DNA of 47,765 nt from Pseudomonadota bacterium (GTDB taxonomy: Bacteria > Pseudomonadota > Alphaproteobacteria > Micropepsales > Micropepsaceae). The position numbers were made by a program, and so were the translations under genes. The notes under the pieces were generated by a model, which saw only the letters and a list, made by a program, of their open reading frames with translations, was not told where the DNA came from and ran no database searches. The first letter of the stretch is position 1; the number at the start of each line of letters is the position of its first letter. Location of the stretch: NCBI GenBank assembly GCA_018242105.1, contig JAFECP010000023.1, forward strand, positions 1 to 47,765, given 5' to 3'. Shown here one piece after another: positions 1 through 47,765 of this stretch.

Positions 1-1407
1 CGCGATATTGATGGTCGAAGCCCAGATCAGGTGCTCCAACCGGATGCGGCCAGTCCAGAATTGCCGCGCAGCGGTGCCCCACAAGGAGAGCGTCGGCCAA
101 AGCGCGCGCATGACGAGCACACTCCAGAACGCCAGCCCTACGAAGAACCCGATCTGCCAGAAGCGTCCGAGCTGGATGTAGGAAAGCCCCTGGTTGCCGA
201 ACCAGAACCAGCCACGGTCGATTACTCCCATGATGCCGAGATAATCGCCGATCAGTGCGCCGGCGACGATCAGAAGCGTTACCCAGAAGAGCACATCGAC
301 CAGCCAATACTGGCCTTTCGCCTCCCGCCCGCCCGCAATGGCCGGCGCAAGGAAGAGTGCTGCGCCGATCCACGACAGGCCGATCCAGACAATAGGCGCC
401 TGTATGTGAACGTCGCGCAGGAAGTTGAATGGAAACCAGTCGTTGATGGCGATGCCGTAGAAGCTTGTCCGGTCGTAATAGGAATGCGCCATGATGGTGC
501 CCGCGCCGATCTGCACAAGCAGCAGCGCGGCCACGACGAGAAAATATTTGCCGATGCGCTTCTGGCTCGCTGTCAGGGGCTGGAACGATGACAGCAGTGG
601 ATCCATCGGGGCGTCGTCCGGGTTGTTCAGGAAGAATTCGTAGATGAAGAGCACAAGCCCGAAGCAGAAGAACGTGAAACAGAAGCTGATCCACGTCCAC
701 CGGAACGTGTTGGTGGTGGGCGTATTGCCGACCAGCGGCTCGTAAGGCCAATTCTCGGTCCACGACCATGACAGGCCAGGCCGCCGTGCCACAGTGGTCA
801 ATGAAGAGAACATCAGGAAGTCTGCTGTTTGCAGCGCGAGCTGCGGGGAGAGGCTATAAGCCGCCGTCCATCCCGCATGCGGGTCGGCGGTGCTGAGGGT
901 TTTTGCGACGTCATTGCGAATGCTGGTGAAGGCGCTCGCGAGCGCAGCGGGCAGCGGCACATCGGTCCGCGTCAGATCCACGCCCTGCAACATGCCGCGC
1001 ATGGCCGCAGTCGCAGAGGCCTGTTCATCAGCGGTCAGCGCCGCAAATGTTTTGCCAAATTTTTCCAGCGCGATGTTGTTTTGCGTTGTGGTGCCAAGCC
1101 GGACCAGAATGGAAGCCGTGTAGTCTTCGCCGAAATAGGACCCCATCCCATAGAGGCTGCCGTAATCCATAAGGTCGGCCTTCTGGAAGCCGCCCTTGCC
1201 GGCGAAAATGTCGTCGCCGGTCATCAGCACGGCGCCGGAGGGGCCGGTGAATCGTTCCGGCTGCGGCGGCGCCATTCGATAAGTGACGATAGTGGCCCAC
1301 GCCAGAAGCCCGAAGGTGCCGATGGCGACCGCGAGCAACACCCATTTGAGCACATTGCTCACCGGGTCTGTGGTGGGCCTGTCAATCCGGTCTGCATCCA
1401 ATGTCAT
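1..1407 (-). CDS. norB: Quinol-dependent nitric oxide reductase (qNOR), 3' part outside window
   Basis: Reduces NO to N2O at the cytoplasmic membrane using quinol. The first 469 codons are present, read from the ATG at 1405-1407; the usual length is about 750 residues, so the catalytic haem-copper core is only partly inside. Visible family hallmarks are an N-terminal membrane segment, a periplasmic domain with GGFQKADLMDYGSLYGMGSY and GEDYTA, and the motif SWSWTENWPYEP followed by WTWISFCFTFF, after which hydrophobic helices alternate with short loops. The N-terminal domain replaces the separate cytochrome c subunit of cNOR, so this is the single-subunit quinol type. It lies 23 bp downstream of a small membrane protein gene and probably shares its NO-responsive promoter. 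The family call is firm; the physiological role (detoxification rather than full denitrification) is inferred from the absence of other denitrification genes nearby. Confidence 0.93.
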   Translation of the reverse strand, partial: MTLDADRIDRPTTDPVSNVLKWVLLAVAIGTFGLLAWATIVTYRMAPPQPERFTGPSGAVLMTGDDIFAGKGGFQKADLMDYGSLYGMGSYFGEDYTASILVRLGTTTQNNIALEKFGKTFAALTADEQASATAAMRGMLQGVDLTRTDVPLPAALASAFTSIRNDVAKTLSTADPHAGWTAAYSLSPQLALQTADFLMFSSLTTVARRPGLSWSWTENWPYEPLVGNTPTTNTFRWTWISFCFTFFCFGLVLFIYEFFLNNPDDAPMDPLLSSFQPLTASQKRIGKYFLVVAALLLVQIGAGTIMAHSYYDRTSFYGIAINDWFPFNFLRDVHIQAPIVWIGLSWIGAALFLAPAIAGGREAKGQYWLVDVLFWVTLLIVAGALIGDYLGIMGVIDRGWFWFGNQGLSYIQLGRFWQIGFFVGLAFWSVLVMRALWPTLSLWGTAARQFWTGRIRLEHLIWASTINIA

Positions 1408-1430
1408 GGGATTCCCCTCTTGCGAGTGTG

Positions 1431-1907
1431 CTACCGGACAGCCCATCCATGGCTGCCGGCAACGGCTCCGAAAATCGTGACAATGCTCAACGTCAGCAGG
1501 ACCCAATGAACGCGATGGAGCCGGCGGAATGCGCGCTCCGGTTCTTGCTGCGCCATGCGCATGAAACGGTTGTGAAAGATAAGCGGCTCACCGATGAAAA
1601 GAATAAACGCAAACAGCAGCCAGAGGCAGGCCATGGCGTGCATCCACCAGAACCCGGCCGTGCGGAACCGGTCCCAAAGATCCGCGTCGGCAACCATCCA
1701 GATGCCGGTTATGCCGGCAACAATCACCGCCGCGCGCGCCCACCAAACGAAGCGGTGCTCTATGGCCTGAAACGCACGCAGCCAGTCCGGACCGAGATCG
1801 CCTCTTCGAAGCGCGGGCAGCACGACAGCCGTCACCATCGAGACTCCGCCAATCCAGACAACCACTGCCAGGACATGAAGGGCGCGAGCTGCGGCCATGA
1901 TATCCAA
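1431..1907 (-). CDS. Small CopD-like integral membrane protein beside qNOR
   Basis: A 158-residue protein with four predicted membrane helices (about residues 5-30, 52-72, 85-108 and 128-152). Histidines sit at helix edges in ALHVLAVVVWIGGVSM, HRFVWWARAA, WWMHAMACL and LHRVHWVL. This four-helix, histidine-bearing layout resembles the CopD/YozB-type membrane family, members of which may bind haem or copper. It is the first gene of the unit and ends 23 bp before the nitric oxide reductase gene, so the two are probably co-transcribed. A role in haem or copper handling or electron delivery to the reductase is an inference from position only. The start ATG at 1905-1907 leaves a short leader to the operator at 1964-1979. 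Confidence 0.75.
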   Translation of the reverse strand: MDIMAAARALHVLAVVVWIGGVSMVTAVVLPALRRGDLGPDWLRAFQAIEHRFVWWARAAVIVAGITGIWMVADADLWDRFRTAGFWWMHAMACLWLLFAFILFIGEPLIFHNRFMRMAQQEPERAFRRLHRVHWVLLTLSIVTIFGAVAGSHGWAVR

Positions 1908-1963
1908 AGTGCGTTCTCCTTCGGATTCGCTTTTATAAAATTCCGGACTCGATGGCTATTGTC

Positions 1964-1979
1964 TTTGCGCCAGCGCAAA
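1964..1979 (-). promoter_or_regulatory. FNR/NnrR-type operator for the nitric oxide reductase unit
   Basis: Perfect inverted repeat TTTGCGC-CA-GCGCAAA, which contains TTGCG-N4-CGCAA. That is the spacing of CRP/FNR-superfamily sites (TTGAT-N4-ATCAA), with the CG half-site reported for NO-responsive NnrR/Nnr regulators in alphaproteobacteria. It is centred near 1971.5. A TATAAA hexamer on the minus strand at 1932-1937 would be the -10 box, putting the operator about 40-47 bp upstream of the transcript start, the usual class II activator position. NO-responsive activation of the downstream pair is inferred. Confidence 0.72.
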
Positions 1980-2310
1980 TAGCGGACCGGGCGGAGTGGA
2001 TAACCGCGGAAGATTATTGGTGACCTTTCTGCCTACCGGGCGACATCTGAGGGATGGCGCTTCGCAAGCCCTGGGTTTTCCGGAAGGAGATTCGGGGCGG
2101 AACTTCGTTCATGCAATTTTATAACGATCCCTGACCGGCATATGTTCCACGCATTGCCGGCGGTTCTGCGTGTCCGTCAAGGCTTGCGGCCCTGCGAAAA
2201 CGGCGCGAGCATCGGTCCACTAAGCGGGGCGCGTGACGCCGCCCAATGCCTTGGGAAGAAGACGCCCGCCGCGCCTCGTACCCCATGTGTCCGGGGTAAT
2301 GGAGGCGGCT

Positions 2311-4344
2311 ATGCCCAAAAAATCCGGAGGAGTGGGGCCACGCGCAGTGGCCCTGGTTGGACCTTATGGCAGCGGCAAAACCACGCTGCTCGAATCCATT
2401 CTTTCCATCACCGGCGCGGTGCAGCGCAAGGGCGCCATCGCGCAGAAGAACACGGTGGGCGACGCCACGCCCGAAGCGCGGGCGCGGCAGATGAGCGTGG
2501 AGGTGAATTGCGCGACCGCGAAATATCTGGATGAAACCTTCACCTTCCTCGATTGCCCAGGCTCGATCGAATTTCTTGCCGACACGCTGAATGTTCTGCC
2601 GGGGATCGATGCGGCCGTCGTGGTCTGTGAACCGGAGCCGGCGAAGATCCAGATGTTGCAGCCTTATCTGAAGCGGCTGGACGATCTGAACATCCCGCAC
2701 TTCCTCTTCATCAACAAAATCGACAAAGCCAGCGGCGCGGTGCGCGATCTGCTGGGGCTGTTGCAAAGTGCGAGCGACAAGCCGCTGCTGATGCGCCAGA
2801 TCCCGATTGTCGAGAGTGGGCGGGTGAAAGGTTTTGTCGATCTCGCGCTGGAGCGCGCGTTCCAGTACGCGCCGCACGCGGAGTCTAAGGTCATCGAGCT
2901 TGGCGGGCTGGCCGGCGAAGAAAAACAGGCGCGCTTCGCGATGCTGGAAAAGCTCGCGGATTATGACGAGCATCTCATGGAAGAATTGCTCTCCGATCGG
3001 GAGCCGCCCCGCGATGAGGTGTTTGCCGATCTGTCGAAGGAATTGGCGGAAGGCGCTGTCGTGCCGGTTCTGCTTGGCTCGGCGGAAGGCGACAACGGCA
3101 TTCGCCGTCTGTTGAAAGCGCTGCGCCATGAAGTGCCGGATGTGGCGGTGGCCGCGAACCGCATCGGCATCAAGGCAGATGGCGAAGCCGTGGTGCAGAT
3201 TCTGAAAACCTATAACGGCGCGCATGGGAAGCTTTCGCTGGCGCGGGTGCTGTCAGGATCGTTGAAGGATGGCGGCGTGTTGCATGGCCGGGACGGCGAT
3301 GCGCGCATCGGCGGCATGTTCGTGCTGAGGGGCGATGCCCAAAGCAAGCTCACGGAAGCAAAAACGGGAGATACCGTCGCGCTTGGCCGTCTGGAGGGCG
3401 TGCGGACCGGCGATACGCTGTCATCGGCGAAGATGGCGCTGCCGAAAGTCCACATCGAGGAATTGCCGGTCGTTTATGGCTTTGCCATCGAAACCACCGA
3501 TCGCAAGGACGAGGTGAAACTCACCGCGGCGATCCACAAATTGCAGGAAGAAGATCCATCCCTGCATTTCAAACAGGACGCGGATTTGCATGAGATGGCA
3601 TTGCTGGGGCAGGGCGAAATCCATTTGAAGGTCGCGGTCGAAAAGCTGCAAAGCAAATATGGGTTGAAGGTCGCCACCCATCCGCCGAAGACGCCTTACA
3701 AGGAGACCATCCGCAAAGCCGCCAAGCAGCATGGCCGGCATAAGCGGCAGTCGGGCGGTCACGGGCAGTTCGGCGATGTGCATATCGAGATCAGGCCGCT
3801 GCCGCGCGGAACGGGCTTTGCCTTCGAGGATCAGATCAAGGGCGGGGTCGTGCCGCGCCAGTTTATTCCATCGGTGGAAAAGGGCGTGGTGGAATATCTG
3901 AAACATGGCCCGCTCGGATTCCCCGTGGTGGATATCGGCGTGGCGCTGGTGGACGGCTCCTACCACACTGTCGATTCCTCCGATGCAGCGTTCCAGACGG
4001 CGGCCCGCGTCGCGATGAGCGAAGGCATGCCGAACTGCGCGCCGGTGCTGCTGGAGCCCATCATGCGGGTCAAGATCCATGTGCCGAATGACGCCACCGC
4101 GAAAGCCAATCAGGTGGTGAGCGGACGGCGCGGACAGTTGATGGGCTACGACGCACGGCCCGGCTGGAAGGGCTGGGATAGCGTCGAAGCGCAGATGCCG
4201 CTATCGGAGTTGCACGACCTCATCATCGACTTGCGTTCGCTCACGCAAGGCGTCGGCACATACGAGATGGAGTTCGATCATCTGGCCGAGCTTTCCGGCA
4301 AGCTGGCGGAGCAAGTGGTGGCGACGCACAGGGTTGCTGCGTAA
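2311..4344 (+). CDS. Elongation factor G-like GTPase (EF-G paralogue)
   Basis: A 677-residue protein with the full EF-G domain series: GTPase domain, domain II, then a C-terminal region with HGRHKRQSGGHGQFGDVHIE and PVVDIGVALVDGSYHTVDSSD typical of domains IV-V. G1 is GPYGSGKT (17-24), G3 is DCPG (81-84) and G4 is NKID (135-138). After G3 the catalytic histidine of canonical EF-G (DTPGH) is replaced by serine (DCPGSIEF), and switch sequences differ, so this is the EF-G-like paralogue group, not the housekeeping fusA. The ATG at 2311 is preferred over in-frame upstream codons because GGAGG (2301-2305) stands 5 bp before it. It stands alone; the next gene is convergent and its stop is directly adjacent. 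Function in translation (ribosome rescue, recycling or regulation) is unknown. Confidence 0.88.
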   Translation: MPKKSGGVGPRAVALVGPYGSGKTTLLESILSITGAVQRKGAIAQKNTVGDATPEARARQMSVEVNCATAKYLDETFTFLDCPGSIEFLADTLNVLPGIDAAVVVCEPEPAKIQMLQPYLKRLDDLNIPHFLFINKIDKASGAVRDLLGLLQSASDKPLLMRQIPIVESGRVKGFVDLALERAFQYAPHAESKVIELGGLAGEEKQARFAMLEKLADYDEHLMEELLSDREPPRDEVFADLSKELAEGAVVPVLLGSAEGDNGIRRLLKALRHEVPDVAVAANRIGIKADGEAVVQILKTYNGAHGKLSLARVLSGSLKDGGVLHGRDGDARIGGMFVLRGDAQSKLTEAKTGDTVALGRLEGVRTGDTLSSAKMALPKVHIEELPVVYGFAIETTDRKDEVKLTAAIHKLQEEDPSLHFKQDADLHEMALLGQGEIHLKVAVEKLQSKYGLKVATHPPKTPYKETIRKAAKQHGRHKRQSGGHGQFGDVHIEIRPLPRGTGFAFEDQIKGGVVPRQFIPSVEKGVVEYLKHGPLGFPVVDIGVALVDGSYHTVDSSDAAFQTAARVAMSEGMPNCAPVLLEPIMRVKIHVPNDATAKANQVVSGRRGQLMGYDARPGWKGWDSVEAQMPLSELHDLIIDLRSLTQGVGTYEMEFDHLAELSGKLAEQVVATHRVAA

Positions 4345-5250
4345 TCAGAGCGCCGCCGCGCCGAACGTATCGCAATCGGCCATCTCGCCACGCGAGAGGC
4401 CGCGCTGGAACCAGCGCATGCGCTGCGCGCTGGTGCCGTGCGTGAAGGAATCCGGCACGGCCTGACCCTGCGCCTGCTTTTCCAGCGTGTCGTCGCCGAC
4501 GGCGGAGGCGGCGCGCAAGCCGCCTTCGACATCGCCTTGTTGCAAGATGTGGAAGCGCTGATCGGCGTGATAGGTCCACACACCGGCGTAGCAATCGGCC
4601 TGCAATTCGAGGCGCACCGATGCGCCGGCCGCTCCGCGCGCCCCCGAACCCTGCAGTTGCGATTCATGCTGATCCATTGTGCCGACGAGATTCTGGATGT
4701 GATGGCCGTATTCATGCGCGATCACATAGGCTTGCGCGAACTGCCCCGGCGCGCCGAACCGATCGGCAAGCTGGTTGAAGAAGGACAGGTCCAGATAGAT
4801 GCGTTTGTCGTTCGGGCAATAGAACGGCCCGGCGGACGATTGGCCTTCACCGCATGCTGTCGGTGTGTCCTGCGTGTAGAAGGTGATCGTGGCCGGCGTG
4901 AACGTCACGCCGCGCGCCTGCAGGATCGGCGTCCACACATCTTCCGCGGAGCCGACGATCTTGCGCGCGAAATCCAGTTGCGCGTCGTCCGTGTGGTTGT
5001 CGGCCTGCGCCATCTGTTGCTGCTGGCTGCCACCGACGACGCTGTCCAACAGCCCGCCGCTGCCGTTCGATCCGAAGAGCAGGATGAGGATGATGAAGCC
5101 AACAAGCCCCAGCCCGCCACCGCGCATGCCGAAAGCCGGGAGGCCGCCGAAGCCGCCGCCCCAGCTCGGTCCGCCGAACCCGCCAAAGCCGCCGCCTTCG
5201 CCCCGCCGGTCATCGAAATTGCTGGTTTCCCGCAGGTTGTTCAGGTCCAT
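4345..5250 (-). CDS. Neutral zinc metallopeptidase (YpfJ family)
   Basis: A 301-residue membrane-anchored peptidase. The N-terminus (1-45) is very glycine-rich and ends in one membrane helix (about 46-60); the rest forms the catalytic domain. The zinc motif HEYGH is at 179-183, with a likely third ligand, Glu215, in LELQADCYAGVW, as expected for the family often annotated as neutral zinc metallopeptidase or YpfJ. Cysteines in ACGEGQ and YCPNDKRIYLD are also family features. The substrate is unknown. The gene is divergent from dps, with about 90 bp between start codons, and convergent with the EF-G-like gene with no base between the two stop codons. Confidence 0.92.
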   Translation of the reverse strand: MDLNNLRETSNFDDRRGEGGGFGGFGGPSWGGGFGGLPAFGMRGGGLGLVGFIILILLFGSNGSGGLLDSVVGGSQQQQMAQADNHTDDAQLDFARKIVGSAEDVWTPILQARGVTFTPATITFYTQDTPTACGEGQSSAGPFYCPNDKRIYLDLSFFNQLADRFGAPGQFAQAYVIAHEYGHHIQNLVGTMDQHESQLQGSGARGAAGASVRLELQADCYAGVWTYHADQRFHILQQGDVEGGLRAASAVGDDTLEKQAQGQAVPDSFTHGTSAQRMRWFQRGLSRGEMADCDTFGAAAL

Positions 5251-5260
5251 CTTCGTTCTC

Positions 5261-5277
5261 TTTAGAATTATTACAAA
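5261..5277 (+). promoter_or_regulatory. Possible Irr-type iron control element upstream of dps
   Basis: TTTAGAA-TTA-TTACAAA resembles the alphaproteobacterial iron control element bound by Irr (TTTAGAA-N3-TTCTAAA as I recall it), with two mismatches, both in the right half. It lies between the divergent metallopeptidase and Dps genes, 61 bp before the dps start. Iron-linked control of a ferritin would make sense, but the match is by eye and imperfect. Confidence 0.35.
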
Positions 5278-5308
5278 CTACTTGATCGGGGCGACCGAAT
5301 AGCTATGT

Positions 5309-5323
5309 CTGTCTCAGAGACAG
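5309..5323 (+). promoter_or_regulatory. Inverted repeat in the dps leader
   Basis: Perfect 7-bp inverted repeat CTGTCTC-A-GAGACAG, centred on 5316 and ending 14 bp before the dps start codon. It could be a repressor operator or a small hairpin just ahead of the Shine-Dalgarno sequence AGGAG at 5327-5331. No specific regulator can be named. Confidence 0.4.
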
Positions 5324-5337
5324 GACAGGAGCACGCC

Positions 5338-5808
5338 ATGAACGTGAACATTGGATTGAAACAGGCCGAGCGCAAGGCGATTGGCGAAGCCCTCTCCAGG
5401 GTGCTGGCCGACACATACATGCTTTATCTCAAGACGCACGGCTATCACTGGAACGTCACGGGGCCACATTTCGCCGCACTGCATGTGCTGTTCGAAGGCC
5501 AATACACCGAATTGCACGATGCTGCCGATCTGATTGCAGAACGTATCCGGGCTTTGGGCGAATACGCGCCGGGCAACTACCGCACCTATGCGAAACTGAC
5601 TTCGATTCAGGAAAGCGGCGACAACATTCCGCCCGCGATGGAAATGGTGCGCGATCTGGCGGAAGGAAACGAGATCCTTTCCAGGAACTGCCGCGACGCC
5701 TTCAAGGTTGCCGAGAAGGCGGACGATCAGGGCACGATGGATTTGCTGATCCAGCGCATGCAGGCGAGCGAAAAAGCCGCGTGGATGCTGCGCAGCCATC
5801 TGGCCTGA
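5338..5808 (+). CDS. dps: Dps-family DNA-binding ferritin
   Basis: A 156-residue ferritin-like protein that oxidises iron with peroxide and stores it in a 12-subunit shell, protecting DNA. The inter-subunit ferroxidase ligands are all present at His37, His49, Asp64 and Glu68. Their spacing (12, 27 and 31 residues from the first) equals that of Listeria Dps (H31, H43, D58, E62). Length is normal for the family. The ATG at 5338 is chosen over an upstream in-frame start because AGGAG (5327-5331) precedes it at a good distance. The gene is monocistronic; a small-RNA candidate is encoded on the opposite strand just after its stop. Two possible operators lie in the short upstream region. Confidence 0.95.
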   Translation: MNVNIGLKQAERKAIGEALSRVLADTYMLYLKTHGYHWNVTGPHFAALHVLFEGQYTELHDAADLIAERIRALGEYAPGNYRTYAKLTSIQESGDNIPPAMEMVRDLAEGNEILSRNCRDAFKVAEKADDQGTMDLLIQRMQASEKAAWMLRSHLA

Positions 5809-5815
5809 ATGGGAC

Positions 5816-5849
5816 AAAAAAGCGCCGGAGCAGGGGGATGCTCCGGCGC
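5816..5849 (-). terminator. Intrinsic terminator of the small RNA / lysR transcript
   Basis: Eleven-bp perfect stem (5822-5832 with 5839-5849), 6-nt loop, and an A6 run at 5816-5821 that reads as U6 on the minus strand. No T-run follows it on the plus strand, so it serves the minus-strand transcript, not dps. Confidence 0.85.
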
Positions 5850-5932
5850 CGGTCGTCAACTTGGAGGTTTTCGCTTCAAAGGGGGATAAGAAGCGAGCCT
5901 TCTTGTCGCGCTCCAGGGGGAGGAGAAGCGAC
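5816..5932 (-). ncRNA. Candidate trans-acting small RNA with three C-rich-loop hairpins
   Basis: Read on the minus strand, about 117 nt fold into three successive stem-loops. Hairpin 1 (5905-5932) pairs GUCGC with GCGAC and CUCC with GGAG around the loop UCCCCCU. Hairpin 2 (5871-5896) pairs UCGCUUC with GAAGCGA around UUAUCCCCCUUU. Hairpin 3 (5822-5849) is an 11-bp perfect stem around UCCCCC, followed at once by six U residues, so it is an intrinsic terminator. All three loops expose UCCCCC, complementary to purine-rich ribosome-binding sites. This design is known from alphaproteobacterial anti-Shine-Dalgarno-loop small RNAs (CcsR/cuckoo RNAs and the ar14 family). A heat-shock-like promoter precedes it. 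It could instead be the processed 3' end of the lysR transcript. Confidence 0.62.
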
Positions 5933-5938
5933 ACACCT

Positions 5939-5967
5939 GATTTGGGAACCGCAGCCTCTTTTTCAAG
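5939..5967 (-). promoter_or_regulatory. Putative RpoH-like promoter of the small RNA
   Basis: On the minus strand CTTGAA (5962-5967) is followed after 15 bp by CCCAAATC (5939-5946), a partial match to the heat-shock sigma pattern CTTGAA-N13-17-CCCCATNT. It would start RNA near 5932, exactly where the first hairpin begins. The -10 match is imperfect. Confidence 0.4.
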
Positions 5968-6000
5968 AACCTTTCGGTGTTTTCACGTGCGCCGGAAAGC

Positions 6001-6891
6001 TCAGAAATTCCAGTCTTTCGCCGCTTTCACGAGGAAATCGCGGAACGCCGCCACGCGTTTGGACTGGCGCAGCGCATCGCAATAAACCAGATGCACGTCA
6101 AAGGATGGGCCTTCCGTGTCCGGCAGCACACGCACCAGATTGGGACGCTCCACCGCGATATAGTCGGGAAGCGCCGCAATTCCCACGCCCACTTCCGTTG
6201 CGTTGAGAATACCGGTGAGATTGTTGATGCGCAGCGCACGATAGCCTTCCGGCGCGATCTTGCGCACCGCGTCGATCAGCCAGTTTACGTCTCGGATTTC
6301 CGGCGCGGCGCTTTCGCCATAGGCGACGAGCATGTGCTTGGCGAGATCGCCAAAGTTCTGCGGCGTGCCGTTTTTCGCGAGATATTTCTGGTCGGCATAA
6401 AGGTGATAGTGAACCGTGAACAGCTTGCGCTGGATCAGGTCTGCCTGCACCGGGGCGCGCATGCGAATGGCGATATCGGCTTCGCGCTGGGCCAGATCCA
6501 GTTCGCGATCCTCGAACACCAGATGCACCTGAAGCTCGGGGAATTCGGCGAGGAACGCCTCGATGCGCGGCAGCACCCAATAGGTGCCAAGACCATGGCT
6601 GGTGGTGATCTTCAGCGAACCGCGCGGCGCCGATTGGGCATTCTTGAGCGCCTCTTCGGCTTGCCCCAGGCGCGAGAGCACGTCGCTCACCGCGAGAAAC
6701 AACAATTCGCCTTCGTCGGTGAGCGTGAGCCCGCGCGCGTGGCGTTGAAACAGCGGCGTGGTGATTTCTTCTTCGAGCGCGCTGATCTGCCGGCTGACCG
6801 CCGATTGGCTCAGCGTCAGCATCTGTCCGGCATGTGTGAAACTTCCAGCGGATGCAACCGCGTGGAAAATACGCAACTTGTCCCAATCCAT
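6001..6891 (-). CDS. LysR-family transcriptional regulator
   Basis: A 296-residue LysR-type regulator. The winged helix-turn-helix occupies residues 1-60 (WDKLRIFHAVASAGSFTHAG, then LSQSAVSRQISALEEE) and is followed by a linker helix and a periplasmic-binding-protein-like effector domain starting near RGSLKITTSHG. The effector is unknown. It follows trxB by 29 bp on the same strand and the ELM1-type gene lies upstream of that, so the three look like one transcript. This is unlike the usual divergent LysR arrangement, and the target may be elsewhere. Its stop codon is followed by the small-RNA candidate. Confidence 0.92.
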   Translation of the reverse strand: MDWDKLRIFHAVASAGSFTHAGQMLTLSQSAVSRQISALEEEITTPLFQRHARGLTLTDEGELLFLAVSDVLSRLGQAEEALKNAQSAPRGSLKITTSHGLGTYWVLPRIEAFLAEFPELQVHLVFEDRELDLAQREADIAIRMRAPVQADLIQRKLFTVHYHLYADQKYLAKNGTPQNFGDLAKHMLVAYGESAAPEIRDVNWLIDAVRKIAPEGYRALRINNLTGILNATEVGVGIAALPDYIAVERPNLVRVLPDTEGPSFDVHLVYCDALRQSKRVAAFRDFLVKAAKDWNF

Positions 6892-6920
6892 CGTCGCGCC
6901 CCTCCAGACGCTCAGACTCT

Positions 6921-7862
6921 TTAGTGGCCTCCGGCCAGAAACCTCTCTGCCTCCAAAGCCGCCATACAGCCCATGCCGGCAGCCGTCACCGCCTGCCGGA
7001 ATACCTTGTCTTTCACATCGCCCGCCGCAAACACGCCAGGCACGCTCGTCTTCGTCGAATCCGGTGCGGTCTTGATGTATCCGTCATCGTCCATCTCGAC
7101 CTGACCGCGAAACAACTCCGTCGCCGGCGAATGGCCGATCGCGATGAACAATCCATCCACGCCGAGTTGTTGCGACGTGTTCTCCGAAAGATTGCGCAGT
7201 TTGATCGCGGTCACGCCGCGCGGGTTGTCCGTACCGACAACCTCATCGACAACCGAATCATAAATTATTTCGATTTTCGGATTGTCTGCGAGACGCATCT
7301 GATTGGTCTTGTCCGCGCGCAAGGTGGGGCGGCGATGAATGAGCGTCACCTTGTCGGCGAAATTTGTCAGGAAAAGGGCTTCCTCCGCGGCGGTGTTTCC
7401 GCCACCGACCACCGCAACGCGCTTGCCGCGATAAAAGAAGCCATCGCAGGTGGCGCAGGCTGAAACGCCGAAGCCTTTGAATTTCTCTTCCGTGGGAAGG
7501 CCCAGCCAGTTGGCGCTGGCGCCCGTGGCGATGATGAGCGTCTCGGCGATGTAGCGGCCGCCCGAGTCGGCCACCAGGGTAAACGGACGCCTGGCCAGAT
7601 CGGCGGACACGACGATGTCCTGCACCAATTTGGTGCCGACATGCTCGGCCTGCGCCTGCATCTGTTCCATTAGCCACGGTCCCTGAATGGCTTCCGCAAA
7701 CCCGGGATAGTTTTCGACTTCGGTGGTGATGGTAAGCTGCCCGCCGGGCTGAATGCCCGCGATCATCACCGGCTCCAGCATCGCGCGCGCGGCGTAGATA
7801 GCTGCCGTAGCGCCGGCAGGGCCGCTGCCCAGAATCACAACTTTGGAATGGATATCGGCCAT
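6921..7862 (-). CDS. trxB: Thioredoxin-disulfide reductase
   Basis: A 313-residue FAD enzyme that reduces thioredoxin with NADPH. It has an N-terminal FAD fold (VVILGSGPAGATAAIYAAR), the redox-active pair Cys136-Ala-Thr-Cys139 in ACATCDGFFYRG, an NADPH fold (VAVVGGGNTAAEEALFL) and a C-terminal FAD motif (GVFAAGDVKDK). Length matches the family. It is the middle gene of a minus-strand set, 30 bp after the ELM1-type gene and 29 bp before the lysR gene. Confidence 0.97.
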   Translation of the reverse strand: MADIHSKVVILGSGPAGATAAIYAARAMLEPVMIAGIQPGGQLTITTEVENYPGFAEAIQGPWLMEQMQAQAEHVGTKLVQDIVVSADLARRPFTLVADSGGRYIAETLIIATGASANWLGLPTEEKFKGFGVSACATCDGFFYRGKRVAVVGGGNTAAEEALFLTNFADKVTLIHRRPTLRADKTNQMRLADNPKIEIIYDSVVDEVVGTDNPRGVTAIKLRNLSENTSQQLGVDGLFIAIGHSPATELFRGQVEMDDDGYIKTAPDSTKTSVPGVFAAGDVKDKVFRQAVTAAGMGCMAALEAERFLAGGH

Positions 7863-7892
7863 AGCGCTTCCGTGGGTAAACGGGACGCGCTG

Positions 7893-8891
7893 TCAGTCGC
7901 TGGCCCCGGGCTTCATATCGGTAGGCTTCGCACAAACGTCAAGAAGTTGGGCAATGCGCTTTGCCGCACGGCCTGTTTCATCCAGAGGCGCGTAATCCCA
8001 TTGCTCGATTCGGCCCTTGAAAGGTCGGGAAATGCCCCGCGCCGTCAACGATTGGTGGAACCGGTCGAATTTTGCCGAACCGCCAGGCAAGGGAAAAATA
8101 TGCACCGGCTTTCCGGTGACGGCGGCGTCACATGCCATGTTCACCGAATCGGCCGTCACCAGAAACGCATCCGCCCAACCCAATACGCCCAGATATGGAT
8201 TCTCGCCCGCACCATTCCAGACATATGCGCCTCTGCCTTCGAGCGCAGATGCGATGCGCGCGACGTTATCCCTGCCGGTACGGCGCGAAGCGGTGATCAT
8301 CAGGCTCATCGTTTTGCTTAATTCCACAAGCGCATGCGTGAGGTTTTCAACGGCGGCGGAATCGAAGCGATAGGCTTTGCTCTTTCCGCCGATGAGCACG
8401 GCGAGGCGCGGTGCAGGCAAAGGCTGGAACCGGTCCGCAAATTGCGCGCGCGCTCCGGCAAGCTTTTGCAGCGTGATGCGGTTCGGACTACCGAGAATGG
8501 GAAAGACGTTCGGGCCACTCACATTATCGTGTTCGGGCGGTACGACCAGATCGAACTGTGTTGAAGGCACGCGCGGGTCCTGACATTGGACAAGCAGCGT
8601 CCGGCCGCCGCTCGCCTGCTTGATCGCGCGCATCAGCGGAATGCTCTCCCGGCCGACACCGATAGCGATGCGAGGCCATGGCGGCGCAATGGGGTCGGAC
8701 CCCGCAGCAAGCCTCGAAAAAGGCGACCCGAAATGGAAAGGGGCGAGCTTGTTCCAGGGCCAGGTGAGCCGGACCCGCTTGGCAACAATCGGAAAGCCCA
8801 GCCGCTCCGCCAGTCCCCGCGCCTGGTTTTCCATGCCTGCTGTGCCAATGGTTACGGTCCAGCAGGTATTCTCGATAGGGGCTGCCGACAC
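7893..8891 (-). CDS. ELM1/DUF1022-family nucleotide-sugar-transferase-like protein
   Basis: A 332-residue protein recognised as the mitochondrial-fission ELM1 family (DUF1022), common in alphaproteobacteria and named after plant ELM1. Family features seen are the N-terminal WTVTIGTAGMENQARGLAE, the segment LLVQCQDPRVPSTQFDLVVPPEHD, the glycine-rich LAVLIGGKSKAY, and the C-terminal LGVLGWADAFLVTADSVNM followed by GKPVHIFPLPGG. These last two are laid out like GT-B glycosyltransferase nucleotide-sugar sites, so glycosyl transfer is possible but unproven. It is the first gene of the ELM1-trxB-lysR set and is divergent from the Lrp-type gene. Confidence 0.85.
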   Translation of the reverse strand: MSAAPIENTCWTVTIGTAGMENQARGLAERLGFPIVAKRVRLTWPWNKLAPFHFGSPFSRLAAGSDPIAPPWPRIAIGVGRESIPLMRAIKQASGGRTLLVQCQDPRVPSTQFDLVVPPEHDNVSGPNVFPILGSPNRITLQKLAGARAQFADRFQPLPAPRLAVLIGGKSKAYRFDSAAVENLTHALVELSKTMSLMITASRRTGRDNVARIASALEGRGAYVWNGAGENPYLGVLGWADAFLVTADSVNMACDAAVTGKPVHIFPLPGGSAKFDRFHQSLTARGISRPFKGRIEQWDYAPLDETGRAAKRIAQLLDVCAKPTDMKPGASD

Positions 8892-8978
8892 GAAGTTTCT
8901 CGATACCGAAATATTATTGCGTGGATGACGCGGCGGGAGGATAATGGCGGGTCACTTTCTAACCCTCCCGGACCCTTC

Positions 8979-9455
8979 ATGGAACATCATAAGCTCGACT
9001 CCATCGACCTGCGTATTCTTTCCGAACTTCAGGCCGACGGCCGCATCACCAATGTCGAGCTTTCGCGGCGGGCCAAGATTACCGCTCCGCCATGTCTGCG
9101 CCGCATGCGGGCGCTGGAAAAGGCCGGATACATCAAAGGCTATCATGCCGATCTCGATGGCAAACAGCTCGGCTACGAAGTGATGGCCTTTGTCTATGTC
9201 GGCCTGAACAGCCAGGCCGATGCGGACCTGAAACGTTTCGAGGAGCAGGCGCGGCAATGGCCGCAGGTGCGCGAGTGCTACATGCTCTCGGGCGAAGTGG
9301 ACTTCCTTTTGAAGTGCGTGGCGAAGGATCTGTCGTCCTTCCAGTCCTTCATCACCGACACGCTAACCGCCGCGAAGAATGTGGCGGGCGTGAAATCCTC
9401 GCTCGTCATTCATCCGTCCAAGCGCGAACCGGGCGTGCCGGTGGAAGTGAAGTAG
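8979..9455 (+). CDS. Lrp/AsnC-family transcriptional regulator
   Basis: A 158-residue Lrp/AsnC regulator: helix-turn-helix near residues 8-55 (LDSIDLRILSELQADGRITN, then LSRRAKITAPPCLRRMRALEKAGYI), then an effector-binding RAM domain (residues 65-145) with the typical AFVYVGLN and CYMLSGEVDFLLKCVA. It probably senses an amino acid. The ATG at 8979 is the family-consistent start, but no good Shine-Dalgarno sequence precedes it. A GGGAGG at 8935-8940 stands instead before an out-of-frame ATG at 8944. The gene converges on the MHS transporter gene with directly abutting stop codons. Confidence 0.92.
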   Translation: MEHHKLDSIDLRILSELQADGRITNVELSRRAKITAPPCLRRMRALEKAGYIKGYHADLDGKQLGYEVMAFVYVGLNSQADADLKRFEEQARQWPQVRECYMLSGEVDFLLKCVAKDLSSFQSFITDTLTAAKNVAGVKSSLVIHPSKREPGVPVEVK

Positions 9456-11102
9456 CTATTCGATGCTGCGCTTGTAGGTCTCCGGCAGAAACAGCAGCGT
9501 CACAAGGAAGCCGGTTCCAGAAACGATGGCCGGATACCAGAGCCCGGCATAGATGTCGCCCGTCGCCGCGACGATGGCGAACGCCGTCGCCGGAAGAAAG
9601 CCGCCAAACCAGCCGACACCCACATGATACGGCACCGACAAGGCGGTATAGCGGATGCGTGTCGGGAACAGTTCGACGAGCGCGGCGGCTTGCGGCGCGT
9701 AGAGCGCTGCAGCGGCCAATCCCAAAATCAACAGCAGGACAAGAACGCGTGTGCGATCCACGGACGCGGGATCGGCCTTTTGCGGATAGCCCGCACCGGC
9801 CAGCGCTTTCTTCAACCGGACGCCGAAATCTTTCTTCGCCGAAGCCAGATCGGCGGCGTTCATCGTGCGGCCATCGGGGCTGGCGACATCTTCGGCGCCG
9901 ATCTTCACGCGCGCAAAGCCTTCGGCTGCCGCTTCGTTCTTGTAAGGTATGCCGGTGTTTGCCAGCGCGCTTTTCGCGATATCGCAGGAACTCACATATT
10001 GCGCCTTGCCGATGAGATCGAACTGCAGCGAGCAATCCGCAGGGGGGGCGATCACCGTCACCGGCGCTTTCACCGAGGCCGCGGCCAGCGCGGGGTTCAC
10101 CGCCGTGGTGAGCATTTGAAAGACCGGAAACACGGCGAGCGTGGCAACGGCAAGGCCGGCCAGCATCACCGGCTTGCGGCCGACCCTGTCCGACAACCAT
10201 GAGAAGAAGACATAGAAGGGAAGGGTGATGACGGTCACCGTCATCACCATCATGTTGGCGTCCGCCAGGTCGAGCCTCAGCACATGCTGCAGGAAGAACA
10301 GCGTGTAGAATTGCGCCAGGTACCAGACGACGCCTTGCGCCGTCAGGATACCGATCAGTACGACGAAGATTGTTTTCAGGTTGCTGGCGTTGGTGAAGGC
10401 TTCCTTCAGCGGGGCCTTCGCAATACGGCCTTCGTCGCGAATTTTCTTGAAGAGCGGCGATTCATCGAGCTTCAGCCGGATCCACAGTGAGATCACCAGC
10501 AACACGGCGGAAAGCAGGAAGGGAATGCGCCAGCCCCAATCCGCGAAGGCGGTTTCGCCCATCGTGTTTTGCACGATCACGATGATGCCCAGGGCGAGGA
10601 TGAGGCCGATGGAAGCGGAAAGCTGGATCCATCCGGTGGATGTGCCGCGCTTGTTCGCGGGTGCATGCTCGGCGACGTAGATCGCCGCCCCGCCATATTC
10701 GCCGCCGATGGCAAAGCCCTGCAACACGCGCAAGCCGACAAGAAGCCAGGGCGCGGCGAGGCCGATCGCGTTTGCATCGGGAAGAAGGCCCGCGAAGAAG
10801 GTCGCCAGGCCCATCACCGTGATGGTGACGAGGAACGTGCGCTTGCGGCCTGTGCGGTCGCCCAGCCTTCCGAAAAACACCGCGCCGAACGGGCGCGCGA
10901 AGAAACCGGCCGCGAACGTCAGAAGGGTGAGGATGTAGCCCTGCGTCTCGCCGGCGCTGGCGAAGAAATGCTTCGCGATGATGGGAGCCACGGAACCGTA
11001 GATGAAGAAGTCGTACCATTCGAACATGGTGCCCGCGGACGAAGCGACGACGACGAGGCCCATGCGGCCTTTTTGCGCCGCAACATCGGATGAATCGGAC
11101 AT
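9456..11102 (-). CDS. MHS-family major facilitator transporter with a large inserted loop
   Basis: A 548-residue proton symporter of the metabolite:H+ symporter family (ShiA/ProP/KgtP type). Signatures are TMFEWYDFFIYG in helix 1, the loop GRLGDRTGRKRTF between helices 2 and 3, GEYGGAAIYVAEHAP, and the repeat-copy loop WLSDRVGRKPVM. The family is usually about 430-450 residues. The extra length is a segment of roughly 100 residues between the helix near LAVFPVFQML and the one near RVLVLLLILG; it is predicted to face the periplasm and carries two cysteines (ADCSL, SSCDI). The substrate cannot be told. The neighbouring Lrp-type gene is a plausible but unproven regulator. Confidence 0.9.
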   Translation of the reverse strand: MSDSSDVAAQKGRMGLVVVASSAGTMFEWYDFFIYGSVAPIIAKHFFASAGETQGYILTLLTFAAGFFARPFGAVFFGRLGDRTGRKRTFLVTITVMGLATFFAGLLPDANAIGLAAPWLLVGLRVLQGFAIGGEYGGAAIYVAEHAPANKRGTSTGWIQLSASIGLILALGIIVIVQNTMGETAFADWGWRIPFLLSAVLLVISLWIRLKLDESPLFKKIRDEGRIAKAPLKEAFTNASNLKTIFVVLIGILTAQGVVWYLAQFYTLFFLQHVLRLDLADANMMVMTVTVITLPFYVFFSWLSDRVGRKPVMLAGLAVATLAVFPVFQMLTTAVNPALAAASVKAPVTVIAPPADCSLQFDLIGKAQYVSSCDIAKSALANTGIPYKNEAAAEGFARVKIGAEDVASPDGRTMNAADLASAKKDFGVRLKKALAGAGYPQKADPASVDRTRVLVLLLILGLAAAALYAPQAAALVELFPTRIRYTALSVPYHVGVGWFGGFLPATAFAIVAATGDIYAGLWYPAIVSGTGFLVTLLFLPETYKRSIE

Positions 11103-11164
11103 GTATGTTCTCCCCGTGCCCAGTGCTAGCGGAGAGAAGGGTTAAGCTGCAAGGGTGACGGAAA

Positions 11165-11728
11165 TCAGGCGTCTGTGCGCGCGGGCGGCGCAACGATGAA
11201 TTCGCCGCCATTCGCGCGCGCGATTTCCCGCGCCAGCATCACGCTCGGTCTGTCGAAGACGAAAGCGTGCAGGATCATGTTGACGGTCTCGCCGTCGTCG
11301 GACAGCGGCAGGCAGATGCATTCGAACGGTTCATAGCCTTCGCCGATCCAGCCGCTGTCGCCGCGCGCGTGCACAATGGCTTTGTCGCGTGCGCATTTGC
11401 GGAAGATGGCGGCGACTCCTTTGCCGGCCGTTTCGTTATATCCCGTGTAGATTTCCTTAACGGTTTTGCCGGTGACGTCCTTGAAGAAATACTGCGTGAC
11501 GAGCGTGCCCATCAGGCGATAGCGGAAGTCGGCGATGCCGGGAAGCACCTCGACCAGCATCACCCAGCCAAGGTGTTCTTTCAGTTCGGATGCCTTGATG
11601 TCGCCGCGTGACGGCATCGCGCGCGCGCCGCGTTTCCTGTTCCAGAGGCCGAGCAAAAAACCCAGCGTCTCGTTTTCGAGCGCGGCCGGATTGATTTGCG
11701 TTTCGACGCTGTGCAAGCGGTCGTTCAT
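11165..11728 (-). CDS. PAS_5-family PAS-domain protein
   Basis: A 187-residue single-domain protein matching the alphaproteobacterial PAS_5 family (PF07310). It shows LLGLWNRKRGARAMPSRGDI, then LKEHLGWVMLVEVLP, DFRYRLMGTLVTQYF and GKTVKEIYTGY, then a C-terminal strand region with CICLPLSDDGETVNMILHAFVF. There is no attached kinase, cyclase or DNA-binding domain, so its output is unknown. It stands alone between a transporter and a permease gene on the same strand. Confidence 0.85.
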   Translation of the reverse strand: MNDRLHSVETQINPAALENETLGFLLGLWNRKRGARAMPSRGDIKASELKEHLGWVMLVEVLPGIADFRYRLMGTLVTQYFFKDVTGKTVKEIYTGYNETAGKGVAAIFRKCARDKAIVHARGDSGWIGEGYEPFECICLPLSDDGETVNMILHAFVFDRPSVMLAREIARANGGEFIVAPPARTDA

Positions 11729-11845
11729 CGGCGTCCTTCCCCGGCGAAAACCTACGCCGAGAGACTTAATCCCAAGTTAGGACGCAGCCGCACACCCGGT
11801 GTCCGGAACTTGACCCGAATGTCAATTTTGCGAAGCGAATGAAGG

Positions 11846-13264
11846 CTATTTTGCGTTTGCCAGCCGGCTCGCGCGCATGCTGTAGGCAAAATACACAAGC
11901 AATCCAATGCCATTCCACAGCAGGAACCACCACTGCGTGAAGGTGGGCAAGCCATTAAAGAAAAGATAAACGCAGCCGACGATGCAGATCGGGCCGACAA
12001 CCCATGGCAAGGGGGTCCGGAAAGCGCGGGGCCGGTTCGGATCGCGCATGCGCAGCACCAGCATCGATACAGCGACGGCAACGAACGCACAGAGTGTTCC
12101 TGCATTGGCGAGGAGCGCGATTTCATCCAGGCGCAATGTCGCCGCCATCGCCGCAACGACGAGGCCCGTAACGGCCGTCATCAATACCGGCGTTCCGCGC
12201 GTCTTGTGAACGGCGGAAAGCGATTGCGGCAGAAGGCCGTCACGCGCCATCACGAAGAAGATGCGGCTCTGCCCGTACATCAGCACCAGAATGACGGTCG
12301 GCAGCGCGACAATGGCTGCGCCTGCCACAAGCTGCGCCTCGAAGCCGTGATGGAGATTATCCAGAATATAGACCAGCGGCGCGGCGCTCTTGGAGAAATC
12401 CAGAAACGATGTCGCGCCAAGCGCCGTCGCCGCGACGCCGATATAGATCAGCGTGCAGATCGCCATCGAACCGATGATGCCGATTTTGAGATCGCGTCCG
12501 GGATTTTTGGTTTCCTCCGATGCAGTGGAAACCGCGTCGAATCCGTAGAAGGCGAAAAACACCAGCGCCGCTGCCGCCAGCACGCCGCGCTTGACGCCAT
12601 CGGGATCGACATGGGCAGCGAAACCATAGGGCATGAAGGGATGGAAATTGGCGGAGTTGAACGACTGGCCGGCAAGGACCACGAACAGAACCAGCGCCGC
12701 CAGTTTGATGCCAACGAGAACCAGATTCACCGTGGCGCTTTCGCGCGTGCCGACGATAAGCAGGATCGCAACCGCAGCGGAAATAACGATCGCGGGAAGA
12801 TCGACCAGGCCGCCGGACATCGCGCCATGCAGGAGTGGCGTGGGAATGGCCCAGCCGGCGTTCTGGATGAATTCGGCCACATGCGCGGACCAACCCACGG
12901 CGACGGCGGCGGAAGCGACCGTGTATTCGAGAATAAGACTCCAGCCCACGATCCAGGCGAGCAATTCGCCGAGCACCGCATAGCTATAGGTGTAGGCGCT
13001 GCCTGCCGCCGGAATGACCGTGGCCATCTCCGCATAGCAAAGCGCTGCGCAGGCACAGATCACGCCGCACAGAAGAAAGGAGATGATGACCGCCGGTCCG
13101 GCAAGTCCTGCGCTGATGCCGGTGAGGGTGTAGATGCCGGTGCCGACGATGGCGCCCACGCCCATCGCAATCAGGTGCCACCAGCTCAAGGTGGGCCGCA
13201 ACCGGGCGCTGGCCTCGACGGCGGCGAGCGCGTCCACGGATTTGCGGCGATTCCAGAATGACAT
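11846..13264 (-). CDS. APC-superfamily amino acid permease
   Basis: A 472-residue, 12-helix amino acid permease. The first helix carries the APC substrate motif GAIVGTGIYTLTG and the loop after helix 2 has CYAEMATVIPAAGSAYTYSY. FFAFYGFDAVSTASEETKNPGRDLKIGI and GQSRIFFVMARDGLLP follow, as in YfnA/cationic amino acid transporter-like members. The ATG at 13264 was chosen because GAGGGG lies about 8 bp upstream and alignment begins there; the open frame extends 18 codons further. Substrate unknown. Confidence 0.92.
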   Translation of the reverse strand: MSFWNRRKSVDALAAVEASARLRPTLSWWHLIAMGVGAIVGTGIYTLTGISAGLAGPAVIISFLLCGVICACAALCYAEMATVIPAAGSAYTYSYAVLGELLAWIVGWSLILEYTVASAAVAVGWSAHVAEFIQNAGWAIPTPLLHGAMSGGLVDLPAIVISAAVAILLIVGTRESATVNLVLVGIKLAALVLFVVLAGQSFNSANFHPFMPYGFAAHVDPDGVKRGVLAAAALVFFAFYGFDAVSTASEETKNPGRDLKIGIIGSMAICTLIYIGVAATALGATSFLDFSKSAAPLVYILDNLHHGFEAQLVAGAAIVALPTVILVLMYGQSRIFFVMARDGLLPQSLSAVHKTRGTPVLMTAVTGLVVAAMAATLRLDEIALLANAGTLCAFVAVAVSMLVLRMRDPNRPRAFRTPLPWVVGPICIVGCVYLFFNGLPTFTQWWFLLWNGIGLLVYFAYSMRASRLANAK

Positions 13265-13322
13265 GCGATTCCCCCTCGGCTGGCGCGCCAAGCTAGGGGG
13301 GACTGCGTGCCGCTGCAAACCC

Positions 13323-14687
13323 TCAGTGGCCTGCGATTTCGTTCTTTGCTTCGTTCCGGGTGATCGGTGGATATTTGCTGCGCCAGAATTCTTCGGAATC
13401 TTTCACGGTCAGCACGGCCGTGCGCAAGTTTTCGATATCGGTGAGCGGGTCTTTCGAGACGAAGAGGATATTCGCGCGCTTGCCGGTTTCCAGCGAACCG
13501 AAGTTCTTGTCCTGACCGACGGTTTTTGCGCCGATGAGCGTGGCGGAGCGGATCGCTTCCATCGGTGTGAAGCCCGCGCTGTTCACCAGCAACGCGATCT
13601 CATCGAACACGGACGGCAGCGGCTTGTCCCAGTCGGTGTCCGCATCCGTGCCGGTGGAAATCTCAATCCCTGACCGATGCGCGGCCTTGGCGATGCGCGC
13701 CGCCAATTCGGTTTTGCAATAGGGCGGTGGCGATTTGGGCCCGGTTTCATCCCACATCGCCTTATAAACATAGATGGTGGCATCCAAAATTGTGTGATGC
13801 GATTTCATATCGGCGAACAGCGGATCGAGCGCCGCTGTACCGTTCGCGAACTTGGCATCATCCACGGGCGCGCGGTGGTGATATTCCGGCGGGACCTTGT
13901 CGCTCGCCTGATAGGCCAGCATGCAGGCGTGGCTTACGACATCTTCGCCCGCATCGACGGTTTCCATCGGTGATGCCGGGAATGTTGCCGCATGACCCCA
14001 AACGAGCATGCCCTGGCGATGGGCTTCCGCCGTGATCTTTGCGTCGAGTTCTCCGGGCATATCGGCATAGAGCTTCAGCGCGGTTGCGCCGGTGCCCTTC
14101 GCCCGCGCGACGGCAAGCGGAATATCGGTGTCATCGGTCATCGCCTGCATCCATGGCACCGCGCCCGGCACCGCGCCCTGCGCGGCGGCAATGGTGCGCG
14201 GGTCATGGAAAAATTGCGGCCCCGCCATCAGCGCGGCGTAGTAGATGTCCGGGCCTTCCATCTTGTGCAGAAGAGTCTGTCGCGCGAAATATCCCAGCAC
14301 GCGCGTATCGCCCGCCATGTCGCGCACAGTCGTCACGCCGCTATAGATGTAGCGGCGCAGTTGCGCAGCGATGAACACCGGATCGGGGTCCGTCGCCAGA
14401 TGCACATGGCTGTCGATGAGGCCGGGCACGGCGTAATCGCCATGCAGGTCGATCACCTGTGCTGTCGCGGCAAGTTTCGCGCCGAGTTTCAGTCGCCATT
14501 GTGCGGACGGTACGATCGCATCGATGCGGCCGTCGCGCGCGACGATCGCCATGCCCGGTTTCGCCGCCGCGCCCGTTCCGTCGATCACCGTCACGCCATT
14601 ATAAACCACCGGCGGTTTGGCCACGGGTGTTTGCGCGATTGCCGGAGCGGCAAACAGGCACGAAGCAAGCGCGATGCGGCGCAGCAT
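13323..14687 (-). CDS. Secreted metal-dependent amidohydrolase
   Basis: A 454-residue amidohydrolase-superfamily enzyme exported by a signal peptide (residues 1-19, ending AAPAIAQT). Metal-binding motifs are visible: HVH at 94-96 in VPGLIDSHVHLATD, a lysine in TALKLYADM, histidines in WGHAATF and SHACML, and an aspartate in STGTDADTDWDKPLPS. The C-terminal GSLETGKRANILFVSKDPL is the usual return of the beta domain. Such periplasmic members often act as dipeptidases or imidazolonepropionase-like hydrolases; the substrate is not evident. The start at 14687 has GGGGGGAT upstream and gives a clean signal peptide. Confidence 0.9.
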   Translation of the reverse strand: MLRRIALASCLFAAPAIAQTPVAKPPVVYNGVTVIDGTGAAAKPGMAIVARDGRIDAIVPSAQWRLKLGAKLAATAQVIDLHGDYAVPGLIDSHVHLATDPDPVFIAAQLRRYIYSGVTTVRDMAGDTRVLGYFARQTLLHKMEGPDIYYAALMAGPQFFHDPRTIAAAQGAVPGAVPWMQAMTDDTDIPLAVARAKGTGATALKLYADMPGELDAKITAEAHRQGMLVWGHAATFPASPMETVDAGEDVVSHACMLAYQASDKVPPEYHHRAPVDDAKFANGTAALDPLFADMKSHHTILDATIYVYKAMWDETGPKSPPPYCKTELAARIAKAAHRSGIEISTGTDADTDWDKPLPSVFDEIALLVNSAGFTPMEAIRSATLIGAKTVGQDKNFGSLETGKRANILFVSKDPLTDIENLRTAVLTVKDSEEFWRSKYPPITRNEAKNEIAGH

Positions 14688-14756
14688 GGAATCCCCCCTC
14701 ATTGGCACAGTGCCATGTCATGCTACACTTCCCAAAAGCAATCGGGAGTGCTCTCC

Positions 14757-15323
14757 ATGTCGCGGCCCAGGAACAAGGAATTCGAATTCGCCGGCATCAA
14801 TCACCTTGCGCTCGTCTGCAAGGATATGGAACGCACGGTGGAGTTCTATTCCGGCGTGCTCGGCATGCCGCTGATCAAGACGATCGAATTGCCGCGCGAG
14901 ATGGGGCAGCACTTCTTCTTCGACGTGGGCAATGGCGATTGCATCGCCTTCTTCTGGTTCGCGAATGCGCCGGATGCGGTGCCAGGTGTGGCGTCCGCCG
15001 CGAAAGGGCCATTGCCGGGTCCGTCCGCGCATGGCTCCATGAACCATGTCGCGATCAACGTGCCGGCGGATCGCATCGACGAATATCACGACAAGCTGGT
15101 TGCGAAAGGCATTGAATGCACGCGCGTGGTGAGCCATGACGACTCGCCGGCGCAGGCGAGCCTGGAGATCACGCCGACAACCTTTGTGCGCTCGATCTAT
15201 TTCTACGATCCCGATGGCATCGCGCTGGAGTTCGCGGCGTGGACGCGCGATCTGCCGCAGGAGGGCGATGTGAGGCACTCCGGTGCGAAATCGCGCGAGC
15301 GCCAGCTTGAAGCCGCGAAATAG
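14757..15323 (+). CDS. VOC (glyoxalase/dioxygenase superfamily) protein
   Basis: A 188-residue vicinal-oxygen-chelate protein. Paired beta-alpha-beta-beta-beta modules begin at INHLALVCKDMERTVEFYSGVLGM and at MNHVAINVPADRIDEYHDKL. Likely metal ligands are the histidines in NHLAL and NHVAI and the glutamate in DGIALEFAAW. It could be a dioxygenase, lyase or glyoxalase-like enzyme; the substrate is unknown. The ATG at 14757 has CGGGAG 8 bp upstream. It is divergent from the amidohydrolase gene, with about 70 bp between the starts. Confidence 0.88.
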   Translation: MSRPRNKEFEFAGINHLALVCKDMERTVEFYSGVLGMPLIKTIELPREMGQHFFFDVGNGDCIAFFWFANAPDAVPGVASAAKGPLPGPSAHGSMNHVAINVPADRIDEYHDKLVAKGIECTRVVSHDDSPAQASLEITPTTFVRSIYFYDPDGIALEFAAWTRDLPQEGDVRHSGAKSRERQLEAAK

Positions 15324-15418
15324 CGCGGGTTCCTCCAAGCGCCAACTTGTATGCGATCTCCCGGAACGTGTTGCGCGGATGCCGCGTTTTCATCGTGTCA
15401 CCAAGCTGGAGGATGCGA

Positions 15419-15586
15419 ATGGGTCAGCAACACAACTCTCAGGACAATATGAAAGACGAGCGCACCAGGAAGGCGCAGCAGGATTCCGATCGGGACCGGA
15501 GACACGGGATGCCCGGAACATTCAAGAACGATCCGGACAAGCGCGGGGAAAAGGCGAAATCGCCCCCCAAAAGCACGCCTCATTAG
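15419..15586 (+). CDS. Small highly charged protein of unknown function
   Basis: A 55-residue, very hydrophilic protein (rich in Lys, Arg, Asp and Gln, with no hydrophobic stretch), probably disordered. The segment MPGTFKNDPDKRGEKA loosely recalls the stress-induced KGG/con-10 repeat (GxFxxDPEKxxExxxKGG), but without the final KGG. GGAGG at 15408-15412 is well placed for the ATG at 15419, and an intrinsic terminator follows, so it looks like a real single-gene unit. Confidence 0.6.
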   Translation: MGQQHNSQDNMKDERTRKAQQDSDRDRRHGMPGTFKNDPDKRGEKAKSPPKSTPH

Positions 15587-15605
15587 CCGCTGACGGATCC
15601 GGATG

Positions 15606-15638
15606 ACGGCCGCTGAAATGCAGCGGCCGTTATTTCTT
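15606..15638 (+). terminator. Intrinsic terminator after the small charged protein gene
   Basis: Perfect 10-bp stem ACGGCCGCTG / CAGCGGCCGT (15606-15615 with 15621-15630), loop AAATG, followed by TATTTCTTT. The T-rich tail overlaps the stop codon of the convergent phosphotransferase-like gene. Confidence 0.85.
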
Positions 15639-16646
15639 TGCGCCGTCGCTCCATTGCGCCATCAGCGCATCGAGAGAGGCGGGCTTGGAGGCGAACAACG
15701 CAAACGCTTTCTCGCGCACGAAAGCCTTGTCTTTTTCCGTTGTGAGATATTCCACCGGCGATTTTCCATCGATGCGCGCCAGCAGAAGGGCCGGCAGCAA
15801 CGCGGCCGTGCGCCGCTCGATATCCGCCGGCTCTTCCCACGTTACGTTTTCGAAATAGGCATCGGCGAGTGATTTGAAGGATTGCAGATAGACGTCGCGG
15901 TGCTTTTTGCGCCACACGCCTTTCAGCAGCAGATGGTTGAGGCAGAAGGCGAGATCGAAGGCCGGATCGCCGTAACACGCCGTCTCCGCATCGAGAAACA
16001 CCGGGCCGTCCGGACCGATCAGGATATTCTTCGGGCTGATATCGCCTTGCATCAACGCAATGCGCGCGTTGGCCACGCTTTCGGCCAAAGCGCGGATGCG
16101 CGGCGCGAGATCGGGATGTTTCTTCGCGCTGTGCAGAAGATAAGGTTCCAGCCGCAACGCATGGAATTGTGTGTCATGCGCGAAGTCATGCATCACATCT
16201 TCGCGGTTGGCGGTCGCGGCATGGATATGCGCCAGCGTTTCACCGACGCGCGCCGCGAAAGCGGCATCGGCATGGCCGGCGGCAAGTTCGGCCTTCCACA
16301 GCTTGTGCGTTTCGGGCGGCAGATATTCCATGGCGAAGATGTGATGCGCGCGATCCTCGCCCAGCACGTCGGGTACAAGGCGCGGATCGAATTCGGCGAT
16401 CTGGCGAAACCAGTCGGCCTCGGTCGAGGCGCGTTCGGCAGGTGCGCGCCAATCGGCTTCGACGCGCAGGCGCGGCAACGCGCGCTTCACCACCATCTCG
16501 CGGCCATCGGCTGTTTTCACATGCCACACGTCGCAGGAGACGCCGCCGGCCAGCGTGTTTACGGCGAAAGCCTGCCCGTCCGCGAGAAGGCCCATGCGGT
16601 GAAGAGAAGCGGCAATGGTGTCGCGGTCTTGCGGTTCGGCGCTCAT
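15630..16646 (-). CDS. Aminoglycoside phosphotransferase-fold kinase
   Basis: A 338-residue protein of the APH/choline kinase fold. Seen are the nucleotide-binding strand region with MVVKRALP (49-57), the catalytic loop MQGDISPKNIL (Asp202, Asn207, as in HGDxxxxN of the family) and the metal motif LDAETACYGDPAFDLA (219-232). The substrate is probably a small hydroxylated metabolite; antibiotic resistance should not be assumed. The start at 16646 is the likeliest, but its Shine-Dalgarno sequence is weak and an upstream in-frame ATG is possible. It is divergent from the CoA-transferase gene, with about 53 bp between starts. Confidence 0.82.
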   Translation of the reverse strand: MSAEPQDRDTIAASLHRMGLLADGQAFAVNTLAGGVSCDVWHVKTADGREMVVKRALPRLRVEADWRAPAERASTEADWFRQIAEFDPRLVPDVLGEDRAHHIFAMEYLPPETHKLWKAELAAGHADAAFAARVGETLAHIHAATANREDVMHDFAHDTQFHALRLEPYLLHSAKKHPDLAPRIRALAESVANARIALMQGDISPKNILIGPDGPVFLDAETACYGDPAFDLAFCLNHLLLKGVWRKKHRDVYLQSFKSLADAYFENVTWEEPADIERRTAALLPALLLARIDGKSPVEYLTTEKDKAFVREKAFALFASKPASLDALMAQWSDGAKK

Positions 16647-16699
16647 CTGGCGTGATGCGATGCGGCGCGCCAATATGCGGCGCATTCCGCGAGTCAGCA

Positions 16700-18541
16700 A
16701 TGGCACAGATCTTCTCCGACCCCAAAAGCCTGTGCGATGCGACTTTGCCTGCGCTGGGATCGCGCGTGGTTTTGGCGCTGCCGCTGGGGTTGGGCAAGGC
16801 CAACCACATTGCCAACGAGATATTCGCGCGCGCTGCCGCGGACAAAAGAATCGATCTGAAGATATTCACCGCGCTGACCCTGGAGAAGCCGCGCACGGCG
16901 AACGAATTGGAGAAGCGCTTCCTCGATCCGGTGATCGGGCGGTTGTTCGGCGGCTATCCCGAACTGACCTATGCGCAGGCGCTGCGCAGCGGCACGATGC
17001 CGGAGAATATCGAGGTCAACGAATTCTTCTTCCTCGCCGGCCGTTGGCTGAACAATCCGCACGCGCAGCAGAATTATATCTCCGCCAACTATACCCACGC
17101 GTTGCGCTATATCCTCGACATGAAGGTGAACGTCGTGGCGCAACTGGTGGCGAAGCGCGGCGGCCGCTACAGCCTGTCCAGCAACACCGACATCATGGTC
17201 GATTTGCTCAAGGCGCGCCGCGAAGGCCGTGCGGATTTCCTGTTCGTGGGGCAGGTGAGTTCAGAGATGCCGTTCATGCCAGGCGACGGCGAAATCCCCG
17301 CAGAAGAATTTCACGCCATCCTCGATGCGCCCGAATACGATTTTCCGTTGTTCGCGCCACCGAAGGAGCCGATCGGCCTGCAAGAATACGCCGCGGGCTT
17401 TCATGTGGCGCGGCTGGTGCCGGATGGCGGCACCTTGCAGATCGGCATTGGACAGGAAGGCGACGCCGCCGCGCATGCGCTGATCCTGCGTCACCGCGAG
17501 AATGCGGCATTCCGCGCAGCGATCCGCGCGCTGGCGCCGGACGAAACCGATCCTGCGTTTCTGGAGCAAACGCCTTTCGACAAGGGGCTCTATGCCTCCA
17601 CCGAAATGCTGGTGGATTCCTTTTTGGCGTTGATGGATGCGGGAGTCCTCAAGCGCGAAGTGGACGGCGTTCTTGTGCATGGCGGCTTCTTTCTGGGACC
17701 CAAGAGTTTCTATCGCCGCCTGCGGGAGATGCCGCCGGAGCAGCTTGCGAAAATCCAGATGACGGCGGTGTCCTTCACCAATCAGCTTTATGGCGACGAA
17801 GAGAAAAAGCGCGCCGCGCGGGCCGGTGCGCGCTTCGTCAACAACGCCATGATGGCCACGTTGCTGGGTGCGGCGATCTCCGACGGTCTGGAGGATGGCC
17901 GCGTGGTCAGCGGCGTCGGCGGGCAATACAATTTTGTCGAGCAGGCCTTTGCGCTACCGGATGCGCGCTCCGTCATCGTGCTCAACGCGACGCGCGAATC
18001 CGGCGGCAGGATCACATCGAATATCCGCTGGTCTTACGGGCATGAGACGATCCCGCGTCATCTGCGCGACATCGTCGTCAGCGAATACGGCGCCGCCGAT
18101 CTGCGCGGAAAGCCGGATCGGGATGTGATCGCCGCCATGCTTTCGATAGCCGATTCCCGTTTCCAGCCGGAACTGATGCGCGCCGCGAAGGATGCCGGCA
18201 AACTCCCGCGGTCTTATGAAGTTCCGGCGGCTCATCGCGATAACACACCGGAAAAAATTACGCGCTTGCTCAAGCCGATGGCGGATCGCGGATTGCTTCC
18301 GGCCTTTCCATTCGGCACGGATTTCACACCCACGGAGCAGCGTTTGCTGCCGGCGCTCAGCCTGCTGAAAAGTTCTTCACGGCCGCAACTGGCAGGGCTG
18401 GCGTTCTCCGGCCTGTTTGCAGCGGATGTGCCGGGCGGCGGCGATGCGCTGAAACGCATGGGTTTCGATAACCCCAGGACGGTTGCGGAAAGGTTTTACC
18501 GTCTTCTCCTGCGCGCCGCGCTGGCGCAGACTGCGCACTAA
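16700..18541 (+). CDS. Acetyl-CoA hydrolase/CoA-transferase family protein
   Basis: A 613-residue protein with the two-domain fold of the acetyl-CoA hydrolase/transferase family (Cat1-like class I CoA-transferases). Seen are RVVLALPLGLGKANHIANEI near the N-terminus, GGTLQIGIGQEGDAAAHAL, a conserved VSGVGGQYNFVEQAFAL, and ESGGRITSNIRWSYG with VVSEYGAADLRGKPDRDVI at the C-terminal CoA-binding part. It is longer than typical hydrolases (about 430-510), mainly in the N-terminal half. It starts a three-gene operon with a quinone oxidoreductase (41 bp later) and a metallophosphoesterase. The CoA substrate is unknown. Confidence 0.85.
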   Translation: MAQIFSDPKSLCDATLPALGSRVVLALPLGLGKANHIANEIFARAAADKRIDLKIFTALTLEKPRTANELEKRFLDPVIGRLFGGYPELTYAQALRSGTMPENIEVNEFFFLAGRWLNNPHAQQNYISANYTHALRYILDMKVNVVAQLVAKRGGRYSLSSNTDIMVDLLKARREGRADFLFVGQVSSEMPFMPGDGEIPAEEFHAILDAPEYDFPLFAPPKEPIGLQEYAAGFHVARLVPDGGTLQIGIGQEGDAAAHALILRHRENAAFRAAIRALAPDETDPAFLEQTPFDKGLYASTEMLVDSFLALMDAGVLKREVDGVLVHGGFFLGPKSFYRRLREMPPEQLAKIQMTAVSFTNQLYGDEEKKRAARAGARFVNNAMMATLLGAAISDGLEDGRVVSGVGGQYNFVEQAFALPDARSVIVLNATRESGGRITSNIRWSYGHETIPRHLRDIVVSEYGAADLRGKPDRDVIAAMLSIADSRFQPELMRAAKDAGKLPRSYEVPAAHRDNTPEKITRLLKPMADRGLLPAFPFGTDFTPTEQRLLPALSLLKSSSRPQLAGLAFSGLFAADVPGGGDALKRMGFDNPRTVAERFYRLLLRAALAQTAH

Positions 18542-18544
18542 CCG

Positions 18545-18581
18545 AAATCGCACCAAAGGAAATCGCACCAAAGGAAATCGC
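18545..18581 (+). repeat. 15-bp tandem repeat duplicating a ribosome-binding site
   Basis: AAATCGCACCAAAGG occurs twice in direct succession (18545-18559, 18560-18574), followed by a third partial copy AAATCGC (18575-18581) that runs into the ATG at 18583. Each unit carries an AAAGGA Shine-Dalgarno sequence; the second is at the normal distance from the start. Confidence 0.9.
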
Positions 18582-18582
18582 C

Positions 18583-19539
18583 ATGAAAGCCGCTGTCTAT
18601 TACGAGAACGGTCCGCCGAGCGTCCTGAAATATGAAGACGTGCCCGACGCGAAGGTCTTTCCGGGCGGCGTTCTCATCCGCGTCGAAGCCATCGCCATCG
18701 AAGGCGGCGACACGCTGAACCGCCTGGGCGGCGCATTGATGAGCAAGCCGCATGTTGTCGGCTATCAGGCGGCGGGCGAAATCGTCGAAGTGGGTGAGGG
18801 TGTCACCGGTCTGAAGGTGGGCCAGAAAGTCGTCACCACCAATGCTTATGGCTCGCATGCCGAATTGCGCGCGGTGCCGGCGCGTGTCGCATGGCCGTTG
18901 CCGCCGGGCATGGATGTGAAAGAAGGCGCGGTCGTGCCGGTGCCGTTCGGCACGGCGGACGATTGCCTGTTCGAGTTCGGGCGTCTCAAGAAGGGCGAAA
19001 CGGTGCTCATCCAGGCCGGCGCCAGCGGCGTTGGCGTCGCGGCGATCCAGCTCGCCAAGCGCGCCGGTGCGCGCGTGATCGCGACAGCATCCAGCAACGA
19101 GCGTTTGGAGAAGCTCAAGCCGCTCGGCCTGGATCATGGCATCGACTACAAAACCGAAGACGTGGTGCAGGCGGTGATGAAGATCACCGGCAGCGGCGTG
19201 GATGTGGTTGTCGATCCGGTGGGCTCGACCTTGCAGACTTCCATTGCTTGCCTTGGCTATCGCGGGCGCATTTCGCTGGTGGGACAGGCGGGGCGCGATC
19301 CGACGAAAGTGGATGTCTCCTCGCTCATGGCGGGCAACCGTTCGCTGACCGGCGTGTTCCTCGGCGCGGAGATCGCGACCGACCGCGCGCATGACAATAT
19401 CCAGCGGCTTATCAACGAGGTGGCGAAAGGTGAGCTGAAGGTCGTTATCGACAGGACCTTCCCGCTGAAGGAAGCCGCGGCGGCGCATGAATACATTGAA
19501 AGCCGCAAAGCCGTCGGCCGCGTTCTGCTCATTCCCTGA
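18583..19539 (+). CDS. Zinc-type alcohol dehydrogenase-like quinone oxidoreductase
   Basis: A 318-residue medium-chain dehydrogenase/reductase of the NADPH:quinone oxidoreductase group. It has an N-terminal GroES-like domain (VGYQAAGEIVEVGEGVTGLKVGQKV), a Rossmann fold with TVLIQAGASGVGVAAIQLAKRAGA, and a C-terminal KVVIDRTFPLKEAAAAHEYIESRKAVGRVLL. The zinc-binding residues of true alcohol dehydrogenases are absent. It lies in an operon between the CoA-transferase gene and a metallophosphoesterase gene. Confidence 0.93.
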   Translation: MKAAVYYENGPPSVLKYEDVPDAKVFPGGVLIRVEAIAIEGGDTLNRLGGALMSKPHVVGYQAAGEIVEVGEGVTGLKVGQKVVTTNAYGSHAELRAVPARVAWPLPPGMDVKEGAVVPVPFGTADDCLFEFGRLKKGETVLIQAGASGVGVAAIQLAKRAGARVIATASSNERLEKLKPLGLDHGIDYKTEDVVQAVMKITGSGVDVVVDPVGSTLQTSIACLGYRGRISLVGQAGRDPTKVDVSSLMAGNRSLTGVFLGAEIATDRAHDNIQRLINEVAKGELKVVIDRTFPLKEAAAAHEYIESRKAVGRVLLIP

Positions 19540-19549
19540 AGGAGGCGCC

Positions 19550-20788
19550 ATGCGCTGCGTCGCGTTGGCATTTGCAACGATGATTCTGGCCGCGCCCGCC
19601 GCGGCGCAGGAACAGACGCTTGCGCAATGGGTTCAGTTCGCGCCGGGCGGCGGACAAGAAGCCCGCGCCGTCACCGCGGCAGCGGCGTGCCCGTCCGTCA
19701 CAGTCGATGGCGCAGCGGTTGCCATGACGGAGCGCGCGCCGCCCAGCACCTATTTTCCCGTGCGGCTGTGCAGCCTCGTTCTTCCGGCGCATGCGAAATC
19801 CGCGACGTTGGGCGGCAAGGCGCTGCCGCTCATCACCGGAACGCCGCAACGCATCCTGGTGTTCGGCGACACCGGATGCCGCATCAAGGGGACAGCGATC
19901 CAGGATTGCAACGATCCGAAGCAATGGCCTTTCCCCGAGATCGCCGCGCAGGCCGCCAAGCTGAAACCCGATCTCGTCATCCATGTCGGCGATTATCTCT
20001 ACCGGGAATCTCCGTGTCCCGAAGGCGATAAGCGCTGTGCCGGAACGCCGTGGGGCGACAACTGGCCGGCGTGGGATGCGGATTTCTTCGCGCCGGCGTC
20101 TCCGCTATTGGCGGCGGCCCCGTGGGTGATCGTGCGCGGCAATCATGAGGATTGCGAACGCAGCGGACCGGGCTGGTTACGGCTGCTCGGTCCCGATCCG
20201 GTCAACCCCGTCGCGGGATGCACCGGACATTTGCCGCTTTATACCGTGCCGCTGGGCGATGTGAATCTGGCGGTGATGGACGATGCCGATGCGCCGGACA
20301 CCACCGTCGACAGCGACCTGCGCACCGAATACGAGGCCGACTTCACGGCGCTCTCGAAGAGTAAGACACCGCTTTGGCTGGTGGCGCATCGCCCGATCTG
20401 GGGGGCGGTGACGCTATTTGGCCTGAGTGTGGGCGGCAATCGCACCTTGATCGCCGCGCTGAGCAATCAAAGCTGGCTTGCCAGCACCTCGCTGATGCTG
20501 GGTGGTCACATCCACACATTCGAGGCGCTGAACTACGACAACAAGCTGTTGCCGCCGCAGATCATCGCGGGCTTCGGCGGTGATGCGCTGGATGCGGCGC
20601 CGGCCGATCTTTCCGGCGTCAATCTCAGCGGCACGCGCGTGAAGAGCGGCTTGTCCATCGGCGGCTTCGGCTTCCTGCTCATGACGCATGAGCATGGCGG
20701 CTGGCGCATCGACGTGCACCGAATGAACGGCGCGATAGAAAAGGTCTGCCGCTTCGCCAACCGCCGGCTGGATTGCCCGAAGGCGTAG
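19550..20788 (+). CDS. Secreted metallophosphoesterase
   Basis: A 412-residue calcineurin-like phosphoesterase with a cleavable signal peptide (residues 1-20, ending APAAAQ). The dimetal motifs are present in order: GDTG (106-109), GDYLY (147-151), GNHED (197-201), AHRPIW and GGHIHTFE. Acting in the periplasm, it could release phosphate from nucleotides or other monoesters. GGAGG at 19541-19545 sets the start. It is the last gene of its operon; its stop lies 1 bp from that of the convergent oxidoreductase gene. Confidence 0.93.
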   Translation: MRCVALAFATMILAAPAAAQEQTLAQWVQFAPGGGQEARAVTAAAACPSVTVDGAAVAMTERAPPSTYFPVRLCSLVLPAHAKSATLGGKALPLITGTPQRILVFGDTGCRIKGTAIQDCNDPKQWPFPEIAAQAAKLKPDLVIHVGDYLYRESPCPEGDKRCAGTPWGDNWPAWDADFFAPASPLLAAAPWVIVRGNHEDCERSGPGWLRLLGPDPVNPVAGCTGHLPLYTVPLGDVNLAVMDDADAPDTTVDSDLRTEYEADFTALSKSKTPLWLVAHRPIWGAVTLFGLSVGGNRTLIAALSNQSWLASTSLMLGGHIHTFEALNYDNKLLPPQIIAGFGGDALDAAPADLSGVNLSGTRVKSGLSIGGFGFLLMTHEHGGWRIDVHRMNGAIEKVCRFANRRLDCPKA

Positions 20789-20789
20789 C

Positions 20790-21788
20790 TCAGTACGACA
20801 CGCAGATCTTGCCGAAATGCCCCGCCGCCTGCATGGCGCGCAGCGCATCAGGCACCCGATCGAACGCAAAGGTCCGGTCGATTACGGGCTTGAGCTTCCA
20901 GCCGCCGATGGCTTTGTTCATGCCGGCGAATTGTTCGCGGCTGCCGACGGAAATGCCGATCATCCTGGCGTTCTTCCCGAACAGCGCGGGAATGAAGATG
21001 TTGTTGGTGAAGCCGCCCAGGACGCCGATCACCACGATGCTGCCGCCGACGCGCACCGCTTCCAGAGATTTGCCCAGCGTGTTCTCCCCGCCGACTTCCA
21101 CGATGACATCCGCGCCGCGGCCATTGGTGAGCTCCAGCGCCTTCTTTCCCCATTCCGGCGTCGTCTTGTAGTTGATGAGATAATCGGCGCCGAGTTTCTT
21201 CGCGCGTTCCAATTTCTCGTCGCTGCTCGATGTCGCGATCACTTTCGCGCCAATAGCCTTGGCGAATTGCAGCGCGAAGATGGAAACCCCGCCGGTGCCT
21301 TGCACAAGAACGGTGCTCTTCGCATCGATGGGCGCTTCGACGGCAATCGCGCGCCATGCCGTGAGCCCTGCGCAAGGCAGTGTCGCGGCTTCCTCAAATG
21401 ACAGATGATCGGGAACGGCGATCACGCCCTCCGCATCCAGCAGCATCTTCTCCTGCAGCACACCCGGCACCGATCCGCCAAGCGCGAGGTTGCGCGCTTC
21501 CGCCGTTATCGGCCCGCCGATCCAGCTTTGGAAGAAAGTCGGGCAGACGCGATCACCTGCCTTCACGCGGGTGACGCCGCTGCCGATGGCTTCGACGACG
21601 CCCGCGCCGTCGGAGAACGGGATCAAAGGCAACGGCGTGCCGCCCATGGTGACATGCAACAGGTCGCGATAGTTCAGCGAGGCGGCTTTCATCGCCACGG
21701 CGATCTGCCCCGGCCCTGGTTTGGGCGCAGGTTTTTCGACGAGCTTCAGATTGTCGATCCCGACGGCGTTCAGTTCCCAGACCCGCAT
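20790..21788 (-). CDS. Zinc-binding-dehydrogenase family NAD(P)-dependent oxidoreductase
   Basis: A 332-residue medium-chain oxidoreductase, distinct from the one at 18583. The GroES-like domain has LNYRDLLHVTMGG and IPFSDGAGVVEAIGSGVTRVKAGDRV; the cofactor domain has VLVQGTGGVSIFALQFAKAIGAKVIATSSSDEKLERAKKLGAD. It resembles enoyl reductase/quinone reductase-type members of COG0604. The ATG at 21788 has AGGTG just upstream. The open frame continues far upstream to 23672, but that part is antisense to an ABC-F gene and is not coding. Confidence 0.92.
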   Translation of the reverse strand: MRVWELNAVGIDNLKLVEKPAPKPGPGQIAVAMKAASLNYRDLLHVTMGGTPLPLIPFSDGAGVVEAIGSGVTRVKAGDRVCPTFFQSWIGGPITAEARNLALGGSVPGVLQEKMLLDAEGVIAVPDHLSFEEAATLPCAGLTAWRAIAVEAPIDAKSTVLVQGTGGVSIFALQFAKAIGAKVIATSSSDEKLERAKKLGADYLINYKTTPEWGKKALELTNGRGADVIVEVGGENTLGKSLEAVRVGGSIVVIGVLGGFTNNIFIPALFGKNARMIGISVGSREQFAGMNKAIGGWKLKPVIDRTFAFDRVPDALRAMQAAGHFGKICVSY

Positions 21789-21875
21789 GTGGCACCTGTC
21801 TTTTCCGGCGCGCGGACCATAGCGCTTGACGCAACGGAGTGTGCAATAGTGGAAAGGCCGAAATCGGAGCGGGGC

Positions 21876-22481
21876 ATGACCGGCGAAATCTTTGACGCGG
21901 CAAACCAGAGCGCGGTGTGGGCGGTCATTCTGGGCGCAGTGCTGGCCACCGCGGGCGGTTTCGTGGCGACGCAGATGGAACGCTATGTCGAACATCGCCG
22001 CCGCGAGCGCAATGCGGCGCTGTTCTTCGGCGAATTGCTGACAACGCTTCAGATCATTCTCTATCACGCGCACAACACGCATGGACGCGGCGACCCGTTC
22101 GGGCCGATCACAATTCGGATGCTCAAATCCGCGCGCAAGGAGATCGACATCTACGACCGCAATCGCGAGACGCTGTTCGATCTGCATCACGGCGATCTGC
22201 GCGCGCGAATCCAGAATCTCATCATCCGCATCACCATGCCATTGGAGGGAATCTTCGATACCACCGACGAGATTCTGCGCTGTCAGGATGCGGTGCGCGA
22301 TGCCGGCGCCATCCCGCGTCCCGATCTTGAAGGCCGCGTCGTATCGCTGAAGCAGCAGCGCGACACGGGCTATGAATTCATCATGGAAACGGCGGAGGAC
22401 CTGCCCAGGATCGTCCGCGATCTGGAGCCTCTGGCGCACCACAGTTTCCGCAAGCTCGATGAGATCGGGCGCAGCCTTTGA
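21876..22481 (+). CDS. Hypothetical single-pass membrane protein
   Basis: A 201-residue protein I do not recognise. One N-terminal membrane helix (about residues 12-32, VWAVILGAVLATAGGFVATQM) is followed by a basic stretch (EHRRRERN), so the rest is probably cytoplasmic. The rest is predicted helical and charged. It is 42 bp ahead of the ABC-F gene and may be co-transcribed with it. The start at 21876 follows GGAGCGGGGC. Confidence 0.7.
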   Translation: MTGEIFDAANQSAVWAVILGAVLATAGGFVATQMERYVEHRRRERNAALFFGELLTTLQIILYHAHNTHGRGDPFGPITIRMLKSARKEIDIYDRNRETLFDLHHGDLRARIQNLIIRITMPLEGIFDTTDEILRCQDAVRDAGAIPRPDLEGRVVSLKQQRDTGYEFIMETAEDLPRIVRDLEPLAHHSFRKLDEIGRSL

Positions 22482-22523
22482 CCGGTTGCCCGCGCGCGGC
22501 GGCTGACATAAGAACCGGCCCCG

Positions 22524-24326
22524 ATGGCCGCCCCGCTTCTGACCCTGCAAAACATCCAGCTCCGCTTCGGCAACACGCAGTTGCTGGACGGCGCGGAGCT
22601 TTCGGTCAGCGCGGGCGAGCGGCTTTGCCTTGTGGGACGCAACGGTTCGGGCAAATCCACCTTGCTCAAGATCGCGGCCGGGCTGATCGAGCCCGATAGC
22701 GGCGCGCGCTTCGCGCAACCGGGCGCGGTGATCCGTTATCTGCCGCAGGAGCCGAATCTGGCGGGCTTCGCCACCACGCGCGATTATGTCGAAGCGGGAT
22801 TGGGCGAGGGATATGACTCCAACCGCACTTATTATCTGCTCGGCAAGCTGGGCCTGACAGGCGCCGAAGACCCTGCGCATCTGTCCGGCGGCGAAGCGCG
22901 GCGCACGGCGCTGGCGCGCGCCCTGGCGCCGGAGCCGGATATTCTTTTGCTGGATGAGCCGACCAATCATCTGGATCTGCCCGCCATTGAATGGCTGGAA
23001 GGCGAATTGCAGGCGCAACGTGGCGCACTGGTGCTCATCAGCCATGACCGCCGCTTCCTCGAAGATCTGTCGCGCGCGACGGTGTGGCTGGATCGCGGCG
23101 AAACGCGGCGGCTGGAACGCAGCTTCGCGCATTTCGAGAACTGGCGCGATGACGTGCTGGAGCAGGAAGAGATCGAACGTCACAAGCTCGACCGCAAGAT
23201 CGCGATGGAAGAGGACTGGGTGCGCTATGGCGTGAGCGGGCGGCGCAAGCGCAACGTCAAGCGCATGGCCGACCTGCGCGCGCTGCGCCAGGGCCGCCGC
23301 GAGCAGTTGCGCGTCGCGGGGCAGGTGAACCTCACCGTCAGCGAAGCCGAAGGCGGCGGCACGCGGGTTATCGACGCGAAAGGCATTTCCAAATCCTTCG
23401 GCGAGCGGCTGATCGTCGGAAATTTCTCCGTGCGCATCCATCGCGGCAATCGCGTGGGCGTGGTCGGCGCGAACGGCGCGGGTAAGACAACCTTGCTCAA
23501 CATGCTCACCGGCAAATTGAAGCCGGATACCGGCAATGTGAAGATCGGCACCAATGTCGTGATGGCGGCGCTGGATCAGAACCGCGTGACCTTGGAACCG
23601 GAAACGATGGTCAGCGCCGTCTTGACCGGCGGATCGGGCGACACCGTATTTGTCGGCGGCGAGCCGCGCCATGTGACGAGCTATCTGAAGGATTTTCTCT
23701 TCACGCCCGCGCAGGCGCGTTCGCCGGTGAAGGTGCTATCGGGCGGCGAGCGCGCGCGGCTGTTGCTGGCGCGTGTGCTGGCAGCGCCGTCGAACCTTTT
23801 GGTGCTGGACGAGCCGACCAACGATCTCGACCTGGAAACGCTCGATCTGCTGGAAGAGATGATCGCGAACTATCCCGGCACGGTCTTGGTGGTCAGCCAT
23901 GACCGCGATTTTCTGGATCGCGTTGCAACCAGCGTGCTGATGGCCGAAGGCGAAGGCCGTTTCACCGAATATGCCGGCGGCTATACGGATATGGTCGCGC
24001 AGCGCGGCGAAGGCGTGGAAGCGCGGCAGGTTTCCAAACCGAAAACGGAAAAGTCCGCGCCGAAGCCGCGCGTCAAATCCGATGCGCCCGCGAAGATGAC
24101 CTTCAAGGACAAGCACGCGCTGGAAACCTTGCCCGCGCGCATGACGGCGCTGGAAAAAGAAATCGGCGCGCTGCACGACGTGTTGGCTGACAGCGCGCTC
24201 TATTCGCGCGATCCCAAGAAGTTCGCGGATGCGTCGGCCAAGCTGGAAAAGGCGCAGGCCGAGTTGTCGGCCTCGGAGGAACGTTGGCTGGAACTGGAAA
24301 TGCTGCGGGAAGAATTGGAGAAGTAG
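22524..24326 (+). CDS. uup: ABC-F family ATPase (Uup-like)
   Basis: A 600-residue soluble ABC-F protein with two ATPase domains and no membrane part. Domain 1 has Walker A GRNGSGKS (38-45), signature LSGGEARR and Walker B ILLLDEPTNHLD; domain 2 has GANGAGKTT, LSGGERARL and LVLDEPTNDLD. The linker between them is short and basic. The C-terminal tail, rich in Lys, Pro and Glu, ends in a coiled coil (about 520-600), which is the feature that separates Uup from other ABC-F proteins. Such proteins act on ribosomes or branched DNA. Confidence 0.93.
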   Translation: MAAPLLTLQNIQLRFGNTQLLDGAELSVSAGERLCLVGRNGSGKSTLLKIAAGLIEPDSGARFAQPGAVIRYLPQEPNLAGFATTRDYVEAGLGEGYDSNRTYYLLGKLGLTGAEDPAHLSGGEARRTALARALAPEPDILLLDEPTNHLDLPAIEWLEGELQAQRGALVLISHDRRFLEDLSRATVWLDRGETRRLERSFAHFENWRDDVLEQEEIERHKLDRKIAMEEDWVRYGVSGRRKRNVKRMADLRALRQGRREQLRVAGQVNLTVSEAEGGGTRVIDAKGISKSFGERLIVGNFSVRIHRGNRVGVVGANGAGKTTLLNMLTGKLKPDTGNVKIGTNVVMAALDQNRVTLEPETMVSAVLTGGSGDTVFVGGEPRHVTSYLKDFLFTPAQARSPVKVLSGGERARLLLARVLAAPSNLLVLDEPTNDLDLETLDLLEEMIANYPGTVLVVSHDRDFLDRVATSVLMAEGEGRFTEYAGGYTDMVAQRGEGVEARQVSKPKTEKSAPKPRVKSDAPAKMTFKDKHALETLPARMTALEKEIGALHDVLADSALYSRDPKKFADASAKLEKAQAELSASEERWLELEMLREELEK

Positions 24327-24353
24327 TTTCTCGCTTCTCTCTCCACACCTAGC

Positions 24354-24489
24354 TTGTCATGGCCCGCCGGAGTGCGGGCCACCCAGTTGAAATCTGCACA
24401 ACTGGTGAATGATAAGACGCCCGGCGCTTTTCCTTTTAAGTTCGTGAAGACGTCACCTGGGTGGCCCGCACTCCGGCGGGCCATGACAA
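24354..24489. repeat. Perfect 33-bp inverted repeat pair (REP/MITE-like element)
   Basis: The left arm (24354-24386) and right arm (24457-24489) are exact reverse complements over 33 bp, separated by 70 bp. Each arm holds its own hairpin, GGCCCGC / GCGGGCC with a 6-nt loop. A further inverted repeat, CCAGTTG / CAACTGG, overlaps the inner edge of the left arm. This is the layout of a REP doublet; similar GTCATGGCCCG... repeats are common between genes in alphaproteobacteria (from memory). As RNA it would form a very stable structure and may terminate transcription for the two convergent neighbours. Confidence 0.9.
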
Positions 24490-24506
24490 CGGTGGGTTGA
24501 CTTAAA

Positions 24507-25514
24507 CTAAGCGGCCAACTTCAAAGCGTCGCCCAACCACAACTCGGTCAGCGCAGCTTCCACCTCTTTCGCGCTCGTCATCTGGCACAGGCGCGCCCGC
24601 GCGGCGCGGCGGTCTTCGGCGCTGTCCGGACGCGGCGCTTTCTCGATGTACCAGCCCAGATGCTTGCGGAAGATTTTAAGGCCGTGTTTTTCGCCGTAGA
24701 AATCCAAACTGTCGCGCAGATGATCGAGCGCGATGGCAAGGCGGTCTTCCAACAAGGGCTCTTCCATCGCGCCGCCATCGAGCGCGCGTTCGATGGAAGA
24801 TGCGATCCAGGGCCTTCCATAGGCCCCGCGTCCGATCATGACCGCATCCGCGTTGGATCGTGCCAGTGCATCGCGCGCAGTTTGCGCGTCCACGATATCG
24901 CCATTGACGATCACGGGAACGGACACGGCTGCTTTCACATCCGCCACCGCGCGCCAGTCGGCGATGCCTTTGTAGAACTGGCAGCGCGTGCGTCCGTGCA
25001 CCGTGATCGCTTTCACGCCTGCGCGCTCGGCCAGCGCGGCGATCTCCGGTGCGTTGCGGCTGCTATCGTCCCAGCCGAGCCGCATTTTCAACGTGACCGG
25101 CCGCGACGTGCCGTTCACCGCCGCCTCGATCAAGCGGAGCGCCAATTCCGGTTCGCGCATCAACGCCGAACCGGATAACACGCCCGTCACTTCTTTGGCG
25201 GGGCAGCCCATGTTGAAGTCGATGATGTCAGCCCCGGCTTGCTCCGCAAGCTTCGCGCCTGCTGCGATCCAGTGCGCCTCGCGCCCAACAAGTTGAATCA
25301 CCATCAGCGGCAAGCCATCGCCTACCGCGGCGCGGCGCACGACATCGGGCCGTCCGCGCGCGAAAGCATCGCAGGCGACCATCTCCGTCGCGACGTAAGC
25401 GGCGCCTTGTTGGGACGCTGCCCGCCGGAACGGAAGATCGGAGACGCCCGTCATCGGCGCGGTCAGAACGCGGCCGGGGATATGCACGCCGCCGATGTCG
25501 AGGCCGCGGTTCAT
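24507..25514 (-). CDS. dusB: tRNA dihydrouridine synthase B
   Basis: A 335-residue flavoenzyme that reduces uridine in the tRNA D-loop. It has a TIM barrel with LTAPMTGVSDLPFRR near the N-terminus, the catalytic cysteine Cys104 in FNMGCPAKEVTG, KMRLGWDD, the FMN-binding TVHGRTRCQFYKG, VNGDIVD and MIGRGAYGRPW. The C-terminal helical domain has LGWYIEKAPR. It belongs to the DusB/NifR3 group. In many alphaproteobacteria it heads the ntrBC region; here it is the second gene after an FKBP lipoprotein gene, with 1 bp between them. Confidence 0.94.
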   Translation of the reverse strand: MNRGLDIGGVHIPGRVLTAPMTGVSDLPFRRAASQQGAAYVATEMVACDAFARGRPDVVRRAAVGDGLPLMVIQLVGREAHWIAAGAKLAEQAGADIIDFNMGCPAKEVTGVLSGSALMREPELALRLIEAAVNGTSRPVTLKMRLGWDDSSRNAPEIAALAERAGVKAITVHGRTRCQFYKGIADWRAVADVKAAVSVPVIVNGDIVDAQTARDALARSNADAVMIGRGAYGRPWIASSIERALDGGAMEEPLLEDRLAIALDHLRDSLDFYGEKHGLKIFRKHLGWYIEKAPRPDSAEDRRAARARLCQMTSAKEVEAALTELWLGDALKLAA

Positions 25515-25515
25515 T

Positions 25516-26022
25516 TTACCGTTGCGGCGGAGGCGCCGGCTGAACGGAAACCAGCGTCATGTCGAACACCAGCGTCTGGTTCGGGCCGATGGCGCCGCCG
25601 GCGCCTTGCGCGCCATAGCCAAGCTCGGACGGGATCACGAGTTGCCACTCATCGCCTTCGTGCATCATGCGCAATGCTTCGACCCAACCGGGGATCAGGC
25701 GGCCGGCGGGGAAGGTTGCGGTCTGGCCCGCCGGCGTCTGGTCGAACACTTTGCCGTCGATAGTCCAGCCTTTGTACGTCACCGTCACCATATCGGCGGC
25801 GCTGGCCACGCCCTTGCCGTTGCCGCTCTTGATGACGCGGTACTGCAAGCCATCGGGCGTTGTCTTCACGCCGTCCTTGGCTTTGTTGTCGGCAAGGAAC
25901 TTCGCGTTGGAGGCGGCGCTTTGATCGTAAGACATGGTCGTTTGTTCTTTCTTCTGGCCGCAGCCTGCAAGGCTGAGCGTGGCGGCGAGGGCGAGGATGA
26001 AAACCGGCAAGCCGAGTCGCAT
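25516..26022 (-). CDS. FKBP-type peptidyl-prolyl isomerase lipoprotein
   Basis: A 168-residue FKBP-type prolyl isomerase with a lipoprotein signal (LSLAGC, lipidated Cys21), so it faces the periplasm. The FKBP core runs from about residue 60: LQYRVIKSGNG, VTVTYKGWTIDGKVFDQT, FPAGRLIPGWVEALRMMHEGDEW, IPSELGYGAQG and LVFDMTLVSV. It probably helps envelope proteins fold. It starts the two-gene unit with dusB and is divergent from the monooxygenase gene. Confidence 0.93.
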   Translation of the reverse strand: MRLGLPVFILALAATLSLAGCGQKKEQTTMSYDQSAASNAKFLADNKAKDGVKTTPDGLQYRVIKSGNGKGVASAADMVTVTYKGWTIDGKVFDQTPAGQTATFPAGRLIPGWVEALRMMHEGDEWQLVIPSELGYGAQGAGGAIGPNQTLVFDMTLVSVQPAPPPQR

Positions 26023-26108
26023 GGAAAACCCCGAATGATTGCCGGCAAGCCATGGACCGGGACGCTGCCAAAATCCAGCCAATCCTTGGCCGCTGGCGGT
26101 TCCCAGAA

Positions 26109-26132
26109 CTGACATATTGTCAGTCATATTGT
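26109..26132. promoter_or_regulatory. Candidate operator between FKBP and monooxygenase genes
   Basis: CTGACA-TAT-TGTCAG (26109-26123) is a perfect 6-bp inverted repeat. CATATTGT recurs 12 bp later (26113-26120 and 26125-26132), about one helical turn. TTGTCA at 26117-26122 could be a -35 box for the monooxygenase gene. The layout suits a TetR- or MarR-type repressor, but no regulator gene is adjacent. Confidence 0.45.
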
Positions 26133-26194
26133 TCTGTGAGACGATCCTAAAAAGCCGGCCAGAAAATCGGCCCCCAAACCGGGATGGGAACGTC

Positions 26195-27691
26195 ATGGAG
26201 CATTTCGACGTCGTGATTGTTGGCGCGGGCCTGTCGGGCATTGGCGCGGCCTATCATCTGCAAAACGAAGCGGCGAAGAAAAGCTACGTCATCCTCGAAG
26301 GCCGCGAAGCCATCGGTGGAACGTGGGATCTGTTCCGTTACCCCGGCGTCCGCTCCGACAGCGACATGTTCACGCTCGGCTACAACTTCAAACCGTGGCG
26401 CGAAGCCAAAGCCATCGCGGACGGCCCTTCCATCCGCAAATATGTGCGCGACACCGCGTCCGAAAACGGCATCGACAAGAACATCCGCTTCAACCACATG
26501 GTCAAGCGTGCGTCATGGGACAGCGCCACCGCGCGCTGGACAGTGGAAGCCGAGGCCGGGGCGCAAAAACAGATCGTGCGCTTCACCTGCAACTTCCTTT
26601 TCATGTGCAGCGGCTACTACTCTTACAAAGGCGGCTACGATCCGGAATTTGCGGGCCGCGAGACCTTCAAAGGCCGCATCGTCCATCCGCAGAAATGGCC
26701 GGGCGATCTCGACTACAAGAACAAGAAGGTGGTGGTGATCGGCAGCGGCGCGACGGCCGTGACCGTCGTTCCCGAAATGGCGAAGGACGCCGCGCACGTC
26801 ACCATGCTGCAGCGCTCGCCAACCTATATGGTGTCGCGCCCCGCAGAAGATGCGTCCGCGAACTGGCTGCGCGCACATCTTCCGGCGATGCTGGCTTATC
26901 AGCTCATCCGCTGGCGCAACGTGCTGTTCGGCATGTATTTCTTCAACAAGTCGCGCAAAAAACCCAAGCAGGTGAAGCACTATCTGATCGACATGCTGAA
27001 GAAGGAGCTGCCGCCGGATTACGATGTGAAGACGCATTTCACGCCCAGCTACAATCCGTGGGATCAGCGCCTCTGCCTGGTGCCGGACAGCGATTTCTTC
27101 CAGGCCATCAAGAACGAAAAGGCGTCCGTCGTCACCGATCACATCGAGGCGTTCACGCCGGCGGGCATCAAGCTGAAATCCGGCAAGGAGCTGGAAGCGG
27201 ATATCATCGTCACGGCCACGGGGCTGAAGCTGGAATTGCTGGGCGGCCTGCAGGTTACCGTGGACGGCGAGGCGCGCGATCTCTCCAAATCCATGAGCTA
27301 CAAGGGCCTGATGTATAGCGACGTGCCGAACCTCGCGTCGTGCTTCGGTTACACCAACGCGTCGTGGACGCTGAAATGCGATCTCACCTGCGAATTCGTC
27401 ACGCGCCTTTTGAATTACATGGACCGCAAGGGCGTGCAGATCGCCACGCCGCGCCGCGACGCCTCGGTGGAGGAAGCGCCGTGGCTGGATTTCTCGTCGG
27501 GCTATGTGCAGCGCGCGCTGGAGATACTGCCCAAACAGGGCGCCAAGAAACCGTGGAAGCTCGATCAGAACTACGCGCTCGACATCCTCACGCTGCGCTA
27601 CAGCAAAATAGACGACGGCACGATGGAGTTCGCCAAAGCGCATGCTGTCGCCCCCGCCAATACAGACGCGGCGCGTATCGCTGCCGAGTAG
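26195..27691 (+). CDS. Flavin-containing Baeyer-Villiger-type monooxygenase
   Basis: A 498-residue class B flavoprotein monooxygenase. The FAD fold is at VVIVGAGLSGIGAAYHL (6-22). The Baeyer-Villiger fingerprint FKGRIVHPQKWP (158-169) matches FxGxxxHxxxWP exactly. The NADPH fold is VVVIGSGATAVT (179-190), and DIIVTATGL lies later in the FAD domain. Such enzymes convert ketones to esters or lactones with NADPH and O2; the long EthA-like form suggests a broad range. It is not in an operon; a palindromic operator candidate precedes it. Confidence 0.93.
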   Translation: MEHFDVVIVGAGLSGIGAAYHLQNEAAKKSYVILEGREAIGGTWDLFRYPGVRSDSDMFTLGYNFKPWREAKAIADGPSIRKYVRDTASENGIDKNIRFNHMVKRASWDSATARWTVEAEAGAQKQIVRFTCNFLFMCSGYYSYKGGYDPEFAGRETFKGRIVHPQKWPGDLDYKNKKVVVIGSGATAVTVVPEMAKDAAHVTMLQRSPTYMVSRPAEDASANWLRAHLPAMLAYQLIRWRNVLFGMYFFNKSRKKPKQVKHYLIDMLKKELPPDYDVKTHFTPSYNPWDQRLCLVPDSDFFQAIKNEKASVVTDHIEAFTPAGIKLKSGKELEADIIVTATGLKLELLGGLQVTVDGEARDLSKSMSYKGLMYSDVPNLASCFGYTNASWTLKCDLTCEFVTRLLNYMDRKGVQIATPRRDASVEEAPWLDFSSGYVQRALEILPKQGAKKPWKLDQNYALDILTLRYSKIDDGTMEFAKAHAVAPANTDAARIAAE

Positions 27692-27888
27692 CGCCGATCC
27701 GCATTTCGGCGGATATCGCTTGCCGCGCGGTGTCGAGGTTCCCGCAGAAATTGCGCGGTTCGCTGCATGGCCCGCTGTGGCCCGGCGCTTAACCATAGCT
27801 GTCACACAGCCGCCGTCCCCACGCCCCTTTTCCGCCCCAATATGATACAACGCTGATCAGGTATTGGGTTTACCGGGGGAGTTTGCCG

Positions 27889-28320
27889 ATGTTCCGCCTT
27901 TTTCCGCTGCTCGTTATTCCGCTCGTTATCTACAATCTGTTTGCGCTCGGTGGCGGTGTCATCGGCCATTACGACATCCAGGATCTGCTCAGCCTCAACC
28001 ATTCCGTGACGATCCGGATGTTCTCCGGCGATCTGTGGAAATTCAGCTTTGGCGATCTGCTGGTCCTGGTTTCGCTGCTTTTGCTTTTTATCGAGGTGAT
28101 CAAGGCGACTCGCACCACCGCGCGGGAGATCATCAATCACGGCCTGTCGATGCTGATCTTCGTGGTGGCGCTGATCGAATTCATCACATTGAAGGGCTTC
28201 GCGACCTCGCCGTTCTTCTTCATCATGTGCATGACGCTGTTCGATGTGATCGCGGGCTATACGATTTCGATCGTCGCCGCCGAGCACGATCTGGGCTTGG
28301 GCCGCGCCGGCACGGACTGA
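27889..28320 (+). CDS. Hypothetical four-helix membrane protein
   Basis: A 143-residue protein, mostly hydrophobic, with about four membrane segments: residues 2-24, 54-70, 83-103 and 105-130. A short polar loop, GHYDIQDLLSLN, follows the first. I do not recognise a named family. GGGGGAG at 27875-27881 is well placed for the ATG at 27889, supporting that start over an in-frame TTG six bases earlier. It ends 136 bp before the tRNA-Ser gene. Confidence 0.72.
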   Translation: MFRLFPLLVIPLVIYNLFALGGGVIGHYDIQDLLSLNHSVTIRMFSGDLWKFSFGDLLVLVSLLLLFIEVIKATRTTAREIINHGLSMLIFVVALIEFITLKGFATSPFFFIMCMTLFDVIAGYTISIVAAEHDLGLGRAGTD

Positions 28321-28456
28321 CGCGCTGCCATTTTCTAGCGCATGGCGGGCGGGGCGCGAGCCTCGCCCGCTTGTTTTTGGGGCGCCCGGCGAAGCAGCTT
28401 GCCCGGCGGCTCTTGAGGCTATATTCCCCGCACCGCCCCGCTTACCTTGGGCAGAC

Positions 28457-28547
28457 GGACAGGTGGCTGAGTGGTTTAAGGCGCACGCCTGGAAAGTGTG
28501 TAACGGTTAATAGCCGTTCGAGGGTTCGAATCCCTCCCTGTCCGCCA
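28457..28547 (+). tRNA. tRNA-Ser (anticodon GGA), CCA encoded
   Basis: A 91-nt class II tRNA. The acceptor stem pairs GGACAGG with CCTGTCC, followed by the discriminator G and an encoded CCA. The anticodon loop CTGGAAA holds GGA (decoding UCC/UCU). It has a long variable arm and a T-loop GGTTCGAAT. The D-arm has GGCTGAGTGGTTTAAGGC. Confidence 0.97.
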
Positions 28548-28586
28548 CCCTACGCTCCTGCGGAGCTTCGGGTGGCAGGCCACCCG
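28545..28586 (+). other. Nested inverted repeats overlapping the tRNA 3' end
   Basis: CCACCC, beginning with the tRNA CCA (28545-28550), pairs with GGGTGG (28570-28575) around the hairpin GCTCC-TGC-GGAGC. The alternative pair CGGGTGG / CCACCCG (28569-28575 with 28580-28586) shares the middle arm. No T-run follows at once. It could aid 3'-end formation or be a repeat remnant beside the tRNA. Confidence 0.55.
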
Positions 28587-28656
28587 CTCGCAATAATTTC
28601 TGCAGAAACATCTTCATACGCTGAACTGAAGCGGAGTATGTCGGATCGACCGACGA

Positions 28657-28977
28657 TCACGCCGCAGTACCGATCGGGACTGCACGTTCAATCCGCTCAC
28701 GCTCGCGGGGACTGTTCATCGCCTCCCACAGATCGCTGCGGCGCTGCACGTTCAGCCAGAAGTCCGGACTGTTACCGAACACGCGCGCGAGGATCAGCGC
28801 GGTCGCTGCCGTCACGGTGCGCCGGTCGTTGCACAGTTCGTTGACGTGCTTGCGCTGAACGCCCATCGCCTCCGCCAGCGCGGCCTGGGTCAACCCCATC
28901 GGCTGCATGAACTCTTCCACCAGGATTTCGCCGACCGTGGCCGGTTTGCGCTTCGTCGTCAGCATGGTTCGTCTCAT
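28657..28977 (-). CDS. higA: HigA-family antitoxin
   Basis: A 106-residue HigA/VapI-type antitoxin. The N-terminal RKPATVGEILVEEFMQPMGLTQ and the helix-turn-helix QAALAEAMGVQRKHVNELCNDRRTVTAATALILARVFGNSPDFW are classic for the family; it binds and neutralises HigB and represses its own promoter. Its ATG (28975-28977) overlaps the TGA of the upstream toxin remnant as ATGA, the usual translational coupling of higB-higA. The toxin gene itself is broken, so this antitoxin is an orphan unless a partner lies elsewhere. Confidence 0.9.
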   Translation of the reverse strand: MRRTMLTTKRKPATVGEILVEEFMQPMGLTQAALAEAMGVQRKHVNELCNDRRTVTAATALILARVFGNSPDFWLNVQRRSDLWEAMNSPRERERIERAVPIGTAA

Positions 28978-29125
28978 CTGTAGCTATGGTCGTCGAGATA
29001 GACGCCTTCTGCTTTCCCGCGGCTGCCGTCCCACCGGAAGATCAGCCGCCACTGACTGTTGACTCGGATCGAGTGGAACGCGGCCAGCTTCGCCGCCGTT
29101 TCCGTTTGCGGGAGGCAGCCCGCGC
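28974..29125 (-). pseudogene. higB: Truncated higB toxin remnant
   Basis: About 35 C-terminal residues of a HigB/RelE-type toxin are readable in one frame (FHSIRVNSQWRLIFRWDG, then VYLDDHSYR and TGA at 28974-28976), matching the family pattern SIRVNxQWRIxFRW. A neighbouring frame just upstream reads GLPPAN, the family's PPxN segment, so at least one frameshift separates them. The whole N-terminal half is missing: the stop codon of the glycosyltransferase gene (29126) abuts the fragment. No start codon with a ribosome-binding site serves it. It is a decayed toxin gene, probably inactive. Confidence 0.75.
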
Positions 29126-29848
29126 TCAGATTTCTTTCGGCTCGACCGCGCCTTTGAAGCGATGCTGCAGCCAGCGCACGCCGAACGTATCGAAGAAACC
29201 GACCAGCGCCCGCTGAAGGTTTTTGTATTTGGATGCGCCATGCGCGCGGGCGCGGTGCTCGACATCGGCGAAAAGAACCTTGTAGCCCTCGCGTTGCATC
29301 AGCGCGATCGAGAAGCGGTGCATATTGTCGAAATAGGGGAGGGCGAGGAACGCATCGCGCCGGAAGACTTTCAGGCCGCAGCCCGAATCCGTCGCGCCGT
29401 CATGCAGCATCGCGTTGCGGAACCAGTTGGCGAAGCCCGAAGCATAGCGCTTGTTCGCCTGATCCTTGCGGTGCCGGCGCACGCCGGAGACCATGCCGGC
29501 ATGCTCGCTCCCGGCGGCTTCGCGCAGCATGCGCACCATTTTCGGGATGTCGGCGGGATCGTTCTGTCCGTCGCCGTCCAGGGTTGCAACGATTTCACCC
29601 CGGGCTGCGCGAACGCCGGTGCGCACGGCGCGGCTTTGCCCGATATTGCGGCCGTGGGTGATGACGCGCAGCGACGGGACTTCGGCCTTGAGCGTTTTCA
29701 GAACTTCGGCGGTGTTATCCTGCGAACCGTCGTCCACGAAGATGATCTCGGCATCGGTGCCGACGGCGCGCAGAATCTCCAGCGCCAGCGGCGCGACGTT
29801 CTGCGCCTCGTCCTTGACGGGGACAACAACGGAAAGCGTGACCGTCAT
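29126..29848 (-). CDS. GT2-family polyprenyl-phosphate glycosyltransferase
   Basis: A 240-residue family 2 glycosyltransferase like dolichol-phosphate mannosyltransferase/ArnC catalytic domains. Seen are LSVVVPVKDEAQNV, IIFVDDGSQDNTAEVL, NIGQSRAVRTGVRAARGEIVATLDGDGQNDPADIP (DGDGQ holds the metal-binding Asp) and DSGCGLKVFRRDAF. It lacks the two C-terminal membrane helices of ArnC, so it is the soluble DPM1-like form. It likely loads a sugar onto polyprenyl phosphate on the cytoplasmic face. It is divergent from two GT39 genes that would use such a lipid-linked sugar. Confidence 0.9.
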   Translation of the reverse strand: MTVTLSVVVPVKDEAQNVAPLALEILRAVGTDAEIIFVDDGSQDNTAEVLKTLKAEVPSLRVITHGRNIGQSRAVRTGVRAARGEIVATLDGDGQNDPADIPKMVRMLREAAGSEHAGMVSGVRRHRKDQANKRYASGFANWFRNAMLHDGATDSGCGLKVFRRDAFLALPYFDNMHRFSIALMQREGYKVLFADVEHRARAHGASKYKNLQRALVGFFDTFGVRWLQHRFKGAVEPKEI

Positions 29849-30147
29849 GGCGAGGTTCCGTTCGATCCCTGGCTGCAATAGAGTGGTTGGGGCACAGTCC
29901 GCTTCCCGACGAAACAGGTTGAACGAAAACATGCGGCCGCGCGCGGCGGGCGCCTTATACAGGCTCGTACCGCCGGGAAACAGGCCTGTGCCAATGCGGC
30001 GCACCCCGCCGTTCGGGCGGGGCATCGCCGGTGTCAGGTTCCAGAGCCGGAAGCGGGCTAATATCCACGCCGCGTGGCTCGGCAAGCCAAGTGCCATCCG
30101 TTAACAATCCCCGTCATTCGGCGGGCTACTTTCAAGAGGCGTTCCAC

Positions 30148-31863
30148 ATGAGCGAGGCGGTGGCGGAGAAGAGCGAAGGCTCCCCGATTCTGGCTTTGCT
30201 GGCGCGCTGGCCCGCGGCGGTGCTGTTCCTGCTTTGCGTGATCGCGTGGGTGCCGGGCTTCTTCACCTTGCCGCCGCTCGACCGCGACGAGAGCCGCTTC
30301 GCGCAGGCCTCCAAGCAGATGATCGAGACGGGCAACTATGTAGATATCCGCTACAGCGTCGGTCCGCGCTACAAGAAGCCTGTCGGTATCTACTGGATGC
30401 AGGCCGCGTCCACACTGGCGTTCAGCAAGCCGCCCTACAACCAGATCTGGACCTATCGCCTTCCATCCTTGATCGGCGGGTTCATCGCCGTGTTGCTGGC
30501 GTATTGGTGCGCACGCGCGCTCGCGCCGCCCGAAACGGCGCTCATCGCCGCCGCACTCATAGGATTCACGGTGGGGCTGACGGCGGAAACACGCATCGCG
30601 AAAACCGACGCGGTGTTGCTAGCCACGGTGCTGGGCTCGCAGGCGTTGCTCTTGCGAGCTTATCTCGCCGCGCGATTGGAGAAGACGCCGCCTTCGCTAT
30701 GGGTGGCGCTGGGCGGATGGGCCGCCTTCGCCGCCGGTATCCTCATCAAGGGGCCGATCATTGTTGCGGTGCTGGCCGTCACCATCGTCGCGATCTCGCT
30801 GTGGGATCGCGACTGGACATGGATCAAGACGATCCATTGGGGCTGGGGCCTGCTCCTCACCGCGGTCATTGTGCTGCCATGGGGCCTCGCCATCGCATTC
30901 GCCACACATGGCGAGTTCTACGAACAGGCGCTCGGCCATGATTTCGCGGCGAAGATCCTCGGCGGCCAGGAAACCCACGGCGCGCCGCCCGGCTACTATC
31001 TGCTGCTCGCAAGCGTAACCTTGTGGCCGGCGACGTTGTTCGCGTTGCCCGGTGTCGGCAGCGGCGTGGTCCTGCGGCGCGATCCGGCCATCCGCTATCT
31101 GCTCGCATGGGCGGGCGCGGCGTGGCTGCTGTTCGAGATCGTGCCCACCAAGCTGCCGCATTACATCCTTCCGGCCTATCCGGCCGTCGCATTTCTGGGC
31201 GCGCTGTGGGCGGTGCGCGCGAAGCCGGCCGAAGAGCCCACATGGGAGAAGGTGCTGCGCTGGCTGGCGGCGCTGCAATTTGCGCTCGGCGTTGCGGCGT
31301 TCACCATCGTGCCGATCCTTGCGCCGAAATATTTCGGCGAGGGCGTCGATCCCTGGCTTGTGGCGGGCGCCTTGATCGGCGGCGCGGTGGGGCTATCCGC
31401 AGTGGCGCTGTTCGTGGCCCACAGGACGATGCTCGCCTCGCTCTTCGCGGTCGTGGCGGCGGTCATCTTTTATCCGCTGATCGGGTGGGGCGTGGCGCCG
31501 AAGGTCGATCAGATATGGATGAGTCCGAAGGCCGCGGCCCTGGTCGCGAAATACAAAGAGCCGGACGACCCGCCGGTGGTGCTCGGCGGTTATGTCGAGC
31601 CCAGCCTCGTCTTCCTGCTCGGCACCGACACGCAGATCCAGAACGGCACGCGCGCGGCGAATATCGCGGCGCAGCAGGGCGGGCTGGCGTTGATCGAAGA
31701 TCAGGAGAAAGCCAAATTCCTCACCCGTCTGGGCGATCTCGATGCGCAAGCCAGGCCGCTGGACGGCGTATCCGGTTTCGATTATTCGCGCGGCCGGCAT
31801 GAGCACATCACCGTCTATCGCGTGACCCCCACCCAGCAGATCACGGAGCCGCCGCCGGAATGA
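30148..31863 (+). CDS. GT39/ArnT-like membrane glycosyltransferase
   Basis: A 571-residue polytopic membrane enzyme with about 12 helices. The first periplasmic loop has PPLDRDESRFAQASKQM, whose acidic pair is the catalytic signature of ArnT/PMT-type (GT-C) transferases, followed by GPRYKKPVGIYWMQ. PTKLPHYILPAYPA lies in a later loop. It transfers a sugar from polyprenyl phosphate to a lipid or protein on the periplasmic side. AAGAGG 8 bp upstream supports the ATG at 30148. Its end overlaps the next gene's start as ATGA (31860-31863). Confidence 0.9.
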   Translation: MSEAVAEKSEGSPILALLARWPAAVLFLLCVIAWVPGFFTLPPLDRDESRFAQASKQMIETGNYVDIRYSVGPRYKKPVGIYWMQAASTLAFSKPPYNQIWTYRLPSLIGGFIAVLLAYWCARALAPPETALIAAALIGFTVGLTAETRIAKTDAVLLATVLGSQALLLRAYLAARLEKTPPSLWVALGGWAAFAAGILIKGPIIVAVLAVTIVAISLWDRDWTWIKTIHWGWGLLLTAVIVLPWGLAIAFATHGEFYEQALGHDFAAKILGGQETHGAPPGYYLLLASVTLWPATLFALPGVGSGVVLRRDPAIRYLLAWAGAAWLLFEIVPTKLPHYILPAYPAVAFLGALWAVRAKPAEEPTWEKVLRWLAALQFALGVAAFTIVPILAPKYFGEGVDPWLVAGALIGGAVGLSAVALFVAHRTMLASLFAVVAAVIFYPLIGWGVAPKVDQIWMSPKAAALVAKYKEPDDPPVVLGGYVEPSLVFLLGTDTQIQNGTRAANIAAQQGGLALIEDQEKAKFLTRLGDLDAQARPLDGVSGFDYSRGRHEHITVYRVTPTQQITEPPPE

Positions 31864-33326
31864 GCGCCGAAGACCGCCGTTATTTCCACATCGCGCTCGC
31901 CATTATCGCCGCCATAACGGCTATCCGCGTGGCGGTGCTGGTCCTGTCGCCGCTCGACCTCTATCCGGACGAGGCGCAATACTGGTGGTGGTCCCAGAAT
32001 CCGGACTGGGGCTATTTCTCCAAGCCGCCGATGATCGGCTGGGTCATCTGGCTGACGACCGCGATATTCGGCCAGGCCGAATGGGCCATCCGCATCGGAT
32101 CGCCTTTGCTCCATGCGATGACCGCGCTGTTGCTGTTCGGGATCGCGCGGCGCTGCTTCGACGCGCGCACCGCCATGTTCGCGGCGCTGGCCTATCTGAC
32201 GACGCCGGGCGCGTCCTATTCTTCCGGTCTGATCTCGACCGATGTGCCGCTGCTGTTTTTTTGGGCAATCGCACTCTATGCCTTCCTCCGCGCGATGGAC
32301 GACCCGCGTTGGCGCTGGCCGATCCTGGCCGGCATCGCCTTCGGCCTCGGCCTCGAAGCCAAATACGCGATGTTCTACGTCCTGCCGTGTGCGGGCTTCG
32401 CGGCGTTGTTTTCCCCCAAAGCCCGCAAGGTCGTCCTTGGCGGGCGCGGCGCCGCCATACTGGCGATAGGCCTGCTGCTGCTGCTGCCCAACGTGTTGTG
32501 GAACGCCGCGCATCACTTCCCCACCGTGGCGCATACCGAACACAATGCCGATTGGGCCGGCGCCCGTTACAGCCTCAGCGAGACCGCTTCGTTCATTGGC
32601 GGACAATTCGGCGTCTTCGGGCCGATCCTGATGGTGGGTCTGCTGCTGATGTTCTGGAAACTGGCGCGCGGTCCCGAGCGTTCACAGGGCAGCCTCGTTC
32701 TGGCGGCATTCTGCGCACCGCCCCTGATCCTCATCATCGTCCAGTCGTTCATCTCCGAAGCCAATGCCAACTGGGCCGCAACGGCCTATGTGGCCGCCAC
32801 CCCGCTTGCCGTCGCGGCATTGATAGGCCTGTGGGATTCCCGCCTTCTGTGGGCCTCCTTTGTGCTCGACGGCCTGGTGATGGCGGTGCTGTGGCTCATC
32901 CTTCTGTCGCCGTCTTTCGCCAATGGCATCGGCCTGGGCAATGCGTTCAAGCGCATGGAGGGCTGGCGCGAACTGGGGACCGCTGTGGCCGATGAAGCAC
33001 AGCAGGGCCACTACGCGCTCATCTCCGCCGCCAACCGGAGCATCATGGCCGAGTTGCTCTACTACGCGGCGCCGCGCACTGCCTTTGTGCGCATGTGGGA
33101 TAAGGATCTGCACGACGACGATCATTTCCAGATGACGCTGCGGCTGACGGTGCCCGCGCACCGGGTGTTGATGGTGGTATCGCCGCAGGAAGCGCCGGCC
33201 GTGCTTGGCACCTTCGATTCGAATACGCTTGCGGACACGGTCACGGTCCCGATCGGCGGGCGGCATATCCGCGTCACACAGCTCTACGATGCGCGCGACT
33301 ATCGTGGTCCACAGACTTCGCAATGA
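31860..33326 (+). CDS. Second GT39-type membrane glycosyltransferase
   Basis: A 488-residue GT-C enzyme with 8-10 helices. The signature loop is LYPDEAQYWWWSQNPDWGYFSKPP, a variant found in GT39 members close to PMT_2 domains. GLISTDVPLLFFW and GLGLEAKYAMFYVLPC follow. The soluble C-terminal part (about 360-488) is larger than a plain tail. It overlaps the previous gene by four bases, so the two are translated together. Acceptors of the two enzymes probably differ, as their sequences do. Confidence 0.88.
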   Translation: MSAEDRRYFHIALAIIAAITAIRVAVLVLSPLDLYPDEAQYWWWSQNPDWGYFSKPPMIGWVIWLTTAIFGQAEWAIRIGSPLLHAMTALLLFGIARRCFDARTAMFAALAYLTTPGASYSSGLISTDVPLLFFWAIALYAFLRAMDDPRWRWPILAGIAFGLGLEAKYAMFYVLPCAGFAALFSPKARKVVLGGRGAAILAIGLLLLLPNVLWNAAHHFPTVAHTEHNADWAGARYSLSETASFIGGQFGVFGPILMVGLLLMFWKLARGPERSQGSLVLAAFCAPPLILIIVQSFISEANANWAATAYVAATPLAVAALIGLWDSRLLWASFVLDGLVMAVLWLILLSPSFANGIGLGNAFKRMEGWRELGTAVADEAQQGHYALISAANRSIMAELLYYAAPRTAFVRMWDKDLHDDDHFQMTLRLTVPAHRVLMVVSPQEAPAVLGTFDSNTLADTVTVPIGGRHIRVTQLYDARDYRGPQTSQ

Positions 33327-33596
33327 TGCGTGCGAGTCAGTCCTGAATCACTTTTCGGAAATGGCAAAAGCGAATCATCGCGCATGAGTCGCCCGCATGC
33401 GCAAAGTTTCGCGAGTTATCGCGAAGCGGTTCGTTGTTTCGTCTTGCGGCGCGCAACATTCGCGGAAATTTAGAATGCACCACAGGTGCGCATATCGCGC
33501 CGCCTTTACTTGAATAAACTTCAATGGCGCATCCGTTTTACTTGCACGTTTTACTGGACGAATGGGCTGCGAATTCCAGTATTCGCAGACCTTCAC
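33327..33596. other. Gene-free spacer before the kamA promoter
   Basis: About 270 bp without a convincing gene. It is locally A+T-richer than its surroundings. An inverted repeat TTCGCG-AGTTAT-CGCGAA lies at 33408-33425. A 73-codon open frame on the minus strand (33375-33596) has no ribosome-binding site or recognisable product. Confidence 0.6.
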
Positions 33597-33625
33597 TTGA
33601 CAAGAGGATTAACGCGTTAAATATC
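33597..33625 (+). promoter_or_regulatory. Promoter with palindromic operator ahead of kamA
   Basis: Consensus -35 TTGACA at 33597-33602, with a probable -10 TAAATAT near 33618-33624. The spacer contains TTAACGCGTTAA (33609-33620), a perfect 12-bp palindrome overlapping the -10, which is a natural place for a repressor to block RNA polymerase. The leader to the kamA ATG is about 65 nt. Confidence 0.62.
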
Positions 33626-33696
33626 GCTCTGTATAGCTTCACCGGTTGAGATCGCTGGGATCTTCGAGGTGTTCGCAGGAGCGTTACGAGACCTCA

Positions 33697-35028
33697 ATGA
33701 GTCTCCAACTGTTGCGGGGGCAAACCGCCAAGTCCCCGTTGCGAGCCGGCCAAGAGAAGCCAGCCGCCAGTACCGTCCTCCAGAGCCAGAATGCGAAGCA
33801 GTTGACCCGGATCGGCAAGGCGAAAGCCAAGCCGCGCCTGAGTTTCCCCGTGGGCGAAGAGACCCGCGACTTCTATCGCCGCATCTATCCGGGGACGACC
33901 ACGGCCGAATGGAATGACTGGCACTGGCAGTTCCAGGCCCGCATCCGTAGCGCCGCTGACCTGGAGAAGGTCTTTATATTGTCGGAGGAGGAGCGCGCCG
34001 CCGCGACCCGCCACAAGGGGCCGCTGCCGGTCGGCATCACCCCTTATTACGCGAGCCTGATGGGCCGCGACGACCCGAACGAACCGCTGCGCCGCACCCA
34101 TGTCATCTCCACCAAGGAAGACATCGTGCTTCCGGGCGAGTCGATCGACCCGCTGGCCGAGGACCACGACACCGCCGCGCCCGGCATCGTGCATCGCTAC
34201 CCGGATCGCGTCCTGTTCCTGACCACCGGCACCTGCTCGACCTATTGCCGCTACTGCACCCGCGCCCGCGCGGTGGGCAATCCGGGCGGCGAGTACCAGT
34301 TCTCCCCCAAGCAGTGGGAGCAGGCGCTGGCCTATCTGGAGGAGCACACCGAGGTCCGCGATGTGCTGATGTCCGGCGGCGATCCGTTCTCCATCGCCGA
34401 CGAGAAGCTCGATTACCTGCTCACCCGCCTGCGCAAGATGAAGCACATCGAGTTCCTGCGCTTCGGCACCAAGATCCCGATGGTGCTGCCCCAGCGCATC
34501 ACCAAGGACTTCGTGAAGATGCTCAAGAAGCATCATCCGCTGTTCCTCTCCATCCATGTCACCCACCCGCGCGAATTCACGCCGGAGACGACCGAATCCC
34601 TGAATCGCCTGGCCGATGCGGGCATCCCGCTGGGCTCGCAGACGGTGCTGATGAAGGGGATCAACGACGACATCTCCATCATGAAGCCGCTGATGCACGG
34701 CCTGCTGAAGCGCCGGGTGAAGCCTTATTACCTCTACCAGCCCGATCCGGTGAAAGGCTCCGGCCATTTCCGCACCAATGTGGAGAAGGGCCTGGAGATC
34801 ATCGAAGGCCTGCGCGGCTTCACCACCGGTTATGCCACGCCGATCTTCGCCGTGGATGCGCCCGGCGGCGGCGGCAAGATCCAGCTTGCGCCCGACTGCA
34901 TCGTCGGCCGCGACGGAGACAATCTTCTGCTGCGCAATTTCGAGGGTGTGGTTTACGCCTATCCCGATCCTGGCGGCACCTTGGGCGCCGACAAGCGCAA
35001 GCCGAAGCACAAACTCGCGGCCGAATGA
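33697..35028 (+). CDS. kamA: Lysine 2,3-aminomutase (radical SAM, PLP)
   Basis: A 443-residue radical-SAM aminomutase that converts L-lysine to L-beta-lysine. The 4Fe-4S motif is Cys180-x3-Cys184-x2-Cys187 in CSTYCRYCTR. Arg189 matches the carboxylate-binding Arg134 of clostridial LAM. Lys394 in DAPGGGGK matches the PLP-lysine 337. Asp350 (QPDPVKGSGHFR) and Asp387 (VDAPGGGG) match Asp293 and Asp330, which hold the lysine side-chain amine; the 37- and 7-residue spacings are identical. Glutamate mutases replace both aspartates. The zinc-binding C-terminal cysteines of the clostridial enzyme are missing. The start at 33697 is a choice; an in-frame upstream start is possible. First gene of a four-gene operon. 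Confidence 0.9.
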   Translation: MSLQLLRGQTAKSPLRAGQEKPAASTVLQSQNAKQLTRIGKAKAKPRLSFPVGEETRDFYRRIYPGTTTAEWNDWHWQFQARIRSAADLEKVFILSEEERAAATRHKGPLPVGITPYYASLMGRDDPNEPLRRTHVISTKEDIVLPGESIDPLAEDHDTAAPGIVHRYPDRVLFLTTGTCSTYCRYCTRARAVGNPGGEYQFSPKQWEQALAYLEEHTEVRDVLMSGGDPFSIADEKLDYLLTRLRKMKHIEFLRFGTKIPMVLPQRITKDFVKMLKKHHPLFLSIHVTHPREFTPETTESLNRLADAGIPLGSQTVLMKGINDDISIMKPLMHGLLKRRVKPYYLYQPDPVKGSGHFRTNVEKGLEIIEGLRGFTTGYATPIFAVDAPGGGGKIQLAPDCIVGRDGDNLLLRNFEGVVYAYPDPGGTLGADKRKPKHKLAAE

Positions 35029-36038
35029 TGCGTATCGGCATCTGCTACGATCTGAAGTCCGATTACCTCGCGCAAGGCTATAGCGAAGAGGACGCGGCCG
35101 AGTTCGATGCGGAAGTCACCATTGACGCGATCTTTGATGCGCTGGCCTCTCTCGGCTGGGAGCCGGTGAAGATCGGCGGCATCAAGAAGCTGGCGGCGGC
35201 GCTGGTCGCGGGCGAGCGCTGGGACGCGGTGTTCAATTTCTGCGAAGGCATGTACGGGCTGGCGCGCGAGGCGCAGGTGCCCACGCTGCTGGACGCCTAC
35301 CGGATTCCTTATGTCTTCTCCGACGCGCTCACCATGGCGCTGACGCTCGACAAGGCGATGACCAAGCATGTCGTGCGCAGCCAGGGCGTGCCGACCGCCG
35401 GGTTCGCGCTGATCGAGAAGCCTTCGGATATCGCCAGGATCGATCTGCCGTTCCCCCTGTTCCTGAAACCGGTGGCGGAAGGCTCCGGCAAGGGTGTGAA
35501 TGCGAAGTCCAAGGTGAGCGATAAAAAAGCGCTCGCGGCCACCGCGAAAGAATTGCTGCGCAAATTCCATCAGCCGGTCTTGGTGGAGACGTTCCTGTCC
35601 GGCCGCGAATTCACCGTCGGCATCACCGGCACGGGCGAAGACGCCCGGGTGCTGGGTGTAACCGAGATCGTTCCGCTCGCCGGATGGGTTGGCGACGGTT
35701 ATGGCCTGGAGAACAAAAGCGAAGGCTGGGAAGAGCGCGTCACCATCAAAAGCGTGACGAATCTCCCCGAGGCCAAGCGCGCCGCCGCCGTCGCGCTGGC
35801 GGCATGGCGCGCGTTGCGCTGCCGCGATGGCGGGCGCATCGACATTCGTTGCGACGGCAATGGCAAGCCGCACTTCATCGAAGTGAATCCGATCGCGGGC
35901 ATGCGGCCGGATCATTCGGATCTGTGTTTGATCGCGAACTACGAAGGCCTGACGTATTCGGAGCTGATAAACCGAATCATGTCGTCGTTTCTGAAACGTC
36001 ATCCGGCTCTTGCGCCGGGACGGCGAGTCGCGGCTTAA
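35025..36038 (+). CDS. Ddl-like ATP-grasp ligase A
   Basis: A 337-residue ATP-grasp enzyme related to D-alanine-D-alanine ligase. The N-terminal domain has VFNFCEGMYGLAREAQVPTL in place of Ddl's HGxxGEDG loop. ATP-binding parts are LFLKPVAEGSGKGVN and ETFLSGREFTVGITG, and the metal site is HFIEVNPIAGMRPDHSD. It forms an amide bond through an acyl phosphate; the changed loop argues against D-Ala-D-Ala as product. Its ATG overlaps the kamA stop (ATGA at 35025-35028), so it is translationally coupled. I infer that beta-lysine or a derivative is a substrate. Confidence 0.88.
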   Translation: MMRIGICYDLKSDYLAQGYSEEDAAEFDAEVTIDAIFDALASLGWEPVKIGGIKKLAAALVAGERWDAVFNFCEGMYGLAREAQVPTLLDAYRIPYVFSDALTMALTLDKAMTKHVVRSQGVPTAGFALIEKPSDIARIDLPFPLFLKPVAEGSGKGVNAKSKVSDKKALAATAKELLRKFHQPVLVETFLSGREFTVGITGTGEDARVLGVTEIVPLAGWVGDGYGLENKSEGWEERVTIKSVTNLPEAKRAAAVALAAWRALRCRDGGRIDIRCDGNGKPHFIEVNPIAGMRPDHSDLCLIANYEGLTYSELINRIMSSFLKRHPALAPGRRVAA

Positions 36039-36045
36039 TAAATTC

Positions 36046-37014
36046 ATGCGTGTTCTTGTGCTGCATCTCGACGCCGATTCGCAGGCGCCGCCGGAGATTG
36101 AAGATTCGATTCTCACGGCGAAGCAAATCGGCGAGACGCTCACCAAGCGGGGCCACTTCGTTCAGTTGGCGCCGTTCGAAGCGAATTATGAAAAATTCGC
36201 CAAGGAAGTGTCGGAGGCAAAGCCCGACATTGTCTTCAACATGGTCGAGCATGCGCTGGGCCAGGACCAGCTTTCCGCTGTCGCGCCGGCTTATCTGGAA
36301 CAGATGGGGCTGCGTTATACCGGCGGCGGCCCTGCCGCGATCGTCGCCACCTGCGACAAGCCCTTCGCCAAGGAGATTATGCGCGCCGCGGGATTGCCGA
36401 CGCCCGATTGGGCCGTCGGCCCGCATTGGCATGGTCTGAAGGCGGGCCAGAAATACATCGTGAAATCTTCCACGGAGGACGCATCGCTCGGTCTTGACGA
36501 CGGCGCGGTGGTGATGGGCGCGGAAGTCCGCGCGCGGGCGGAGAAATGCTTCAAGGAATATGGCGGCCGCTGGTTCGCGGAAGCCTATGTCGAGGGCCGG
36601 GAGTTCAACATCTCGGTCATTGAAGAGGGAAAGAACCTGCGCGTTCTGCCGCTGGCGGAAATCCAGTTCATCGACTGGAATCCGGCCAAGCCGCGCATCG
36701 TCGGCTATGCCTGCAAATGGGACGACAGCAGCGAAGAGAGCAAGCAGTCGGCCCGTGTGTTCGGTTTTGAGGATGAAGACCCCAGGCTTGCCGCCGAACT
36801 GGCGCGCCTGACGCGCGAGGCCTTCACGCTGTTCGGCAATCGCGGCTTCGCGCGCATCGACTTTCGCGTGGACGAGCAGGGCAATCCGTTGATCCTCGAG
36901 GTCAATCCCAACCCGTCGCTGGATGTGGACGCGGGCTTCGCGGCGGCCTGCGCGGAAGCCGGTTACGACTACGGCAACGCGCTCGAGAAAATCATCGCCG
37001 CAGCTCTGCAGTGA
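36046..37014 (+). CDS. Ddl-like ATP-grasp ligase B
   Basis: A 322-residue ATP-grasp enzyme, clearly distinct from its neighbour. It has VFNMVEHALGQDQLSAVAPAYLEQMGLRYTGGG, the ATP-lid segment IVKSSTEDASLGLDDGAVV, AEAYVEGREFNISVIEEG and the metal site ILEVNPNPSLDVDAGFA. It starts 7 bp after ligase A, and its end overlaps the next gene's GTG. Two dissimilar peptide-type ligases in a row suggest two successive condensations with different partners. Confidence 0.87.
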   Translation: MRVLVLHLDADSQAPPEIEDSILTAKQIGETLTKRGHFVQLAPFEANYEKFAKEVSEAKPDIVFNMVEHALGQDQLSAVAPAYLEQMGLRYTGGGPAAIVATCDKPFAKEIMRAAGLPTPDWAVGPHWHGLKAGQKYIVKSSTEDASLGLDDGAVVMGAEVRARAEKCFKEYGGRWFAEAYVEGREFNISVIEEGKNLRVLPLAEIQFIDWNPAKPRIVGYACKWDDSSEESKQSARVFGFEDEDPRLAAELARLTREAFTLFGNRGFARIDFRVDEQGNPLILEVNPNPSLDVDAGFAAACAEAGYDYGNALEKIIAAALQ

Positions 37015-37616
37015 TCGCGCTTTCACGGGAATATGCATCCGTCTTCGGCAGGCCCGTCATCCGCGCCGTCGATCCTGCGATCTTCAACTATCGCTATTTC
37101 ACCCATTGCATGGCCTGCGGTTTCTGCAAGGACCAGTGCTGCTCCTATGGCGTCGATATCGACGTGGAGAATATTGCGCGCATCGAAGCGCTGGGCCCGG
37201 ATTTCGATGCCCATGTCGGCGTGCCGCGCGCCAGATGGTTTACGCGGCAAACCTGGAAGGACGAAGAGTTTCCCGGCGGTGCGCAAGCACGCACGCGGGT
37301 GAAGGACGGCGCGTGCGTGTTCCTCGACAGGAAACAACGCGGCTGCAAAATCCACAGCTACTGCATCGGGAAGGGCATCGACTATCACCAGCTCAAGCCG
37401 CTGGTGAGCATCCTGTTTCCGCTGACCTTCGAAGGCGGCGTCCTCGTCGCGTCCGGTGAACTGGAAGACAAATCGCTCGTCTGCGCCGATCAGGGGCCGA
37501 ACGCCTATGACGGCCTGCGCGCCGAGCTGGCCTATTATTTCGGCGAGGATTTTGTGGCGGAGCTGGACGCCATCCGGGCTGAAGGCCTGAAGACGGGCAT
37601 TGCCGTAAGCGTTTGA
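37011..37616 (+). CDS. Cysteine-cluster (YkgJ/DUF3109-like) metalloprotein
   Basis: A 201-residue protein with nine cysteines. The first group is Cys33, 36, 39, 43 and 44 in HCMACGFCKDQCCSYG, and the second is Cys102, 112, 118 and 158 (ACVFLD, GCKIHSYC, LVCAD). This resembles the CxxxCC zinc- or iron-sulfur-binding clusters of YkgJ/DUF3109-type proteins. The start is GTG at 37011, overlapping the ligase B stop (GTGA), so it is part of the kamA operon. A role as an electron donor, oxygenase-like enzyme or maturation factor is open. Confidence 0.72.
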   Translation: MIALSREYASVFGRPVIRAVDPAIFNYRYFTHCMACGFCKDQCCSYGVDIDVENIARIEALGPDFDAHVGVPRARWFTRQTWKDEEFPGGAQARTRVKDGACVFLDRKQRGCKIHSYCIGKGIDYHQLKPLVSILFPLTFEGGVLVASGELEDKSLVCADQGPNAYDGLRAELAYYFGEDFVAELDAIRAEGLKTGIAVSV

Positions 37617-37684
37617 TGTCAAAAAGGATTATGTGAATTTCCGCCCAAATCTGGAGTGAGATAGATTTTTCCTCATAATTTCAC

Positions 37685-37706
37685 TTGACATGTTCCTATT
37701 ATGTTC
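37685..37706 (+). promoter_or_regulatory. LexA-type box on a consensus -35 element
   Basis: TTGACA (37685-37690) is followed by GTTC-CTATTAT-GTTC (37692-37706), the GTTC-N7-GTTC direct repeat recognised by alphaproteobacterial LexA. No strong -10 is evident; TAGTTT at 37707-37712 with a 16-bp spacer is the best. No protein gene begins downstream within 500 bp. Confidence 0.6.
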
Positions 37707-37718
37707 TAGTTTGGGGAT

Positions 37719-38107
37719 GTCTCACCCATGAGGGGGCGGTCCGGACCGTCCTGATCGCCGGGTGGGATCGGCGTCCGCCGAGAAAGCTCGTAACGAGGGC
37801 TTTGAGAAGCGGAGGCCGCGATCCGATACCGCTGCCGCCACGCGCCCGACAGGGAACGCCCGGAAGGCAGCCGCAGGAGAATGTCCTGCAGCGCGAAATC
37901 CTCGCCAAGACCACGGGCCCGGCGAAAGCCGGATAATCCGCGATGGCAAGCGGACCTGTCGAGCGATGTGAGAGTAACGAAGTGGCCATCGGACCCGCGG
38001 ACAGAAAACGCCGGGTGCGGGATGCCGAACAAGGCTTCCCAACAATCCATCGCTCTTCGAAAGAAGAGCATCTCTCTCGTGCACACGCCTTTCCGGCGTC
38101 CCGCACC
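37719..38107 (+). ncRNA. Candidate structured noncoding RNA
   Basis: About 390 nt with no credible coding frame and many good hairpins. Seen are the palindrome CGGTCCGGACCG (37737-37748), CGGCG-TC-CGCCG, an AAAGC-CTCG / CGAG-GCTTT type stem around TAA near 37783-37803, CCGGC-GAAA-GCCGG (37919-37932), CGATGGC / GCCATCG (37941-37947 with 37985-37991), and a 14-bp outer stem (38014-38027 with 38094-38107, one mismatch). The outer stem encloses GCTCTTC-GAAA-GAAGAGC (38052-38069). Two perfect GNRA tetraloop stems are unlikely by chance. From memory, similar blocks occur in Bradyrhizobium-type genomes; I cannot verify this. It could be a stand-alone RNA, a leader of the dehydratase gene or a mobile-element remnant. 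Confidence 0.5.
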
Positions 38108-38246
38108 GCCCTCAGTATTTCAGAGCAGGCGTATGAATTTTCCAAGAAGTGCCAAACGGCAAAGTGCGGAGCTTTGTCTTTCCTCCACCAATTTGCAGAC
38201 CGGCTCCGCTCTGGCGCTGGCGCGTTGCTTGTGGCGAAGTGCCCTC

Positions 38247-39239
38247 ATGTCCATTCGCCTCCCCGAATTCTCCGATATCGAAGACGCCGCCAAGCGGATC
38301 GCGCCCTGGGCTGTGGTAACGCCTCTGCTGGAAAGCCCGGCGCTCAACGCCCGCATGGGCACGCGGGTCCTGTTGAAGGCAGAACCGTTTCAACGCACCG
38401 GCTCCTTCAAATTCCGCGGCGCCTGCAATCGCATCCTGCTGATCCCGGCAGCCGAACGGAAACGCGGCGTGATCGCGTTCTCCTCCGGCAATCATGCGCA
38501 GGGTGTGGCCGCCGCTGCCGGCCTGTTCGATCTTCCGGCGACCATCGTCATGCCTGCGGATGCACCGCGCACGAAGATCGAGAATACACGCGGCTATGGT
38601 GCGAAGGTCGTCACCTACGATCGCAAACGTGAGGATCGCGAAGCCATCGCGCGCAAGATTCAGGAAGAGACGGGCGCGACCCTCATCAAACCTTTCGACG
38701 ACCCCTTCATTGTGGCGGGGCAGGGCACGGCGGGTTTGGAAATGGCGGCCCAGGCGCGCGCCGCCGGCGCAGACATTGGCCGGGTCTTCATTCCGGCGAG
38801 CGGCGGCGGACTGGCCTCCGGAACGGCGCTCGCATTTGGTCACATCAGCCCGGCCACGAAGGTGATCTCCGTCGAGCCGGAAGCTTATGAGAGCATGGCG
38901 CTCTCTCTCGCAAAGGGCGCGCGCACGATGGCACCCGCTGACAAGCCGTCAATGGCCGACGCGCTCCAGTCGCCCTTCTCGGGAGAAGTGCCCTTCGCAG
39001 TTGCGAAACAGTATTTGTCCGGCGGCGTAACGGTGACGGACGACGCGCTGGCGCGGGCGGTCAGCTATGCCGTCCGTGTGCTGAAAATCGTTGTGGAACC
39101 GGGCGGCGCCGCGGGATTGGCGGCGCTTTTGTCATCGAACCGTCGCGATAAGGCCGAGACGATGGGCGTTGTTTTGTCGGGTGGCAATGCGGATCCGGAG
39201 ACACTTGCCGATTGCTGCGCCCGCTTTCCGCAACCCTGA
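38247..39239 (+). CDS. PLP-dependent threonine/serine dehydratase
   Basis: A 330-residue fold-type II PLP enzyme. The PLP lysine lies in RTGSFKFRGACNRI, the phosphate-binding asparagine loop is FSSGNHAQGVAAAAG, and the glycine loop is PASGGGLASGTA. EPGGAAGLAALLS lies near the C-terminus. There is no ACT regulatory domain, so it is the short catabolic type: serine/threonine dehydratase, possibly serine racemase or a related hydroxyamino-acid lyase. It is preceded by the structured RNA candidate. The Shine-Dalgarno sequence is weak, and the start follows family N-termini. Confidence 0.9.
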   Translation: MSIRLPEFSDIEDAAKRIAPWAVVTPLLESPALNARMGTRVLLKAEPFQRTGSFKFRGACNRILLIPAAERKRGVIAFSSGNHAQGVAAAAGLFDLPATIVMPADAPRTKIENTRGYGAKVVTYDRKREDREAIARKIQEETGATLIKPFDDPFIVAGQGTAGLEMAAQARAAGADIGRVFIPASGGGLASGTALAFGHISPATKVISVEPEAYESMALSLAKGARTMAPADKPSMADALQSPFSGEVPFAVAKQYLSGGVTVTDDALARAVSYAVRVLKIVVEPGGAAGLAALLSSNRRDKAETMGVVLSGGNADPETLADCCARFPQP

Positions 39240-39340
39240 GCGCTTCCGCGCTTACCATGCCGATATCCTGCCTTTGCAAACTGTGCCATTTTGGCTAGCA
39301 TCCAAACAAATAATAAGCGTTTTTGGGCGTTGGGGGTTTC

Positions 39341-39955
39341 ATGGGGTCGGCGAACCGGGGCGGCACGCGCCGTTATGCGCGCATTTTTGCCAGTCTCGCA
39401 GTGGCTTTGGTGCTTGTGGGGTGTGGCGGGCTAGGCCTGCTGCCCTATCGGACGGACGTCCAGAACACGAAGTTCCGGTCCTACAAGCAAGTCTCTATCG
39501 CCTACGATCACATTATGCCGGGCTTCACGCGGGTCTCCGACCTGAACGATATCGGCTTCGACACCACGTCCTCCCCGAATGTGGAGGCGCTTTCCTATCT
39601 CGGCATTGTCGAGCGCTTCATGCCGCGCGACTCTGTGAAGTTCGACAAGCTCGATCCGTCGGTGCGTTCGTGCATTGATGCGCGCGATCATTGCACCGCG
39701 CTCGTTTTCCGTCCTGAACGCCTGCATCGGGAGCACGCCGGAAACTGGTTCCTCGACGTGCTCGGCTTTAAGCGCACGGCAGTGAACTACGGCTGGTCGG
39801 CGGAAGTCGTGCTTCTCATTCAGGATGGCCGGGTCGCCTATAAGGCGATGTCGGGCCGCCCGAACATTCAGGACGACAGGGTCTCGCCGATGGTTTCGTT
39901 CGAGGACATGGGCGCCAAGGCCATGCGCACCGTGGCGCGCGCCGCCAGCCTCTGA
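39341..39955 (+). CDS. Hypothetical outer-membrane or periplasmic lipoprotein
   Basis: A 204-residue lipoprotein: a basic N-terminus, a hydrophobic run and lipobox LVGC with Cys28. The mature part is soluble with two cysteines (SCIDARDHC). I do not recognise the family. GGGGG precedes the ATG at 39341. It stands alone between the dehydratase gene and a bidirectional terminator. Confidence 0.8.
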   Translation: MGSANRGGTRRYARIFASLAVALVLVGCGGLGLLPYRTDVQNTKFRSYKQVSIAYDHIMPGFTRVSDLNDIGFDTTSSPNVEALSYLGIVERFMPRDSVKFDKLDPSVRSCIDARDHCTALVFRPERLHREHAGNWFLDVLGFKRTAVNYGWSAEVVLLIQDGRVAYKAMSGRPNIQDDRVSPMVSFEDMGAKAMRTVARAASL

Positions 39956-39967
39956 CCGTCAAAAAAG

Positions 39968-39996
39968 AAAACGGCCCTCTCGCGAAGGCCGTTTTT
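39968..39996. terminator. Bidirectional intrinsic terminator between lipoprotein gene and infC
   Basis: AAAACGGCC / GGCCGTTTT stem (39968-39976 with 39987-39995), 10-nt loop, with a T5 run on the plus strand and a preceding A-run (39959-39970) giving a U-run on the minus strand. It ends infC transcription about 20 bp after its stop. Confidence 0.9.
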
Positions 39997-40016
39997 GTCA
40001 GTTTGTTGCGCTGGGA

Positions 40017-40562
40017 TCAGCGCGGCGCCAGAACCATCATCATCTGGCGGCCTTCCATCTTCGGATATTGCTCCATCTTCGCGTAGGTCTCGGTGTCCTT
40101 CGTGATGCGGGTCAGCAATTCCATGCCCAGATGCTGGTGCGCCATTTCGCGTCCGCGGAAGCGCAGGGTGACTTTCACCTTGTCGCCTTCGCCGAAGAAG
40201 CGCTGCATGGCCTTCATCTTGGTTTCGTAATCGTGGTCGTCGATGGTCGGGCGCATCTTGATCTCCTTGATCTCGATGACCTTCTGCTTCTTGCGCGCCT
40301 CGGCGGCCTTTTTTTGCTGCTCGTATTTGTATTTGCCGTAGTCCATCAGCTTGACCACGGGTGGTTTCGCGTCCGGCGAAACCTCAACGAGATCGTATCC
40401 GCGCTCTTCCGCGATGGCGCGGGCTTCGTCGATACCGATCTCTCCGAATTTTTCGCCCTCGTCACCGATCAGAAGGATGGTGCGGGAATGGATGTCTTCG
40501 TTGACGCGCGGGCCATCTTTGGGGGCGGGCGCTTGCTGTGAACTAAAACGTCTGGCGACTAT
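40017..40562 (-). CDS. infC: Translation initiation factor IF-3 (AUA start)
   Basis: A 181-residue IF-3, which binds the 30S subunit and checks the start codon. The N-domain is [24 protein letters not shown] and [40 protein letters not shown]; the C-domain has [41 protein letters not shown]. The start is read as ATA at 40560-40562, with AGGAG 6 bp upstream. Non-AUG starts (AUU, AUA, AUC) on infC are the basis of its known autoregulation. No other ATG fits the protein's N-terminus. rpmI and rplT, its common partners, do not follow. Confidence 0.95.
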
Positions 40563-40702
40563 GACTCTCTCCTGTTGTAAGCCGTGCGCAATCACGCCTC
40601 GCAAGGTCTCCACCGGGGCCTCGCGAAACATGTTTCGGTCAGTGGCGCAGCGGATTAGCCTTTCGTGATGGCGCACCGGCGCGGGTTTAACCCAAGCCGG
40701 CA

Positions 40703-40739
40703 CTTGCCGTTCCGGCGGGATTCCGCCGGAGTCGGCAAG
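40703..40739 (-). other. Strong hairpin in the thrS-infC spacer
   Basis: Two nested perfect stems, CTTGCCG / CGGCAAG (40703-40709 with 40733-40739) and CCGGCGG / CCGCCGG (40712-40718 with 40723-40729), with loop GATT. No T-run follows on the minus strand, so it is not a plain terminator. It lies in the infC leader if thrS and infC are co-transcribed. A second palindrome, GGGTT-T-AACCC, lies at 40683-40693. Confidence 0.6.
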
Positions 40740-40770
40740 AGAATAGGTAGCGCCGCTCGTTTCGCAAGGC

Positions 40771-42756
40771 CTATTCGGCCACATCCACGCGGGATTCCGC
40801 CTCACCCTTGATGCGGGAAATGAAGGATTCCAGCGGCATAGCCCCCAGATCCTTGCCCGAGCGCAGGCGCACCGCGACCTTGCCTTCGGCGGCCTCGCGC
40901 TCGCCGACCACCAGCATGTAGGGGATCTTCTGCAACTGGGCGTCGCGGATCTTCTTCTGCATGCGCTCGGACGAGGTGTCGATGTCCACCCGCAGGCCCG
41001 CAGTGCCGTTTACGACCGGGGTCTGGAACAGGGTGTCCACCACCTTCTGTCCGTAGCCGCTCACCTTGTCGGAGATAGGGATCACGCGCGCCTGTATAGG
41101 TGCAAGCCATGTGGGAAACGCCCCGGCATAGTGCTCGATCAGGAAGGCCGTGAAGCGTTCGTGACTGCCAAGCGGCGCACGGTGGATGACATAGAGTGGA
41201 TGCTCCGCGCCGTCTTCGCCGATGTATTTGAGGTTGAAGGTCTGCGTTGCCAGGAAGTCGAGCTGGTTGGTCGAGATCGCGTATTCGGTGCCGATGACGC
41301 TCTTGACCATGAAGTCGACCTTCGGGCCATAGAACGCGGCTTCGCCTGTCGCCTCGATATAACGATAGCCGGATTCGTCCATCGCCTGCTTGATGATCTT
41401 CATCGCGTCGAGCCATTTCTGGGGCTCGTCGACATATTTATCGAGCTTGTCCAGATCGGGCAGCGAGAACCGCATGTAGTAGTCTCTGATGTTGAAGAGA
41501 TCGTAATATCGCGCGTGCAGGTGCATCACGCGAATGAACTCCTCTTTCGCCTGATCGTAGCGGCAATAGATGTGAGCATCGTTCTGGCAGAAGCCGCGCA
41601 CGCGCATCAGGCCGGAAAGGCCGCCTGATGCCTCATAGCGATAGTCCTGCGCGTATTCGGCGATGCGGATCGGCAGCTCGCGATAGGAATGCCGTGTCGC
41701 ACCATAGATCAGATGGTGATGCGGGCAATTCATCGGGCGCAGGTAGAAGTTCTCGCCTTCGATTTCGAGCGGCGAGTACATGTCATCCTTGTAGTAGGGC
41801 AGGTGCCGCGAACGGTAATAGAGAGCTTCCTTGGTGATGTGGGGCGTCGCCACACGGCGATATCCATCTTTCCGTTCTTCCTGCAGCGCGAGGAATTCCA
41901 GCTCTTGCCGGATGACCATGCCGTTCGGCATCCACAGCGGCAACCCCGCGCCCACATCCGGAGAGAAGGTGAAAAGTTCCAGCTCGCGGCCGATCTTGCG
42001 GTGATCGCGCTTCTCCTGCTCTTCGATCTTGAGCAGGTAAGCGTCTAATTCCTTCTGATCGCGCCACGCGGTGCCATAGATGCGCTGAAGCTGCGCGTTC
42101 TTGGCATCGCCGCGCCAATAAGCGCCCGCGATCTTGGTCAGCTTGAACGCATCGGGAATCTGCGCGGTGGTTGCGAAATGTGGGCCGCGGCAGAGGTCAT
42201 GCCAGTCGCCATGCCAGTAGATCGAAACGTCTTCGCCGGCCGGAATGCTTTCGATCAGCTCGGCCTTGTAACTTTCTCCGATGCCCTTGAAGTGCGCGAC
42301 GGCTTTGTCGCGCGGCCATACTTCGCGGCGGGTCGGCAGACCGGCTTTTATGATCTTGCGCATCTGCTCTTCGATCTTCGGCAGATCGTCGGGCGTGAAC
42401 GGGGTGTCGCGCGCGAAGTCGTAATAGAAGCCGTCTTCGATCGCCGGGCCGATGGTCACCTGGGTACCCGGGTAAAGCGCTTGCACCGCCATGGCGAGGA
42501 CATGCGCCATGTCGTGCCGGATCAGCTCCAGCGACTCCGGATCCTTCTTGGTGATGATGCGAAGCTTGGCGTCTTCCTCGATGGGGCGAAACAGGTCCCA
42601 CTCCTTGCCATTCACTTCGGCAATGAGGGCTGCTTTCGCAAGGCCGGGGCCGATCGATGCCGCGATCTCGCCCGGGGTGGTCCCGCGCGTCACCGTCAGC
42701 GCCTTACCATCCGGTAAGGTGACGGTCACATTAGACGCGGAAGCGGGCGCAGACAC
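40771..42756 (-). CDS. thrS: Threonyl-tRNA synthetase (GTG start)
   Basis: A 661-residue class II synthetase. The N-terminal TGS domain is [24 protein letters not shown]. The editing domain has [12 protein letters not shown] (HxxxH) and DLCRGPH. The catalytic core has [15 protein letters not shown], the zinc-site cysteine in [30 protein letters not shown] and [13 protein letters not shown]. The C-terminal anticodon-binding domain contains [19 protein letters not shown]. The start is GTG at 42754-42756 with GAGGAG 6 bp upstream; the open frame continues 126 codons further without sense. Confidence 0.97.
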
Positions 42757-42898
42757 GGCATTCTCCTCAAAAATCGGTTGGGCGCGGAACATCGGGAAGG
42801 GGCGGCGGGAAGTCAAGCAAAGGTGGGGCGGGGCCTCTTTGCGGCCACCGCAAAGCGCGCGAATATGGCTGTGCAGACCGGCTTTATCGGAGTCGTTG

Positions 42899-43411
42899 AT
42901 GACGCGTTTGGCTATTCTGGGTTCGGTCTGTCTGGTGTCGCTGGCCTGCGTGACCTTGCCCGCCTGCGGCCAGCAGAACGAGACGCAGCGCATTCTCGCC
43001 CAATGCAGCAACCCTCCGCCGGACCAGATCGATGCCTGCATCGAGCAGGCGCGCGTGCAGCAGGAAGCCGATCCGTCTCCCGAGTTGAAAGACCTCATTG
43101 CGAGCTTGCTCAGACGCGAAGCCGATGCAAGCAACCAGCCGCAAAGCCTTCAGCCTTCGCTGCCGCCCGCCGATGACACGGGCGCTTACGATACCCCGCC
43201 GACGCCACCGCCTTCGCCCGATCTGGATAGCAGCAGCGCTTATGACCCGCCACCGGATATGCCGCCGCCGCAGGACGTGGCGCCGCCCGCCGGGCAGGGC
43301 AATCCTGCCGCCGCTGATCAGGGCGATGATGATGATTCACCGCCACCACCACCGGGCTCCGGCGAGCAAAACCCCGCACCGCATGATAGCGGTGGGCCCG
43401 GACGGGCTTGA
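42899..43411 (+). CDS. Proline-rich lipoprotein of unknown function
   Basis: A 170-residue lipoprotein: lipobox LPAC (Cys23), a short region with two cysteines (AQCSNPPPDQIDACIEQA) that looks like a small helical hairpin, then a proline- and aspartate-rich low-complexity tail (about 85-170: repeated PPP, DDDD). The tail is probably disordered and may cross the cell-wall layer. GGAG at 42889-42892 supports the start. No family recognised. Confidence 0.75.
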   Translation: MTRLAILGSVCLVSLACVTLPACGQQNETQRILAQCSNPPPDQIDACIEQARVQQEADPSPELKDLIASLLRREADASNQPQSLQPSLPPADDTGAYDTPPTPPPSPDLDSSSAYDPPPDMPPPQDVAPPAGQGNPAAADQGDDDDSPPPPPGSGEQNPAPHDSGGPGRA

Positions 43412-43443
43412 TGCAAAATGGAAATTCAAAAAAGGAGAAATCA

Positions 43444-43794
43444 GTGAAACCACTTCTTCTCGCAACCGCGATGATCTTTGGCATGGTGTCAGCCGCGCAG
43501 GCGCTAGATGCACCGAAGCCTGCGCCCAAATGCCTGCGAACGATGAATATCCGCGATACCAAGACGCCGGATGACAAGACGATCATCTTCCACATGAACA
43601 ACGGCGATGTGTGGCGCAACGATCTGCACGGAACTTGCTCCGGCCTGACCTTCAACGGTTTCCGATACGACGTTACGCCACCGGATGAAATTTGCGGCAA
43701 CCAGCAGATCATCCATGTCCTGCGCACGCATGCCGTTTGTTCGCTGGGTGCGTTCAGCGCGGCCGCCAAGCCTGTACCCGCCGGCCACATGTAG
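43444..43794 (+). CDS. Secreted four-cysteine protein, copy 1 (DUF6491-like)
   Basis: A 116-residue exported protein with a signal peptide ending SAAQA. The mature part has four cysteines in the pattern PKCLR, GTCSGLTF, EICGNQ and AVCSLGAF, likely two disulfides, and the core IIFHMNNGDVWRNDL. The layout recalls DUF6491-type small periplasmic proteins. GTG at 43444 is chosen because AAAGGAG lies 6 bp upstream and the signal peptide then starts normally; an ATG 11 codons earlier is in frame. It is paralogous to the gene at 43892. Confidence 0.75.
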   Translation: MKPLLLATAMIFGMVSAAQALDAPKPAPKCLRTMNIRDTKTPDDKTIIFHMNNGDVWRNDLHGTCSGLTFNGFRYDVTPPDEICGNQQIIHVLRTHAVCSLGAFSAAAKPVPAGHM

Positions 43795-43826
43795 AAACGT
43801 GATGGCCGAGGCAGTCTGCACGATTG

Positions 43827-43848
43827 CGCGCCGGAGCGCTCCGGCGCG
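43827..43848. repeat. 22-bp perfect palindrome between the two paralogues
   Basis: CGCGCCGGAGC / GCTCCGGCGCG with no loop, 43 bp before the second paralogue's start. As RNA it forms a stem with a tight loop, without a T-run. It may be a weak terminator or an mRNA-stability hairpin between the two genes. Confidence 0.7.
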
Positions 43849-43891
43849 ATAATGTCGCGCGTGAGGGCGTTTCATTCATTGGAGGTATCCG

Positions 43892-44248
43892 ATGAGATTA
43901 TCAATCGTTGCGGCTGTTGCTGCCGCTCTTATGGCCGGGTCGGCACAGGCAGGCACGGAAATGGCGTCGATAGCGTCCGGACCGGCCTGCATTCAGTCCG
44001 AACTTATCGATCATACCCATACCGTGAATCCGAAGACCGTCCTTTTCTACATGCGGGGCGGAAAGGTCTGGCAGAACGATCTGCAGGCATCCTGCAGCGG
44101 TCTGGCCTTTCATGGGTTCACTGTGATCGGGCACAACAGCGAAATCTGCAGTGGCACAGGCATTAGCGTCATCGAGACCCATCAGGTCTGCCAACTGGGG
44201 AAATTCACAGCCTATGTCGTGCCGATGAAAGGCGCGCCAGCGCCATAA
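43892..44248 (+). CDS. Secreted four-cysteine protein, copy 2 (DUF6491-like)
   Basis: A 118-residue exported protein, signal peptide ending GSAQA. It shares with copy 1 the framework KTxxFxMxxGxVWxNDL, CSGLxFxGF, EIC and THxVCxLGxF, including all four cysteines, but differs elsewhere, so the duplication is old. GGAGG at 43881-43885 sets the start. A terminator follows. Function unknown. Confidence 0.8.
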   Translation: MRLSIVAAVAAALMAGSAQAGTEMASIASGPACIQSELIDHTHTVNPKTVLFYMRGGKVWQNDLQASCSGLAFHGFTVIGHNSEICSGTGISVIETHQVCQLGKFTAYVVPMKGAPAP

Positions 44249-44269
44249 GTTGAACTGTTTCTTGCCTTT

Positions 44270-44302
44270 AAGGGCCGGGCAATGTCCCGGTCCTTTCTTG
44301 CC
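44270..44302 (+). terminator. Intrinsic terminator after the second paralogue
   Basis: AAGGGCCGGG / CCCGGTCCTT stem (44270-44279 with 44286-44295, one G-U pair), loop CAATGT, then TCTTG. The stem is good, the T-tract short. Confidence 0.7.
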
Positions 44303-44413
44303 TGTTCGGTGGCCGCACGGAAGTTCCCTTTTTGAAACAAGCTTCCAGCTTTGGGACGATTGGAGCCGGATTAATACCTCAAAATCTGGCAGCGCTCTTG
44401 CAACAACAGGGGC

Positions 44414-45601
44414 ATGAACGCGCCATTTCCGCACGACCGCCTGATCTCGCTTGCCGCTGGAATGCCCCGCCAGCCGCGCAACATCCTTTTGCTCGCCCAG
44501 TCCTTCCAGGCGCCCTATCGCGTCATGCGGTGCGCCGCCGCGACAGGCGCGAAGGTCTTTCTGTTCTGCAATGACGAAGCGCGTTCGCTGGCCGTCTCGC
44601 GCTTTTGCGCTGGGTATCGGGATTTCACCTTCGAACCGGAGCCCGTGCCCGAAGCCGCAGCCGCCAAGATCGAAGCGTTTTGCCGCAAGCACAAGATCGA
44701 TATGATCCTTCCGGCCGACGCCATCGCCACGCGCCTGCTGGCACGCACGCGCCATCTGCTGACCACGCCGGTTTTTCCAATTCCGGATCTGGCGACTTTC
44801 GATCAGCTCGTCACCAAAGACCGCTTCATGGAATTTTGCCGCGCCAACGATATTCGCCATCCCGAAGGCCATATCCTAGCGAACCGCCAAGCGCTGATCG
44901 CGGCGATCAAGAATGGTTGCATCAAGCTTCCTGCGATCCTCAAGCCGATCAATCGCTGGGGCAGCGTCGGCGTTGTGAAGATCGACCGGGACAACGCGCT
45001 CGAAATCGCATCCACGATCGACTACGCGCCGGTTCTGGTGCAGGACTTCATTGTAGGCGTCGATCGTTCGATCAGCATCTTCGCGCACAAGGGCGTGGTG
45101 CAAAAGCAGGTGACATACTGTTATCCCAACAACGATTTCACCTTCCAGCGCGAGCCGGAACTGGCACGCATCGTCGGCGATATTTCGGCCAAGCTGAAGC
45201 TGGAAGGCGTGTTCAATTTCGATGCCCGCATCGAGGCGGACGGAACCGTCTGGCTGCTCGAATGCAATCCGCGTTTTTTCTTCACGATGGATGCCGCGAT
45301 GGTCGCGGGTGCGAACTTCGCTAAGATAGAAGCCGCGAGCGGGGCGCAGTCGCATTTTGCCAAATTGCAGGCCGGTCCCGACGGGCCGATCATCACGGTG
45401 GCGGATGGCGAATTGCGCCAGCCCGGCGCACTGCTGAAGCACATGCTGCGTGGCCGTGCGCCGAATGCCATGGATTGGAAGATGCTCGCCCACTGGCTGC
45501 GCGATCCGCTCTATTTCAGCCTCGCCGTCGCCGGTTACAAACGCCGCTGGAATTCAAGCGCCCTCGAAAACCTGCTCGTTGCCCGGAAGTGCGCGGCTTA
45601 A
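44414..45601 (+). CDS. ATP-grasp carboxylate-amine ligase-like protein
   Basis: A 395-residue ATP-grasp enzyme. The N-terminal Rossmann-like domain is NILLLAQSFQAPYRVMRCAAATGAKV. ATP binding is at PAILKPINRWGSVGVVKI and LVQDFIVGVDRSISIFAH; metal ligands are in FDARIEADGTVWLLECNPRFFFTMDAA. The C-terminal tail (about 340-395) is helical and may be amphipathic. It resembles biotin carboxylase/carbamoyl-phosphate-synthase-like amide ligases, and it is unlike the two Ddl-type ligases at 35-37 kb. The substrate is unknown. AGGGG close to the ATG serves as ribosome-binding site; it is monocistronic with its own terminator. Confidence 0.85.
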   Translation: MNAPFPHDRLISLAAGMPRQPRNILLLAQSFQAPYRVMRCAAATGAKVFLFCNDEARSLAVSRFCAGYRDFTFEPEPVPEAAAAKIEAFCRKHKIDMILPADAIATRLLARTRHLLTTPVFPIPDLATFDQLVTKDRFMEFCRANDIRHPEGHILANRQALIAAIKNGCIKLPAILKPINRWGSVGVVKIDRDNALEIASTIDYAPVLVQDFIVGVDRSISIFAHKGVVQKQVTYCYPNNDFTFQREPELARIVGDISAKLKLEGVFNFDARIEADGTVWLLECNPRFFFTMDAAMVAGANFAKIEAASGAQSHFAKLQAGPDGPIITVADGELRQPGALLKHMLRGRAPNAMDWKMLAHWLRDPLYFSLAVAGYKRRWNSSALENLLVARKCAA

Positions 45602-45616
45602 GTTTGTGCCTCAAAC

Positions 45617-45650
45617 AAAAGGGCCCGGAGGAAGCTCCGGGCCTTTCGTT
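45617..45650. terminator. Terminator between ATP-grasp gene and convergent secreted-protein gene
   Basis: GGCCCGGAG / CTCCGGGCC stem (45622-45630 with 45635-45643), GAAG tetraloop, followed by TTTCGTT and preceded by an A-run (45617-45620), so it can act on both strands. Confidence 0.88.
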
Positions 45651-45664
45651 CTGCGCCAAACGAT

Positions 45665-46441
45665 CTATTTTCTGGTGAAGATCTGAATCGTCACGCGGCG
45701 CGCGTCCGTGGCGCGGCACCGCAGGTTCAGGCTGGTCAGATTGCGCCGGTCGCCGGGCAGGTCGATCTTGTAATACTGGCCCTGGCGCATGAAGTCGCCA
45801 TTGTTGACGTTAAGATCGCGCATTCTGCCGTTATGGAACATGGCTGTCACGCGCGAGCAGCGCGCGCTGGCATCGAGCGGCTTTAGCGCGATGGCGTTTG
45901 TGTTGCGTCCGCGCCAGCCGGTGAACGCGCTTTCGCTGTCATGGCGCCCTTCGAAACTTTCCTGACCGATGTACTGCCAGTTGTTAACGGCATTGCTGCC
46001 CCAGTTGAACATATGCGCCCACATGCGGCCGAAGTTCGGATTGCGCCGCCATTCATCGCGATGCGAACCGATATCTGCGGCGATGCGAATCGTGGCGTCG
46101 TGCCAGCGTCCGGCACTGCAGTTGAAGGCAAGGCGCTTGATGTTGCGGTTGTTTCCCGGCAGGTCGAGGCTCGTGGTGCGGTTTTCATAGAGACGCCCCG
46201 AAAACACTTGCCGTGTGTCGCCATTGCCGAAGGTGGCGGTTACAGAATGGCAATCGACGGTGTTGTCTTCCGCACGCAGGCTTATCGCGTCCACCGGGCC
46301 GCCAAGATCGAAATTGCGCACATCGCGATCGCGTCCGCCGCTCACATGGACCGAACCGATGCTGTCCCATTCGGCAAGAGCCGGCGTTGCCGCGCCCATG
46401 CAGAGAACGGCGGCAAGAACTGCCAAACGAGTTCCATTCAT
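45665..46441 (-). CDS. Secreted protein with two tandem DUF2541-like repeats
   Basis: A 258-residue exported protein, signal peptide ending TPALA. Two similar domains follow (about 24-120 and 158-258). Both carry an IGxxxxxGRxDxxxF start, a buried cysteine followed by VTAxFxNG, a YxxxLDLPGxxRNxxxLxxxC core and a last strand with TIxI. This beta-sandwich pattern recalls DUF2541. An Asn/Trp-rich linker joins them. GGGAGA precedes the ATG at 46441. Function unknown; wall or surface binding is possible. Confidence 0.78.
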   Translation of the reverse strand: MNGTRLAVLAAVLCMGAATPALAEWDSIGSVHVSGGRDRDVRNFDLGGPVDAISLRAEDNTVDCHSVTATFGNGDTRQVFSGRLYENRTTSLDLPGNNRNIKRLAFNCSAGRWHDATIRIAADIGSHRDEWRRNPNFGRMWAHMFNWGSNAVNNWQYIGQESFEGRHDSESAFTGWRGRNTNAIALKPLDASARCSRVTAMFHNGRMRDLNVNNGDFMRQGQYYKIDLPGDRRNLTSLNLRCRATDARRVTIQIFTRK

Positions 46442-46591
46442 GAAAATCTCCCGAAAACGCGGCCCTCCCGCCCGGCCGCAAGACAATAGACCCCTCGCGC
46501 TCGCAACGCCGGGGCAGAGGGAAAGGTTCCGCTATTGGATCACTCGCGGAAAATCGACTATGAACGGCCCTCTGATTTTCCGAGAGATGAA

Positions 46592-46837
46592 ATGCCCGAC
46601 ACGCTGCCCGATCGTCTGTCCGTGAACCCGAAAAACCCGCACTACGACGAGAAGCTTCTCGAAAAGGGTGTCGGCATCAAATTCAACGGTGCGGAGAAAA
46701 CCAATGTCGAGGAATATTGTGTAAGCGAAGGCTGGATTCGGGTCGTCGCCGGCAAGAGTGTGGACCGCTTCGGCAATCCCATGACGATCAAACTCAAGGG
46801 CACAGTCGAGCCGTATATCAAAGGACCGGAAGCCTAA
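46592..46837 (+). CDS. DUF3297 family protein
   Basis: An 81-residue protein matching DUF3297 almost throughout: LPDRLSVNPKNPHYDEKLL, then GVGIKFNGAEKTNVEEYCV and GNPMTIKLKGTVEPY. The family is widespread in proteobacteria and uncharacterised; it resembles a glutathione-linked or small ligand-binding protein only by annotation habit. The ATG at 46592 follows the family start rather than the longer open frame from 46535. Confidence 0.93.
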   Translation: MPDTLPDRLSVNPKNPHYDEKLLEKGVGIKFNGAEKTNVEEYCVSEGWIRVVAGKSVDRFGNPMTIKLKGTVEPYIKGPEA

Positions 46838-46945
46838 GCGTTTTTCGGGCCGTCTTTCAACATTTCTTGCTATCGCCCGCCGCCGCCGAACATTCGCGCA
46901 ACGTTGTTTTTTGTGATCCGCGCAACGCCGCTGTAGGCTTTTCGC

Positions 46946-47605
46946 ATGGACTGGCAAAATTGGCATGGCGACTACGATAGGCCCAACTCGCTACTGGCGC
47001 GGCGGCTGCAGATCGTTCAGGCGCAAATCCGGACGGCATTGGACAATAGCCCGCCAGGCCCGCTCCGCATCGTGAGTTTGTGCGCCGGGCAGGGGCGCGA
47101 CCTGCTGGAGGTGTTGGCCGATCATCCGCGGCGGGACGATGTTCACGCGCGGCTGGTCGAACTGGACGAGCGGAATACTGCGCGCGCCACCCAAGCTATT
47201 CTTGCCACCGGGCTGAAACAAGTGGAGGTGGTAACGGGCGATGCCTCTCTCACCGATCGCTATCGCGGCATGGTGCCGGCGGATTTGGTGCTGGCCTGCG
47301 GCCTTTTCGGCAACATCACCGATGACGACGTGCTGCGCACCATCGCGATCTGCCCGCAGTTATGCCGGAACGGTGCCAGAATTATTTGGACGCGCCACCG
47401 CCGTGCGCCGGATCGTGTGCCGAAAATCTGCGGATGGTTTGAGGCACAAAAGTTCGAGCAGATTTGGCTCACCGGGCCGGATTTGCGGTTCTGTGTCGGT
47501 GTGCACCGCTTTGCGGGCAAATCCGAGCCGCTCATCACGGGGACGCGCATGTTTAGCTTCGTCGGGTCTGACGTTCTGAGGCAGCGAGAAGCGCCAATCT
47601 TCTAA
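46946..47605 (+). CDS. Class I SAM-dependent methyltransferase-like protein
   Basis: A 219-residue Rossmann-fold methyltransferase. Motif I is RIVSLCAGQGRDLLEVL (about 41-57), the acidic SAM-ribose residue lies in ARLVELDERN, and ADLVLACGLFGNITDDDV is motif IV-like. The C-terminal part is unusual, with PDLRFCVGVHRFAG. The substrate is unknown. It stands alone. Confidence 0.83.
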   Translation: MDWQNWHGDYDRPNSLLARRLQIVQAQIRTALDNSPPGPLRIVSLCAGQGRDLLEVLADHPRRDDVHARLVELDERNTARATQAILATGLKQVEVVTGDASLTDRYRGMVPADLVLACGLFGNITDDDVLRTIAICPQLCRNGARIIWTRHRRAPDRVPKICGWFEAQKFEQIWLTGPDLRFCVGVHRFAGKSEPLITGTRMFSFVGSDVLRQREAPIF

Positions 47606-47658
47606 TCTTTTAATGCGGCAGAGTCTTGTCCTTGCCGTTTTTGCGCCGTAAGGCCCGG

Positions 47659-47765
47659 CTAAAGATCGAGCTTTTTGGGCCAGGAGCGGACGTGATCGTC
47701 ATCGAGTTCATCATCTTCGTCGTGTCGTCGGGGGTGTTTTATCGCCAGAGCTTTCATCACCGGAT
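47659..47765 (-). CDS. C-terminal end of a charged protein, cut by window edge
   Basis: On the minus strand the frame entering from the right edge reads MKALAIKHPRRHDEDDELDDDHV, then RSWPKKLDL and TAG at 47659-47661. The His/Asp/Glu-rich tail with a basic end looks like a real protein terminus. An ATG at 47755-47757 would give a 32-residue protein, but no ribosome-binding site is seen, so a gene starting outside the window is likelier. No family recognised. Confidence 0.4.
   Translation of the reverse strand, partial: PVMKALAIKHPRRHDEDDELDDDHVRSWPKKLDL

Follow-up and report, generated by a model that had tools for sequence, protein, structure and literature searches.

A kamA operon with two Ddl-like ATP-grasp ligases, predicted to build a capped beta-lysine peptide

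The operon and its surroundings

What is the role of a lysine 2,3-aminomutase-like enzyme encoded next to two dissimilar ligases of the D-alanine--D-alanine ligase (Ddl) type? The locus that raises this question lies in a window of 47,765 nucleotides, i.e. the whole stretch of DNA that we analysed, which represents contig C15 of a 3.2-Mb genome. Among the matches listed, the nearest named relatives of its host are Rhizomicrobium. The features of the locus are the following:

33597..33624, + strand: promoter-like element (TTGACA at 33597-33602, AAATAT at 33619-33624), proposed from conservation
33697..35028, + strand: kamA, lysine 2,3-aminomutase-like radical SAM protein of 443 residues (TIGR00238, 2a5h alignment, conserved residues)
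35028..36038, + strand (ATG at 35025 also possible): lig1, Ddl-like ATP-grasp ligase of 336 residues (PF07478)
36046..37014, + strand: lig2, second Ddl-like ATP-grasp ligase of 322 residues (PF07478)
37011..37616, + strand: cysteine-cluster protein of 201 residues with a GTG start (PF03692; eight invariant cysteines), in the slot that a GNAT gene occupies in relatives

All four genes proposed in a preliminary description of this DNA are real, with open frames on the + strand at these positions. For kamA, the ATG at 33697 is a better start than the TTG at 33646, the resulting MSL N-terminus being common to most of 25 relatives. The stop codon of kamA (35026-35028) overlaps the start of lig1, whose ATG is at 35025 or 35028, and lig2 and the cysteine-cluster gene overlap by GTGA. 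The translational coupling that had been put forward is therefore plausible at these two of the three joints, but lig1 and lig2 are separated by 7 bases. Upstream of kamA, the motifs CTTGAC and AAATATC are kept across the aligned regions (n=26). As a simple consensus scan does not list the element at 33597..33624, it is on this conservation that we base it. No Rfam family matched at gathering score between positions 29000 and 42000, which rules out a known RNA regulator there. The operon is flanked by two PMT-type genes on its 5' side and by a PALP-family gene on its 3' side.

The conserved unit is kamA, lig1 and lig2

We collected homologous loci with the lig1 alignment alone and kept the best 80 of 558 confirmed stretches, ranked by match, so that the organism mix of this set is no census. 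Among these best 80 of 558, kamA adjoins lig1 in 71 loci and is found elsewhere in the genome in the remaining nine, with 44 to 70% identity; kamA thus accompanies lig1 in all 80 genomes. The loci in which kamA is not next to lig1 include L084, L089, L101 and L123, and the copy found for the genome of L127 matches less well (44% over positions 100-430). In the same best 80 loci, lig2 follows lig1 in 76. As for the other four, L094 ends at that point and L107, L123 and L129 have no lig2 in the 4 to 8 kb available; in L107 and L123, none was found within 8 kb of lig1. Adjacencies of 71/80 for kamA and 76/80 for lig2 in this best-matching set rule out a chance gene order. Judging from the record titles of the same best 80 of 558, the hosts span several phyla, mostly as metagenome bins, with Bacteroidales, Desulfobacterales, Syntrophus, Planctomycetaceae, Acidobacteria, Ignavibacteria, Spirochaetes, a WOR-3 bacterium and Gammaproteobacteria represented. 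The operon is also present in a cultured bacterium, Rhizomicrobium electricum (locus L057).

A second set comprised 289 alphaproteobacterial genomes drawn evenly from the class, of which 19 encode lig1 (at least 385 bits, the next match scoring 130). All 19 have kamA, adjacent to lig1 in 18 cases and on a different contig in G225, counts that likewise exclude a chance order. kamA also occurs without the ligases, since four genomes (G060, G129, G192 and G289) have a kamA of at least 60% identity and no lig1. The protein distances of the three core proteins correlate, with r values of 0.64, 0.71 and 0.68 over the 59 loci that contain all three genes. The loci fetched with lig1 partly share genomes with a further set of loci, and hence the alignments used below, of 116, 122 and 116 sequences, count some genomes twice. 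Based on these analyses, the conserved unit is kamA, lig1 and lig2.

KamA has the residues of a lysine-type aminomutase

KamA belongs to the KamA subfamily (TIGR00238, 335.6 bits for a cut-off of 199.2) and matches the Radical_SAM and LAM_C families, the latter covered over 58 of its 127 positions. It does not reach the equivalog thresholds of the aminomutases for lysine, glutamate and arginine or that of EpmB, with 437.9 bits against 525.4 for AblA (TIGR03820) and 237 against 369.3 for EpmB (TIGR03821). Its sole solved relative at an E-value of 0.001 is lysine 2,3-aminomutase 2a5h (E 1.2e-115, 363 residues aligned). In the 2a5h alignment, the radical SAM cysteines, the PLP lysine and the two aspartates are all kept; over 116 sequences, some genomes being counted twice, conservation reaches 98% or more at C180, C184, C187, R167, D350, D387 and K394. 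Read onto 2a5h, D350 and D387 presumably bind lysine at its distal amine, and the PLP is presumably carried by K394. The substrate is likely to have an amine at its distal end, lysine being the simplest candidate, and these residues support the earlier assignment of KamA as a lysine-type 2,3-aminomutase. The operon enzyme shares its cluster cysteines, PLP lysine and two substrate-binding aspartates with the known lysine 2,3-aminomutases (2a5h, AblA/KamA), but it differs from AblA by a shorter C-terminus, a score under the equivalog threshold and partners that are ligases rather than AblB.

The two ligases are not ordinary Ddl enzymes

Both ligases belong to PF07478, with 94.1 bits for lig1 and 67.2 for lig2 (cut-off 24), and their nearest solved relatives are Ddl enzymes, with which they share the ATP-grasp core and, in the case of lig2, the overall fold. 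Nevertheless, they score far below the cut-off of 243 bits for Ddl (PRK01372), at 150.4 and 110.9, respectively. The motif HGxxGE(D/N)G, which we take to be the Ddl signature, is found in none of the 122 lig1 and none of the 116 lig2 sequences, in which some genomes are counted twice. For a second Ddl signature, around E-x-N, the strict form occurs in 0/122 lig1 and 0/116 lig2 sequences and a loose form in 3/122 and 19/116, respectively. The missing HGxxGEDG signature and the low scores rule out an ordinary Ddl identity. Moreover, a true Ddl with this signature and a PRK01372 score of 344.4 bits is encoded elsewhere in the genome.

The ligases might instead produce a dipeptide of the D-alanine type or a variant of the cell wall, the product of KamA being no more than a regulator or a by-product. 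The structural kinship with Ddl enzymes would fit, as would the closest solved relative of the GNAT protein of related operons, 2r7h (E 1.9e-22), which is named a putative D-alanine N-acetyltransferase. However, the lack of signature, the scores, the separate Ddl and the presence of kamA with lig1 in every genome of the best 80 of 558 stretches make this interpretation highly improbable. lig1 retains the Ddl serine that holds the carboxylate of the acceptor, and the pocket of lig2 is different; two different ligations are therefore likely. D-alanine-D-alanine ligase labels occur among the protein relatives listed (120 of 7519). If the joining of beta-lysine is their true function, enzymes that bear this label in databases would make a beta-amino-acid peptide in distant bacteria.

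The fourth slot harbours an acetyltransferase or a cysteine-cluster protein

We defined as outside loci the 54 loci with less than 60% lig1 identity, among the matches listed. A GNAT gene is found nearby in 44 of them, and several of the other 10 loci end within 1.5 kb. In 16 of the 54, the GNAT is fused to a deacetylase, whose closest solved relative is acetylpolyamine amidohydrolase 6phr (E 7.5e-71). L032, L035 and L115 encode a triple fusion, GNAT-deacetylase-GNAT, in one protein; in L035 and L115, the first GNAT domain was recognized by its similarity to L082. This fusion to GNAT domains sets the neighbour deacetylase apart from acetylpolyamine amidohydrolase itself. No GNAT-deacetylase fusion was found in the window genome; what matches best there is a deacetylase-like frame that stands alone on contig C78.

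The fourth gene of the window operon had been described as coding for a protein with nine cysteines, which is borne out, eight of them being invariant among 40 aligned sequences. It narrowly exceeds the PF03692 (CxxCxxCC) cut-off, with 24.1 bits for 23, and its relatives also carry PF11307 (among the 120 of 535 relatives listed). A FliB-like methylase is ruled out by a score of 18.8 bits against 85 for the flagellin lysine N-methylase family (NF038110). The predicted model of the protein is good, yet it matches no solved fold.

Of the 69 genomes of the host genus, 36 encode the cysteine-cluster protein and six the operon GNAT, and no genome has both. The operon GNAT is counted here at 54% identity or more, which only six genomes reach; some GNAT match exists in 56 of the 69. 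Ten of the 52 operon-bearing genomes have neither gene, and hence capping is not general. On a tree of the operon, six changes in the state of the slot were counted; the tree comprised 57 rows, of which two were no more than 40% filled, and G017 and G019 are outside the slot count. None of the 54 outside loci harbours the cysteine-cluster protein, GNAT being the usual neighbour there, and in L112, L123, L127 and L129 a different cysteine-cluster protein is encoded just before lig1. Thus, the expectation that four genes form the unit and are kept together holds for kamA, lig1 and lig2, but not for the cysteine-cluster gene, whose distribution rules it out as a core member. On a plain reading of these patterns, it would have replaced GNAT in the genus with a different tailoring or accessory function.

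The association of KamA with a GNAT follows the logic of ablAB, the N-epsilon-acetyl-beta-lysine pathway, as presented in passages of PMC3543383 and PMC9337991, and an aminomutase followed by an acetyltransferase is encoded in many relatives. The operon could therefore make N-acetyl-beta-lysine or a close osmolyte, with the ligases performing a side reaction, and the frequency of GNAT in the outside loci is in line with this possibility. Nevertheless, the constant partners of KamA are the two ligases of the operon core rather than GNAT, and the operon GNATs are not AblB by score: that of L080 reaches 18.8 bits on TIGR03827 for a cut-off of 205.1, and that of L052 is not listed. In addition, an operon GNAT is lacking from 46 of the 52 genus genomes that carry the operon, and the operon of the window contains none. 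We consider this alternative unlikely.

A predicted beta-lysine peptide pathway

The proposal that beta-lysine is made and then ligated fits the fact that both ligases travel with KamA in widely separated bacteria. In our prediction, KamA would convert L-lysine to beta-lysine, as its residues suggest. Judging from their family and from the order of the genes, the two ligases would then link beta-lysine with at least one amino acid to yield a short peptide, by the acyl phosphate route of Ddl-type ATP-grasp ligases. Lastly, the free amine of the product would be acetylated by GNAT in most lineages, and the GNAT-acetylpolyamine-amidohydrolase-like fusion could remove the acetyl group in some of them. 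In the genus, the cysteine-cluster protein in the place of GNAT probably performs an alternative tailoring or accessory step. We give this reading of the operon, i.e. synthesis of beta-lysine, its incorporation in a short peptide and capping of the amine, about an even chance of being right. As to the role of the product, a compatible solute would be a reasonable guess.

We have filed the operon, as predicted from its genes, with small-peptide or osmolyte operons. According to passages of PMC8070244, the small osmolyte operon of NAGGN (asnO-ngg) similarly combines an acetyltransferase with the ATP-dependent formation of a peptide bond. It acts on glutamine, however, has no kamA and encodes different proteins. 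No asnO-type amidotransferase was present among the recurrent neighbour proteins that we looked at. The search for descriptions of kamA together with these ligases covered open-licence papers and found none; the preliminary description, too, knew of no described pathway with this exact set.

A possible link with EF-P

According to the preliminary description, the genes for EF-P or its modification are lacking, which is wrong. In the window genome (G000), EF-P is encoded twice, each time with a PGKG loop, and one of these genes has EpmA beside it on contig C74. This EpmA is interrupted by a run of N, which splits it in two, and scores 268.3 bits, just below the cut-off of 286.9. What is missing is the EpmA-linked aminomutase, which was not found in the window genome. 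As in the EpmA/EpmB system of EF-P beta-lysylation, a KamA-family enzyme and EpmA are thus present in one genome, but kamA is not linked to the epmA and efp genes of contig C74, and its product is under the EpmB cut-off. With EF-P and EpmA present and the linked aminomutase missing, the operon KamA may also feed EF-P.

In sampled loci of relatives, the EpmA-linked aminomutase is near EpmA in 23 of 23 cases. In the genus, it is missing from 20 of the 52 operon-bearing genomes, including the one-contig genome G028, versus none of the 17 operon-less ones. EpmA is over the cut-off in 17 of these 20 and split by N in G000; the two genomes in which it was not found, G005 and G340, are poor assemblies. 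The genomes with and without the operon kamA or the EpmA-linked gene were listed by hand reading, and the lists include the fragments G011, G332, G337 and G347. In sampled loci devoid of the linked aminomutase, EpmA is present in 17 of 17, with EF-P beside it in 16. No column of the EpmA alignment separates genomes with and without the linked gene (42 of the 69 genus genomes sampled). Genomes that have EpmA without its linked aminomutase raise the question of the source of the beta-lysine of EF-P.

It could be argued from these data that the KamA of the window genome mainly supplies EpmA and EF-P in replacement of the lost linked aminomutase, the ligases belonging to a separate pathway. Five to six changes of state on the trees also speak for such a replacement. 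However, the EpmA-linked paralogue is retained in 32 of the 52 genomes that carry the operon, and the ligases are left unexplained. Fisher tests gave values of 0.0015 for the loss of the linked gene versus the operon and 0.0004 for a second comparison, both ignoring relatedness; since a single change accounts for operon absence on the EpmA tree, with only one independent pair (42 of the 69 genus genomes sampled), the value of 0.0015 is not independent evidence. EF-P supply as the main role of KamA thus appears decidedly unlikely. As an added role next to the synthesis of the peptide, it is a real possibility, short of an even chance.

Taken in its widest form, our proposal is an undescribed pathway across phyla, with a short beta-peptide of beta-lysine, a reversible GNAT/deacetylase cap, its replacement by a metal-cluster protein in Rhizomicrobium and use for EF-P where the linked aminomutase is lost; we put forward this combination tentatively, as somewhat doubtful. 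If true, the beta-lysine pool would tie a metabolite to translation in hosts devoid of the EpmA-linked aminomutase. The EpmA-linked paralogue that we tested is itself under the EpmB cut-off, with 247.1 bits on TIGR03821 for 369.3, and exceeds that of TIGR03822.

Cysteine-cluster proteins preceding lig1

In four planctomycete-type loci (prefix L, coordinates local to each), the gene immediately preceding lig1, the first of the two Ddl-like ATP-grasp ligase genes, codes for a cysteine-cluster protein distinct from that of the window. These genes represent a second tie between such proteins and lig1.

Cysteine-cluster proteins preceding lig1
L112 7451-8026
L123 7401-7877
L127 2-238
L129 864-1373

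GNAT and deacetylase neighbours

In three loci, kamA, lig1 and lig2 adjoin a gene coding for a single protein in which a deacetylase domain is flanked by two GNAT-like parts.

GNAT-like/deacetylase/GNAT-like proteins
L032 2273-4570
L035 10682-12952
L115 2339-4636

The only solved relative found for the operon GNAT (L082 9078-9596) is PDB 2r7h, a putative D-alanine N-acetyltransferase. The name of 2r7h may deserve re-examination should beta-lysine prove to be what the operon handles. In one planctomycete locus, L101, a GNAT gene is flanked on both sides by lig2-like genes (9100-10104 and 11229-12251).

Aminomutases outside the operon

In four loci (L037, L041, L044 and L045) kamA shows 61 to 65% identity, yet the sequence retrieved there contains no ligase gene and the corresponding genomes have no lig1.

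Aminomutases near EpmA in the window's genus
L137 6157-7134
loci L188-L210

One copy of this aminomutase was scored. It passed the cut-off of TIGR03822, a model named merely lysine-2,3-aminomutase-like (481.5 vs 396.25), and did not reach that of the EpmB model. The EpmB of this genus may be a TIGR03822-type protein.

kamA start region

At 33685-33710 of the window, GAGAC lies 5' of the kamA start codon and GTCTC 3' of it; the two can pair, placing the start codon in a loop. Similar pairing is absent in some relatives and present in others.
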